From an uncultured Ruminococcus sp. (GTDB lineage: Bacteria > Bacillota > Clostridia > Oscillospirales > Ruminococcaceae), in the NCBI GenBank assembly GCA_946537515.1, contig CAMNFV010000003.1, positions 1 through 46,104 of the forward strand: a DNA stretch of 46,104 nucleotides, in the 5' to 3' direction. A program made the translations under genes and the position numbers. The notes under the pieces are model-generated. The model was not told the origin of the DNA. It saw nothing but the letters and a program-made list of their open reading frames with translations, and made no database searches. Each line of letters opens with the position of its first letter. The stretch's first letter is position 1. Shown here in pieces: positions 1 through 46,104 of the stretch.

Positions 1-50
1 ATCATGCCTGCGGCTGCAAACATTGCCGCAATTCTCATCACCTTTTTCAT
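1..50 (-). CDS. 5' end of a secreted or membrane protein (partial)
   Basis: Only the first 16 or so codons are inside the window; the gene runs off the left edge. Reading the minus strand from 50, the product begins MKKVMRIAAMFAAAGM, a charged n-region followed by an alanine-rich hydrophobic core, which is the shape of a Sec signal peptide or a lipoprotein leader. The start is supported by a strong Shine-Dalgarno sequence (AGAAGGAGG, about 60-68) six bases upstream and by a consensus promoter at 149-177. The function cannot be told from this fragment. Confidence 0.7.
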   Translation of the reverse strand, partial: MKKVMRIAAMFAAAGM

Positions 51-148
51 GATGATTCCTCCTTCTTACTTGTTCGGATTCATACATAAGGACAGGATTT
101 ATGAAAATACAACATCGTTTGTAAAAAAATATTATTATTTCTGTTATA

Positions 149-177
149 ATTATAGCATATATGGTAGCGTTTGTCAA
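149..177 (-). promoter_or_regulatory. Sigma-A promoter for the leftward gene at 50
   Basis: On the minus strand TTGACA (172-177) and TATAAT (149-154) are both perfect consensus and are separated by 17 bp. It lies about 100 bp upstream of the start at 50. The 51-349 region has no gene and holds this promoter and the divergent tex promoter. Confidence 0.85.
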
Positions 178-278
178 TATATCAAAAGAAGAATTTATGT
201 AGGTGAGGGCAGTTTCTATTATATACATTCCTGCAAACAGATCTCAAAACAGGAAAAAGAGCGCGATTTCAGTAAGGG

Positions 279-307
279 TTGAAAAATCCGGCTGAATATG
301 ATATAAT
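279..307 (+). promoter_or_regulatory. Sigma-A promoter for the tex operon
   Basis: TTGAAA (279-284), 17-bp spacer, TATAAT (302-307). The start codon of tex is at 350, preceded by AGGAGG at 337-342. Confidence 0.85.
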
Positions 308-349
308 AATAGAATGTAATCTTGCGATCCAGATTCAGGAGGTACCGGA

Positions 350-2524
350 ATGGATATTTTAGAACAGCTTGCAGAAGAATTCAAGCTTAGAAAAGAACAA
401 GTCACAAACGCAGTTTCTCTGCTCGATGACGGCAAAACCGTCCCGTTCATTGCACGATACAGAAAGGAACAGACCGGCTCTCTCGATGACCAGACGCTTC
501 ATGCGCTGAATGACCGCCTGAATTATCTGCGGAAGCTGGAAGAGCGCAAGCAGGAAATTACCGACGCGATCACAGCACTCGAAAAGATGACCCCCGAGCT
601 TGCCGAATCTATCTCCGCGGCAAAAACGCTTGTCGAGGTTGAGGATATTTATCGCCCCTATAAGCAAAAACGTAAGACAAAGGCATCTGTCGCAAAAGCA
701 CGCGGATTGCAGCCGCTTGCGGACCTGATTATGGAGCAAAACTATAAAACAGATCCTGCCGCAGAAGCAGAAGCCTTTGTGAATCCGGAGCTTGAGGTTC
801 CCGATGCGGATGCTGCGCTTTCCGGCGCATCTGATATTCTTGCGGAAACCGTATCCGATGACGCTGATCTGCGCAAGCGTCTGCGTAATGTTCTGTCTCT
901 GCGCGGCTCGATCGCTGTCAAGGCGACGGATCCCGATGAAGACAGCGTATACCGCAACTATTATGAATATGCAGAGCTGATCACGAAAGCGGCAAAGCAT
1001 CGGATTCTCGCGATTAACCGCGGTGAAAAAGAAGGCTACCTGAAAGTCAGTCTGACGATGCCGGAGGGCTTGGGCGAGCAGATCGTAACAAAGACATATG
1101 TCAAAAACGAAAGTGCTTCCGGACAAATGGTTGAAGCAGCCGCGCTTGAAGCATATAAAAAATCGCTGCTGCCTGCCGTACAGCGCGAGATCAGAGCGGA
1201 ACTGACCGAACAGGCATCGGAGCAGGCAATCACAGTTTTTGCATCGAACCTGCGCCAGCTTCTGCTTCAGCCGCCGATGAAAGGCATGATTACGCTCGGT
1301 CTGGATCCGGGCTTCCGGACAGGCTGCAAGGTCGCGATCGTAGATCCGACCGGAAAAGTGCTTGCGACAGATGTTGTTTATATTACCGCGAATTCCGCGC
1401 AGGCTGTTGCAGCCGGAAAACTCAAGCTGAAAAAGCTGATCCAGCAGTATCATGTTGCCGCAATCGCAATCGGAAACGGTACTGCATCGCGTGAATCCGA
1501 GCAGATCGTTGCGGAAATTCTCCGTGAACTTCCGGATCTGAAAGCGGCGTATATGGTCGTCAGCGAAGCCGGTGCATCTGTTTATTCTGCATCAAAGCTT
1601 GCTGCGGAAGAGTTCCCGGATTATGATGTCGCACTCAGAAGCGCAGTCTCGATCGCAAGAAGATTGCAGGATCCGCTTGCAGAACTCGTCAAAATCGAGC
1701 CGAAAGCAATCGGTGTCGGTGAGTATCAGCATGACATGCCGCCCGCACGCCTTTCCGAATCATTGACCGGCGTCGTTGAGGACTGCGTAAACGCGGTCGG
1801 CGTGGACCTGAACACCGCATCCGGCTCGCTGCTCTCATATATCTCCGGCATTCACAGCGGCATTGCACATAATATCGTAACATACCGTGAGGAGAACGGT
1901 GCATTCACGAGCCGCAAGGCGCTGCTGAAAGTCCCGAAGCTCGGCGCAAAAGCATATGAGCTCTGTGCCGGATTCCTGCGAGTCCGTGACGGCAAGAATC
2001 CGCTGGATAATACCGGCGTTCACCCGGAAAGCTATGCTGCTGCCGAATCGCTCCTGAAGCTTTGCGGCCTTACGCTCAATGATATCGGCGGTGATCTGCA
2101 AAAGCTTTCGGATACTGTCGAATCCCGCGGCTATTCTGCACTCAGCAAGGAACTTGAAATCGGTGAGCCGACACTCCGCGATATTGTCAAGGAACTGCAA
2201 AAGCCCGGCAGAGATCCTCGTGACGAGCTGCCGAAGCCCCTGATGCGCAGCGGCGATATCATGACGGCAGAAGACCTGAAACCCGGCATGGAGCTGATCG
2301 GTACCGTCCGGAATATCATAGATTTCGGAGCGTTTGTAGATATCGGCGTCCATGAAGACGGCCTCGTACATGTTTCGCAGCTTGCAAACAAATTCGTGAA
2401 GCATCCGCTGGATGTCGTCAAGGTCGGCCAGATTGTACGCGTCCGTGTATTGGAATCGGATGCAAAACGCAAGCGCATCAGCCTGACGATGAAGGGCGTT
2501 TCGCAGGAAAACCTCGATTCCTAA
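350..2524 (+). CDS. tex: Tex-family RNA-binding transcription accessory protein
   Basis: The 724-residue product matches the usual length and order of Tex: an N-terminal helical HTH-like region that includes the FIARYRKEQTGSLDD stretch near residues 34-48, a YqgF/RNase H-like fold around GLDPGFRTGCKVAIVD (about residue 318), helix-hairpin-helix segments, and a C-terminal S1 RNA-binding domain at about 647-716 (GTVRNIIDFGAFVDIG). Tex binds nucleic acid and associates with transcribing RNA polymerase in the cytoplasm. The start at 350 has AGGAGG eight bases upstream and a clear promoter. The next three genes follow on the same strand with short gaps or overlaps and no visible terminator, so tex probably heads an operon. 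Confidence 0.95.
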   Translation: MDILEQLAEEFKLRKEQVTNAVSLLDDGKTVPFIARYRKEQTGSLDDQTLHALNDRLNYLRKLEERKQEITDAITALEKMTPELAESISAAKTLVEVEDIYRPYKQKRKTKASVAKARGLQPLADLIMEQNYKTDPAAEAEAFVNPELEVPDADAALSGASDILAETVSDDADLRKRLRNVLSLRGSIAVKATDPDEDSVYRNYYEYAELITKAAKHRILAINRGEKEGYLKVSLTMPEGLGEQIVTKTYVKNESASGQMVEAAALEAYKKSLLPAVQREIRAELTEQASEQAITVFASNLRQLLLQPPMKGMITLGLDPGFRTGCKVAIVDPTGKVLATDVVYITANSAQAVAAGKLKLKKLIQQYHVAAIAIGNGTASRESEQIVAEILRELPDLKAAYMVVSEAGASVYSASKLAAEEFPDYDVALRSAVSIARRLQDPLAELVKIEPKAIGVGEYQHDMPPARLSESLTGVVEDCVNAVGVDLNTASGSLLSYISGIHSGIAHNIVTYREENGAFTSRKALLKVPKLGAKAYELCAGFLRVRDGKNPLDNTGVHPESYAAAESLLKLCGLTLNDIGGDLQKLSDTVESRGYSALSKELEIGEPTLRDIVKELQKPGRDPRDELPKPLMRSGDIMTAEDLKPGMELIGTVRNIIDFGAFVDIGVHEDGLVHVSQLANKFVKHPLDVVKVGQIVRVRVLESDAKRKRISLTMKGVSQENLDS

Positions 2525-2575
2525 GTTTCAGCTCAAAAGCCGAATGCAGAACTGAACCGAAAGGGGACTATTAAT

Positions 2576-3331
2576 ATGGTATACGTGACCGGAGATACTC
2601 ACGGTGACTTTTCCAGATTCCAGAATTCGATACTGAAAAAAGCAGACGCAAATGATATTGTGATCGTCTGCGGTGATTTCGGCTTCTTCTGGGATGATTC
2701 CAAGAAGGAGCAGAAATTCCGAAAAAAGCTGTCTGAACTCAAATATACAGTCGCGTTTGTAGACGGCTGCCATGAAAACTATGATATGCTCGAAAAATTC
2801 CCCGTAAAAGAATGGAACGGCGGGCAGGCGCGTGTGATCGCACCGAATCTCGTCCATTTGCTGCGCGGTGAAATCTATACGCTCTGCGGCAAGCGCTTCT
2901 TCACCTTCGGCGGCGGACACAGCCAGGATTTTGAATACCGCACAGCTGAAAACTGGTGGGAGCAGGAACAGCCGACCTATGATGAGATCATTCATGCGGC
3001 GGAGAATCTGAAATCTTACGATAATACCGTTGACTATATCATCACGCATGAACCGCCGGCTTCTCTGAAAGACTGCCTGCGCGTTGATACAATGCAGCGG
3101 CTTGAAGTCCATGCGTTTTTTGAGGATCTGACGCAGATGTGTAATTTTCATCAATGGTATTTCGGCAAATGCCACTTAAACCGCTATGTTCCGCTCAAAT
3201 ATTATGCAGTCTTCGATGAGATTCATCCGCTGAATAATACGATCGGCAAGGCAATTACTGCACAGTATGAGCCTTCGGTACCGGAATCATTCATGCCGGA
3301 TGAACCGGAGGAAACCGAGGAGGAAGCATAA
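2576..3331 (+). CDS. Calcineurin-like metallophosphoesterase
   Basis: A 251-residue protein beginning MVYVTGDTHGDFSRF. The GDTHGD motif (residues 6-11), a CGDFGF segment near residue 38, a GCHENYD segment (in place of the classical GNHE) and THEPP near residue 160 form the dinuclear-metal site of the calcineurin-like phosphoesterase superfamily. The C-terminus is acidic (PEETEEEA). It is cytoplasmic, with no signal peptide. The substrate cannot be inferred. The stop codon overlaps the start of the MscS gene by one base (TAATG), so the two are probably translationally coupled. A GGGG-containing ribosome binding site lies just upstream. Confidence 0.85.
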   Translation: MVYVTGDTHGDFSRFQNSILKKADANDIVIVCGDFGFFWDDSKKEQKFRKKLSELKYTVAFVDGCHENYDMLEKFPVKEWNGGQARVIAPNLVHLLRGEIYTLCGKRFFTFGGGHSQDFEYRTAENWWEQEQPTYDEIIHAAENLKSYDNTVDYIITHEPPASLKDCLRVDTMQRLEVHAFFEDLTQMCNFHQWYFGKCHLNRYVPLKYYAVFDEIHPLNNTIGKAITAQYEPSVPESFMPDEPEETEEEA

Positions 3332-4221
3332 TGGAATCCCAGTTGGAAGCTCAGCTTGAAGCCGGGCAGGAGGCTTTGCAGCAGACAACCGGACTTCTTG
3401 CCGGCCTGTGGCAAAAGCTGGTGAACTATCTGCCGACGCTGACCATTGCGCTGATTGTATTCCTGATCGGTATGCTGATTGCGGGATGCATCAATAAGCT
3501 CATCTACCATGCGATGAACAAGGCAAAGCTCAATGCAACGGCCGCGGGCTTCGGTAAATCGCTGATCCGCATTCTGCTCTATACTGTTTTGATTATCATT
3601 TGCCTTTCAATTCTCGGCGTACCAATGGCATCTATTGTTGCCGTTGTCGGTGCAGCCGGACTTGCGGTCGGACTGGCGCTGCAAAACAGTCTTTCCAATC
3701 TGGCAGGCGGCTTTATCATTCTCTTTGCGAAGCCGTTTCAGCACGGCGATTATATTGTGATCGGAAATGATGCGGGCTTTGTCGAGTCTGTCACCATTCT
3801 TTATACAGAACTCGTAACGCTCGATAACCGCACGATCTTTCTGCCAAACAGTATTGTATCATCCAGCGCTGTCCAGAATCTCTCGAAAAACGGCACGCTC
3901 CGTGTGAATGTTCCGGTACAGGTTTCCTATCAGACCGATCTCAGTATCGCTAAGGATGTCATGCTGAAAGCAGTTCAGTCGCTTCCTATTTCCCGCAAAG
4001 ACCCTGCGCCTTCTATTGCTGTGACGGCGCTCGGGGATAACGGCATCACGCTGACAGCTTTCTTCTGGGTCAGCAAGAGCGATTACTTCATTGCACCGGG
4101 AAAGCTGCTGGAAGCTGTCAAGCCGACATTTGATGCGGCAGGAATCGAAATACCGTATCCGCAGCTCGATATTCACGACAAGACCGGAAAAGGGGAGTTC
4201 GTCCATGAAAATCACCGATGA
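3331..4221 (+). CDS. mscS: Small-conductance mechanosensitive channel (MscS family)
   Basis: The 296-residue product has the MscS layout: an N-terminal helix, three membrane segments (about residues 30-50, 70-90, and the glycine/alanine-rich pore helix 95-125 with VVGAAGLAVGLALQNSLSN), then the cytosolic beta domain containing FAKPFQHGDYIVIG and the C-terminal cage domain. The channel opens under membrane tension to release solutes in hypo-osmotic shock. It sits in the tex operon, overlapping the previous gene by one base and the next by 17 bases. Size is typical of the short MscS branch. Confidence 0.93.
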   Translation: MESQLEAQLEAGQEALQQTTGLLAGLWQKLVNYLPTLTIALIVFLIGMLIAGCINKLIYHAMNKAKLNATAAGFGKSLIRILLYTVLIIICLSILGVPMASIVAVVGAAGLAVGLALQNSLSNLAGGFIILFAKPFQHGDYIVIGNDAGFVESVTILYTELVTLDNRTIFLPNSIVSSSAVQNLSKNGTLRVNVPVQVSYQTDLSIAKDVMLKAVQSLPISRKDPAPSIAVTALGDNGITLTAFFWVSKSDYFIAPGKLLEAVKPTFDAAGIEIPYPQLDIHDKTGKGEFVHENHR

Positions 4222-4528
4222 AATGATTGACCGCTATGCGCAGGAATATTGCAGAAAACATGCAAACACCATGCAAATTATCACAAGTGAAGAGGTTGCA
4301 TATCATTTCTTTCTGGGACAGGATACGGAAGACATTTTGAATTATACCAACAGCCGCAAGCCGCTGGATGAGGTCTATCTGACGCAGGCGATGATCGAAT
4401 GTGCAGACCGGGCAGGACTTGTCGAAGAGTGGATGCATACCTTTGATCCGGATGATACGCTCTGGCATAAAATTTCCCGGATTCTGCGCAAGCAGATTCG
4501 TGAGAGGAAACAATCTGAATCAGATTAA
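4205..4528 (+). CDS. Small hypothetical protein (107 aa)
   Basis: I do not recognise this gene. The start at 4205 (MKITDEMIDRYAQEYC) has a GGGGAG ribosome binding site and lies inside the end of the MscS gene, suggesting translational coupling. The protein is charged and helical, contains an HFFLGQDTEDILNY stretch, and ends in a basic-acidic tail (RKQIRERKQSESD). There is no signal peptide or membrane segment. It closes the tex - phosphoesterase - mscS operon. Confidence 0.75.
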   Translation: MKITDEMIDRYAQEYCRKHANTMQIITSEEVAYHFFLGQDTEDILNYTNSRKPLDEVYLTQAMIECADRAGLVEEWMHTFDPDDTLWHKISRILRKQIRERKQSESD

Positions 4529-4532
4529 AGTA

Positions 4533-4611
4533 AAATTGTGCAATTTGCCGGAATCCGCTGCGATTCTTGACAATCGCAAAACGGATGTGATATAATAAAA
4601 GTTGCACAATT
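4533..4611 (+). promoter_or_regulatory. Promoter flanked by inverted operator-like repeats, upstream of the XRE-cupin gene
   Basis: TTGACA (4567-4572), an 18-bp spacer and TATAAT (4591-4596) form a strong promoter. It is bracketed by AATTGTGCAA at 4534-4543 and its exact reverse complement TTGCACAATT at 4602-4611. The upstream copy is itself a near-perfect palindrome (AAATTGTGCAATTT, 4533-4546). Two copies of one dyad on either side of a promoter are typical of repressor operators. Inference: the adjacent XRE-cupin protein may bind them. Confidence 0.6.
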
Positions 4612-4626
4612 CGGGACGACATCATG

Positions 4627-4660
4627 CGCGGGGAGATGACAATTCTCGCCGCGTTTGTTT
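4627..4660 (+). promoter_or_regulatory. Leader hairpin followed by a T-rich run (possible attenuator)
   Basis: Between the promoter at 4567-4596 and the start at 4692 a GC-rich hairpin can be drawn: left arm 4627-4636, right arm 4644-4653, with one G-G mismatch. It is followed by TTTGTTTT. It could be an attenuator or only a stabilising 5'-UTR structure. I cannot assign it to a known riboswitch class. Confidence 0.4.
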
Positions 4661-4691
4661 TGAATTATTACAATGTTACGGAGGTTACGCA

Positions 4692-5237
4692 ATGGAACCG
4701 ATCAATGAAATTGCGGCACGCATCCGCGAGCTGCGCGAAGTATGTGATTATTCTGTTGAAAAGCTTGCTGAAGAGCTCAGCCTCAGCGCAGAGCAGTATG
4801 AAAGCTACGAAAAGAACGGCGATTTCCCAATCAGCGTGATCTATGAGATCGCAAATAAGTTCAATGTTGATTTTAATGAGCTGATTACCGGCGAACCGAG
4901 CCGGATTGATACGTTCCAGGTAGTCCGCCGCGGCCAGGGTAAAAGCATCAGCCGTTTTCCGGGCTATCGCTTCAAGGATCTCGCATTCCGGTATGCAGAT
5001 AAAATCATGCAGCCGCTTCTCGTTACGCTGGAACCTTCCGATGAGCCTGCAAAGCTTGTAACACACAGCGGTCAGGAATTCAACCTCGTTCTCAAAGGAA
5101 CAGTTGCTGTTGTATTTGAGGATCGTGAGATCATCCTCAATGAGGGCGACTCGATTTATTTCAATCCGACCTATCCGCACGGACAGCGCTGCGCCGGTGA
5201 CACCAAAGCAAGATTTTTGACGATGATTGCGGAATAA
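4692..5237 (+). CDS. XRE-family regulator with C-terminal cupin domain
   Basis: The start at 4692 (MEPINEIAARIRELRE) has GGAGG just upstream. The 181-residue protein has an N-terminal helix-turn-helix of the Cro/C1 type (about residues 5-62, with YSVEKLAEELSLS as the recognition region) and a C-terminal cupin (about 110-178) with HSGQEFNLVLKG and YFNPTYPHG as the two conserved beta strands. In this family the cupin senses a small metabolite and the HTH binds DNA. The gene is followed after 37 bp by an acyl-CoA synthetase on the same strand, a pairing that suggests the regulator controls its own operon in response to a carboxylic acid or acyl compound (inference). Confidence 0.88.
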   Translation: MEPINEIAARIRELREVCDYSVEKLAEELSLSAEQYESYEKNGDFPISVIYEIANKFNVDFNELITGEPSRIDTFQVVRRGQGKSISRFPGYRFKDLAFRYADKIMQPLLVTLEPSDEPAKLVTHSGQEFNLVLKGTVAVVFEDREIILNEGDSIYFNPTYPHGQRCAGDTKARFLTMIAE

Positions 5238-5274
5238 TCCGCAGCACCGCATATATAAAGGAGTAAGAATAATC

Positions 5275-6951
5275 ATGCTGTTAGACCGCTATCTGCCCCG
5301 CATCGAATTTGATTCCTACGAAGATTTCCGGGATAATTACCGCGTGAACGTTCCGGAGAATTTCAATTTCGGCTGGGACATCGTCGATGAGTGGGCAAAG
5401 CAGGAGCCGGAGAAAAAAGCGCTGCTCTGGCTCAGCCACGAGAAAGAAGAGCGCACCTTTACCTTTACTGAGATCTCCAAGCTTTCCAACCAGACATGCC
5501 ATTATTTCAAGAGCCTCGGTCTGAAAAAAGGCGATGTTGTTCTGCTGATTCTGCGCCGCCGCTGGGAATACTGGGTCATTGCGACTGCGCTGCACAAGCT
5601 TGGCATCATTCTGATCCCCGGCAATCTGCTCTTCACCACACATGATATCGCATATCGCGGCAATATGGCAGAAATTTCTGCAATTATCGCCTGCGATGAT
5701 GAATACATCCGCGGCCAGATCGACGGTGCTGCACCGCAGATCAAAACGCTGCGCAAAAAGATTGCTGTTGCACAGCCGCGTGAGGGCTGGGATTTCTTCA
5801 CCGAAGAAATCGCAAAATACCCGGACACCTTTGAGCGTCCGACCGGTGAAGAGGCAACCAAAGCAACCGATACCATGCTGATTTATTTCACATCCGGTTC
5901 GACCGGTATGCCGAAAATGGTATGCCACAATTTCGCGCATCCGCTCGGCCATATTGTCACCGCAAAGTACTGGCATCAGGTGCAGGAAAACAAGCTGCAT
6001 ATGTCCATTTCTGATTCCGGCTGGGCAAAATTCGGCTGGGGCAAGATCTATGGCCAATGGATCTGCGGCGCAATTCAGTTTGTCTATGATTTCACGGGCA
6101 GATTCAATGCAAAGGACATGCTTGAAGTCATCAGCAAGCACAAGCTGACCACTTTCTGCGCACCGCCTACCATGTACCGCTTTATGCTTCAGGAAGACAT
6201 GACGCAGTATGATCTTTCCACGATCCAGAACTTCTGCAATGCCGGCGAACCGCTGAATCCGGAGGTCTTCAACCGCATCTATGAGCTGACGGGCAAAAAG
6301 ATGCGCGAGGGCTTCGGTCAGACCGAAGGTACTGTTCTTGTCGCAAACTTCCCGTGGATCGATCCGAAGCCGGGCTCCATGGGCAAGCCTTCTCCGCTTT
6401 ATAACATTCATCTGCTCCGTCCGGACGGAACCGAATGCGAAGACGGTGAAGAGGGCAGCATCATGGCGTGCGGTATTGATAAGGCGCATCCGACAGGTCT
6501 GTTCTGCGGATACTATAAGAATCCCGAACTGACTGAAGCTGTGCTTGGCGGTGAAAACTACGACACCGGCGACGTTGCTTGGCGCGATTCCAGAGGCTAT
6601 TACTGGTTTGTCGGCCGAAATGACGATGTGATCAAGTGCTCCGGCTACCGCATCGGACCGTTTGAGGTCGAGAGCGCTCTGCTGACACACCCGGCAGTTG
6701 TCGAATCCGCTATCACCGGCGCACCGGATCCGATCCGCGGTCAGGTCGTCAAGGCAACAGTTGTTCTGGCAAAGGGCTATTCGCCTTCTCCGGAATTGAC
6801 CAAGGAGCTTCAGGATCATGTGAAGCGTGAAACTGCTCCGTATAAGTATCCGCGTGTGATTGAGTATGTTGATGAGCTCCCGAAGACACTCGGCGGCAAG
6901 ATCAAGCGTGCAATGATCCGTCATACTGATGAGGAAAACTTCAAAAAGTAA
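5275..6951 (+). CDS. AMP-forming acyl-CoA synthetase (acetyl/medium-chain type)
   Basis: A 558-residue adenylate-forming enzyme activating a carboxylic acid to acyl-CoA through an acyl-AMP. The visible motifs are the phosphate loop YFTSGSTGMPKM (about residue 203), EGFGQTEGT (A5), YDTGDVAWRD (A7), the hinge GRNDDVIKCSGYRIGPFEVE (A8) and the C-terminal catalytic lysine in PKTLGGKIKR (A10). The start at 5275 (MLLDRYLP) is chosen because of AAGGAG 15-10 bases upstream; the open frame continues further upstream without a ribosome binding site. It is co-transcribed with the XRE-cupin regulator and ends at a strong terminator. The exact acid (acetate, propionate, butyrate or a branched acid) cannot be told from sequence alone. 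Confidence 0.9.
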   Translation: MLLDRYLPRIEFDSYEDFRDNYRVNVPENFNFGWDIVDEWAKQEPEKKALLWLSHEKEERTFTFTEISKLSNQTCHYFKSLGLKKGDVVLLILRRRWEYWVIATALHKLGIILIPGNLLFTTHDIAYRGNMAEISAIIACDDEYIRGQIDGAAPQIKTLRKKIAVAQPREGWDFFTEEIAKYPDTFERPTGEEATKATDTMLIYFTSGSTGMPKMVCHNFAHPLGHIVTAKYWHQVQENKLHMSISDSGWAKFGWGKIYGQWICGAIQFVYDFTGRFNAKDMLEVISKHKLTTFCAPPTMYRFMLQEDMTQYDLSTIQNFCNAGEPLNPEVFNRIYELTGKKMREGFGQTEGTVLVANFPWIDPKPGSMGKPSPLYNIHLLRPDGTECEDGEEGSIMACGIDKAHPTGLFCGYYKNPELTEAVLGGENYDTGDVAWRDSRGYYWFVGRNDDVIKCSGYRIGPFEVESALLTHPAVVESAITGAPDPIRGQVVKATVVLAKGYSPSPELTKELQDHVKRETAPYKYPRVIEYVDELPKTLGGKIKRAMIRHTDEENFKK

Positions 6952-6957
6952 AATGAA

Positions 6958-6998
6958 ATCACCGCTGCAAGGTTGAAAGCAGCGGTGATTCTTTTTTA
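6958..6998 (+). terminator. Intrinsic terminator of the acyl-CoA synthetase operon
   Basis: Perfect 11-bp stem (ATCACCGCTGC / GCAGCGGTGAT) with a 10-base loop, followed by TCTTTTTT. Confidence 0.92.
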
Positions 6999-7002
6999 TA
7001 CA

Positions 7003-7038
7003 TGAAAACAGCGTTCCGGCCTGAGCCGAAACGCCGTT
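7003..7038 (-). terminator. Intrinsic terminator downstream of tmRNA
   Basis: On the minus strand a 14-bp stem containing two G-U pairs (arms 7025-7038 and 7007-7020, CTGA-type loop) is followed by TTTT. It starts about nine bases after the 3' end of the mature tmRNA. Confidence 0.75.
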
Positions 7039-7046
7039 CATTTGAA

Positions 7047-7389
7047 TGGAGGCGGCGGGAATTGAACCCGCGTCCGAAAACCGTTCCATCCGATCTTCTA
7101 CGAGCGTAGTTTATCTTTTGCATTCCCTATTCGCAGCGCCGATAAACAGGCTATACGAAAAAGTAGCACATTGTGCGACTGCCGATTATGTGCGTCCTCA
7201 GCAGACGTTCACCGCGTCATGACGCCAGACACCGGATACGCGGTAATCTCCGGGCTGACGGAGGCCTTAAGCGGCCATCAAAACGGAATCGTTGTTCTCG
7301 TTTAAATTTAGAAAGTTGCACATTTTACGGGTTATGCGCCCGGCTCGCCAATCAAACTTCCCAGCCCCCGTCGAAACCTTTACGCCCCC
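7047..7389 (-). ncRNA. ssrA: tmRNA (transfer-messenger RNA)
   Basis: On the minus strand the 5' end reads GGGGGCGTAAAGGTTTCGAC and the 3' end has the TTCAATTCC T-loop and a CGCCTCC acceptor arm, which pairs with the 5' GGGGGCG. The 343-nt length fits a one-piece tmRNA. The trailing CCA is not encoded. The tag reading frame ends NENNDSVLMAA then TAA (around 7267-7305), so the peptide ends MAA rather than the usual LAA. tmRNA is charged with alanine, rescues stalled ribosomes together with SmpB and marks the nascent chain for proteolysis. smpB lies two genes upstream on the same strand. Confidence 0.95.
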
Positions 7390-7423
7390 GTTTCGGGTAA
7401 CTGAAAGCAGAATTGCCTTTTAT

Positions 7424-7452
7424 ATTATACCGTATCTGCGGCAATTTGTCAA
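7424..7452 (-). promoter_or_regulatory. Sigma-A promoter for tmRNA
   Basis: TTGACA (7447-7452), 17-bp spacer, TATAAT (7424-7429), both perfect on the minus strand. It begins only a few bases past the stop codon of the S66 peptidase gene. ssrA therefore has its own strong promoter as well as possible read-through from smpB. Confidence 0.9.
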
Positions 7453-7456
7453 CCGT

Positions 7457-8572
7457 TCATCGAAGCAAAGTTATCTCCTGCTTTTCTGCATCGACCTGCG
7501 CAAATGCGCCGTAGGGGAGAATTGCCCGCGGTGCCGCATGACCGAAATTGACATTGTAAAGTATCGGCAGCGAGGGATCGTTCACAACCTCACGCCAGAC
7601 CGTTTTATATTCCTCATAATACTGTTCATTCATCGGTTTGCCGATCAGAATACCGTTGACCGAATCAAATACGCCTTCGGATTTCAGCGCTTGCAGACAA
7701 AGGCGAAGCCGTTCCGGAGTCGGCACTGTTTCACTTGTTTCCGCAAAGAAAATCTTCCCGCTCCATTCTTCCGCAGCCGGAAAAATATTGAATCTGCGCG
7801 TAATCGAAGCCTGCTCATTGAATACGGACGGATCAATAAACGGAACAGTACTAAAATGTTCTGCATACTCTGTTCCGCAGTCAGAGAGGATCATATCACC
7901 AAGGCTGTCCACACATCCGCCGAGCAATTCACCTTCAAACCGCGGCTTACCTTGCAGCAGTTCATAGCCGTGTTGTTCCGGATGAGATACCGGCATGGTT
8001 CCGACTGCCGCAGCAGAGAAATCAGTCCGTTCCTCATACCAGACAGGTGCCGGCGTGATTTTTCGCCCATGATAGGGGGCAAAACAGCTTGCAAACTGTT
8101 CCCCGGAATAGGGCAGCATATCACCGGAAAGCTCAGCCAGATCCGGCATCAGCGCCTGCCCGTAAAAGGTTTGCAGCCCCAGCCGGTGAAACATCAGGTG
8201 ATTATTCGTCGTATCAGAAAAGCCGAGAAAGAATTTCGGATGTTCATGCACAGCACGGATAAATTCCGCATCATCCATCAGATAGGGGAATGTCCGGAAT
8301 GTATCAATGCCGCCGATTGCGGTGATAATTCCGCAGATGCTGTCATCCAGAAATGCCGCTTTCAGGTCTGCTGCACGGTTTTCAGGGTGCTTCCAGACCG
8401 ACTCTGATCCGTCGCAGGCGTGTGCCATATATACCGGCTCAAGCCCGAATGACCGCAGCATTTTTTCGCCGAGTTCCTTCTCATGTGCACAATACGGTTC
8501 TCCCAGAATCCCGTTTGACAGACTGACGATTGCAATACGGTCGCCTTTTTTCAGCGGATTCGGAAAAATCAT
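7457..8572 (-). CDS. S66-family serine peptidase (LD-carboxypeptidase/MccF-like)
   Basis: The 371-residue product starts MIFPNPLKKGDRIAIVSLSN, the usual LdcA-family opening. The nucleophile is probably Ser119 in FLGFSDTTNNH, with Glu278 in FFAETSE and His345 in NVNFGHAAPRA. The Glu-His spacing of 67 matches known LD-carboxypeptidases. Such enzymes either trim the terminal D-Ala from murein tetrapeptides in the cytoplasm or, in the MccF branch, cleave acyl-sulfamate or nucleotide-peptide conjugates; sequence alone does not separate these roles. There is no signal peptide. AAAGGG lies about eight bases before the start. It sits between smpB and ssrA on the same strand, 16 bp after smpB. Confidence 0.87.
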   Translation of the reverse strand: MIFPNPLKKGDRIAIVSLSNGILGEPYCAHEKELGEKMLRSFGLEPVYMAHACDGSESVWKHPENRAADLKAAFLDDSICGIITAIGGIDTFRTFPYLMDDAEFIRAVHEHPKFFLGFSDTTNNHLMFHRLGLQTFYGQALMPDLAELSGDMLPYSGEQFASCFAPYHGRKITPAPVWYEERTDFSAAAVGTMPVSHPEQHGYELLQGKPRFEGELLGGCVDSLGDMILSDCGTEYAEHFSTVPFIDPSVFNEQASITRRFNIFPAAEEWSGKIFFAETSETVPTPERLRLCLQALKSEGVFDSVNGILIGKPMNEQYYEEYKTVWREVVNDPSLPILYNVNFGHAAPRAILPYGAFAQVDAEKQEITLLR

Positions 8573-8588
8573 GTTGTGTCCCTTTCTG

Positions 8589-9053
8589 TTATTGATTTCT
8601 GGATTTCACCGCACGGTCAATGTCGCGGTTTGCAGATTTGATTGCGGCATCCTCGCGCTTATCATAGAGCTTTTTACCCTTGCACAAGCCAAGCTGCACC
8701 TTCACTCTGCCGTCCTTGAAGTACAGTGAGAGCGGAATCAGCGTCAGGCCCTGTGTTTTCAGCGTACCAAAAAGCTTGAGAATCTCGCGCTTATGCATCA
8801 GAAGCTGCCGCACGCGGCGCGGATCCTTATTGAATACATTGCCTTTTTCATACGGAGAAACATGCATATCGCGAAGCAGAAGCTGACCGTCCTCGATCGA
8901 GCACCAGCTGTCCTTCAGATTGACATTGCCGTTACGGATTGACTTGACCTCCGTGCCGACCAGTGCAATTCCGGCTTCATATGTTTCCAGTACAAAATAA
9001 TCATGCCGCGCCTTGCGGTTTTCTGCAATCTGTTTGATGCCAGCCTGTTTCAT
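8589..9053 (-). CDS. smpB: SsrA-binding protein SmpB
   Basis: 154 residues with the SmpB hallmarks: [26 protein letters not shown] at the N-terminus (OB-fold), [10 protein letters not shown], and the basic tail [19 protein letters not shown] that occupies the mRNA channel. I place the start at the ATG at 9053, with AGGAGG eight bases upstream; a TTG one codon earlier is less well spaced. SmpB binds tmRNA and delivers it to stalled ribosomes. Its partner RNA is encoded just downstream, past the S66 peptidase gene. Confidence 0.96.
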
Positions 9054-9080
9054 CAATCAGCCCTCCTTTCGCAGATTTTC

Positions 9081-9109
9081 ATTATACCATTTTCACAGCG
9101 AAAAGTCAA
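9081..9109 (-). promoter_or_regulatory. Sigma-A promoter for smpB
   Basis: TTGACT (9104-9109), 17-bp spacer and TATAAT (9081-9086) on the minus strand, just upstream of the smpB ribosome binding site. Confidence 0.85.
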
Positions 9110-9157
9110 GATACAAGCGGGTCGTAATTGCTCGGATCTGCGGGAATAGCGTGATAT

Positions 9158-9186
9158 TTGACATCTGCGCTGATTTGTGATAGACT
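9158..9186 (+). promoter_or_regulatory. Probable promoter for the 9210 operon
   Basis: TTGACA (9158-9163), 17-bp spacer, TAGACT (9181-9186). It is divergent from the smpB promoter. Confidence 0.65.
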
Positions 9187-9209
9187 ATACGAAAAGGAGC
9201 GTGGGCAGA

Positions 9210-9752
9210 ATGCAGGAAGCTTATCTCATTGCATACAGCATGTCCTATACCGGTGACAGTACGCATTATTTCATCTGGTACGAGGATACACAGGGCCGGA
9301 ATCGTTTTTATTCAGCAGAAGACAAACTTGCCGAGTTTTGGACGGAAGCTGATGCAAAGCAGCAAATCAAAATACTCGGTATGCAATACATAAATACTGT
9401 TCCCTTTGATGCTGAACGCCTTGACTATTGGCTTTGTACCGGCAGCCGTTCACAGATTTACACAGATGAGCAGCTGGATACGGAGTTTCTGCTGGATTTC
9501 TGGAATCTGTTTGATGATGCGGCTTACTCGCTTGGAACGACACTTCCGGAGCCGCCCGGCGCAGATGCTTGTTATGAAAAACTGTTCCGAAGCTGTGACG
9601 CTGCTGCGATTATGACCGATCCGTCTGCGCGCAATCCGGCGCTTTCTGAGAACGAAATTGCGATTATCCGCAGCGTGCTCAAAAGCGGATTTGAACTGTT
9701 CTGGAATCATACAGAAATCATCCGACCGGAGGAACAAAATGGAAGGGAATAA
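9210..9752 (+). CDS. Hypothetical protein (180 aa) upstream of a radical SAM gene
   Basis: I do not recognise this family. The start at 9210 (MQEAYLIAYSMSYTGDSTHY) has AAAGGAG about ten bases upstream. A GTG nine bases earlier is too close to that site. The product is acidic, rich in aromatic residues (YFIWYED, FLLDFWNLFDD) and cytoplasmic, with no membrane segment or signal. Its 3' end overlaps the radical SAM gene by 14 bases, so the two are probably co-translated. Confidence 0.75.
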   Translation: MQEAYLIAYSMSYTGDSTHYFIWYEDTQGRNRFYSAEDKLAEFWTEADAKQQIKILGMQYINTVPFDAERLDYWLCTGSRSQIYTDEQLDTEFLLDFWNLFDDAAYSLGTTLPEPPGADACYEKLFRSCDAAAIMTDPSARNPALSENEIAIIRSVLKSGFELFWNHTEIIRPEEQNGRE

Positions 9753-10632
9753 CTGCTTGCGCTGTCCGCGTCAATGCGGCGTAGACCGTTCAGTACAGTA
9801 TGGATTCTGCGGCGAATCCGAAGAGATCCGGATTGCAAGAGCCGCACCGCATATGTGGGAAGAGCCGCCGATCAGCGGTCAAAACGGCTCCGGCACGATC
9901 TTCTTCAGCGGCTGCAATCTGCGCTGCATCTATTGCCAGAATCACGAAATCGCAGTTTCACATCTCGGCTATCCGGTTTCAGCGGATCAGCTGCTCCGGA
10001 TTTTCTTTGATTTACAGGCGCAGGGAGTTCATAATATCAATCTTGTTACAGCAGGTCATTTTGTGAAAGAGCTGCTCCCGGTTTTGCGGAAAGCAAAAGG
10101 GGCGGGGCTGCAAATCCCGATTCTCTGGAACAGCAGCGGGTATGAATCCGCTGAAACGATCCGGATGCTCGAAGGATTGATCGACATATACCTGCCGGAT
10201 TTCAAATATATCAATCCGAAAACCGCAAAGGAATATTCCAATGCACCGGATTATCCGGAAATCGCAAAGCTGTCACTTGCCGAAATGGTACGGCAGACCG
10301 GCGCACCGCAGATTGACAAAGAAACCGGCCTGATGACACGCGGCGTTCAGGTGCGGCATCTGGTTCTGCCCGGACACGCACAGGAATCCCGGCAGATTCT
10401 GTGGTATCTCTGTCAGACCTACGGAAACGGAATCGGTTACAGCATCATGAATCAGTACACACCAATGCCGCAGATGAAGGATCATCCGCTGCTGTCGCGC
10501 AGGGTTACCGCGCAGGAATATGAAAATGTCATACGCTATGCAAAACAAATCGGTATCGAAAACGCCTATACGCAGGAGGGGGAGGCAGCATGCGAATCCT
10601 TTATACCGGAATTCTCGGGTCAGCCGCAATAA
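9739..10632 (+). CDS. PflA-like radical SAM protein
   Basis: 297 residues from the ATG at 9739 (MEGNNCLRCPRQCGVDR). The radical SAM cluster motif is CNLRCIYC (Cys59, Cys63, Cys66), followed by the glycine-rich segments expected of a partial TIM barrel. A second cysteine set, Cys6/Cys9/Cys13 with Cys24, lies before it, as in the uncharacterised PflA-related family (COG1313-like). Family members reductively cleave SAM to a 5'-deoxyadenosyl radical; the substrate is unknown. No pyruvate formate-lyase or other glycyl-radical enzyme gene is present nearby. It overlaps the upstream unknown gene and the downstream membrane protein gene, giving a tight three-gene operon. Confidence 0.85.
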   Translation: MEGNNCLRCPRQCGVDRSVQYGFCGESEEIRIARAAPHMWEEPPISGQNGSGTIFFSGCNLRCIYCQNHEIAVSHLGYPVSADQLLRIFFDLQAQGVHNINLVTAGHFVKELLPVLRKAKGAGLQIPILWNSSGYESAETIRMLEGLIDIYLPDFKYINPKTAKEYSNAPDYPEIAKLSLAEMVRQTGAPQIDKETGLMTRGVQVRHLVLPGHAQESRQILWYLCQTYGNGIGYSIMNQYTPMPQMKDHPLLSRRVTAQEYENVIRYAKQIGIENAYTQEGEAACESFIPEFSGQPQ

Positions 10633-11051
10633 AGCCGATCTCCGGCGGCGGATTCTGGGCAGGCTTTTTCGCAGTCGCATTTCTGATTCCGGTGATATAT
10701 TTCATACGGAAAATCGCAGCGTATTTCACTCTGAAAAAACACGGAGAATCGACCGAAGCCAAAATATGGCAGACAGAAAAACAGCCATACCGGTATACAT
10801 ATGTATACCGGAAATACTACAACTTTGACATCGGCGGACAATCATACGGCGGCTTCTTTAATACCGGGGTCAATCTCAAAAAATATCAAACAAACCGGAC
10901 AATCCGGATATACTATGACAAAGAGAATCCGGCGCATCATATCATCAACGGTCTGTCACTCTATGAGCCGCTTGGTCTGCTGCTTCTCACCGGACTGCCG
11001 TTTCTGAGTGCAGTATATCTTTTCATACTGGAATTCCATAAATGTTTTTGA
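10590..11051 (+). CDS. Small membrane protein, DUF3592-like
   Basis: 153 residues. The start at 10590 has the very strong site GGAGGGGGAGG and overlaps the radical SAM gene by 43 bases. There are two membrane segments, about residues 22-43 and 127-147, with a beta-rich soluble portion between them that carries the DUF3592-type pattern YNFDIGGQSYGG followed by RIYYDKENPAHH. The function is unknown. Genes of this type occur singly in many bacteria, so the link with the radical SAM protein may be only operonic. Confidence 0.65.
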   Translation: MRILYTGILGSAAIKPISGGGFWAGFFAVAFLIPVIYFIRKIAAYFTLKKHGESTEAKIWQTEKQPYRYTYVYRKYYNFDIGGQSYGGFFNTGVNLKKYQTNRTIRIYYDKENPAHHIINGLSLYEPLGLLLLTGLPFLSAVYLFILEFHKCF

Positions 11052-11053
11052 AG

Positions 11054-11097
11054 AATCCGGCACAGGACTTGCAATCTGTGCCGGATTATGTTATAAT
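11054..11097 (+). promoter_or_regulatory. Malic enzyme promoter overlapping a perfect 12-bp inverted repeat
   Basis: AATCCGGCACAG (11054-11065) and CTGTGCCGGATT (11076-11087) form a perfect 12-bp dyad with a 10-base loop, starting two bases after the upstream stop codon. No T-run follows. The promoter TTGCAA (11069-11074), 17-bp spacer, TATAAT (11092-11097) is embedded in it. It may be a terminator for the upstream operon, an operator for the malic enzyme, or both. Confidence 0.6.
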
Positions 11098-11135
11098 GAT
11101 ACCGTAAATTTAAAATCAAAAAGGAGTCTGTTCAA

Positions 11136-12320
11136 ATGGATATTATGGAAAAAGCGCTTGCTGCACATCAGGAGTGGGGCGGCAAGCTCGACATTCGTTC
11201 TAAAGTTGCGATCAAGGATAAGGATGCTCTTTCGGTTGCTTATACACCGGGCGTTGCGCGTCCCTGCCTTGAGATTCAGAAAAATCCGTCTTTGTCATAT
11301 GATCTGACCGGACGAGCAAATCTCGTCGCAGTCATCACGGACGGCACAGCTGTCCTCGGCCTTGGTGATATCGGCCCGCTCGCTGCAATGCCTGTTATGG
11401 AAGGGAAGTGCGCGCTGTTCTCGGAATTCGGCGGTGTTCAGGCAATTCCGCTCTGCGTTGACAGCAAGGATCCCGATGAATTCTGCAAGACGGTTGCTCT
11501 GATTGCAGGCAGCTTCGGCGGCATCAACCTCGAAGATATTTCCGCTCCGCGCTGCTTTGAAATTGAGCGCAAGCTGAAGACCATGGTTGATATTCCGGTT
11601 TTTCATGACGATCAGCACGGTACTGCTGTTGTAGCATCCGCTGCGATCATGAACGCATCCAAGCTGGCCGGCAAGGAAATCGGTAATCTGAAAGTCGTCA
11701 TTAACGGCGCGGGCGCAGCAGGCGTTGCAATCGCTGAAATGCTGCTCTCGATCGGCGTCAATGATATCATGATGCTCAACTCCAAGGGCATTGTCTGCGA
11801 AGGCGACAAGCTTTCTTCTGAAGCGTTGACCTCGCTTTCCAAGCGTACCAATAAGAATCACATTCACGGCGGTCTTGCCGATGCTATGAAGGGCGCAGAT
11901 GTCTTTATCGGCGTTTCAAAGCCGAATCTTGTCACGCCGGAAATGGTGAAGTCCATGAACGACAAACCTTTCATTTTTGCAATGGCAAATCCGACGCCGG
12001 AAATCATGCCGGATCTCGCAAAGGAAGCGGGCGCATTTGTCGTCGGTACCGGCAGAAGCGATTTCCCGAACCAGATCAACAACGTGCTCGCATTCCCGGG
12101 CATCTTCAAGGGCGCACTTTCTGTCCGTGCATCGGATATCACAGAGGGCATGAAGCACGCTGCTGCTAAGGCAATCGCAGGCTGTGTCTTCGAAGCTGAA
12201 CTCTCGCCGGATTGTGTTATTCCGAATCCGTTTGATCCGCAGGTCGCACAGGCCGTTGCAGAAGCCGTTGCAGAAGCTGCAATCAAGGACGGCGTTGCCC
12301 GCATTTGCTCGGAGAAATAA
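11136..12320 (+). CDS. Malic enzyme (malate dehydrogenase, oxaloacetate-decarboxylating)
   Basis: 394 residues, the short bacterial malic enzyme form without the phosphotransacetylase-like extension. The visible motifs are [10 protein letters not shown] with the catalytic tyrosine near residue 36, [15 protein letters not shown], the metal site FHDDQHGTA, and the Rossmann loop [10 protein letters not shown]. The enzyme oxidatively decarboxylates malate to pyruvate and CO2 with NAD(P)+ and is cytoplasmic. The start has AAAAAGGAG upstream. The next gene begins two bases after its stop. The C-terminus has repeated [10 protein letters not shown]. Cofactor preference is not decided here. Confidence 0.93.
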
Positions 12321-12322
12321 TC

Positions 12323-13108
12323 ATGCTGCGGATCGACAGTAATTTTCTGCGCATCGTTCTGATTCTGATTGCAGTAATCGGCATCATCTGGTTCTTTTTG
12401 CCGTCTACAGTCGGCATTGTCAATATCGGAAATGCGTTCGGCATCGGATGCTGCGGTTTGCTGCTGCTTTTCGCAGGCTTCAACAAACGCATTTCGCATC
12501 TGCTTGACACGATCTACGCGAACCGGATCGGAAAGATCTCGCTTCGTATACTCGGTATCCTAATGATACTCGGCGTATTGTATTGTCTCATAATCAGTAT
12601 CATGATGCTGCATTCAGCCTATCGGAAACCAAAAGAAACACCGCAGGCAGTAATTGTACTTGGCTGCAAGGTGAAAGGTACAAGGCCGTCGAGAATGCTC
12701 TCGGAACGAATCCAGGCGGCTTATGATGCAATGCAGACTTATCCGGAAATTGTTGCTGTCGTATCCGGCGGAAAAGGTAATGACGAAGATATCTCAGAAG
12801 CGGAATGTATGCGGCGGGAACTGATCAGCAAAGGCATTCCGGAATCCAGAATTTTTGTTGAGGATCAGTCTACCTCGACCTCTGAAAATCTGCGCTTTTC
12901 CAAGAAAATCCTCGACGAGAACGGCATAACCGGCAATCTGCTGATTGCAACGGACGGGTATCATGAGATGCGGGCACAATATCTTGCGAAGCTTGAGAAT
13001 CTGCCGCATTGCGATCCGGCTGCCGCTCACACAACAGCTCTGATGTTCCCGACCTACTGGGTACGGGAATGGTTCGGGCTAGTACATGCATTTGTTTTTG
13101 GAAATTAA
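12323..13108 (+). CDS. YdcF/SanA-like DUF218 membrane protein
   Basis: 261 residues from the ATG at 12323 (MLRIDSNFLR), two bases after the malic enzyme stop, with GGAGAA as ribosome binding site inside that gene. Three hydrophobic segments lie at about residues 10-30, 35-52 and 72-95. A DUF218 domain then begins at AVIVLGCKVKG and contains VVSGGKGNDEDISEAECM and EDQSTSTSENL, the conserved acidic and serine/threonine motifs. DUF218 proteins are linked to envelope integrity and vancomycin sensitivity in other bacteria, but their biochemistry is not settled. The gene ends at a clear terminator. Confidence 0.85.
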   Translation: MLRIDSNFLRIVLILIAVIGIIWFFLPSTVGIVNIGNAFGIGCCGLLLLFAGFNKRISHLLDTIYANRIGKISLRILGILMILGVLYCLIISIMMLHSAYRKPKETPQAVIVLGCKVKGTRPSRMLSERIQAAYDAMQTYPEIVAVVSGGKGNDEDISEAECMRRELISKGIPESRIFVEDQSTSTSENLRFSKKILDENGITGNLLIATDGYHEMRAQYLAKLENLPHCDPAAAHTTALMFPTYWVREWFGLVHAFVFGN

Positions 13109-13114
13109 TCTCAG

Positions 13115-13150
13115 GAACTGCTGTCTGCGGACGGCAGTTCTTATTGTTTT
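13115..13150 (+). terminator. Intrinsic terminator after the YdcF-like gene
   Basis: 11-bp stem (13115-13125 with 13130-13140, one G-U pair), TGCG tetraloop, then TTATTGTTTT. Confidence 0.85.
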
Positions 13151-13190
13151 CACTTTATTACATGAAAGCGAAAAAATCTTTGTGAAAATA

Positions 13191-13219
13191 TTGACAAACT
13201 CGGTAAAATAGAGTATAAT
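13191..13219 (+). promoter_or_regulatory. Sigma-A promoter for ddh
   Basis: TTGACA (13191-13196), 17-bp spacer, TATAAT (13214-13219). The leader is short (about 30 nt), leaving no room for a lysine riboswitch. Confidence 0.9.
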
Positions 13220-13256
13220 AATAGGCATAAAAGAATACACAAGGAGGTCTCTACTC

Positions 13257-14246
13257 ATGAGCAAGATTCGTATTGGTATTGTCGGCTACGGCAATCTCGG
13301 AAAAGGTGTGGAGCTTGCAATCCGCAGCAACCCGGACACCGAGCTGGCATTTGTCGCAACGCGCCGTGATCCTTCCTCGGTAACGCTGAAAACCGCAAAT
13401 ATCCCGGTTTACCAGTACAATGACCTCGCAGCACATCAGAACGATGCTGATGTTGTCATTGTCTGCGGCGGTTCTGCAACCGATCTGCCGAAACAGACTC
13501 CGGAGCTTGCGAAGCTCTTCAACGTTGTTGACAGCTTTGATACACACGCCAGAATCCCGGAGCACTTTGCAAATGTCGATGCAGCTGCAAAGGCATCCGG
13601 TCACGTCGCAATGATTTCTGTCGGCTGGGATCCGGGCATGTTCTCCCTGGCCAGACTCTACGGCAACTGCATCCTTCCTGACGGCAAGGATTATACTTTC
13701 TGGGGCAAGGGTGTTTCCCAGGGGCACTCTGATGCGATCCGCCGTGTCGAAGGCGTTCAGGACGGCAAGCAGTATACTGTTCCGATCGAATCTGCAATGG
13801 AGGCAGTCCGCAGAGGCGAGCAGCCGGAGCTGACCACGCGTCAGAAGCATCTCCGTGAGTGCTATGTCGTCGCAAAGCCGGGTGCTGATCTCAACAAGAT
13901 CGAGCACGATATCAAGACCATGCCGAACTACTTTGATGAGTACGACACCGTTGTTCATTTTATTTCGCAGGAAGAACTGAACCGTGATCACGCAGGCATC
14001 CCGCACGGCGGCTTTGTCATGCGCAGCGGCGTTTCCGGTGAGAACAAGGAGCATAAGCACCTGATCGAATACAGCCTCAAGCTCGACTCCAATCCGGAAT
14101 TTACTACGAATGTTCTGGTCGCATTTGCGCGTGCTGTCGCACGTTTTGCAAAGGAGCAAAACACAGGCTGCAAGACGGTTTTTGATGTACCTCCTGCATA
14201 TCTCTCGCCGCTTTCCGGAGATGAACTTCGCGCGCATATGCTTTGA
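13257..14246 (+). CDS. ddh: meso-Diaminopimelate D-dehydrogenase
   Basis: 329 residues, the usual size. The dinucleotide-binding loop is GIVGYGNLGKG (residues 7-17). VDSFDTHARIPEH and SVGWDPGMFSLARLYG are characteristic of Ddh and line the substrate site. The enzyme reductively aminates L-2-amino-6-oxopimelate with NADPH and ammonia to meso-DAP, a one-step branch supplying peptidoglycan and lysine synthesis. AAGGAGG lies upstream of the start. It is monocistronic, with its own promoter. No clear intrinsic terminator follows; only a weak AT-rich dyad is present before the HU promoter. Confidence 0.96.
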   Translation: MSKIRIGIVGYGNLGKGVELAIRSNPDTELAFVATRRDPSSVTLKTANIPVYQYNDLAAHQNDADVVIVCGGSATDLPKQTPELAKLFNVVDSFDTHARIPEHFANVDAAAKASGHVAMISVGWDPGMFSLARLYGNCILPDGKDYTFWGKGVSQGHSDAIRRVEGVQDGKQYTVPIESAMEAVRRGEQPELTTRQKHLRECYVVAKPGADLNKIEHDIKTMPNYFDEYDTVVHFISQEELNRDHAGIPHGGFVMRSGVSGENKEHKHLIEYSLKLDSNPEFTTNVLVAFARAVARFAKEQNTGCKTVFDVPPAYLSPLSGDELRAHML

Positions 14247-14333
14247 TTTTCGCCTGTAAGTTGTAATAATCGCCAAGAATTACATGTGTTTCGACGGGTT
14301 TCTGATTGAAAAATCCGAATTATCAAATTCGAT

Positions 14334-14363
14334 TTGACAAATCACGTATTTTCGTTATATAAT
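14334..14363 (+). promoter_or_regulatory. Sigma-A promoter for the HU gene
   Basis: TTGACA (14334-14339), 18-bp spacer, TATAAT (14358-14363). A bulged AT-rich dyad (about 14311-14334) touches the -35 box and could be an autoregulatory site, but it is weak. Confidence 0.85.
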
Positions 14364-14398
14364 ACATGCATAGACTTTATATACAGGAGGAAATCCCC

Positions 14399-14677
14399 AT
14401 GAAGAAAAACGATCTGGTTGCAGCGATTGCTGCAAAAGAAAATTGCCCCAAGAAGGAAGCTGACAAGGCTCTGAACCTGGTTCTGGATGCAATCACCGAT
14501 GCGCTCATCGCTGGTGAGAAGGTCTCCATCACCGGTTTCGGTACATTTGAAGTTCGTGATCGTCCCGCAAAGCAGTGCAAGAATCCGCGTACCGGTGAGA
14601 TCATGACCACGAAGCCCTGCAAGGCTCTCGCATTCAAGGCAGGCAAGACTCTGAAGGATTCCATCAACGAAAAGTAA
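14399..14677 (+). CDS. hup: HU-family DNA-binding protein
   Basis: 92 residues from the ATG at 14399 (MKKNDLVAAIAAKENC), with AGGAGG upstream. The body SITGFGTFEVRDRPA and the DNA-binding arm containing KNPRTGE are the HU/IHF signature, and the C-terminal helix ends KDSINEK. HU forms dimers that bend and compact DNA. It is immediately followed by a gene for a histone-H1-like Ala/Lys-rich protein, which is probably co-transcribed. Confidence 0.95.
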   Translation: MKKNDLVAAIAAKENCPKKEADKALNLVLDAITDALIAGEKVSITGFGTFEVRDRPAKQCKNPRTGEIMTTKPCKALAFKAGKTLKDSINEK

Positions 14678-14712
14678 TCGAACACCCGCGACTGGCAGAG
14701 GAGGAAACGAAC

Positions 14713-15129
14713 ATGCCGAATACAAAGAAGGAAGTTGCAGAAGAGGCTGTTAAGAAGGTGAAGGCTGTTGCCGAGGATGCCAAGGCAACCGTAAAGGCCG
14801 CTGCTGAAACTGTAACTGAAAAAGCTGAAGCTACCGTCGAAAAGGCAAAGTCCGCTGCAAAGAAGGCAGCTGCAAAGCCGCGCCGTGCAGCTGCAAAGAA
14901 GCCTGCTGTTAAGAAATCCGCTGAGAAGCTCGAGGCAAAGGTTGTCATTGAACTGCCGAATGTTTCGGAATCTACGGATTCTCTGATTGAGCGTGCAAAG
15001 GCAGATTGGACTGCGAAGGGCAATGCGCTGGATGATATGAAGCAGCTTACGCTTTATATCAATGCTGTTGAAGGTATGGTTTACTACGTTGTCAACGATG
15101 ATTACCTCTCCGGTAATTTCGCAATCTGA
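14713..15129 (+). CDS. Ala/Lys-rich nucleoid-type protein with DUF6465-like C-terminus
   Basis: 138 residues. Residues 1-75 are a low-complexity alanine/lysine/valine helix with histone-H1-like blocks (AAKKAAAKPRRAAAKKPAVKK). Residues 75-138 form a small folded domain (VVIELPNVSESTDSL ... LTLYINAVEGMVYYVVNDDY), which I associate with DUF6465. The start at 14713 has GAGGAGG. It lies 35 bp after the HU gene and shares its promoter, and a terminator follows. Inference: a DNA-compacting or nucleoid-associated accessory protein. The basic tail alone does not prove DNA binding. Confidence 0.8.
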   Translation: MPNTKKEVAEEAVKKVKAVAEDAKATVKAAAETVTEKAEATVEKAKSAAKKAAAKPRRAAAKKPAVKKSAEKLEAKVVIELPNVSESTDSLIERAKADWTAKGNALDDMKQLTLYINAVEGMVYYVVNDDYLSGNFAI

Positions 15130-15138
15130 TTACAAGAA

Positions 15139-15172
15139 AAGCTGCACCAGGGAAACCTGATGCAGCTTTTTT
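15139..15172 (+). terminator. Intrinsic terminator after the HU operon
   Basis: AAGCTGCA ... TGCAGCTT with an inner CAGG/CCTG pairing, followed by a run of six T. Confidence 0.92.
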
Positions 15173-15196
15173 GCATAGAAAGGCCGTTTTTTGCAG

Positions 15197-15228
15197 ATAC
15201 TCCTGATGTATGGAAATGAAAGGAGTAT
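15197..15228 (+). promoter_or_regulatory. Inverted repeat that would pair with the PBP gene's Shine-Dalgarno site
   Basis: ATACTCCT (15197-15204) is the exact reverse complement of AGGAGTAT (15221-15228), which contains the ribosome binding site of the gene starting at 15235. In RNA this could hide the site in a hairpin with a 16-base loop. I see no clear promoter in 15173-15234. Confidence 0.45.
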
Positions 15229-15234
15229 TCTAAT

Positions 15235-16836
15235 ATGCAAAGACGGCCGTTTCGTTTATTGATGCTCTCCGGTATTCTTTTGCTCTGTATGGCGGGAATT
15301 ATGGTGCAGCTGTTTCATATTCTGCGGAAGCCGCAGGTTTACGAGGTCAGCAGCCGCCAGGGACATTATCATCTGCATGTACCGCTGACGGAAGGTACAA
15401 TCTATGACTGCAATTTTCAGCCGCTCAATCATCCGGAAGATGTGATCATCGCTGTTGTCAATCCGACTCCGGAAACACTTGCCCCGATCTTCACAAAACT
15501 GAAAGACCGTGAAGCGGTCAGCGAACAGCTTCAGCACAGTACGCCGTTTTATTGCTATCTGAATGAGGAAGCGGAGCAAAACCAGAATCTTGTAGTGCTG
15601 CATGGTGCGCGGAATCCCGAAGGGCCGCTGCCTGCTCAGCATATCCTTGGCTACCGGCAAAACGGGAAAGCCATGGCGGGATTAGAATTTGCATTTTCTG
15701 ATTGGCTGTCAGCCTGTGATACCTCAGCTGATGTGACATTTTCAGTCAGCGGCAGGGGAGAAGTCCTCGCAGGTGCCGGGCGATCGCTGATCCTGAACGG
15801 GCAAACCGGCGGCGGAATTGTCACAACAATCGACAAAAGGATTCAGCAGATTGCGGAAAAATCGCTGAAAAAAGCTGCTCCGTTTGCAGGCGCAGCAGTC
15901 GTGATGCAGATCGGAACAGGGGAGATCGCCGCATGTGCCAGTACACCGGTTTATGATCCGGATCATCTTGCGGACGCAATGGAGCAGGTGCAGTCACCGT
16001 TTCTGAATCGTGCATTCTCCGCATACAGCGTTGGTTCCGTCTTTAAAATTGTAACGGCAGCCGCAGCTTTGGAACATGGGATCCCTGTGAAGTTCATGTA
16101 TGAATGTGACGGCGATGTATCGGTATACGGACAGCGATTCCGATGTCACAAATGGAACGGCCACGGTTTACTCGATATGCAGCAGGCAATGATTCAATCC
16201 TGCAATCCATATTTTATCACACTCAGTATGCGAATGACGCCCGAAATCATGCATGACACAGCTGCGGCGCTCGGATTCGGGAAAGAAAACAAGCTGGCAA
16301 ACGGCCTGATTTCATCATCGGGTTATCTGCAATCTGTGGACGATCTGCAAATCGAAGCGGAGAAAGCAAACATGAGCTTCGGTCAGGGCAAACTGCTTGC
16401 AACACCGCTTCAGGTCTGTGCGATGACTGCTTGTATTGCGAATGACGGCATCTATTCAGAGCCGAGTTTGATTCGCAGCCTGACTGCGGACGGTCAGACG
16501 GCACTTTCAGAACCGAATCCCGTTCAGTATCGTGCGCTGAATGCTAAAACCGCTGCAAAAGTCCGGCGCATGATGGTATCTGTCATCGAAAAGGCAAAGC
16601 AGACAAATGGCAAGCCTGAAAACACCCGAGCCGCAGGAAAAACATCAACCGCGCAGACCGGAAAATTCGATGCAGACGGCAATGAACTCTGTCATGCATG
16701 GATGACCGGATTTTTCCCGGTCAATCAACCGAAATATGCAGTAACTGTTTTCATCGAAAACGGCGGCTCCGGCAATGAAACCGCCGCTCCGATTTTTCGG
16801 GATATGATCGAACAGATCACAGCGGCAGATTTATAA
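15235..16836 (+). CDS. Class B penicillin-binding protein (transpeptidase, FtsI/SpoVD/PBP2-like)
   Basis: 533 residues. One N-terminal membrane anchor (about 9-29) is followed by a short non-penicillin-binding domain and the transpeptidase domain from about residue 190. The active-site motifs are S268-V-F-K271 (SxxK), S322-C-N324 (SxN) and K469-T-S471. The third is KTS where KTG is usual, in the context AAGKTSTAQTG. It crosslinks peptidoglycan outside the membrane. At 533 residues it is shorter than vegetative PBP2 or FtsI and carries no PASTA domain, closer in size to the PbpA type found in actinobacterial and clostridial cells. The tail overlaps the convergent amidase gene by six bases. Confidence 0.88.
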   Translation: MQRRPFRLLMLSGILLLCMAGIMVQLFHILRKPQVYEVSSRQGHYHLHVPLTEGTIYDCNFQPLNHPEDVIIAVVNPTPETLAPIFTKLKDREAVSEQLQHSTPFYCYLNEEAEQNQNLVVLHGARNPEGPLPAQHILGYRQNGKAMAGLEFAFSDWLSACDTSADVTFSVSGRGEVLAGAGRSLILNGQTGGGIVTTIDKRIQQIAEKSLKKAAPFAGAAVVMQIGTGEIAACASTPVYDPDHLADAMEQVQSPFLNRAFSAYSVGSVFKIVTAAAALEHGIPVKFMYECDGDVSVYGQRFRCHKWNGHGLLDMQQAMIQSCNPYFITLSMRMTPEIMHDTAAALGFGKENKLANGLISSSGYLQSVDDLQIEAEKANMSFGQGKLLATPLQVCAMTACIANDGIYSEPSLIRSLTADGQTALSEPNPVQYRALNAKTAAKVRRMMVSVIEKAKQTNGKPENTRAAGKTSTAQTGKFDADGNELCHAWMTGFFPVNQPKYAVTVFIENGGSGNETAAPIFRDMIEQITAADL

Positions 16837-17571
16837 CCGCAGAAATTCGCCGCTGACATATCCCGTTTTCCCGTTATAGGTTGTGACAAACCAGCCGTCT
16901 GTTTCTCCGTAGAGGATCAGCTGCGTATCATCCGGAATCTGTGTCAGGATTGTCCCGGAGAGTGCAGGATAATCCCGGAGATTCAGGCGGCTTCCGTTTG
17001 TCTCGACCGTGCCGTAAAACGGTTCTGTTTCGTTGATAAACGGAATTCCGAAGTAATCTGTCAGCGAGAGCACCAGCGTCATTGCAATCTGTTTCAGATT
17101 CTTCTGGATCCATTCGACATCTTCCAGATTATCGTGATAACCGATTTCTGCAAGGACTGCGACCGCCTTTGTTCGCAGCACTTCACCGAGGCGGTTTGTC
17201 GGGCGGGCAGTCACCTGATTCTCCAGCGGATAGATCCGCTGCAAATTATTTGCGATGATGGTAGCCAGCAGCTCGCTGTCCCGGCTGGACGGCGCAAAAT
17301 ACACATCAATCCCGCGCAGCATTCCTGCAAATTGTTTCGGTGCAGCATTGGAATGCAGCGCAAGATGTACATCAAATTTCCCCGCATTAGAGTCTGCAAT
17401 CGCGCCTGCTACATTCCGCTCCGGATCATTCCGGATATAAGAAATTCCGCAGGCACGCAAGTAGGGTTCCATTTCAGTCGCCAGAAGATTCATCACCATT
17501 TCTTCATTCCCGGTACCGTCTGCATAGGGATTCCACTCCTGCGTGGATGGACTTAAAAATACAATCGGCAT
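16831..17571 (-). CDS. N-acetylmuramoyl-L-alanine amidase with C-terminal SH3 domain
   Basis: 246 residues from the ATG at 17571 (MPIVFLSPSTQEWNPYADG), with AGAGG eight bases upstream; a GTG three codons earlier overlaps the ribosome binding site. The Amidase_3 fold (about 1-178) shows LSPSTQEWN, NEE (zinc ligand glutamate), LHSNAA (zinc histidine) and the catalytic AEIGYHDN. A bacterial SH3 domain (about 185-246) ends WFVTTYNGKTGYVSGEFL. It cuts the amide between MurNAc and the stem peptide. There is no signal peptide, so release may need lysis, a holin-like route or action in the mother cell. It is convergent with the PBP gene. Confidence 0.87.
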   Translation of the reverse strand: MPIVFLSPSTQEWNPYADGTGNEEMVMNLLATEMEPYLRACGISYIRNDPERNVAGAIADSNAGKFDVHLALHSNAAPKQFAGMLRGIDVYFAPSSRDSELLATIIANNLQRIYPLENQVTARPTNRLGEVLRTKAVAVLAEIGYHDNLEDVEWIQKNLKQIAMTLVLSLTDYFGIPFINETEPFYGTVETNGSRLNLRDYPALSGTILTQIPDDTQLILYGETDGWFVTTYNGKTGYVSGEFLRL

Positions 17572-17650
17572 AGAGCACACCTCTTTCTGAAATATTTCTA
17601 TATCTTATGCAGGATAATTTCTTTTGTGCATCAAAAAACGTGAAAAGCAC

Positions 17651-17679
17651 TTGCATTTCAAATATTTTTATTGTATAAT
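17651..17679 (+). promoter_or_regulatory. Sigma-A promoter for the two-component operon
   Basis: TTGCAT (17651-17656), 17-bp spacer, TATAAT (17674-17679). A GAAATATTTC palindrome lies upstream at 17589-17598. Confidence 0.8.
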
Positions 17680-17716
17680 TATAGTAGGAAGATATTTACA
17701 AAAGGGGTGATTGCAT

Positions 17717-18394
17717 ATGAGAATACTGCTCGTGGAAGATGAAACCGCGCTCTCGGATGCACTCGTTCAGATATTTCATAAGAATAAATACATCGTGGAT
17801 GCCTGTTATGACGGTGAATCCGGCCTCGACAGCGCGCTGTCCGGTATCTATGATATGATCGTGCTCGATGTCATGCTGCCGAAAATGAACGGACTGGATG
17901 TTCTGCGTGAGATCCGCAGAAATAAGCTCACCACACCGGTTCTGCTCCTGACCGCGAAAGATACGATCGCGGATAAGGTTGCCGGTCTGGATGTCGGCGC
18001 AGATGATTACATGACAAAGCCGTTCTCATCAGATGAACTGCTTGCAAGAATCCGTTCACTCTATCGCAGAAATGCAAATGTTATCTTCGAGAATGTCCTG
18101 ACATGGAGCGACCTGACGCTCAATCTCTCGACCTATGAGCTCTTCTGCGGCAAGAATTCTTTTAAGCTTGGGCTCAAGGAATTCTCAATGATGGAGCTTT
18201 TCCTTAAAAACGGAAACCGGATTCTCTCCAAGGAAACGCTGATCGTCAAAATCTGGGGTTATGAATCCGATGCGGAAAATAACAATGTCGAAGTCTATGT
18301 CAGCTTCCTGCGCAAAAAGCTGGCGCATATGAAATCAAAGGTCGCGATCAAAACAGTTCGCGGCGTCGGATATTGCCTGGAAGAAAAGGAATAA
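17717..18394 (+). CDS. OmpR/PhoB-family response regulator
   Basis: 225 residues from the ATG at 17717 (MRILLVEDE); a TTG two codons earlier is less likely. The receiver domain has the acidic pair at VEDE, the phospho-acceptor Asp51 in LDVMLP, a conserved Thr in LLLTAKD and Lys in MTKPF. The C-terminal winged helix (about 128-222) contains SKETLIVKIWG and FLRKKL and ends TVRGVGYCL. It binds DNA when phosphorylated by the kinase encoded next (34 bp downstream). Targets are unknown. Confidence 0.95.
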   Translation: MRILLVEDETALSDALVQIFHKNKYIVDACYDGESGLDSALSGIYDMIVLDVMLPKMNGLDVLREIRRNKLTTPVLLLTAKDTIADKVAGLDVGADDYMTKPFSSDELLARIRSLYRRNANVIFENVLTWSDLTLNLSTYELFCGKNSFKLGLKEFSMMELFLKNGNRILSKETLIVKIWGYESDAENNNVEVYVSFLRKKLAHMKSKVAIKTVRGVGYCLEEKE

Positions 18395-18428
18395 TCCCGG
18401 CAATTCATTCTGAAAGGAGGAATGCAGC

Positions 18429-20408
18429 ATGATCAGGAAACTCAGGCGCAGATACCTGATTACGAATATGGCACTTTTGAGCGGTACGCTTTTGATCTGC
18501 CTTGCGGTTTTGTTCGGATTCCTCTACCATTCGGAAATCAGTTCATCCTATACCGTAATGCAGGAGATGATCCGGGATGCAAATATGCCGGAACCGCCGA
18601 TGCATGAAGCAGCGGAACCAAATGCATTTTACGGAGATGCAGGTTTCATTCCGCTGGGATATGAGACGCCCTCATGCAATGAAGAAAATCGCGAAGAACG
18701 TGCTGAAGAAACGCAAAATGATGACTGGTTCTGCCGCGATTACAACGAAGGTAAATCATCCGCATTCCAGAATAACGATCAGCAGAATGACTACTGGAAG
18801 GCACCGGATCAGAATGATCAGTCCGGCGGGAATCAATACTGGGATCCGAACGGTCAGCAGCCGCAATGGCCTGGATATCCGGGATACCCGGTTTATCCGG
18901 TTTACCCGTGGCCGGTCTATCCATGGCCTGTATATCCCTGGGTTCCGCCATATGATCCGAACTGGCAAGGGGACCCGAATCAATTCAACCAGCAGCAGGG
19001 GCAAAATGAACAGCAGCAGGAACAATCAACGGAAGAACAGCCTGTTGTAACCGAACCGCCGCAAACCGAACCGCCCCAGGAAGAGGCGCAACAGGAGTAT
19101 ACAGAGCCGAACCAGGATCCGGAAGATCCTGCGGAACATGATACCGAGCCGCTTCTGACAAGGCCGCGCGATGCAGAGCATCATTCTGAAGATCGTTCGG
19201 ATACGCGCCCCACAAGAAATCCGCGGACAGACCCGCGCAGATCGACAACAACCGAGGCAGTCCCGGAAGCAACACAGCCTGCGGCCGATACATCCGAGAT
19301 TCCGCTTGCATCTGCGCCGGTTACATCGTCCTCTGAAACACAGCCCGTGATCCCTCTGCAGGAAGGTCAATATATCCCGGATGCGCTGATTGCGCAGCTT
19401 GACGATGACGGCAATATCTCCGCTTACTGCGGCAATGACAACGAGTTCACCGAGGATGAACGCTTCCAGAAGCTGCACTATGCAGCCAATGAATTCAAGC
19501 GCCGCGGTACAGAATCCGGAGTCATGCGCATCGAAGATGTTTCCTACCGCTTTATGGGTAAAAAAGACGAAAACGGTAATTTCCGGCTTGTGCTGCTTGA
19601 CCGGACGCTTGAAATCTCTACGCTGAATCGTCTGCTCTTTATCTTCCTGATGATTACCGTACTCGGTCTGCTGCTGATGTTCGGAATCAGCATGAAGCTC
19701 GCAAACTGGACCGTCAAGCCGATTGCAGTTGCCTGGGAGAAGCAAAAGCAATTTGTTGCGGACGCATCCCACGAGCTGAAAACACCGCTTGCTGTTATTT
19801 CTGCAAATACCGAGGTTATCCTTGCGAATCCGCAGGAATCCGTGGCGGGACAGAATAAATGGCTCAGCTATATCCAGTCCGAGACCATGCGCATGTCAAA
19901 ACTCGTTTCCAATCTGCTTTCTGTTGCGCGTATGGATCATAATTCGGACAGCAAGAATTCGCTCCGGTCGATTCCGCTCTCGGAAGCAGTTTCCAATGTT
20001 TGTCTCGTATTTGAACCGATCATCTACGAGAACGGTAAGACGCTGAATACGATCATTCAGCGCAATGTATCGCTGATGGCCGAGGAAGACAATATCAAGC
20101 AGCTGCTCTCAATTCTGCTGGATAATGCAGTCCTGCATTCTGTCCCGAATGCGCAGATCACAGTTTCGCTTTCCAGGGATGTTCAGGGAAAAATCCGGCT
20201 GAGTGTTGCGAATACTGCAAAGGATATCCCGAAGGAACAGCTCTCTCATTTGTTTGACCGCTTCTACAGAGTCGATACCGAGGGCAGCCCGAACGGTTCT
20301 GGCCTCGGACTCAGCATCGCAAGGAGCATTGTACGCCAAATGGGCGGCACGCTGACTGTCACGAGCGAAAACCAGCTCGTCACATTTGTGGCTGTCTTTT
20401 CCTCATAA
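18429..20408 (+). CDS. Sensor histidine kinase with a long proline/glutamine-rich ectodomain
   Basis: 659 residues. TM1 is at about 11-34 and TM2 at about 398-422, so the extracytoplasmic part is about 360 residues, far larger than usual for this kinase type. It is low-complexity: an aromatic Tyr-Pro repeat region near 151-180 (GYPVYPVYPWPVYPWPVYPW), then Gln/Glu/Pro/Thr-rich stretches to about 315, then a small folded segment before TM2. The cytoplasmic part has HisKA with His448 in ADASHELKTP and an HATPase domain with N, G1 (DIPKEQLSHLFDRFYR) and G2 (GSGLGLSIARSI) boxes. It pairs with the upstream response regulator. The ectodomain looks wall-spanning or ligand-binding by repeats (inference). 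Confidence 0.92.
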   Translation: MIRKLRRRYLITNMALLSGTLLICLAVLFGFLYHSEISSSYTVMQEMIRDANMPEPPMHEAAEPNAFYGDAGFIPLGYETPSCNEENREERAEETQNDDWFCRDYNEGKSSAFQNNDQQNDYWKAPDQNDQSGGNQYWDPNGQQPQWPGYPGYPVYPVYPWPVYPWPVYPWVPPYDPNWQGDPNQFNQQQGQNEQQQEQSTEEQPVVTEPPQTEPPQEEAQQEYTEPNQDPEDPAEHDTEPLLTRPRDAEHHSEDRSDTRPTRNPRTDPRRSTTTEAVPEATQPAADTSEIPLASAPVTSSSETQPVIPLQEGQYIPDALIAQLDDDGNISAYCGNDNEFTEDERFQKLHYAANEFKRRGTESGVMRIEDVSYRFMGKKDENGNFRLVLLDRTLEISTLNRLLFIFLMITVLGLLLMFGISMKLANWTVKPIAVAWEKQKQFVADASHELKTPLAVISANTEVILANPQESVAGQNKWLSYIQSETMRMSKLVSNLLSVARMDHNSDSKNSLRSIPLSEAVSNVCLVFEPIIYENGKTLNTIIQRNVSLMAEEDNIKQLLSILLDNAVLHSVPNAQITVSLSRDVQGKIRLSVANTAKDIPKEQLSHLFDRFYRVDTEGSPNGSGLGLSIARSIVRQMGGTLTVTSENQLVTFVAVFSS

Positions 20409-20416
20409 ATGATAAG

Positions 20417-20456
20417 ATAGAATCCCGCTGAAAAACGGCGGGATTCTATTTTTTTG
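20417..20456 (+). terminator. Intrinsic terminator after the histidine kinase
   Basis: Perfect 12-bp stem (20417-20428 with 20438-20449), nine-base loop, then seven T. Confidence 0.95.
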
Positions 20457-20489
20457 TACTTCTGCATAAGCTGACAATGGGGTGAGACA

Positions 20490-22007
20490 ATGTTGCAAAT
20501 GCAGAACAACCGTAAAATGGTAACAGAGACAATCTTTCTAAGCTGTCTTTCTGTCGGTTTGCAGGGACTCGGCCTGCTGCTGAATATATTTCTGACGCAT
20601 CAGCTTGGCGCTGCGGTTGTCGGGGAAGTCACGCTGATTGGTTCATTTTACAGTCTGGCAGCAATCCTGAGCGGCGGCTGCGGTTTTATTGCAGCAAGCA
20701 GGTTCATGTCAGAAGAGATCGGCTGCGGCGGAAGTCCGCATCGGGTTTATCAATATATCACCTGGTTTTGCCTCGCGTTAAGTACGGCAGCAGCAATTCT
20801 GCTTTGTATATTCGCTGATCTTCCCGGAAAGCTCAGCGGACAGGAGATTCTTTCAGCGCAGGCTATTCGTTTGTTAAGTCTTTCTCTGCCGCTTTCCGCG
20901 CTGGCAGGATGTCTGAAAGGGCGCTGTTACGCGCATAATCGCGTATACCTTCCGGCTGCCGCGGATTGCATTGAGTTTCTGATGCGGTCCGGTACACTCG
21001 CTTTTTGTACGCTGTTTCTGATTCCAAAAGAGATCGTTCATGTGATTACAGCAGTTGCGCTCTCCATGATCGCCGGACAGGGGAGTACTGTGCTCTTTCT
21101 GCTCTGCATACGAATGCCGCGCTGCGAGCAATGCAAGGTCTGCTCTTTTACATTCCGCTCATATTTAAAAAAAATATTCCCGATTATGATGAATGCATCG
21201 CTGGTTGCAATCCTCAGCACAGCAAATGATGCACTTGTTCCGCTGACATTGCTGCAATTCGGAAGCAGCCCGACAGAAGCACTCGCGCAATTCGGTCAGT
21301 TTGAAGCGATTATAATTCCAGCACTGTTTTTCCCGTCTGTGATTCAATGCGTCATGTCCGGCTTGATTGTCCCGGAATTATCAAAAGCAAATGCCGCGCA
21401 GGAACAGCACACAATTCGCCTCATTACAGAACGTGTCCTGGAGCAAACGATCTCCTATGCTCTTTTCATTGTAATGTATTTGGTGCAATTCGGAAATCAG
21501 ATTGGTCTGATTCTCGGGGGAGATGCCTTCACCGGGGGAATTCTCAGAGTCATGGCACCGGTCGTTCCGTTTATTTACTTGGAGATCATTTTGGAAGGTG
21601 TCTTGCGCGGCCTCGGGAAGCATAACTTCTCAACATTGAATTATTTTGGTGAATATATCGTGCGAATCTCTGTTCTGCTGATCTTCGTCCCGATGTTTGG
21701 CTTTTATGGAATCGCAGCTTCTTATCTGGCCTGTAATCTCTGCGGAAATACTGTCCGGATCTTCTTTGTACTGCGGATGACGGGCCTGAAACCGGTATGG
21801 AAACGAATCCTGATTCATCCTGCGATTGCTGTTTTTGGTACATGGCAGATCACAATTCTTCTGAAAAAAATCTGCGCGAATCTGCACATGCCTGCTTTTG
21901 CGATTATGATTCTATGCGGCATATTCGGCGGATCGCTCTACATGATGCTGCTGCGTTTGCTGAATCAGCCACAGTTACAAATTCGGCAAATCCAAAGGCA
22001 GATATAA
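20490..22007 (+). CDS. Polysaccharide-type flippase (MOP/SpoVB-like membrane protein)
   Basis: 505 residues with about 14 hydrophobic segments along the whole length, and the MOP-superfamily opening with a conserved charged first helix (VTETIFLSCLSVGLQGLGLL). The size and the paired repeats of helices fit the SpoVB/Wzx/MurJ branch, which moves lipid-linked sugars across the membrane. The exact substrate (lipid II, teichoic acid or capsule unit) is not clear. The start at 20490 has GGGGTGAG upstream. It stands alone between two strong terminators, and I see no clear promoter in the short gap before it. Confidence 0.85.
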   Translation: MLQMQNNRKMVTETIFLSCLSVGLQGLGLLLNIFLTHQLGAAVVGEVTLIGSFYSLAAILSGGCGFIAASRFMSEEIGCGGSPHRVYQYITWFCLALSTAAAILLCIFADLPGKLSGQEILSAQAIRLLSLSLPLSALAGCLKGRCYAHNRVYLPAAADCIEFLMRSGTLAFCTLFLIPKEIVHVITAVALSMIAGQGSTVLFLLCIRMPRCEQCKVCSFTFRSYLKKIFPIMMNASLVAILSTANDALVPLTLLQFGSSPTEALAQFGQFEAIIIPALFFPSVIQCVMSGLIVPELSKANAAQEQHTIRLITERVLEQTISYALFIVMYLVQFGNQIGLILGGDAFTGGILRVMAPVVPFIYLEIILEGVLRGLGKHNFSTLNYFGEYIVRISVLLIFVPMFGFYGIAASYLACNLCGNTVRIFFVLRMTGLKPVWKRILIHPAIAVFGTWQITILLKKICANLHMPAFAIMILCGIFGGSLYMMLLRLLNQPQLQIRQIQRQI

Positions 22008-22014
22008 GCAAAGA

Positions 22015-22050
22015 AAAACAGCACCGGAATCTGATAACCGGTGCTGTTTT
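22015..22050. terminator. Bidirectional terminator between the flippase and azlD genes
   Basis: Perfect 13-bp stem (AAAACAGCACCGG / CCGGTGCTGTTTT) whose A- and T-rich ends give a T-run in both directions. It serves two convergent genes. Confidence 0.93.
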
Positions 22051-22368
22051 TTATTTCAGAATCAGCGGAAGCAAGACAAGTGCAAGATAGGATGCGACAG
22101 ATGCGGACAGCGCGACAACAATCAGCGGCAGGCCGAAATACGCCAGAACAACCGCAACGATCGTACCGACGATCGCGGACGGAAGATCTTGCGTTGCATA
22201 GAAAATAGAAGGTATCGTCATCGCACTTAATACAGCATATGGAATATAATAGAGAACACTTTGAATAAACCGATTTTTGATTTTTTTACGAAAAAACGTG
22301 AACGGTACCATACGAATGATATAAGTCGTAACCGCCATGACGACAATCGCTAACAGAATTCGGGTCAT
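22051..22368 (-). CDS. azlD: AzlD-family branched-chain amino acid exporter subunit
   Basis: 105 residues with four hydrophobic segments. The N-terminus (AVTTYIIRMVPFTFFRK) carries the conserved arginine and proline typical of AzlD. It is the small partner of AzlC and together they export branched-chain amino acids or analogues. Its ATG overlaps the azlC stop by four bases (ATGA), indicating coupled translation. Confidence 0.92.
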   Translation of the reverse strand: MTRILLAIVVMAVTTYIIRMVPFTFFRKKIKNRFIQSVLYYIPYAVLSAMTIPSIFYATQDLPSAIVGTIVAVVLAYFGLPLIVVALSASVASYLALVLLPLILK

Positions 22369-23075
22369 TGTTCCGCCTCCTTTGCCTGATCTTCATCCGG
22401 AATCGGAAAAAGAATTGCACCAAATACAGAAGCAGCCAAAGCGGCAATAATCATAGCAAATCCGCCGGACATCCATTTTACGAAGAAATGCAGCAATACA
22501 GAGATTACGGCAGCTACGCTGATCACAGCAAAAATAGCGCGTGATTTCCGTGCAGGCGGCAGAATAATTGCAAGAAACATACCATAAAGCGCAATTCCAA
22601 GCGAATTGGTGATCTGCTCCGGCAGCAGCGTACCGGCAGCGGCGCCGAGCCATGTTCCGAGCGTCCAGCCCAGGAATGGTACCAAAATCAGACCATACAT
22701 ATAACGCGGCTTGACAGGATCTTTCTGAATCGAAGCAACAGCAAAGATTTCGTCCGTAATGCCATAGGATGCAAGCAATCGCTGCGGCAGACGGAAAGAA
22801 GAATCCGCTTTTTGAGACAAAACAAGACTCATCAAAGAATATCGGATATTGATTACAATTTCTGCGAGAATCAGCTCAAACATAGATGCGTTTGCGGCAA
22901 TCAGACCGACGCCCGCAACCTGACCGGCAGACGTCAGATTTGTCAGAGAAATTAAAACTGCTTGCCACACGGTCAGACCGGACTGCACAGAAAGAATGCC
23001 AAAGCTGAAAGAGACTGACAGATAACCGAGCGCAATCGAAATCCCGTCCCGCATACCGCGGCGGAATAAATGCAT
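22365..23075 (-). CDS. azlC: AzlC-family branched-chain amino acid exporter
   Basis: 236 residues from the ATG at 23075 (MHLFRRGMRDGISIALGYL), with GGAGG seven bases upstream; a TTG six codons earlier would put the ribosome binding site inside the gene. The sequence GISIALGYLSVSFSFGILS and the long hydrophobic body are typical of AzlC. A consensus promoter precedes it. It is followed by azlD. No Lrp-type regulator gene is adjacent. Confidence 0.93.
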   Translation of the reverse strand: MHLFRRGMRDGISIALGYLSVSFSFGILSVQSGLTVWQAVLISLTNLTSAGQVAGVGLIAANASMFELILAEIVINIRYSLMSLVLSQKADSSFRLPQRLLASYGITDEIFAVASIQKDPVKPRYMYGLILVPFLGWTLGTWLGAAAGTLLPEQITNSLGIALYGMFLAIILPPARKSRAIFAVISVAAVISVLLHFFVKWMSGGFAMIIAALAASVFGAILFPIPDEDQAKEAEQ

Positions 23076-23111
23076 AATGAAACCTCCGTTCAAATAAACA
23101 CTCCGAAGCTA

Positions 23112-23140
23112 ATTATAACAGAAAATGACGCGTTTGTCAA
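23112..23140 (-). promoter_or_regulatory. Sigma-A promoter for azlCD
   Basis: TTGACA (23135-23140), 17-bp spacer, TATAAT (23112-23117), both perfect on the minus strand. Confidence 0.9.
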
Positions 23141-23244
23141 ACACCGGTTTCAAGTTCCTGAATACGGTCTTCCAACGATACCCGCTTAAACCCCTTCTCT
23201 AATTGCACCAAATATGGATTAGATGCAATTATATAGATAGTCAC
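23137..23244 (-). pseudogene. Short coding remnant (35 codons) without a ribosome binding site
   Basis: On the minus strand a frame from GTG at 23244 to TGA at 23137 reads IIASNPYLVQLEKGFKRV, then SLEDRIQELETGV. Its composition is that of a real protein C-terminus, resembling the acidic tail of small DNA-binding antitoxin-type proteins. There is no Shine-Dalgarno site and an in-frame stop sits just upstream. Its stop codon lies in the azlC -35 box. I read it as a decayed gene end; a real micro-ORF is less likely. Confidence 0.3.
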
Positions 23245-23277
23245 CTGTCAGGATAGATTACCGGACAACCCACACAA

Positions 23278-23316
23278 AGAACCGATCCGCTCCGATATTA
23301 GAAACGAATCGGTTCT
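23278..23316 (-). terminator. Possible terminator downstream of the dockerin hydrolase
   Basis: AGAACCGAT (23278-23286) pairs with ATCGGTTCT (23308-23316), with partial extension inward. On the minus strand it is followed by TTTGTGT only, so the T-run is weak. The rest of 23141-23277 has the remnant above and an AATTGCA...TGCAATT dyad near 23200-23230, and nothing else I can name. Confidence 0.5.
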
Positions 23317-23331
23317 ATATGAATTTCGTTA

Positions 23332-25977
23332 TCAACTCAGGAATATCCTTTTCAGCATGGACAAATCCGCTGCATTCAGAATTCCGTCTGCGTTCAGATC
23401 AGCTGCACTTGCGCTGCATTGCTGATCCGGAAATTTACCTTGCAGCAAATACATTTGCAGTGCCTCGATATCATTTTGATCCAGATAATGATCGCCATTG
23501 ATATCATATCGCCAATGAACCGGCTGCGGCGTGCCATACAGCGCAATTTCGTTCAGGTCGCCGCCCTTATGTTCAATCAGCAAAAGATCTGTGCCGGGAT
23601 ATTGTTCATCCGTCGGAGAAAGTTCCCGCGCCATATAGCTGCCGAGTGTGGATTCCCACAAAACGGTTCCGGTATATGCATCTTTTATACAGATGCCGCC
23701 TGTTCCGTAAGTATCATAGACACCGCATCCTTGCAGAACATATGGTTCACTTAGTTTCACATAGCATTTCAGCGTTTTGCTGCCAGCACTTGTTTTCGGC
23801 GCTGATAATCCGGAAGTATCGCCGTAGAAGAATTCCGGCATCGTTTCAGATTCATCGAACATCTGGTAAAAAGAATTCAGATCGCCGTTTTTGGGTGCAG
23901 TCTTCAGATCGCAAATCTCTGAACTGAAATCCTGCGTCAGGCTCATCTTCACCGGCCGAATATATTTCATCTGACCGTTCGCTGCCGATACCGGGATCAT
24001 ACGACCGGAAATAGATACGAATACCGGTGTTTCACTAACTGTCAGCGTAACAGTTCCGTTTTCAACGGGCAAAACCGTACTGATTCCTTCAGCATAGGTC
24101 CCCGGCTGTGTGAGAATCACCTTTGCATTTGCCGGAACCTGGAGCTTATAATCCTTAATGACCTTGCCGGAATCGGTCGGCAGCCAAAGACAATAAATCT
24201 GTGATGCTGCATTATTCTGCTCGCTCCGATTGCGGATAAAGAAATATTTTTTCACTTCATCCTCGGTCATATCCGCGGCAAAATATGCATCACGCAGTAC
24301 ATCCGTCATACAGGCAGTATAATACCAGGCAAGCTTCTTATTCCAGCTGCCCTTTTGCGTGACCAGACCGGAATCATAATAGACGCCCTCACCTTCATCC
24401 CGCAGCTGGAATTTCGTAATGCGGTCAACACCGGCTCCGATTGCCGCCAGATACGTTCTCGCGACTCGCTGTGCATATTTGAGCTGATATGCTTCATTCT
24501 CGTGATTATCAACGCCCTCTTTTTCACAGTCGCTCATCGGGACTTCAAATTCCGAAATCCAAAGCTGCGTATTCGGCGCATTTTCATTCATCCAGTTCCG
24601 AATCTCTTTAATCCGCGCAGCCATGCCGGAATCTTCCGGGTTAAACGTATCCGGGCCGAGATGCACATTGATGATATCAACTGCAAACAGACCGTCTTTT
24701 CGGTTATAATCAAACCATTCCTTCATTTCAGACAGATAATCCAGAAGCGGCGCACCGGCAAGCAGCCCCCCGACTGCAAGCGAAAAATGCGGATCTGCCT
24801 GCTTCACGCCTGCATTCGGAATTGTCCCCTCGTGTCCGTCATAGTCAGCTGAACACATCGCTGCAAGCTCATAGGGCGAAAAATAATTCGCCTTGCCGCT
24901 CCAAGTCTTATTCGGCTCATTGCAGTTTTCGACTGCGCAAAGCAAATTCATGCCGGCTTTCGGTTCGGAGCCTTCTGCGACGTTCAAAGTCTTTGTATCT
25001 ACTTTTGTATTGCTGCCGTATCGCGCCGCAATCTGATACATCGCCTGCGCGTGAATCTGATAACTTGCCGGATCCAATGTATCAGCGCCCTTCGGAACCG
25101 GAATCTCCGGCGGCTTATCACCGGATATCACAGAGCTGCCGCCCTGAATACACGGTATGATGCTGATTCCCATTTTCTTCATTTGCGAATAATAGGAATC
25201 CATATCGCCCCAAGTCCCCTGCGTGAATTTCACAGCACCTTTCTCGTCCAGCAGCCAGCTGAGATTGTGATATTCGCGAACATTTCCCGCCGCCATGATT
25301 GCCGATATCGGATCGTCTATAAACGCATTGAAGCCGATCTGGCCGCCAGCATTCAGTTTCTCCGGATGATAAGATTCAGGCCTCGGCTTCGCTGAAGTCT
25401 TTGCCTTTTGCGCATCAGAAAGCTGCGAATCCAGATAACCATAGATTGCAAGCTCACTCACGCCGCTGTCTCCGCAGGGTGTCGAAAAACGCAAATATCT
25501 TGTTGCACGCGGTTTCTCGATCTGATATCCCTGCCAGGTCTGATAGGCATCCGTTGTAAATTTACCAATCTGCTGCCATGCAAACGGTGTACCATCTTCG
25601 ATCACCCAATCCTGTACGCCGTTGGTATCCAGATAGCAAACGCCCGTAATGACGTAATTCGCCTGCAAATCTATATAAAATGCGTCCTCGCCGAATTCTG
25701 ACTGCCAGTTCGGCTTCCAGTTTTTACTGCGGTCAGTTGCTGCCCAGGTCTCCGCAGATACCTTCGGATTCTCCGGAGAGTCCGGCGTATAATCCTGTGC
25801 ATCGAACAGCACCGCAGCAGGATTCAGATAATCCGCACCGATATATACAAGGTTTTCATCGCGGATTATTTTATCTGTCAGATCAATCCGTCCGGATGCC
25901 GGTGCAGCCGAAACAGCAGGCAGAAAATACCTTGAAATCGTCAAAGCGGCAAGCAATGCGATCGAACGCCGAAACAT
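23332..25977 (-). CDS. Secreted clan GH-A-like glycoside hydrolase with C-terminal dockerin
   Basis: 881 residues from the ATG at 25977 (MFRRSIALLAALTIS), preceded by GGGGGGAT; the frame extends upstream without a ribosome binding site. A signal peptide ends near AVSAAP. Residues about 45-200 look like a discoidin-type carbohydrate-binding domain (YIDLQANYVITGVCYLD, ATRYLRFSTPCGDSGVSELAIYGY). A TIM-barrel-like catalytic part follows, with Glu354 in ENCNEPNKTW as likely acid/base and Glu476 in WISEFEVPMSD as likely nucleophile, a spacing usual in clan GH-A (for example GH39). A second beta domain precedes a dockerin at 824-881 with two F-hand repeats (DINGDHYLDQNDIEALQMYL and DLNADGILNAADLSMLKRIF). 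It should attach to a cellulosome-type cohesin. The family number is uncertain. Confidence 0.85.
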   Translation of the reverse strand: MFRRSIALLAALTISRYFLPAVSAAPASGRIDLTDKIIRDENLVYIGADYLNPAAVLFDAQDYTPDSPENPKVSAETWAATDRSKNWKPNWQSEFGEDAFYIDLQANYVITGVCYLDTNGVQDWVIEDGTPFAWQQIGKFTTDAYQTWQGYQIEKPRATRYLRFSTPCGDSGVSELAIYGYLDSQLSDAQKAKTSAKPRPESYHPEKLNAGGQIGFNAFIDDPISAIMAAGNVREYHNLSWLLDEKGAVKFTQGTWGDMDSYYSQMKKMGISIIPCIQGGSSVISGDKPPEIPVPKGADTLDPASYQIHAQAMYQIAARYGSNTKVDTKTLNVAEGSEPKAGMNLLCAVENCNEPNKTWSGKANYFSPYELAAMCSADYDGHEGTIPNAGVKQADPHFSLAVGGLLAGAPLLDYLSEMKEWFDYNRKDGLFAVDIINVHLGPDTFNPEDSGMAARIKEIRNWMNENAPNTQLWISEFEVPMSDCEKEGVDNHENEAYQLKYAQRVARTYLAAIGAGVDRITKFQLRDEGEGVYYDSGLVTQKGSWNKKLAWYYTACMTDVLRDAYFAADMTEDEVKKYFFIRNRSEQNNAASQIYCLWLPTDSGKVIKDYKLQVPANAKVILTQPGTYAEGISTVLPVENGTVTLTVSETPVFVSISGRMIPVSAANGQMKYIRPVKMSLTQDFSSEICDLKTAPKNGDLNSFYQMFDESETMPEFFYGDTSGLSAPKTSAGSKTLKCYVKLSEPYVLQGCGVYDTYGTGGICIKDAYTGTVLWESTLGSYMARELSPTDEQYPGTDLLLIEHKGGDLNEIALYGTPQPVHWRYDINGDHYLDQNDIEALQMYLLQGKFPDQQCSASAADLNADGILNAADLSMLKRIFLS

Positions 25978-26009
25978 ACCGATCCCCCCTATTATAATAA
26001 TATAGTTAT

Positions 26010-26038
26010 AGTATACCACAAAATGCATAAAATGTCAA
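26010..26038 (-). promoter_or_regulatory. Promoter for the dockerin hydrolase
   Basis: TTGACA (26033-26038), 17-bp spacer, TATACT (26010-26015) on the minus strand. It is divergent from the degV promoter 48 bp away. Confidence 0.85.
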
Positions 26039-26085
26039 CATTCAAGCGCTGCTATTTGTGCGCATTTGTGTAGAATTCCGGATTC

Positions 26086-26114
26086 TTGACAAAAACCGTA
26101 ATCCGCGATATAAT
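26086..26114 (+). promoter_or_regulatory. Sigma-A promoter for degV
   Basis: TTGACA (26086-26091), 17-bp spacer, TATAAT (26109-26114). A short direct repeat ATTTGTG (twice, about 26054-26070) lies between the two divergent promoters. Confidence 0.9.
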
Positions 26115-26146
26115 AGAGTTATTCCAGAATCAGGAGGAGTAATCAA

Positions 26147-27010
26147 ATGGCGATCCATATCATCGCTGACAGCACTTGTGATTTGACAGAAGAACTGTGC
26201 AAACAATATCAAATTACGATTCTGCCGCTCTACGTCACGCTGAATGATACTGAGCACAGGGACGGTGTTGACATCCATGCTGAGGATATCTTCCGCCATG
26301 TTGCAGCCGGCGGTGCGCTGCCGAAAACAGCTGCCGCAACCGTTGCGGATTACGTTGCAGCGTTCCGGGATGTTCTCAACCGGAATCCTGCTGATGAAAT
26401 TATCTGCATCACAATCAGCGCGAAATTTTCCAGCTGCTATCAGAACGCCTGCATTGCCGCTGAGGAAACCGGTCATGTAACCGTCATTGATTCCATGAAT
26501 CTCTCAACCGGCTTCGGCCATGTGGTTCTTTCTGCCGCGGAGATGATCGAAGCAGGCAAAACAGTCGAAGAAATCGCTGATACCCTGCGAAACGAGATCA
26601 TTCCAAATGTCGATGCAAGCTTTATCATTGACCGCCTGGATTTCCTGCATAAGGGCGGTAGATGCTCAACAGTTGCAGCGCTCGGCGCGAATTTGCTGAA
26701 GCTCAAGCCCTGCATTGAAGTTCGGAACGGTGAAATGTCTGTCTGCAAAAAATATCGCGGCAATTTTGTGCATTGCGTCACTGAATATGCAAAAGACAGG
26801 CTTGCTGACAAAGATGCAATCGACAAACATAGAATCTTTATTACACATGCTTCTGCGTCTTCAGAAGCCGTATCAGCTGCGGAACAGGCAATCCGTACCG
26901 CAGGCAGATTTGAACTGATCGAAGAAACGCAGGCCGGCTGCACGGTTTCGAGCCATTGCGGTCCAAATACACTCGGCGTCCTGTTCATTCGCAAAGCATC
27001 AACTGTTTAA
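26147..27010 (+). CDS. DegV-family fatty-acid-binding protein
   Basis: 287 residues, the normal DegV length. The opening IHIIADSTCDLTEEL, the T-S-x-P-type loop (LPKTAAATVADY), ITISAKFSSCYQNA and FIIDRLDFLHKGGRCS are conserved DegV segments that cradle a fatty acid. DegV/FakB proteins bind a fatty acid and present it to the kinase FakA. No fakA gene is in the window. It is cytoplasmic. GGAGGAG precedes the start, and the AEC carrier gene begins eight bases after its stop. Confidence 0.93.
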   Translation: MAIHIIADSTCDLTEELCKQYQITILPLYVTLNDTEHRDGVDIHAEDIFRHVAAGGALPKTAAATVADYVAAFRDVLNRNPADEIICITISAKFSSCYQNACIAAEETGHVTVIDSMNLSTGFGHVVLSAAEMIEAGKTVEEIADTLRNEIIPNVDASFIIDRLDFLHKGGRCSTVAALGANLLKLKPCIEVRNGEMSVCKKYRGNFVHCVTEYAKDRLADKDAIDKHRIFITHASASSEAVSAAEQAIRTAGRFELIEETQAGCTVSSHCGPNTLGVLFIRKASTV

Positions 27011-27018
27011 GAGGTTCT

Positions 27019-27993
27019 ATGGATATATCAGTCATCATTGCCCAGATGGGCAAACTGTTTTTGATTCTCTGTCTCGGTTTCGCACTTGCACGACTGGAAT
27101 TGCTCGACCTGCATACCAAGCAAAAGCTGACGAAAATCCTGCTCTATGTCACAACACCGCTCATGATGATCGACGCATTCTATGACCGGATGAAAATGCT
27201 TGACAGCCGGCAGGATGATGCATCCGTTTCCGTCGGGATGCTTTTTCTATATTCATTCGCATTTTATCTGATTCTGATTTTGCTCTCCCTCTTACTGACG
27301 GCAGCGATCCGTCCGCCAAAAGAAGATCACAGGCTCTATATCTTCATGACAATCTTCGGCAATGTCGGATTTATGGGATTCCCGATCGTACAGTCCGTCT
27401 ACGGCACAGAGGGACTGTTCTATGCTGCGATCCTCAACAGCGTATTTAATATATTTGTATATACATTCGGTGTTGTCCTGATGGGCGGTGCGGGAGATGC
27501 AGTTGGCGGTTCACTCGGCAGACGCATCAAACAGATTCCGTGGAAAAAGCTGCTGCTGACTCCGGCTGTCATTGGTACCGCAGTCGGCATTCTGATATTT
27601 GTCTGCCGCATTCCCCTGCCCGGTATCCTCGCCGATACCTGCGGCACACTTGGCGATCTGACATCTCCGCTTGCGATGCTCGTTGTCGGAGCCAATCTCA
27701 GCGGCATGAAGCTGAAAGAAGTATTCACCAATATGCGCATGAACATCTATGTGCTTCTGCGGCAAATCGCGCTGCCGCTGGTATTCTGGCTGATTATCAG
27801 CAGAATTGTCTCGCATCCGGTGCTCACGCCGACCTTGCTGCTGATGTCCTGTATGCCGGTTGCCAATACGACCGCGCTGTTCGCAACAGAATACAACGGA
27901 AACGAAAAACTCGCGTCACAGGGCATCTTCATGACGACGCTGTTTTCGCTGATTTCGTTCCCGCTGATTATCTGGATTTGTGTCCGCACATAA
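27019..27993 (+). CDS. AEC-family (auxin efflux carrier-like) membrane transporter
   Basis: 324 residues from the ATG at 27019 (MDISVIIAQMGKLFLILCLG), with AGAGG upstream. About ten hydrophobic helices occur in two halves. The family features FGNVGFMGFPIVQSVYG in the first half and VVGANLSGMKL near residue 230 are visible. AEC carriers move small organic acids such as malate or lactate; the substrate here is unknown. It is transcribed with degV and ends at a terminator shared with the convergent HD-domain gene. Confidence 0.88.
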   Translation: MDISVIIAQMGKLFLILCLGFALARLELLDLHTKQKLTKILLYVTTPLMMIDAFYDRMKMLDSRQDDASVSVGMLFLYSFAFYLILILLSLLLTAAIRPPKEDHRLYIFMTIFGNVGFMGFPIVQSVYGTEGLFYAAILNSVFNIFVYTFGVVLMGGAGDAVGGSLGRRIKQIPWKKLLLTPAVIGTAVGILIFVCRIPLPGILADTCGTLGDLTSPLAMLVVGANLSGMKLKEVFTNMRMNIYVLLRQIALPLVFWLIISRIVSHPVLTPTLLLMSCMPVANTTALFATEYNGNEKLASQGIFMTTLFSLISFPLIIWICVRT

Positions 27994-27997
27994 TCAA

Positions 27998-28567
27998 TCA
28001 GCCCTCGCAATCGAGTTTTGCGAGGGTTTCTTTTTGAATCTCATTCCGCAGCGCAAGCAGCCACTCCGAAAATGCAACTGTGTCATAAGCATACGTTTTG
28101 TTCAGCGTATACTCGTTTTCTGACCAGGTATCAAGCGGCGATTCATTATGCTGAATCAGCGCTTCCAGTTTATCCAGCGCCTTACACAGCTTCGATTCCA
28201 GCGTTTGCTGCGCTTCCATTTCATTATAAAGTGCCGCAAGATCAGCGGAAATCTCCGGCGGCATCGACTGTACCCAATCGCAAAACAATTCTGATTCCCG
28301 ATCACGATCATTCTGCGTTTTGGCAAAGGCCGGAATGTCACCGGTAAAGCACTCACCCAGATCATGTACGACAGCCATTGCAATCACACGATCTATATCT
28401 GCTTCCGGGAACTCATGCCGGAGCAGAAGCGCCATCAGAGATACGCGCCAGCTGTGTTCGGCAACGCTTTCCGTTCTGCGATTGCTCGTTGTACAATGCC
28501 GCGGCGTATCCTTCAGACGCTCCGCAACATGCAGAATTTCAAGATAGGCTTTTGCATCCATATTCAT
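27998..28567 (-). CDS. HD-domain phosphohydrolase (YfbR-like 5'-nucleotidase type)
   Basis: 189 residues. The metal ligands are His in SVAEHSWRVSLM, the HD pair in VVHDLGECFTGDIP and a later Asp in ALDKLEALIQ. The layout is that of the COG1896/YfbR group, which removes phosphate from deoxynucleoside monophosphates. Its start overlaps the rarA stop by four bases (ATGA), so translation is coupled. The last codons lie inside the terminator hairpin used by the convergent AEC gene. Substrate specificity is not proven. Confidence 0.88.
   Translation of the reverse strand: MNMDAKAYLEILHVAERLKDTPRHCTTSNRRTESVAEHSWRVSLMALLLRHEFPEADIDRVIAMAVVHDLGECFTGDIPAFAKTQNDRDRESELFCDWVQSMPPEISADLAALYNEMEAQQTLESKLCKALDKLEALIQHNESPLDTWSENEYTLNKTYAYDTVAFSEWLLALRNEIQKETLAKLDCEG
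28002..28034 (+). terminator. Terminator of the degV-AEC operon
   Basis: CCCTCGCAA pairs with TTGCGAGGG around a seven-base loop, followed by TTTCTTTTT. It lies within the last codons of the convergent HD-domain gene. Confidence 0.88.
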
Positions 28568-29829
28568 CCCTGCTTCTTGATTTTCTCCCAGTAGGCTTTT
28601 GCAGACTGCTCCGCCTTATTTTCTCCGTATTGATAATAAACGCGATCTTTGAGTGTGTCCGGCAGATATTGCTGCGGCACCCAATGATTCGGATAATCAT
28701 GCGGATAGAGATAATGCTGTCCTTTCACTTTGACGTCTGCACCGTCGAAATGGACATTTTGCAGCGCACGCGGGAAATCACCGGAAAGTCCTGCGCGAAT
28801 ATCCGCAGCTGCTGCATCTACGGCGAGATATGCGCTGTTGGATTTCGGTGCAGTTGCGAGCAAAATCACCGCATCCGCAAGCGGCAGCCGCGCTTCCGGC
28901 ATTCCGAGCTGTAATGCGGTATCCACGGCCGCTTTCACAATCGGAATCGCCATCGGATACGCAAGACCGATATCCTCAGAAGCAATACAGAGCAATCGTC
29001 TGCAAAGAGGAAGCAGGTCGCCCGCTTCCATCAGCCTCGCAGCATAATGAATCGCAGCATTTTCATCAGAACCGCGAATGGATTTATGCAGCGCAGAGAG
29101 CAGATCATAATGCTGGTCGCCGTCGCGATCATAGCGCATATTACTGCGCTGCGTCAGCGCCTTGACAGATTCCAGGTCAATGACCAATTCATCTCCGGAA
29201 TGATCCGCTGCAAGAACGGACAGCTCCACCGTATTGACCGCTTTGCGCACATCACCGCCGCATCCTGCCGCAATATATGACACGACTTCCGGAGAATAAC
29301 GGATGACACTCCCCTGCTCTTCCGCAAGGAACTCATATGCGCGCACGATTGCAGGCTGCATTTGATCCTGTGTCACAGGCTTGAATTCAAATACCGTCGA
29401 ACGACTGATAATCGCGTTAAATACAGCAAAATACGGGTTTTCAGTTGTGGATGCGATCAAAGTCACGCTGCCGTTTTCGATATACTCCAGCAGGCTTTGC
29501 TGCTGCTTTTTATTCAGATATTGAATTTCGTCGAGGTACAGCAAAACACCGTTTGAAGCAAACAAAGACCCGCTCTCCTGAAGGATTTCCCGGATATCAC
29601 CGACAGAGGCTGTTGTACCGTTGAGTTTGTGCAGCGACATGTCCGAACTGTCTGCGATCATCCGTGCAAGCGTTGTTTTTCCGACACCGGAAGGACCGTA
29701 AAAAATCATATTCGGGATCCTGCCTGATTCTATGATCCGGCGCATCGGCATTCCTTTGGCAAAGAGGTGCGGCTGACCGACCATATCATCTATATTCCGC
29801 GGCCTGAGCCGCTCTGCAAGTGGAACCAT
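28564..29829 (-). CDS. rarA: Replication-associated recombination protein A (AAA ATPase)
   Basis: 421 residues beginning MVPLAERLRPRNIDDMVGQ. Walker A is GPSGVGKTTLA (about 45-55), Walker B is LLYLDEIQ, sensor 1 is the STTENP box, and the arginine-finger region SRSTVFEF follows. The C-terminal half is the clamp-loader-like helical lid and tetramerisation domain (ALHKSIRGSDENAAIHY, ASEDIGLAYP). RarA/MgsA acts at stalled replication forks. GGAGG precedes the start. It is coupled to the downstream HD-domain gene. Confidence 0.95.
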   Translation of the reverse strand: MVPLAERLRPRNIDDMVGQPHLFAKGMPMRRIIESGRIPNMIFYGPSGVGKTTLARMIADSSDMSLHKLNGTTASVGDIREILQESGSLFASNGVLLYLDEIQYLNKKQQQSLLEYIENGSVTLIASTTENPYFAVFNAIISRSTVFEFKPVTQDQMQPAIVRAYEFLAEEQGSVIRYSPEVVSYIAAGCGGDVRKAVNTVELSVLAADHSGDELVIDLESVKALTQRSNMRYDRDGDQHYDLLSALHKSIRGSDENAAIHYAARLMEAGDLLPLCRRLLCIASEDIGLAYPMAIPIVKAAVDTALQLGMPEARLPLADAVILLATAPKSNSAYLAVDAAAADIRAGLSGDFPRALQNVHFDGADVKVKGQHYLYPHDYPNHWVPQQYLPDTLKDRVYYQYGENKAEQSAKAYWEKIKKQG

Positions 29830-29844
29830 AAAAGTCCTCCGTTT

Positions 29845-29880
29845 AAAAAGTACAGCGGTGCACCGTTCGATGCACCGCTG
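29845..29880 (-). terminator. Intrinsic terminator of the GH9 gene
   Basis: Perfect 10-bp stem (CAGCGGTGCA / TGCACCGCTG) with an eight-base loop, followed on the minus strand by TACTTTTT. It lies seven bases past the GH9 stop codon and just upstream of rarA. Confidence 0.9.
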
Positions 29881-29886
29881 ATTTCA

Positions 29887-32625
29887 TTATTTTGTGCCGA
29901 GCACGGAAGCGTCAACCAGCTTCGCAATATACTTGAGAATCCGGATGACGTCATCCGAGTTGATGTCGTTATCCTTCACAACATCAGCGTTCTTTTTGCC
30001 CTGTGCAGTTACGTTTGCTTCGGAATCTTCCGCAACGAAACGTGCAAGCAGAACAGCGTCGGAAACGTCAACGAGCTTATCGCAGTTGACATCGCCATAC
30101 TTGACATCGGAAGTACCGATATCAGCTTTCGTGGTTGTCTTCGGCGTAACGCCTTCCGGTTCCGGAGCACCTTCCGGAGCAACGCCCCAGACATGCTCGC
30201 CGTCAACATACATCGTAATCTTGTCGAAGACTTCCGGGCACTCATTCAGCGGCTTGCCGAGCTCATCAGCAGTCACCATGCCCTCACGGCTGTAGTCATT
30301 CGTCGGATCAAAGATGAATGTATACTGATCATTCTGCTTCTGATCCATGATTGCGAACTGATAGCCGAGTTCACCATAGAATTTGTAATCCGGCCAGGTC
30401 AGTTCCAGATAGCAGTCGCCCTTGTCGTTGTACTGAACAACCTCGTAGCTGACTTCGTATTTCTTATTCGTGTCGGAAGCCATCTTATCGTAGTCCGGTC
30501 TGATCGTCAGATCATTGACGGTCTGTCCGGCTGCAAGAAGCTCTGCAATGCTGAAGTAATAACGAATCTTGACTTCTTTGAGATAACGCGGCGGAAGCAG
30601 CGTATCGTTGGTAAAGGTAATCAGAACCTGCGTTGCCATGTTGTCTTCCTGACCGACAGCAGCTTTCAGCGTGAACTCCTGAATCTCTTCCGGAGTCTTA
30701 TAGCTGGCCTCAGGAGGCGGGAAGTTCTCCTGATTCTTCATATCATCGGTGCCGAAGAAATGATAGAGACCTGCGCAAGCGCCGACGACTGCAGCATTGT
30801 AGTCAACAGCGACTTCGTTGTAAACATAGTCCTTTGTGATATCACGGTGCCAGTCGCCAGCATCCGGACCGCCGACGAGGGCGCCCCAGAGGACGTGCAC
30901 CTGATCCGCCGGATGATCCATATTCAGATCCTTGGAACCATGCGATGCACGGTGATGCGGGTGCGATGCAGCTGTCGGAGACCAGCCGACGATATACGGA
31001 CGGTTCATCGGGTTTTTGCCCATGATGTATTCCATCTGACCCTCTGCCCACTTCGCAAAGCGCAGCGGATCCTGATTCTTCTCATGGTTGAGTGCTTCCT
31101 TCGCATAAACGAGGCAGCAGAGCTGTCCGGCCGTATTGTAACGGCAGGAACCGTACTCATTCAGCATCGAGAAGCCTGCCGGGGTCTTCTTCAGGAAGTC
31201 GGTTGCTTCCGGCTTTTCCGGCTGTGTATCCCACTCAAATTCCTTATTCCAGATCGTATCAACGAGACCCGGATCAAGGTGTGTAATACCGGACCAGAAC
31301 TCGCAGTTCCAGCGGAAGATGTACCAGTCACGCTCAATGTTGGTAACCGGTGCAAGCTTTGCAAAGACGCCGCCCCAGACGGTATCCCAGCAGTGAACCC
31401 AGATATTGTTCCAGCAGTTGTTGGTATCCTTCATGATACGTGCAAACCAGCCGGTGTACGGATGTCCGTCGTTATCATAGGTCTTGGACTCATCAACCGA
31501 AATAATCGGCATGATGTACTTATCATAAGCTTCCTGGTTGCGGACGGAGATATCGCCGTCGCAGGCGCAGTAATACAGCCAGACAGCAGCCCACGAAATT
31601 TCATCGTAGTCATAGCTGGAAGTATAGAAACCGCCGTCATAGCCAAGCGAGAGCACATTGGAAACGTCGTTCGGATCGTTCTCATGGGATGCGATCGCCA
31701 TTTCATACAGATCCTGTGCGCCCTTGAGGCACTTCTTCGCGTAATCCGGATCGGTGTCCTTGAAGTTCAGATAGTTGACTGCAAGTGCAGCAGAAGCGCC
31801 GGCACACATATCAGATGCGCGGGAGTCAGTCTGCTTTGCCTTAGATTTTGCTGCGTTGGATTCCGGATCTACCTTTGTAGAGGAACCGCCGCCGGCAAAG
31901 ACATTCGTTTCGGTTGCAAGATATGCAGGACGTGCAAAATCAAGCAGATGCTCTCCCTGAAGATCCGGGCAGAGCCAGTAGTTGTGGTCGATATTACCTT
32001 CACCGACCTGGTAGACATAGGCCAGCAGCTTGCCGTCCTTGTCATAATAAAGCGACTTCAGATAGAAATCACAGAATGCATGGAGAATATCCTCCATATG
32101 CTCCTGATTTCCGGTTTTTTCGTATGCATCGCGGAACTCATAGTAACCCCAGCCGAGCGTAGATGCTGCATAAGAACCCGGCAGACCGAATTTCACGTGG
32201 TCACCGGCATCGTGCATACCGCCCTCGCAGTCGAGGCAGCCGTCACCGTCCGGATCGAGCTCCTCGCGGTGCTCTTCGATCCAGGAATTCGGCAGGTTAA
32301 TACCTTTGTAGTCCTCTCCGTACTGCTTCAGCGGAATGTGCTGGTCTTCCATATGACAGTCTGCGCGCCATTCCAGTCTGCCGGTGCGCTTGCCGCACTT
32401 ATTGGCATCATAGAAATGAAGCGTATACTGAAGACCTTTCGCGAAATCCACCTCTACATCATCGTAGGAGAAACTGTCCGGATCCGGAAATTTCTTGTCG
32501 GCATCATCAACGGTGCCCGGGTCCTCACCTGCTGACGCGAACGCCGGCAGCGTACAGGCGCCGAGCATCATGGCCGAGAGGCAGACGCACAGACCTGACT
32601 TGAGTAAACGCAATGTTGGCTTCAT
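29887..32625 (-). CDS. GH9 cellulase with CBM3 and C-terminal dockerin
   Basis: 912 residues. A signal peptide probably ends at ASA (residue 32); an LGAC sequence at 20-23 is a possible but weaker lipoprotein box. The GH9 catalytic domain runs from about 55 to 635, with DAGDHVKFGLP (catalytic aspartates), HPHHRASHGS (substrate-binding His/Arg) and YNEVAVDYNAA (acid glutamate). A CBM3c-like beta domain follows (about 645-790: VLITFTNDTLLPPRYLKEVK, YYFSIAEL, CYLELTW). A linker with TPKTTT leads to a dockerin at 842-912, with repeats GDVNCDKLVDVSDAVLLARF and NDINSDDVIRILKYI. GH9-CBM3c enzymes are typically processive endoglucanases. It is exported by Sec and should dock on a scaffoldin. No convincing promoter is visible in 32626-32779. 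Confidence 0.95.
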   Translation of the reverse strand: MKPTLRLLKSGLCVCLSAMMLGACTLPAFASAGEDPGTVDDADKKFPDPDSFSYDDVEVDFAKGLQYTLHFYDANKCGKRTGRLEWRADCHMEDQHIPLKQYGEDYKGINLPNSWIEEHREELDPDGDGCLDCEGGMHDAGDHVKFGLPGSYAASTLGWGYYEFRDAYEKTGNQEHMEDILHAFCDFYLKSLYYDKDGKLLAYVYQVGEGNIDHNYWLCPDLQGEHLLDFARPAYLATETNVFAGGGSSTKVDPESNAAKSKAKQTDSRASDMCAGASAALAVNYLNFKDTDPDYAKKCLKGAQDLYEMAIASHENDPNDVSNVLSLGYDGGFYTSSYDYDEISWAAVWLYYCACDGDISVRNQEAYDKYIMPIISVDESKTYDNDGHPYTGWFARIMKDTNNCWNNIWVHCWDTVWGGVFAKLAPVTNIERDWYIFRWNCEFWSGITHLDPGLVDTIWNKEFEWDTQPEKPEATDFLKKTPAGFSMLNEYGSCRYNTAGQLCCLVYAKEALNHEKNQDPLRFAKWAEGQMEYIMGKNPMNRPYIVGWSPTAASHPHHRASHGSKDLNMDHPADQVHVLWGALVGGPDAGDWHRDITKDYVYNEVAVDYNAAVVGACAGLYHFFGTDDMKNQENFPPPEASYKTPEEIQEFTLKAAVGQEDNMATQVLITFTNDTLLPPRYLKEVKIRYYFSIAELLAAGQTVNDLTIRPDYDKMASDTNKKYEVSYEVVQYNDKGDCYLELTWPDYKFYGELGYQFAIMDQKQNDQYTFIFDPTNDYSREGMVTADELGKPLNECPEVFDKITMYVDGEHVWGVAPEGAPEPEGVTPKTTTKADIGTSDVKYGDVNCDKLVDVSDAVLLARFVAEDSEANVTAQGKKNADVVKDNDINSDDVIRILKYIAKLVDASVLGTK

Positions 32626-32779
32626 GAAAATCCTCCTCTTTCTTTACCAGTAATAAAATTCGGATCCCCTAAAATCATCCACAAAGCATGATGGCTGTAT
32701 ACCTTTTCGGGACATCGCTGCACGAACTGCATGTATTTATTTGCGCAGCCGCAGGGACGCAGCCTGTTCCTTTTATATC

Positions 32780-35527
32780 TTACTGTTGTTTCATGCCGCA
32801 GCAGAACTTATATTTCTTTCCGCTGCCGCAGGGACACGGATCGTTCGGTCTGACCTTCTTATTAGAGGTCGCCTGACGATTAAAGCTGCCGTCGCCTGCA
32901 CCCGCATTCGGTGCATCGGGCTTTGCAACCTGTTCGCGTTCCGGTGCCTTGTTCTCTGCAAGCTTGATCGTCAGAAGCAGGCGGACGGTATCCTCACGGA
33001 TCGCCTCGACCATTGCATCGAACATCTCAAAGCCTTCATAGCGATACTCGACAACCGGGTTCTTCTGCGCATAGCCGCGAAGGCCCATGCCGCGCTTGAG
33101 CTCATCCATATCGTCGATATGTGCCATCCACTTGGTATCAACGACCTTCAGAAGCACCACGCGTTCCAGTTCACGCAGTTCGTCATGTCCGATCGTGTTC
33201 TCACGCATCTGATAAACCGCAAGTGTACGGTCAGTCAGCATTTTGATAATATCGTCGCGCTCGGTCTGATTGATCTTCTGCTCATCCCACTCGAAATCTT
33301 CCGGAACGGTGATCCAGTCCATGAAGTATTCGCGGAGACCGACCAGATTCCAGTTTGCCTTATCGCCTTCATCAGCGAGATAGGTCGTAACTGTCGTGCG
33401 AATCAGATCCTTAATCATGTCAACGATATATGCATGGAGATCCTGGCCGTCGAGCACCTGGCTGCGCTGGCCGTAGATGATCTCTCTCTGCGTATTCATA
33501 ACGTCATCGTAGTTCAGAACGTTCTTACGGGTTGCGAAGTGCATACCCTCGACCTTTTTCTGGCAGGACTCGATGACCTTGGACATCATCTTGCTCTCGA
33601 TCGGCATATCCTCATCGACATTCAGACGTGCCATCATATGCTCAAGACGGTCGCCCGCGAAAATACGCATCAGATCGTCCTCAACAGAGAGGAAGAAGCG
33701 GCTCTCGCCCTCGTCACCCTGACGGCCGGAACGACCGCGGAGCTGGTTGTCGATACGTCTGGATTCATGACGCTCTGTACCGAGAATGTACAGGCCGCCC
33801 GCTGCCTTAACGTCAACAGCCTTTGCCTTGACTTCCTCATTGAATTTATCATAGAGGGAGCGATAGACTTCGCGCGCTGCAAGAATTTCCTCATCGGAAG
33901 TATCTGCAAATCCGACTGCCTCGGTGATGATATCTTCCGGGATCTCACGCTTGCGCATTTCTGCCTTCGCAAGGAATTCAGCGTTACCGCCGAGCATGAT
34001 ATCGGTACCACGACCGGCCATGTTCGTTGCGATCGTGACAGCACCGAGCTTACCGGCCTGTGCAACGATCTCTGCTTCCTTCGCGTGGTATTTTGCGTTC
34101 AGGACTTCGTGCTTGATGCCTCGGCGCTTGAGCATCTCGGAAAGCTTCTCGGATTTGTCAATCGAAACGGTACCGACCAGAACCGGCTGTCCCTTTTCAT
34201 GGCATTCAATAATCTGATTGATGATTGCATTGTACTTCGCCTTTTCAGTCCGGAAGATCAGATCCGGCTGGTCGATACGGATAACCGGTCTGTTCGTCGG
34301 GATCGAAATAACGTCGAGCTTATAGATCTCACGGAACTCGTCCTCTTCAGTCATTGCCGTACCGGTCATACCGGAAAGCTTCTTGTAAAGACGGAAGTAG
34401 TTCTGGAATGTGACAGTAGCAAGCGTCTTGGATTCATGCTTGACCTTGACGCCTTCCTTTGCCTCGATCGCCTGATGCAGACCGTCATTATAACGTCTGC
34501 CCATCATCATACGGCCGGTGTTCTCATCGACAATGATGATCTCATCGTCCTTGATAACATAGTCCGTATCCAGATGCATGATACCGTGCGCCTTGATTGC
34601 CTGGTTAATATGGTGCAGGAGCGTCATATTCTCCATATCCATGAGGTTTTCAACATGGAAATAGCTCTCTGCCTTCTTGACGCCGCGGCGGGTAATCGTC
34701 GCGGTTTTCGCCTTTTCGTCGATGATGTAGTCAGCGTCCTCGTATGCCTCGTCCTGGTCTTCCTTATCATCGGTCTCAACAACCGTGACCGGGGTCAGGG
34801 TGCGGGCAAAGCGATCTGCCTGCTCATAAAGCTCTGTGGATTTGTCACCGCGGCCGGAAATGATCAGCGGTGTTCTCGCCTCGTCGATCAGGATAGAGTC
34901 AACCTCGTCAACGATCGCAAAGTTCGGGGCGCGCTGCACACGGTCCTTCTTGTAAATGACCATGTTGTCGCGCAGATAATCAAAGCCCATCTCATTGTTG
35001 GTGCCGTAGGTAACGTCACAGGCGTATGCCGCACGGCGCTCGTCATTGTTCAGGTCATGGATGATGCATCCGACAGTCAGGCCGAGGAAACGGAGAACCT
35101 TGCCCATTTCATCGGACTGTGTCTTTGCCAGGTAGTCGTTAACCGTAACGACATGGACGCCGTCACCGGAGAGACCGTTCAGATAGGATGCAACGCAGGC
35201 AACCAGCGTTTTACCTTCACCGGTACGCATTTCCGCGATTCTGCCCTGATGCAGAACGATTGCACCGATAATCTGGACAGGGAACGGCTTTTTGCCGAGA
35301 ATACGGTCCGCAGCCTCGCGGACAGTTGCAAGGGCTTCCACCATAATATCATCAAGCGTCTCGCCGTTCGCAAGGCGCTCACGGAATTCAACAGTCTTTG
35401 CCTTCAGAGCAGTATCGGAAAGACCTTTGTATTCCTCATCGAGATCAAGCACCTTTTTCTTGATCGGTTCGATTTTTGCAAGTTCTTTTTCGCTGTAGGA
35501 TCCGAAGATCCTGTCAATAAAGCTCAT
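32780..35527 (-). CDS. secA: Preprotein translocase ATPase SecA
   Basis: 915 residues from the ATG at 35527 (MSFIDRIFGSYSEKELAK), with AAAGGCGG upstream. The motor motifs are visible: RMRTGEGKT (Walker A), VDEVDSILIDEARTPLIISG, GMTGTA, NMAGRGTDI and the second-domain arginines in QLRGRSGRQGD. The C-terminus has the zinc-binding PCPCGSGKKYKFCC that recruits SecB-like or ribosomal partners. SecA drives signal-peptide proteins through SecYEG. It stands alone with its own promoter. I did not find a clear terminator in 32640-32779. Confidence 0.98.
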   Translation of the reverse strand: MSFIDRIFGSYSEKELAKIEPIKKKVLDLDEEYKGLSDTALKAKTVEFRERLANGETLDDIMVEALATVREAADRILGKKPFPVQIIGAIVLHQGRIAEMRTGEGKTLVACVASYLNGLSGDGVHVVTVNDYLAKTQSDEMGKVLRFLGLTVGCIIHDLNNDERRAAYACDVTYGTNNEMGFDYLRDNMVIYKKDRVQRAPNFAIVDEVDSILIDEARTPLIISGRGDKSTELYEQADRFARTLTPVTVVETDDKEDQDEAYEDADYIIDEKAKTATITRRGVKKAESYFHVENLMDMENMTLLHHINQAIKAHGIMHLDTDYVIKDDEIIIVDENTGRMMMGRRYNDGLHQAIEAKEGVKVKHESKTLATVTFQNYFRLYKKLSGMTGTAMTEEDEFREIYKLDVISIPTNRPVIRIDQPDLIFRTEKAKYNAIINQIIECHEKGQPVLVGTVSIDKSEKLSEMLKRRGIKHEVLNAKYHAKEAEIVAQAGKLGAVTIATNMAGRGTDIMLGGNAEFLAKAEMRKREIPEDIITEAVGFADTSDEEILAAREVYRSLYDKFNEEVKAKAVDVKAAGGLYILGTERHESRRIDNQLRGRSGRQGDEGESRFFLSVEDDLMRIFAGDRLEHMMARLNVDEDMPIESKMMSKVIESCQKKVEGMHFATRKNVLNYDDVMNTQREIIYGQRSQVLDGQDLHAYIVDMIKDLIRTTVTTYLADEGDKANWNLVGLREYFMDWITVPEDFEWDEQKINQTERDDIIKMLTDRTLAVYQMRENTIGHDELRELERVVLLKVVDTKWMAHIDDMDELKRGMGLRGYAQKNPVVEYRYEGFEMFDAMVEAIREDTVRLLLTIKLAENKAPEREQVAKPDAPNAGAGDGSFNRQATSNKKVRPNDPCPCGSGKKYKFCCGMKQQ

Positions 35528-35604
35528 TGAATAACCGCCTTTACACATAATCCGGAATCAGCGGCCGGGCACACTTCGCCCATTGCTGTATTCCATACAT
35601 AATT

Positions 35605-35633
35605 AGTTTACTATATATTTCATCATTTGTCAA
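35605..35633 (-). promoter_or_regulatory. Sigma-A promoter for secA
   Basis: TTGACA (35628-35633), 17-bp spacer, TAAACT (35605-35610) on the minus strand. The leader is about 75 nt, and I recognise no known regulatory RNA in it. Confidence 0.82.
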
Positions 35634-35650
35634 TAGGTAAAGGGAAATTT

Positions 35651-37003
35651 TCACTTTTCCGCCACAGAATTCTGCATAGCAAGCTCTTTGAAATGCTCAC
35701 CGCGCTTCTCAAAATTCTGATAGACATTATAGCTGGCCGCCGCCGGGGACATCAGGCAGATACGCCCGATTTGCGTGATTTTCTTTGCGATTGCGACAGC
35801 TTCCGGCAGATCGGCGGCATACTGCATTCTGCTGCGCAGCGATTCCGGATACGCTTCTGCCTCCTTCAGGATACGTTTGCCCGAATCCGACATCAGGATG
35901 ATATGCGGGACCGGCGATTCTGCGAGATATTCCAGCAGCTGCGTGTAATTGATGCCTCTGTCCATGCCGCCGATCAGGACAGTATCGGTATCCGGCAAGC
36001 TGTTGAGCGCCTGAATGCAGGTCTCACAGGCCGTTGAGATCGAGTCATCCACCCAGCGAATGCCGTGATAGGTTCCGATCGGAGAAAGCCGGTGCGGCAG
36101 CGGCTGAAAGCTCTGAATGCCGGCGACAATCTGTTCATCGGTGAGCCCGAGTCTCTTTGCAAGTGCATAGACAACCGCACAATTATAGCGGTTATGTTCA
36201 CCGGTCAGCGAGATATCTGCGGGGATTTCGCAGGTCGCTCCGCGATAATACATCGTATTGCCATGAAGCAGCGATACATCCGCCGCAGGATCATCCTTCG
36301 CAAGCCGCAGAACTTCCGCTTTGCAGTCCCCTGCCGCGGGAAGCGACGGTTCCCCGCAGATCAGCAGATCGCCGGGGTGCTGATTGCGGTAAATATTCTC
36401 CTTGCAGTAAGCGTAGTATTCAAAAGTTCCGTAGTGATCGAGATGCTCCTCATAGAGATTGAGGAAAACAGCGGTTTTCGGAGATTCGTGGTTATATTCC
36501 AGCTGATGCACGCCGATTTCCATGACAATGACAGTTTCCGGCGTAATCTGTTCATAGAGTTCCGCGGTCGGAATTCCGATATTGCCGCCAAGTACGGACG
36601 GCACTCCCGCCTCATGCAGCACATGATACAGCAGCGAAGAGGTCGTGGATTTGCCCTTTGTACCGGTGATGCCGATGCATTGCGAACGATACGCAGACAG
36701 GAACAATTCCGTCAGCGAAGTCACGCGGCAGCTGAGCTTTTCCGGCTGATATTCCGGTTTCAGCACAATACCCGGGCTCTTGAAAACAATATCATATTCC
36801 TGCATCGCAGCCTGATAGTCTTCACCGATATGAAGCGATACGTCCTCCGGTGCATCGCTGATCGGTTTCGCATCAGAGATTCCGAGTGCCGAATAGCCCC
36901 CGACCTGTGCGATTCTGCGATAGAGTGCCCTGCCCTCCCGGCCGAAGCCAAGCAGCAAAACACGTTTTCCGTCAATCAATTCATGCAGTTTTTTCAGCAG
37001 CAT
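35651..37003 (-). CDS. murD: MurD-like Mur ligase, divergent at the acceptor loop
   Basis: 450 residues with the three-domain Mur ligase order: an N-terminal Rossmann-like domain (LLLGFGREGRA), the ATP site GTKGKSTT (114-121), GGNIG, EIGVHQLE, and the carbamylated-lysine candidate Lys201 in YAYCKENIY. A C-terminal domain follows with SPAAAS and NFEKRG. In classical MurD the motif around 319-325 reads DDSKATN; here it is DDSISTA, so the lysine is Ile322. The family adds D-glutamate to UDP-MurNAc-L-Ala in the cytoplasm. This copy may do that or use another acceptor. The start (ATG 37003) follows the galactokinase-like stop directly (TAAATG). No other mur gene is adjacent. Confidence 0.8.
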   Translation of the reverse strand: MLLKKLHELIDGKRVLLLGFGREGRALYRRIAQVGGYSALGISDAKPISDAPEDVSLHIGEDYQAAMQEYDIVFKSPGIVLKPEYQPEKLSCRVTSLTELFLSAYRSQCIGITGTKGKSTTSSLLYHVLHEAGVPSVLGGNIGIPTAELYEQITPETVIVMEIGVHQLEYNHESPKTAVFLNLYEEHLDHYGTFEYYAYCKENIYRNQHPGDLLICGEPSLPAAGDCKAEVLRLAKDDPAADVSLLHGNTMYYRGATCEIPADISLTGEHNRYNCAVVYALAKRLGLTDEQIVAGIQSFQPLPHRLSPIGTYHGIRWVDDSISTACETCIQALNSLPDTDTVLIGGMDRGINYTQLLEYLAESPVPHIILMSDSGKRILKEAEAYPESLRSRMQYAADLPEAVAIAKKITQIGRICLMSPAAASYNVYQNFEKRGEHFKELAMQNSVAEK

Positions 37004-38320
37004 TTACTCTGCTCCCTCCTGATTCTCCCACAGCGCCTCTGCGCCGCAGGCTCTGATCTGTAAAATATGACATGCGCCTTTTCCAAGTACGCGGTCGATC
37101 CCAAGGCGGAATGTTTCCGCTTTTGTAAGCGGGACATATGCCTGAACAGTTCCCGCAAATCCGCCGCCGTGAACACGATAGGCACCTTGGCCGTCAAGCA
37201 GCCGCTCACAGAGCGCAAGCGCGATCGCGACAGCCTGATGCCGCGAGTTTCCGGGCGGCGTAATATTCTGCAAATATGTTTCAGATGAGCGGCCGGATGC
37301 ATTCACCAAACGCAGGAATTCTTCAAATCTGCCGTTTCGGAGTGCATCCGTTTGATCGGAAACGCGTGCATTTTCATGATAGAAATGAATGGCGCGCATG
37401 ACAGCTCTGTCGCCGCAGGCGCTGCGGATCTCCTGCAATTTATTCCAGAATGCATACTCATCTGTTTCGCGCAGCGTGCGCTTGCCGAGCATCACGGCAA
37501 CAGATTTCATTTCAGCCGGCACAGCGGCATACGCATCCGTCAGATCAGCATGATCAGCGCCGCTGTCAATGATACACAGCGCATAGCCTTCTTTGGCAAG
37601 ATTCAGACGAATCTGCTCCCATTTCGGCGCAGCGGGATCTGCAAAATCAATCGCGGAAACGCCGCCGAGCGCGCAAGCCATCTGATCCATCAAGCCGCAG
37701 GGCTTACCGAAATATATATTTTCCGCATACTGTGCAATCGTTGCGATTTCTGCCGGTGAAAATGCAGAATCTGCGAAGAAATCATTGCAAATCGTCCCGA
37801 TCAGCACCTCAAAGGCTGCCGATGACGAAAGTCCGCTTCCGTTCGGCACATCGGAAATCAGATACGCAGAAAATCCCTGTACCGGTTTGCCGAGTTCTGC
37901 AAAGCGCGCAGTAATCCCGCGAACAAGCGCCGCAGAACTGCCGCATTCTTCCGTCCGCGCTTCCGTATCGGCAGGAGAAATACGAACTGTCGGGAAGCCT
38001 TCCGAACAAATCTCAATTTCCGGGGCATCATTCGGCGCAGCAACCGCAATCATATCAAGACTGATGCCGCCCGCAAGCACTCTGCCGCATTGATGATCCG
38101 TATGATTGCCGCCGAGTTCCGTTCTGCCGGATGCAGAGAAAATACGAAGCGGCCGGTCTCCGAAAACTTCTGTGAAGCGGTCAATCGCCCGGATCAGGCG
38201 CTGCCGGTACGGTGCGAGCGCATTACCGCTGACACCGTAATATTGCTCAAGCTTCCGGTCAAACACGCAGGTCAATACTCTGTGCTTTGCATCAGATGCC
38301 AGTAAAAAGTTATTCTTCAT
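37004..38320 (-). CDS. Galactokinase-like GHMP kinase
   Basis: 438 residues from the ATG at 38320 (MKNNFLLASDAKHRV), with GGAGG upstream. GHMP features are the sugar-site segment GRTELGGNHTDHQCG (65-79) and the ATP loop PNGSGLSSSAAFE. A third glycine-rich motif, VHGGGFAGTVQA, occurs near the C-terminus. In true galactokinase the first segment reads GEHTDY, with the glutamate contacting the sugar; here it is GNH, with Asn72. It therefore belongs to a side clade and may phosphorylate another hexose. No galT or galE gene is adjacent; it lies between an esterase and a MurD-like ligase in one operon. Confidence 0.82.
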   Translation of the reverse strand: MKNNFLLASDAKHRVLTCVFDRKLEQYYGVSGNALAPYRQRLIRAIDRFTEVFGDRPLRIFSASGRTELGGNHTDHQCGRVLAGGISLDMIAVAAPNDAPEIEICSEGFPTVRISPADTEARTEECGSSAALVRGITARFAELGKPVQGFSAYLISDVPNGSGLSSSAAFEVLIGTICNDFFADSAFSPAEIATIAQYAENIYFGKPCGLMDQMACALGGVSAIDFADPAAPKWEQIRLNLAKEGYALCIIDSGADHADLTDAYAAVPAEMKSVAVMLGKRTLRETDEYAFWNKLQEIRSACGDRAVMRAIHFYHENARVSDQTDALRNGRFEEFLRLVNASGRSSETYLQNITPPGNSRHQAVAIALALCERLLDGQGAYRVHGGGFAGTVQAYVPLTKAETFRLGIDRVLGKGACHILQIRACGAEALWENQEGAE

Positions 38321-38333
38321 GCTATCCTCCGGT

Positions 38334-39671
38334 TCAGTCCCAGCCAAGCCATGCGCGGATTTTTCCGCTCAGTTTCTCAGCCGCTTTGCTGTGTGTGACC
38401 GCGGACGGATGCCAGTCGATCACAACGCCGTCTTCTGTCTCTGACTGCATGTCAAAGCGCATTGTCCTAATATTGGTATCTCCGGTTTCTTCCGTATAAT
38501 TCATTACCGCAAGGTCAATCGCATCACATAGCGCCTGCCCCATTATCCCGAGCGTACAGAGAATCGGTGCATCCGGATTCTTCTCGCGGATTGTTTTCAG
38601 AAACGCCGTGTATCCGGCCGCAAATTCACGCTGCTTACCCGAATCTGATCCGGTATAAGAGGCATCATTCGTGCCGAGGTTCATCACAATCAGATCCGGC
38701 TGCGGCGCAAATCCCCAAAGATCATCCTGAATTTTGTGATGTTCTTCGAGTGCAGCTGCGTTATGCCCGGTCTGCGCATAATACCGCGGAACCACCAGAT
38801 TCGTCAATGCCTTGCCGTTTGAAGTATATCCGGATATAATGCCGTATCCGCTGAAGCTGACAAGGCTATAATCCGCATGGAGTATCTGCGCTGTGCGGTA
38901 AGCGTAGGATTTCATCGCATTTTCAGTAGCTGTTTTGAACGTATCGGTGCCATATACGCCGTCAATGCCATAACCGCAGGTGATCGAATCGCCGATAAAT
39001 TCGATCAGGTGCGGATTCGGTTCTTCGGGAATGAGGAGCCCGTCCGGATGTTTTTCGCTGATTCCTTTTGACGCAGCAATACAGATTTCACGGATTCCAA
39101 GTGAAGAAAATGCGGATTCCGAGAGTTTTACCACACGAACCGCCGCCGGGGTATTTTCATCCGCCGGATTGATCAGCGTGACAGTCTGCTCCGGTTCAAG
39201 CAGCTGTGTATCTGTCACAAGTTCATCATTCAAAAATACCGCATACCGCGCAGCAGCTGCTTCCCCGCCGCTGTATGCAGAATCAGCAGTCAGATACAGC
39301 CTGCATTCTTTCCCGTAAAACCGGAACGCAATTCCCGTTCCGGAATGGCTGCACCAGAGCGTACCGGTTTCCGGATGAAACGCAGTCCGGCCAAGCTGCT
39401 TTGCGTGATTTGCCGTATAATACGCAGGATACAATGCGTCTTTTCCGTTAAATACAGCACGCAGCTTTGATCTGAACAAATCAAAGCGGTCAACCGTCCC
39501 GTTTCCGTTCAAGTCAAGTTTGTCAGCCTGAAAATCCGGCGCAGGCTGTTTTCCGTTCAGGTGCAGCCGGATTGCATTTGATTCGGTGCTCCGTGCGCTG
39601 TGCCAAAGAAGGCAGATGCCGGCCGCAGCAGCAAGTGCAATCGCACCGCCGATCAGCGTTTTCTGATTCAT
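38334..39671 (-). CDS. SGNH/GDSL esterase (CE2-like) with one dockerin-type repeat
   Basis: 445 residues from the ATG at 39671 (MNQKTLIGGAIALAAAAG), with GGAGG upstream; a GTG four codons earlier is unlikely. A membrane or signal segment lies at 8-24. Residues 51-76 form a single F-hand dockerin-type repeat (DLNGNGTVDRFDLFRSKLRA) where a full dockerin has two. A jelly-roll domain (about 85-200) and an SGNH hydrolase domain follow, with Ser229 in FIGDSITCG, NLGTND and Asp419/His421 in DWHPS. This order, beta domain then SGNH, is that of CE2 acetyl-esterases that remove acetyl groups from xylan or mannan. It is the first gene of the operon with the kinase and the MurD-like ligase. Confidence 0.85.
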   Translation of the reverse strand: MNQKTLIGGAIALAAAAGICLLWHSARSTESNAIRLHLNGKQPAPDFQADKLDLNGNGTVDRFDLFRSKLRAVFNGKDALYPAYYTANHAKQLGRTAFHPETGTLWCSHSGTGIAFRFYGKECRLYLTADSAYSGGEAAAARYAVFLNDELVTDTQLLEPEQTVTLINPADENTPAAVRVVKLSESAFSSLGIREICIAASKGISEKHPDGLLIPEEPNPHLIEFIGDSITCGYGIDGVYGTDTFKTATENAMKSYAYRTAQILHADYSLVSFSGYGIISGYTSNGKALTNLVVPRYYAQTGHNAAALEEHHKIQDDLWGFAPQPDLIVMNLGTNDASYTGSDSGKQREFAAGYTAFLKTIREKNPDAPILCTLGIMGQALCDAIDLAVMNYTEETGDTNIRTMRFDMQSETEDGVVIDWHPSAVTHSKAAEKLSGKIRAWLGWD

Positions 39672-39722
39672 AGTAACCTCCACGCAGCTATTTCAATTTT
39701 GAATAGCCATCTATCTATGTTT

Positions 39723-39767
39723 ATTATAGCAAAATCGGTTGCAAAATGCAACCATTTATGATATAAT
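39723..39767. promoter_or_regulatory. Divergent promoters sharing one 17-bp palindrome
   Basis: GGTTGCA-AAA-TGCAACC (39737-39753) is a perfect hyphenated dyad. The rightward promoter uses TTGCAA (39739-39744), 17-bp spacer, TATAAT (39762-39767). The leftward promoter uses TTGCAT (39746-39751), 17-bp spacer, TATAAT (39723-39728). The two -35 boxes lie inside the palindrome, so one bound protein would block or modulate both operons. Confidence 0.75.
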
Positions 39768-39799
39768 TATAGAAAGATAACGAAAAGGAGGCGAATCAC

Positions 39800-40483
39800 A
39801 TGATTCCGATTTCACCCAGACTGCTCTGCTGCGCATCCCTGCTCAAAGGCGATGTGATATGCGATATCGGAACGGATCATGCCTATCTCCCTGCATATCT
39901 GGTTCAAAGCGGCAAAGCGAAACAGGTCATTGCGACCGATGTGAAGCAAGGTCCGCTCGACAGCGCGAAGGGAACCTTGAAGCGTTATCATGTCGAACAG
40001 GATATCCGGCTCGTGCTTTCCGACGGTTTTGATAAGGTGAATCCGAAGGGCGTCACCGACGTTGTCATTGCCGGAATGGGCGGTGAGACGATCCGGGATA
40101 TTCTTGCAGCACCGAAAGCAGAATTTATCAAAAAAGGCGTGAATCTTGTATTACAGCCTATGACCAAAGCAGAAATTCTGCGTCCGTGGCTCGCAGAACA
40201 CGGCTTTGCAATCAGCAAAGAGATTGCTGTCAAGGATACGCATGTCTATACAGTCATGCAGGCTTCTTATACCGGAAAAGCGGAGCAGCTGACGCCCGTG
40301 CAATGCTATTGCGGGAAGCTGCGCCGTGCCGATCCGCTGACGAAAATCTATATGGCCGGCGTGCAGGAACGTCTGCACACAAAAGCAGCCGGACTGCGGG
40401 AAGCAGGCGACGATACAGCCGCAGACGAAATCCGCGCGCTGCTCAATGAGATCAATCTTTGGCTCAATCCGAATCGGGGGTAA
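39800..40483 (+). CDS. trmK: tRNA (adenine(22)-N1)-methyltransferase
   Basis: 227 residues starting MIPISPRLLCCASLLKGD. The SAM-binding motif is CDIGTDHAYLPAYL (about 21-34), and IAGMGGETIRDIL (motif IV region) and NLVLQPMTKAEILRPWL follow. This is the TrmK (YqfN) family that methylates A22 in tRNA D-arms. The gene is four bases upstream of the Nif3-like gene, the standard Bacillota pairing. AAAGGAGG precedes the start. Confidence 0.93.
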   Translation: MIPISPRLLCCASLLKGDVICDIGTDHAYLPAYLVQSGKAKQVIATDVKQGPLDSAKGTLKRYHVEQDIRLVLSDGFDKVNPKGVTDVVIAGMGGETIRDILAAPKAEFIKKGVNLVLQPMTKAEILRPWLAEHGFAISKEIAVKDTHVYTVMQASYTGKAEQLTPVQCYCGKLRRADPLTKIYMAGVQERLHTKAAGLREAGDDTAADEIRALLNEINLWLNPNRG

Positions 40484-40487
40484 ATGA

Positions 40488-41276
40488 ATGACTATTCAGG
40501 ATATCTACAATATTCTCAACGATTATGCGCCGTTTTCTTTGCAGGAATCCTATGATAACTCCGGACTCCTCGTCGGTGATCCGCAGCAGGAAGTAAAAGC
40601 GGTTCTGCTGACGCTGGATATCACAATTCCTGTCGTAAAAGAAGCCGCTGAAAAACATGCTGACCTGATTCTTGCACATCATCCGGTCATATGGAATCCG
40701 CTGCGGAGTATTACGCCGGAGCATCCGGTCTGGCATCTTGTACAGCATCAGATCGGCGCGATTTGCTCACATACCTGCTTTGATATTGCCGACGGCGGGC
40801 TCAACGACCTGCTCGGAGAACGCATCAGTCAAATCTTTCCGCTGAAAGAAGACAGGCTTCCGCTCGCTGTTCTTTCCGGCGGGCGCATTCTTGGAAAAGC
40901 TGCTGATCTGGTTTCGGAAACAGATGCTGATACGCTCGCAACGAATCTGCAAGCGGCGCTGAACTGCAATTCGCTTCGGTATTACCGCGGCACTCATGCT
41001 GATAAAATCCGCCGCATTGCGTGGTGTACCGGAAGCGGAGGCGATCTGATCCGGGATGCGATCAAAGCCGGTGCGGATGCACTCATCACAGGAGACTGCA
41101 AGCACAGCATCTGGGCCGATGCACAGAATCTCGGGTTTACGATCTTCGACTGCGGGCACTTTGAGACAGAAGTCATCATTACCGAACGGTTCCGCAAGAT
41201 TCTCGCGGATGCCGCACCGGAACTGACTGTTCTGGATTCTGAAATCGGCACAAGACCATTCTTTCAGGTTATATAA
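40488..41276 (+). CDS. Nif3-like dinuclear metal-binding protein
   Basis: 262 residues. The metal ligands lie in LILAHHPVIW (two histidines near residues 64-65), the VCSHTCFD-type segment (ICSHTCFD), and the C-terminal FDCGHFETE. This is the YqfO/Nif3 family, a conserved hexameric protein with a di-metal site whose cellular reaction is still not settled. It lacks the extra PII-like insertion found in longer homologues. It is co-transcribed with trmK and followed by a strong terminator. Confidence 0.92.
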   Translation: MTIQDIYNILNDYAPFSLQESYDNSGLLVGDPQQEVKAVLLTLDITIPVVKEAAEKHADLILAHHPVIWNPLRSITPEHPVWHLVQHQIGAICSHTCFDIADGGLNDLLGERISQIFPLKEDRLPLAVLSGGRILGKAADLVSETDADTLATNLQAALNCNSLRYYRGTHADKIRRIAWCTGSGGDLIRDAIKAGADALITGDCKHSIWADAQNLGFTIFDCGHFETEVIITERFRKILADAAPELTVLDSEIGTRPFFQVI

Positions 41277-41286
41277 TTCAAAGCAA

Positions 41287-41318
41287 AAGCCGGAGTCAAA
41301 ACGCTCCGGCTTTCTTTT
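41287..41318. terminator. Bidirectional terminator between nif3 and the 41317 gene
   Basis: Perfect 9-bp stem (AAGCCGGAG / CTCCGGCTT) with an eight-base loop. TCTTTT follows on the plus strand, and a T-rich run follows on the minus strand for the convergent operon. Confidence 0.88.
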
Positions 41319-42132
41319 ATCCGATTACATAGTTCTTTATGTCGTATACTTCCATCAGTTCATCATAGTCAAAAAGGAGTCGGACGCCTGCGAGACGCGA
41401 GCCGTCGTAATAACGGTAAATCGTTGTATAAACGGTTTTTGAGCCGCTGTTATCTTCCATCAGCCAAAGCTCACAGGTGTAATTCTTCCCGTCTACATTC
41501 ACATCAGAGGATTGCTCGCAGCCATAGCGGATTCCTGCATGATCCTGCGTACCAAAGAAATATTCATTCAGTTTCGGCACATATGCATCAGGATCATCCT
41601 TCCAGTCGCTTCCGGATTTCTTCTGATATCCCTGACTGCTGGCGCGATAAGTAAAATGCTTCATAAAAAGCGAGTTTTCCGAGCCGGTACGGACATCAAG
41701 AATTGCTTCAAATGCACTGTGTGAATATGAATATTCCGTCATGATATTCTGAATATTCTGTTTCTGGTCAAACAGATACATTGTCGTATCAACACGAACC
41801 GGACTGCTGCCGATCTGTTCCGATAAGGCAACGGCCAATGCACCGGGCGAATCAATTGATTCGTTATAAACAACTTCGCCTTCCCGGTAATCAAACTGTA
41901 AGCTGTTCAAAGCGCTTTGATAGAAATTATTCTTTCGTGCAAACATCATGATAAATGCAAGCAGCACAACCGCGATAATCAGCACAATCAAAAGTACAAA
42001 CTTTTTATTGGATCTCGGCATATCCGGATCTGCTTCCTTTGAACCGCAGTAGGGCACAAAGCCTTCTTCAGGTTTCTCATCTTCGGGCGAAGGCGGAAGA
42101 ATCGGCTGGTATTCTTTCTCCTGCTCTGCCAT
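41317..42132 (-). CDS. Single-pass membrane protein of unknown function in the oadBG operon
   Basis: 271 residues. A proline/glutamate-rich cytoplasmic N-terminus (about 1-43) is followed by one membrane segment (about 45-64), then an extracytoplasmic domain of about 205 residues rich in aromatic and acidic residues (YFFGTQDHAGIRYG, YRYYDGSRLAGVRLLFDYDEL). I do not recognise the family; the outer part could be a lipoprotein-like beta domain. Its ATG follows the OadG-like stop directly (TAAATG), so it is translated with the oadB-oadG pair and ends at the shared terminator. Confidence 0.78.
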   Translation of the reverse strand: MAEQEKEYQPILPPSPEDEKPEEGFVPYCGSKEADPDMPRSNKKFVLLIVLIIAVVLLAFIMMFARKNNFYQSALNSLQFDYREGEVVYNESIDSPGALAVALSEQIGSSPVRVDTTMYLFDQKQNIQNIMTEYSYSHSAFEAILDVRTGSENSLFMKHFTYRASSQGYQKKSGSDWKDDPDAYVPKLNEYFFGTQDHAGIRYGCEQSSDVNVDGKNYTCELWLMEDNSGSKTVYTTIYRYYDGSRLAGVRLLFDYDELMEVYDIKNYVIG

Positions 42133-42309
42133 TTATGCCCCCTTATGCTCCTCGTCAGACGAATCCTTCTTCTCGGTCAGTTTATTCAGCAGAATTGTCA
42201 GCAGCATAATCACGCCGATCACAATAAAAATTCCGAGCATACCGAGCCCCATATAGCGCAGATTCTCAACAAAATGGATCGGCTCAAATGAAGCAGTCAG
42301 ATTTAACAT
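42133..42309 (-). CDS. OadG-like gamma subunit of a sodium-pump decarboxylase
   Basis: 58 residues from the ATG at 42309 (MLNLTASFEPIHFVENLRYM); an ATG two codons earlier is only one base from AGGTGA. It has one membrane helix (about 19-43, GLGMLGIFIVIGVIMLLTIL) and a charged C-terminal tail, the usual shape of OadG. The gamma subunit holds the alpha and beta subunits together in the membrane complex. It is encoded 21 bases after oadB. Confidence 0.75.
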   Translation of the reverse strand: MLNLTASFEPIHFVENLRYMGLGMLGIFIVIGVIMLLTILLNKLTEKKDSSDEEHKGA

Positions 42310-42330
42310 TATCATTCACCTAACCTTTCA

Positions 42331-43440
42331 TTAGTGGAGGAAGAAATTCAGAATCAGGCCGCCGGCGATGACAGAGGCGATCTGACCGGAGACATTGACG
42401 CCGGTTGCCTGCATCAGCAGGAAGTTTGTCGGATCCTCTTTCAGCGCAAGCTTATGCACGACTCTGCCGGACATCGGGAACGCAGAAATACCGGCAGCCC
42501 CGATCATCGGATTGATCTTTTTCTTCAGGAACAGATTGAGAATCTTTGCAAAGATCACACCGCCTGCGGTATCAAAGATAAATGCAACAAGGCCGAGGCA
42601 GAGAATCAAAATTGTATCGAGCCGCAGGAACTTTTCTGCCTGCATCTGAGAAGCAATCGTGATACCGAGGAAAATAGTCACGAGGTTCGCAAGAACCTTC
42701 TGTGCAGTCTCGGAAAGGCTGTCCAGCACGCCGCACTCACGGATCAGATTGCCGAACATCAGGAATCCGACCAGCGCAACAGATGCCGGAGCAATCAGGC
42801 CTGCAATGATTGTAATGCAGATTGGGAACAGGATGCGTGTCGTTTTGGAAACAGGCTTCTGCGTATATTCCATGCGGATTTTGCGCTCATTTTTCGTCGT
42901 CAGCAGCTTGATGATCGGCGGCTGAATGATCGGGACAAGCGCCATATAGGAATACGCCGCGACCATAATCGCACCGATATAGTTGGAATTCAGCTTCTGG
43001 CCGACAACGATCGAAGTCGGGCCGTCTGCCGCACCGATGATTGCGATAGAAGCAGCATCGTTCAGGTCAAAGAACATGGACGCCATACAGAGCGTGAAGA
43101 AAATGCCGAACTGTGCGGCCGCACCGAACAGCATCAGAACCGGATTAGAGAGCAGCGGGCCGAAGTCAATCATCGCGCCGATACCGATAAACAAAATCAG
43201 CGGGAATAGTTCATTGGCAATACCGGCACTATAGAGAATACTCAGCGGACCCTCCTCTGCGCCCTGCGTGATTGCGCCGGAAAGCGGCAGATTGACAAGA
43301 ATCGCACCGAAGCCCATCGGAAGCAGGAGCGTCGGCTCCATATCCTTTTTTACGGCCAGCCAGATCAGCACGCCGCCGATCAGCCACATGATTACCATTT
43401 TGAAATCAAGATTGAGCAGATTTTGATATAATACCTCCAT
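42331..43440 (-). CDS. oadB: Sodium-translocating decarboxylase beta subunit (OadB/GcdB-like)
   Basis: 369 residues, about nine membrane helices. The conserved ion-path aspartate is Asp139 in IGAADGPTSIVVG. The C-terminal signature NPMIGAAGISAFPMSGR keeps the Asn, Gly, Ser and Arg at the spacing known to be needed for sodium pumping in Klebsiella OadB. The subunit couples decarboxylation of carboxybiotin to Na+ export. No carboxyltransferase alpha or biotin-carrier gene is in this operon, so they must come from elsewhere or this copy works alone. It lies under a riboswitch with a built-in terminator. Confidence 0.93.
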   Translation of the reverse strand: MEVLYQNLLNLDFKMVIMWLIGGVLIWLAVKKDMEPTLLLPMGFGAILVNLPLSGAITQGAEEGPLSILYSAGIANELFPLILFIGIGAMIDFGPLLSNPVLMLFGAAAQFGIFFTLCMASMFFDLNDAASIAIIGAADGPTSIVVGQKLNSNYIGAIMVAAYSYMALVPIIQPPIIKLLTTKNERKIRMEYTQKPVSKTTRILFPICITIIAGLIAPASVALVGFLMFGNLIRECGVLDSLSETAQKVLANLVTIFLGITIASQMQAEKFLRLDTILILCLGLVAFIFDTAGGVIFAKILNLFLKKKINPMIGAAGISAFPMSGRVVHKLALKEDPTNFLLMQATGVNVSGQIASVIAGGLILNFFLH

Positions 43441-43468
43441 AATTTCATTCCTTTCATGTGATGTGAAT

Positions 43469-43525
43469 AAAAAAACAGACCTTTATCGCGCAGCAGCCGG
43501 AAAAGGCCTTCGTGCGATAAAAGTC
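43469..43525 (-). terminator. Riboswitch expression-platform terminator upstream of oadB
   Basis: On the minus strand a 12-bp stem (arms 43514-43525 and 43478-43489, one G-U pair) is followed by seven T (43469-43475). Its 5' arm contains CTTTTATC, which is also the 3' strand of the aptamer's P1 helix, so the two structures are mutually exclusive. Confidence 0.85.
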
Positions 43526-43623
43526 TTGCCGTTTGATTTTCGTGCGGGCACGGACACCGCGCCGGGTATGACGTCACGAAAGACAATCCACAGATCGTGA
43601 ACTGCCGGCTACTCCCTCTTATC
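43516..43623 (-). ncRNA. yybP-ykoY-type (Mn2+) riboswitch aptamer
   Basis: Read on the minus strand, the leader starts GATAAGAGGGAGTAGCCGG and ends CGGCAAGACTTTTATC. The GGGAGUAGC ... GCAAGAC pair of conserved segments next to P1, an internal UCACGA/UCGUGA helix and a GUCAUAC segment match my memory of the yybP-ykoY consensus and of the Lactococcus aptamer. P1 (GATAAGAG with CTTTTATC) competes with the terminator, which makes it an ON switch. This class senses Mn2+. A covariance search against Rfam RF00080 would settle it. Confidence 0.75.
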
Positions 43624-43629
43624 TTTCAT

Positions 43630-43658
43630 AGTTTATCATATTTTCAAAAAAATGTCAA
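43630..43658 (-). promoter_or_regulatory. Sigma-A promoter of the riboswitch-oadB operon
   Basis: TTGACA (43653-43658), 17-bp spacer, TAAACT (43630-43635). The expected start site coincides with the 5' end of the aptamer's P1 helix. Confidence 0.88.
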
Positions 43659-43730
43659 GCGCTTTTCCGAAAACCATCCCGTTTCTCTGTCTGACCGTGA
43701 AAATTCGATTAAAGATGTCATTCTGTTATC

Positions 43731-43759
43731 TTGCTTTTTTTCGCCAAATATGCTATACT
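43731..43759 (+). promoter_or_regulatory. Promoter for recG
   Basis: TTGCTT (43731-43736), 17-bp spacer, TATACT (43754-43759). A perfect 7-bp hairpin (CGGAACA / TGTTCCG, 43767-43787) lies in the short leader. Confidence 0.75.
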
Positions 43760-43814
43760 GAATCAGCGGAACATCTATTCTGTTCCGGAGTAAATAACCC
43801 GAGGTCACATCATT

Positions 43815-45863
43815 ATGAATGAACTCTATCAGCCGATTGAAACGCTTGCCGGTGTCGGAGAAAAACGCGCTGCCAAGTATCACAAGCTCGGTATCCATAC
43901 ACCCTATGACCTGCTCTTCCATTTTCCGAGAAGCTATATAGACTATACCAAGCCTGTGATGATTGCAGATGCGGAAAACGGCATCCCGTGTGCTGTTCGG
44001 TGTACGATTGTGCAGAAGCTCGCGGTCGCATTTGTCCGCAAGGGATTCACGATCTATCGCGTACTCGTCACAGACGGGATCTCTGATATGCTGCTGGTAT
44101 TCTACAATACCCCCTATACCTATCAGGCGATGAAAGCCGGCGAGGAGTATTATGCCTACGGAAAAATCACTGGCGGTTTTCTGCGCAGAGAGATGCAATC
44201 CCCGCAGGTACAGCGAACCGATCATGCGCTGCTCCTGCAGCCGGTCTATCCGCAGACGACCGGTCTTACCAGTCAGATGATGCGTACCAATATCCAGCGC
44301 GCGCTGATGTATCTGAAGCAGCAGCCCGTTGAGACTATGCCACCGGAACTGATGCAGGACTATCAGCTTGTACCGCTCGTGGATGCGCTCTGTGCCGTTC
44401 ACAGGCCGAATAACGCAAAGGAACTTGAAGCGGCCCGGCATCGGCTTGCATTTGAGGAGCTGCTGCAATTTCAGCTTGGTACGCTCATGCTCAAGCATCG
44501 CAGCAGCGGTCAGAGCGGCATGGCGATGTCAAAATCGACTTCGATTCAGGATTTCTATGATAACCTGCCGTTCAGCCTGACCGGCGCGCAGCAGAAGGCA
44601 ATCCGCACAATTTGTCAGGATCTCTGCAAACAGAAACCTATGAACCGTCTTTTGCAGGGCGATGTCGGAAGCGGTAAAACCGCAGTCGCTGCTGCCGCAG
44701 CAGCATTTGCATCCAAGAACGGGTTGCAGACAGTTCTCATGGCACCGACTGAAATTCTGGCACAGCAGCATCTTCAGACGATGACGGAATTTCTCAGTCC
44801 GCTCGGTATTACCCCGCTTCTGCTGACAGGCTCCACCAAAGCAAAAGAAAAACGCGAGATCAAAAAACGGATTGCGGAAGGGACAGCTTCTGTTGTCATC
44901 GGCACACACGCAGTCATTCAGAAGGATATTGACTTCCCGTCGCTCGGACTGGTCATCACCGATGAGCAGCATCGTTTCGGTGTTGCGCAGCGTGCAGCTC
45001 TTGCAGAAAAAGGAGGCTATCCGCATAAGCTCGTCATGTCTGCAACGCCGATCCCGCGAACGCTTGCGCTGATTATCTACGGCGATCTGGATATTACCAT
45101 ACTGGATGAAATGCCGAAGGGCAGACTGCCGATCCAGACATTTGCGGTTACAGGCGGATATCGTGAGCGTGCATATGGTTTTATCAAAACTCATCTTGAC
45201 GCAGGTGAACAGGCATATCTTGTCTGCTCGATGATCGAGGAATCCGATGCGCTCGAAAATGTTCAGGCCGCTGAAACCTATGCGGAAACGCTGAAAGAAG
45301 GTGCTTTCCGGGATTATCGTGTCGGGCTGCTGCACGGTAAAATGAAGCCTGCCGAAAAGGAAGCTGTTATGGCAGCAATGAAAGCGCACGAGATCGACTT
45401 GCTGGTATGCACAACTGTTGTAGAAGTCGGTGTGGATGTCCCGAATGCGACGCTGATCCTGATTGAGAATGCGGACCGCTTCGGTCTTGCACAGCTGCAT
45501 CAGCTGCGCGGCAGAGTCGGCAGAGGCTCCGTGCAAAGCTATTGTATTCTCGTGACTGACAGTAAAAACGATGATGCCCGCGAACGCCTCAAGGTCATGA
45601 GCCGTACGACAAACGGCTTTGTAATCGCCGAAGAGGATCTCAAGCTGCGCGGCCCCGGCGATTTCTTCGGACATGCGCAGCATGGTATGCCCCCGCTCAT
45701 GCAGGCAGCTTTTTGCAGCAATATGCCCCTTGTCTCCGAAACACAAATGGCCGCAAAACAATTATTGGAAGCTGATCCGGAACTGCAATCTCCGGCGCAT
45801 CAGCCGCTGCGCACCGCGGTACTTCAATTATTCGCGAAAAACGGCGAAAACGGGCTGAACTAA
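43815..45863 (+). CDS. recG: ATP-dependent DNA helicase RecG
   Basis: 682 residues, normal for RecG. The N-terminal wedge/OB domain (about 60-150) recognises branched DNA. Helicase motifs follow: I GDVGSGKT (about 280), Ia MAPTEILAQQH, II DEQHRFG, III SATPIPRT, IV in EQAYLVCSMIEESD, V TTVVEVGVDVPNA and VI QLRGRVGRG. The C-terminal FVIAEEDLKLRGPGDFFG is the RecG TRG-type motif. It drives regression of stalled forks and Holliday-junction processing. It is monocistronic here. Confidence 0.97.
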   Translation: MNELYQPIETLAGVGEKRAAKYHKLGIHTPYDLLFHFPRSYIDYTKPVMIADAENGIPCAVRCTIVQKLAVAFVRKGFTIYRVLVTDGISDMLLVFYNTPYTYQAMKAGEEYYAYGKITGGFLRREMQSPQVQRTDHALLLQPVYPQTTGLTSQMMRTNIQRALMYLKQQPVETMPPELMQDYQLVPLVDALCAVHRPNNAKELEAARHRLAFEELLQFQLGTLMLKHRSSGQSGMAMSKSTSIQDFYDNLPFSLTGAQQKAIRTICQDLCKQKPMNRLLQGDVGSGKTAVAAAAAAFASKNGLQTVLMAPTEILAQQHLQTMTEFLSPLGITPLLLTGSTKAKEKREIKKRIAEGTASVVIGTHAVIQKDIDFPSLGLVITDEQHRFGVAQRAALAEKGGYPHKLVMSATPIPRTLALIIYGDLDITILDEMPKGRLPIQTFAVTGGYRERAYGFIKTHLDAGEQAYLVCSMIEESDALENVQAAETYAETLKEGAFRDYRVGLLHGKMKPAEKEAVMAAMKAHEIDLLVCTTVVEVGVDVPNATLILIENADRFGLAQLHQLRGRVGRGSVQSYCILVTDSKNDDARERLKVMSRTTNGFVIAEEDLKLRGPGDFFGHAQHGMPPLMQAAFCSNMPLVSETQMAAKQLLEADPELQSPAHQPLRTAVLQLFAKNGENGLN

Positions 45864-46052
45864 GCATCAGCTACTCCCCTGCTGACGGATTCAGATTTAT
45901 TTATTCAGAATTTACGATGTTTTTGACAGATTCTGTGCAATTCGCCAAAACTTGATTTTTTTTCATTTTTCTCTTGACATTTTGCTTCATTTGCGTTATA
46001 ATAACAAAGTCGCCTGACGGAAACGAAAAACTTCCGAAAGGTCAGACGGAAT
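45864..46052 (+). promoter_or_regulatory. Intergenic region with the tRNA promoter
   Basis: A strong promoter, TTGACA (45974-45979), 17-bp spacer and TATAAT (45997-46002), lies 50 bp before the tRNA. The leader contains a partial dyad (CCTGAC ... GTCAG, about 46012-46045) that may be removed during maturation. After recG I see only a weak five-base dyad, not a convincing terminator. Confidence 0.85.
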
Positions 46053-46104
46053 GGCCTGGTAGTTCAGTTGGTTTAGAACGCCGCCCTGTCACGGCGGAGG
46101 TCGT
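46053..46104 (+). tRNA. tRNA-Asp (GTC), 5' part
   Basis: The sequence from 46053 shows the acceptor strand GGCCTGG, a D-arm with AGTTCAGTTGG, and an anticodon arm CCGCC-CTGTCAC-GGCGG giving anticodon GTC. The variable region begins AGGTCGT at the window's edge, and the T-arm lies outside. It may be the first of a tRNA cluster. Confidence 0.93.

Follow-up and report, generated by a model that had tools for sequence, protein, structure and literature searches.

The stretch of DNA analysed here (the window) is 46,104 nt long and comprises positions 1-46,104 of contig CAMNFV010000003.1, in assembly GCA_946537515.1 of an uncultured Ruminococcus sp. On its minus strand, the gene for a predicted Na+-pump subunit, oadB, is preceded by a structured leader with promoter boxes and an intrinsic terminator, and is followed by two smaller genes (Table 1). 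The coordinates and strand given for leader and genes in a preliminary description of this DNA are correct.

OadB matches PF03977 (E 1.9e-152) and TIGR01109 (E 4.5e-128), and resembles StOadB of the beta-gamma complex in PDB 6IVA/6IWW (E 1.9e-97). It had been proposed to retain the residues for Na+ pumping, and all eight positions checked are present. Three of them that were tested in StOadB, as described in PMC7274780 (D203, S382 and N412), are unchanged in 89 orthologues wherever aligned. By OAD_beta family membership and by these residues, OadB is most readily taken as a Na+-pumping decarboxylase beta subunit. Unlike the StOadB system, the window oadB does not lie beside an alpha gene, and it sits under a metal-type leader. 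As also noticed earlier, neither an alpha nor a biotin-carrier gene follows it; next come a 60-aa OadG-like protein (no match in Pfam) and a 271-aa protein (no match in Pfam or NCBIfam). Of the 77 named loci that could be assessed, 74 have a small oadG-like gene, recognized by a length-and-hydrophobicity rule, directly after oadB; members of the 271-aa cluster occur in 3 of 80 named loci.

Table 1. Coordinates of features at the oadB locus, as positions in the window
Feature	Position	Strand	Basis or remark
-35 box TTGACA	43653..43658	-	exact consensus
-10 box TAAACT, spacer 17 nt	43630..43635	-	sequence
Predicted yybP-ykoY-type metal-riboswitch aptamer	43515..43620	-	match to models R1, R2 and R3
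P1 5' strand GAUAAGAG	43616..43623	-	unconstrained fold
L1 loop GGAGUA, 5' side of predicted metal site	43610..43615	-	fold
L3 CGUCA	43569..43573	-	A43569 corresponds in alignment to the N7-donor adenosine (A41 in L. lactis, A48 in X. oryzae)
P1 3' strand CUUUUAUC, common to terminator 5' arm	43516..43523	-	fold
Intrinsic terminator, -27.3 kcal/mol	43469..43526	-	stem 43526-43477, T-run 43475-43469
Ribosome-binding site AAAGGA	43449..43454	-	sequence
oadB, predicted Na+-translocating decarboxylase beta subunit, 369 aa	42331..43440	-	PF03977, TIGR01109, Na+ residues
oadG-like one-TM protein, 60 aa	42133..42315	-	named from position and hydrophobic segment
271-aa protein, one hydrophobic segment, probable third operon gene	41317..42132	-
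Likely bidirectional terminator (inverted repeat) where two genes converge	41285..41321	.	sub-threshold Rfam alignments

Fold and class of the oadB leader

The yybP-ykoY signature segments first noticed by inspection are borne out by unconstrained folding and by models built for this analysis. In isolation, the minimum-energy fold of the aptamer has the yybP-ykoY architecture, with an 8-bp P1, the GGAGUA/AAGA loop, P2, and P3 with the CGUCA loop, and a three-way junction joins the L1 and L3 legs. The fold has no P4 helix and hence lacks the four-way junction seen in the solved aptamers of L. lactis and X. oryzae; P4 marks a subtype and need not be present in mgtA, and the Mn2+/Ca2+ riboswitch of Streptococcus mgtA, which has a different target gene, is also described with a three-way junction (PMC9495176). 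The L3 adenosine provides the N7 donor for the metal in the account of PMC6754395. The CA of L3 is invariant in all 39 aligned leaders and does not occur in the pattern by which they were selected. GGAGUA is present in 75 of the 77 oadB elements found by model R1 (below), an invariance partly by construction because the 39 leaders behind R1 were selected with a pattern containing part of this motif.

The window leader folds with z = -4.1 relative to shuffles. Across the 39 aligned leaders, standard pairs fill 89.1% of cells, versus 38-45% when the partners are slid, and the covariation score is 0.429 versus 0.067-0.135. Counting against this, 17 pairs are changed on both sides, not far above the 8-16 of the slid versions.

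The P1 3' strand lies inside the terminator 5' arm, and P1 and the terminator exclude each other, as had been noticed earlier. The full leader has an energy of -62.4 kcal/mol with the terminator versus -57.0 with P1 forced, and a terminator built on the P1 3' strand is found in 69 of 77 oadB leaders, versus a mean of 3.8 and a maximum of 7 of 77 in 20 shuffles. Since the 8-bp P1 and a strong terminator use one common strand, ligand binding should switch transcription ON. In the ligand-free leader the P1 3' strand would pair into the terminator and leave oadB-oadG untranscribed; Mn2+, possibly Ca2+ too, would occupy the L1/L3 site and stabilize P1, and stabilized P1 would block the terminator, letting RNA polymerase read through into oadB-oadG.

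Three models bear on the class of the leader. R1 was built from 39 oadB leaders, including that of the window, which it matches at 60.6 bits (E 5.4e-11) as a member of its own training set. R2 leaves out the window leader: of the 38 others in A2, near copies (L029, L037, L040 and L046) were dropped and 34 kept. R2 finds the aptamer at 56.3 bits (E 1.5e-10), the next-best place in the window having E 2.4. R3 was built from 21 of the 30 leaders of ATPase and exchanger genes, excluding the window genome's own (L184) and eight others in which, judged by eye, the loop looked mntP-like or ambiguous. It matches the oadB leader at 58.4 bits (E 6.7e-12), with some circularity in that its training leaders had themselves been found with R1, and R3 and R1 pick the identical 30 of 80 named oadB leaders. 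No such circularity affects the E. coli mntP and alx regions, where the two best R1 matches are the leaders of those genes (E 0.011 and 0.024), the two E. coli members of the class. The oadB leader thereby appears to be of the same sequence-structure class as the leaders of metal exporters.

The Rfam yybP-ykoY model, RF00080, gives a different result. The preliminary description had named the lack of a significant RF00080 score as the first half of what would speak against it, and in the window and its genome RF00080 indeed has no match to the oadB leader at E<=10, so that by Rfam's own rule the leader is not an RF00080 member. In the host family, however, the model is insensitive: it exceeds its gathering cut-off in 0 of 197 host-family genomes (2 of 14 controls), and the leader that it passes over is matched by R2 and R3. 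A survey of RF00080 matches upstream of oadB, proposed at the same time, did not bring out the association; none of 22 weak host-family matches lies at oadB, and 5 of them coincide with R1 elements on the same strand. Rfam's Mn2+ model thus misses a set of three-way-junction leaders here, including those of MntP and P-type ATPase genes.

Distribution of the element and its other target genes

Of 90 host-family loci, 47 have the element before oadB, one L030 match (E 0.89, opposite strand) having been dropped. In the host class it precedes oadB in at least 22 of 126 genomes with an orthologue, in at least 12 families, where orthologue calls rest on identity rather than on a tree and use the 129 OadB rows listed at >=62% identity. 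The genome searches scored the best 21 (host family) or best 10 (host class) candidates per genome, and class counts are lower bounds. Each of the 77 oadB elements shares the strand of its gene and starts the leader 34-224 nt upstream of it. A weaker match, at 40 bits, occurs at locus L290 of the culturable relative Gemmiger formicilis. The 43 host-family orthologue loci with no element include those of the sample's two other same-genus genomes (G188 and G108). In 40 of these 43 (all except L088, L090 and L091), a scan for other Rfam families yielded only one tRNA over the gathering score, and so no other known riboswitch is seen to replace the element.

A single origin of the element is not favoured on a quick OadB tree, which over its 87 rows (L067, L091 and L092 dropped) needs 18 changes or more; well-supported branches alone force fewer (7, main type). 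Loci L075, L080, L081 and L084 carry an mntP-type loop and form a separate OadB clade, which suggests that the element was acquired a second time before oadB there.

Mn2+ riboswitches are known to stand before transporter genes and related genes of Mn2+ homeostasis. At 75 other R1 loci of the host family the first gene belongs to the MntP cluster in 28 cases, to the P-type cation ATPases in 23 and to the Na/Ca-type exchangers in 7 (one Pfam-checked member per cluster); in the window genome, a second element lies before an ATPase gene. P-type ATPases with Cation_ATPase_C are among the R1 targets, and Na_Ca_ex proteins account for 34 of at least 140 host-class R1 matches listed. Metal exporters lie behind elements of this class in 14 of the 47 host-family genomes with an element before oadB, no other exporter element being detected in the remaining 33. 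Mutual exclusion between the oadB and exporter elements was considered and is not seen (Fisher p 0.47 for replacement).

The oadB leader thus shares with yybP-ykoY its L1 and L3 motifs and the competition of P1 with a terminator, and differs in that its target is a Na+ pump and not an exporter. The suggestion that oadB is a novel target stands, in that no published link between yybP-ykoY and oadB was found in the open-licence PMC literature. Recurring in at least 12 families of the host class, a link of the Mn2+ riboswitch to a primary Na+ pump would connect metal homeostasis with membrane energetics, tying manganese (or calcium) control to sodium. The metal-type leader also offers a clue to an oadB-oadG pair with no adjoining alpha gene.

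Purpose and ligand of the switch

As regards mechanism, and not purpose, it is highly probable that the leader of oadB belongs to the yybP-ykoY (Mn2+) riboswitch class, in a three-way-junction form, and switches transcription ON. The sequence itself shows the class, the architecture, the mutually exclusive helices, the widespread linkage to oadB and the occurrence of the same class before metal exporters in the host family; Mn2+ as ligand, by homology, and antitermination upon binding are inferred. The purpose is the weakest part of the explanation. Tentatively, the extra Na+ pump may be a response to excess Mn2+ or Ca2+, enlarging the Na+ gradient for Na+-coupled metal efflux. In line with this, the element, a Na/Ca-type exchanger gene and oadB seem to form a single operon in the host-class genome G484, and in G569, of the same class, an exchanger gene, the element and oadB follow one another in that order. 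G023 has two oadB paralogues, one preceded by a Na+-I riboswitch and one by a Mn2+-type leader whose L1 and L3 are degenerate. Against Na+-coupled efflux, the window genome (91% complete) has no Na/Ca-type exchanger at E<=1e-30 among the matches listed, and among the 47 host-family genomes just 1 has an exchanger detected behind the element (the host-class comparison used 124 listed exchanger rows). The fuller proposal, that a Mn2+/Ca2+ riboswitch controls sodium bioenergetics by adding a dedicated second OadB-OadG pump whose gradient drives metal out, is somewhat doubtful.

Close behind lies a metabolic reading, itself rather doubtful, in which Mn2+ availability licenses assembly of a biotin decarboxylase whose metal-using carboxyltransferase is encoded elsewhere, and Na+ is extruded for energy rather than detoxification. 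The carboxyltransferase would need a divalent metal. The window genome has a PYC_OADA gene on a different contig, and such a gene turned up in 32 of the 34 genomes tested that have an element before oadB, so that the absence of a neighbouring alpha gene does not mean a pump without alpha. Taken with the conserved Na+ residues, this speaks against the view that OadB is just an efflux protein put to new use, and the PYC_OADA product is a candidate alpha partner. PYC_OADA also occurs in pyruvate carboxylase, however; none was found in G048 and G066 (96% and 98% complete), and in G149 it lies about 1 kb from an OadB paralogue, which that alpha may serve instead. By coordinates, no R1 match lies near any PYC_OADA gene found in these genomes (that of the window genome is cut by the contig end, its leader not visible), and the other targets of the switch are exporters.

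Efflux coupled to the pump can also be framed around calcium. Ca2+, alone or with Mn2+, is a real rival as physiological ligand of the same switch, which would then control calcium export with the Na+ pump supporting Na+/Ca2+ exchange; this is rather unlikely. It draws on the three-way-junction mgtA aptamer of S. pneumoniae, reported to bind Ca2+ tighter than Mn2+, with Mn2+ the stronger in vitro activator (PMC9495176), and on the Cation_ATPase_C and Na_Ca_ex proteins among the R1 targets. The prevalence of MntP, annotated as a manganese efflux family, among the host-family targets and the invariance of the soft-metal adenosine position in L3 argue instead for Mn2+.

That OadB with OadG itself moves Mn2+ or another cation, as an exporter, is improbable. 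The leader class otherwise precedes exporters, most genomes with an element before oadB have no other detected exporter element, and a carboxyltransferase was found at E<=1e-6 in 0 of 40 oadB neighbourhoods (stretches of 3.2-16.5 kb); a 110-residue carboxyltransferase query matched in 4 of 80 named loci, all four with no element, and the search for a biotin carrier covered these neighbourhoods only, using a single typed generic query without a positive control. Yet the three residues tested in StOadB are invariant whether or not the element is present, and there is no trend for oadB to replace other exporters.

Sensing of Na+, by a Na+-I type or a re-specialized yybP-ykoY aptamer, is very improbable. 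Na+-I riboswitches (DUF1646, RF03071) are reported with oxaloacetate decarboxylase genes (PMC9337991), and matches lie about 0.3 kb before an OadB paralogue in G023, G049 and G051, over the cut-off in one. A better match to a Na+-sensing class had been named beforehand as a finding against the Mn2+ assignment; RF03071 has just two chance-level matches in the window genome, on other contigs (E 6.8), and none in 40000-46104, while the Mn2+-type core is intact and the exporter-leader model R3 matches. An ordinary attenuator or chance hairpin is scarcely credible: a strong terminator by itself would attenuate and RF00080 gives no score, but covariation, cross-species conservation and the matches of R2 and R3, neither of which contains the window leader, all stand against it.

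The leaders also touch on a further Rfam family, RF02617 (SSRC10), which does not match the window's own leader and matches four of 13 oadB loci scanned (L018, L024, L023 and L016) at E 7.5e-4 to 0.18, all below gathering. In S. pyogenes, SSRC10 is placed between a hypothetical gene and a gene for a "putative calcium transporter" (PMC3675131), and SSRC10 and the mgtA riboswitch may be one and the same.

The oadB leader and its operon

The presence of a yybP-ykoY-type leader before oadB is confirmed, and the assignment to the riboswitch class, the ON logic and oadB as its target are well supported. The leader follows a promoter whose -10 box is near consensus (see the table), and upstream of it lies a divergent gene that, from a reading of its ORF, we take to be recG. 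In an unconstrained fold, the isolated aptamer forms a P1 helix of 8 bp, the internal loop GGAGUA/AAGA with 3 bp continuing beyond it, and a P2 helix of 10 bp; the loop in P3 is asymmetric and contains CGUCAUACC, and the fold has no P4. The preliminary description held that P1 and a terminator exclude each other, and the fold bears this out: the 5' arm of a terminator of -27.3 kcal/mol, followed by seven T, includes the 3' strand of P1. For the full leader the terminator form (-62.4 kcal/mol, versus -57.0 for the P1 form) is more stable by 5.4 kcal/mol, so that at equilibrium the leader would need a ligand to shift to the P1 form. The 271-aa protein encoded 3' of the oadG-like gene is perhaps a near-genus addition, because members of its cluster occur in only 3 of the 80 named loci.

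Features of the window and of related loci (G, genome; L, fetched locus; G000, window genome)
Feature	Location	Strand	Remark
oadB promoter		minus	-35 TTGACA, -10 TAAACT; spacing 17 nt
Leader between promoter and oadB		minus	~180 nt
oadB	42331-43440	minus	
OadG-like gene	42133-42315	minus	60 aa, one-TM; no Pfam hit
Gene for 271-aa protein	41317-42132	minus	hydrophobic segment; no Pfam or NCBIfam hit
tRNA gene	46053-46104		interrupted by window end
Second element of window genome	G000:C84:414-517		upstream of 899-aa cation ATPase
His/Gly-rich protein genes	L155 455-736; L180		94-98 aa; directly 3' of Mn2+-type element
Element, exchanger, oadB (G484)	L338 4624-6927		exchanger 323 aa, then 24 nt to oadB
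SSRC10 match	L018 2671-2799		one of four loci
TPP and fluoride riboswitches near oadB, two relatives	L025 3029-3131; L013 2792-2881		

Assignment to the yybP-ykoY class

OadB orthologues were sampled at 90 loci in 89 genomes of the family Ruminococcaceae, and a signature pattern search recognized 39 of these loci. Since L1 and the 3' GNAGAC are each represented in part in the pattern, their invariance among the 39 is partly by construction; the helices and the CA of L3 lie outside it. In the alignment of the 39 leaders, 89.1% of cells are standard pairs (38-45% with partners slid, 75.0% with partners shuffled) and covariation is 0.429 (0.067-0.135 slid, 0.176 shuffled), statistics that none of 500 shuffles equalled. 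Pairs changed on both sides offer a weaker contrast, 17 of 26 versus 8-16 with partners slid. The alignment thus supports the predicted aptamer structure.

Model R1 was built from these 39 leaders; because they include that of the window, R2 was made from 34 other oadB leaders, and it finds the window leader at 56.3 bits (E 1.5e-10), the next-best place in the window having E 2.4. Model R3 was built from leaders of P-type ATPases and Na/Ca-type exchangers, 21 of 30 being used and that of the window genome left out. It gives the window leader 58.4 bits (E 6.7e-12), a partly circular result in that the 21 were originally found with R1 and picked by loop type. Among the 80 named oadB leaders R3 recovers the same 30 as R1, plus one opposite-strand match at E 0.48. 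That circularity does not affect the search with R1 of the 7 kb that surround mntP and alx in E. coli, where the two best matches are the two leaders (E 0.011 and 0.024), with register kept over L1, L3 and the 3' GAGAC. With R3 the alx leader is found at E 0.023, but the mntP leader reaches only E 9.7 and ranks behind a chance match.

The preliminary description proposed the Rfam model RF00080 as a check and counted a missing score toward refutation. This check failed, as RF00080 matches nothing at E<=10 in the window leader or the window genome; the miss is not taken as refutation because the model exceeds its cut-off in none of the 197 family genomes and in 2 of the 14 that served as controls. 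Its 22 weak matches (E<=0.1, 21 of the 197 genomes) include none at oadB, and five coincide on the same strand with R1 elements, before MntP in G106, G093, G030 and G168 and before an exchanger in G115. The Mn2+ model of Rfam has low sensitivity in this family, in many of whose genomes R1 elements precede MntP and P-type ATPases.

Distribution, metal site and ligand

Across the 197 family genomes R1 gives at least 118 matches in at least 91 genomes, at least 42 of which precede oadB by their coordinates. Run directly on loci, it places an element at 47 of 90 family oadB loci (48 matches, one spurious) and at 30 of 80 in the named collection, which may overlap with the former; most of the named relatives are MAGs from rumen and gut that carry the label Oscillospiraceae or Clostridia. 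All 77 elements share the strand of oadB and precede it by 34-224 nt. The GGAGUA loop and the Mn2+-type L3 motif are each present in 75 of 77, the exceptions being L063 (degenerate) and L287 (interrupted by a contig end), and a terminator that uses the P1 3' strand is found in 69 of 77 leaders (mean 3.8, maximum 7 in 20 shuffles). In 391 genomes of the class Clostridia there are at least 140 places in at least 121 genomes; an element stands within 600 nt upstream of OadB in at least 22 of the 126 with OadB at >=62% identity among the matches listed, in 12 family groups.

First genes of the 75 other family loci fetched (one more is interrupted by a contig end) were identified by clusters, with one or two proteins per cluster checked against Pfam: MntP (28), P-type cation ATPase (23), Na/Ca-type exchanger (7), CitMHS transporter (2; L206, L158), Na/Pi cotransporter (2; L163, L169), a His/Gly-rich protein (2), Band_7 (1; L217), one unclear gene, and 9 loci without such a gene. 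The His/Gly-rich protein, one example of which had no Pfam hit, is possibly a new small metal-handling protein. CitMHS, Na/Pi cotransporter and Band_7 genes were likewise unexpected in first position. Targets of the class are described as transporters and Mn2+ homeostasis genes in PMC3766115 and PMC9495176, and searches of the open-licence PMC literature found no report linking the yybP-ykoY/Mn2+ riboswitch with oxaloacetate decarboxylase, oadB or a sodium pump.

Phosphates and the N7 of one invariant adenosine form the Mn2+ site; this adenosine is A41 in L. lactis (UCA41AU) and corresponds to A48 in X. oryzae (ACA48UAC) (PMC6754395). In the alignment of 39 oadB leaders the loops are of CGUCA type: U, A or C precedes a CA that is invariant (39/39), and by eye this is the form seen in L. 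lactis and E. coli alx. Family MntP leaders mostly carry UCAACAUACUG loops, as in X. oryzae and E. coli mntP. The MntP-type loop recurs in four more oadB leaders (L075, L080, L081, L084), whose OadB proteins fall in a separate clade. This suggests that oadB was placed under the class on two or more occasions; in a tree built quickly from 87 OadB proteins, the three states need at least 18 changes.

The ligand is likely Mn2+. Ca2+ is a real alternative: the three-way-junction yybP-ykoY aptamer of S. pneumoniae mgtA binds Mn2+ and Ca2+, according to a secondary source (PMC9495176). Of 13 loci scanned with the Rfam family SSRC10 (RF02617), 4 have a match in the oadB leader (E 7.5e-4 to 0.18, under the gathering score), and the window's own leader gives none; in S. 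pyogenes, SSRC10 is flanked by a hypothetical gene and the gene of a putative calcium transporter (PMC3675131). This streptococcal "sRNA" family may be misfiled: it resembles a yybP-ykoY riboswitch of the three-way-junction form together with its terminator.

The sodium pump and the possible purpose of the switch

The OadB of the window is an ordinary beta subunit, matching StOadB at E 1.9e-97. The claim that it keeps the residues for Na+ pumping holds at eight positions, none of which varies among the 46 orthologues with the element or the 43 without it, apart from one gap at two positions. Three of them, D203, S382 and N412, are important to StOadB for binding Na+ (PMC7274780); the other five are further Na+ residues. 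A small one-TM gene, by a length-and-hydrophobicity rule, follows oadB in 74 of 77 assessable named loci.

That no alpha or biotin-carrier gene follows was likewise upheld, the next two window genes being without Pfam hit. The neighbourhoods retrieved for 40 oadB genes (39 in which the element immediately precedes oadB, and G484 with it before an exchanger) yielded no carboxyltransferase; a biotin carrier, sought with one typed query sequence and no positive control, was not found in them either. A gene with the carboxyltransferase domain PYC_OADA lies on a different contig of the window genome, which also encodes a further, more divergent OadB; 32 of 34 other element-oadB family genomes tested (of 46) have a PYC_OADA gene, which was not found in G048 and G066. 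Such a gene is only a possible alpha partner, because in G149 it lies ~1 kb from the OadB paralogue and because the domain is present in pyruvate carboxylase too.

In the favoured view of its purpose, metal stress would switch on an extra Na+ pump, which would drive Na+-coupled metal export. A Na/Ca-type exchanger lies within 3 kb of oadB in two class genomes among the matches listed, both with the element: in G484 element, exchanger and oadB form an apparent operon, and in G569 the order is exchanger, element, oadB. Across the class, such exchangers lie downstream of 34 of 140 R1 matches among those listed. Against metal export, the window genome has no Na/Ca-type exchanger at E<=1e-30 among the matches listed, and element-oadB shows no trend to co-occur with exporter elements in the family (14 of 47 element-oadB genomes with a detected exporter element, 33 without); a metabolic purpose of the switch on oadB-oadG is a close rival.

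For the Na+-I riboswitch class, oxaloacetate decarboxylase genes have been reported (PMC9337991). Na+-I matches below the cut-off lie ~0.3 kb before the OadB paralogue in G049 (L306) and G051 (L307). Of two Na+-I matches in G023, one adjoins none of the query genes. The other, at 48 bits and over the cut-off, lies ~0.3 kb upstream of the G023 paralogue (L308), and the orthologue of that genome (L063) has a Mn2+-type element degenerate in L1 and L3, which suggests that the two OadB paralogues can answer different ions.
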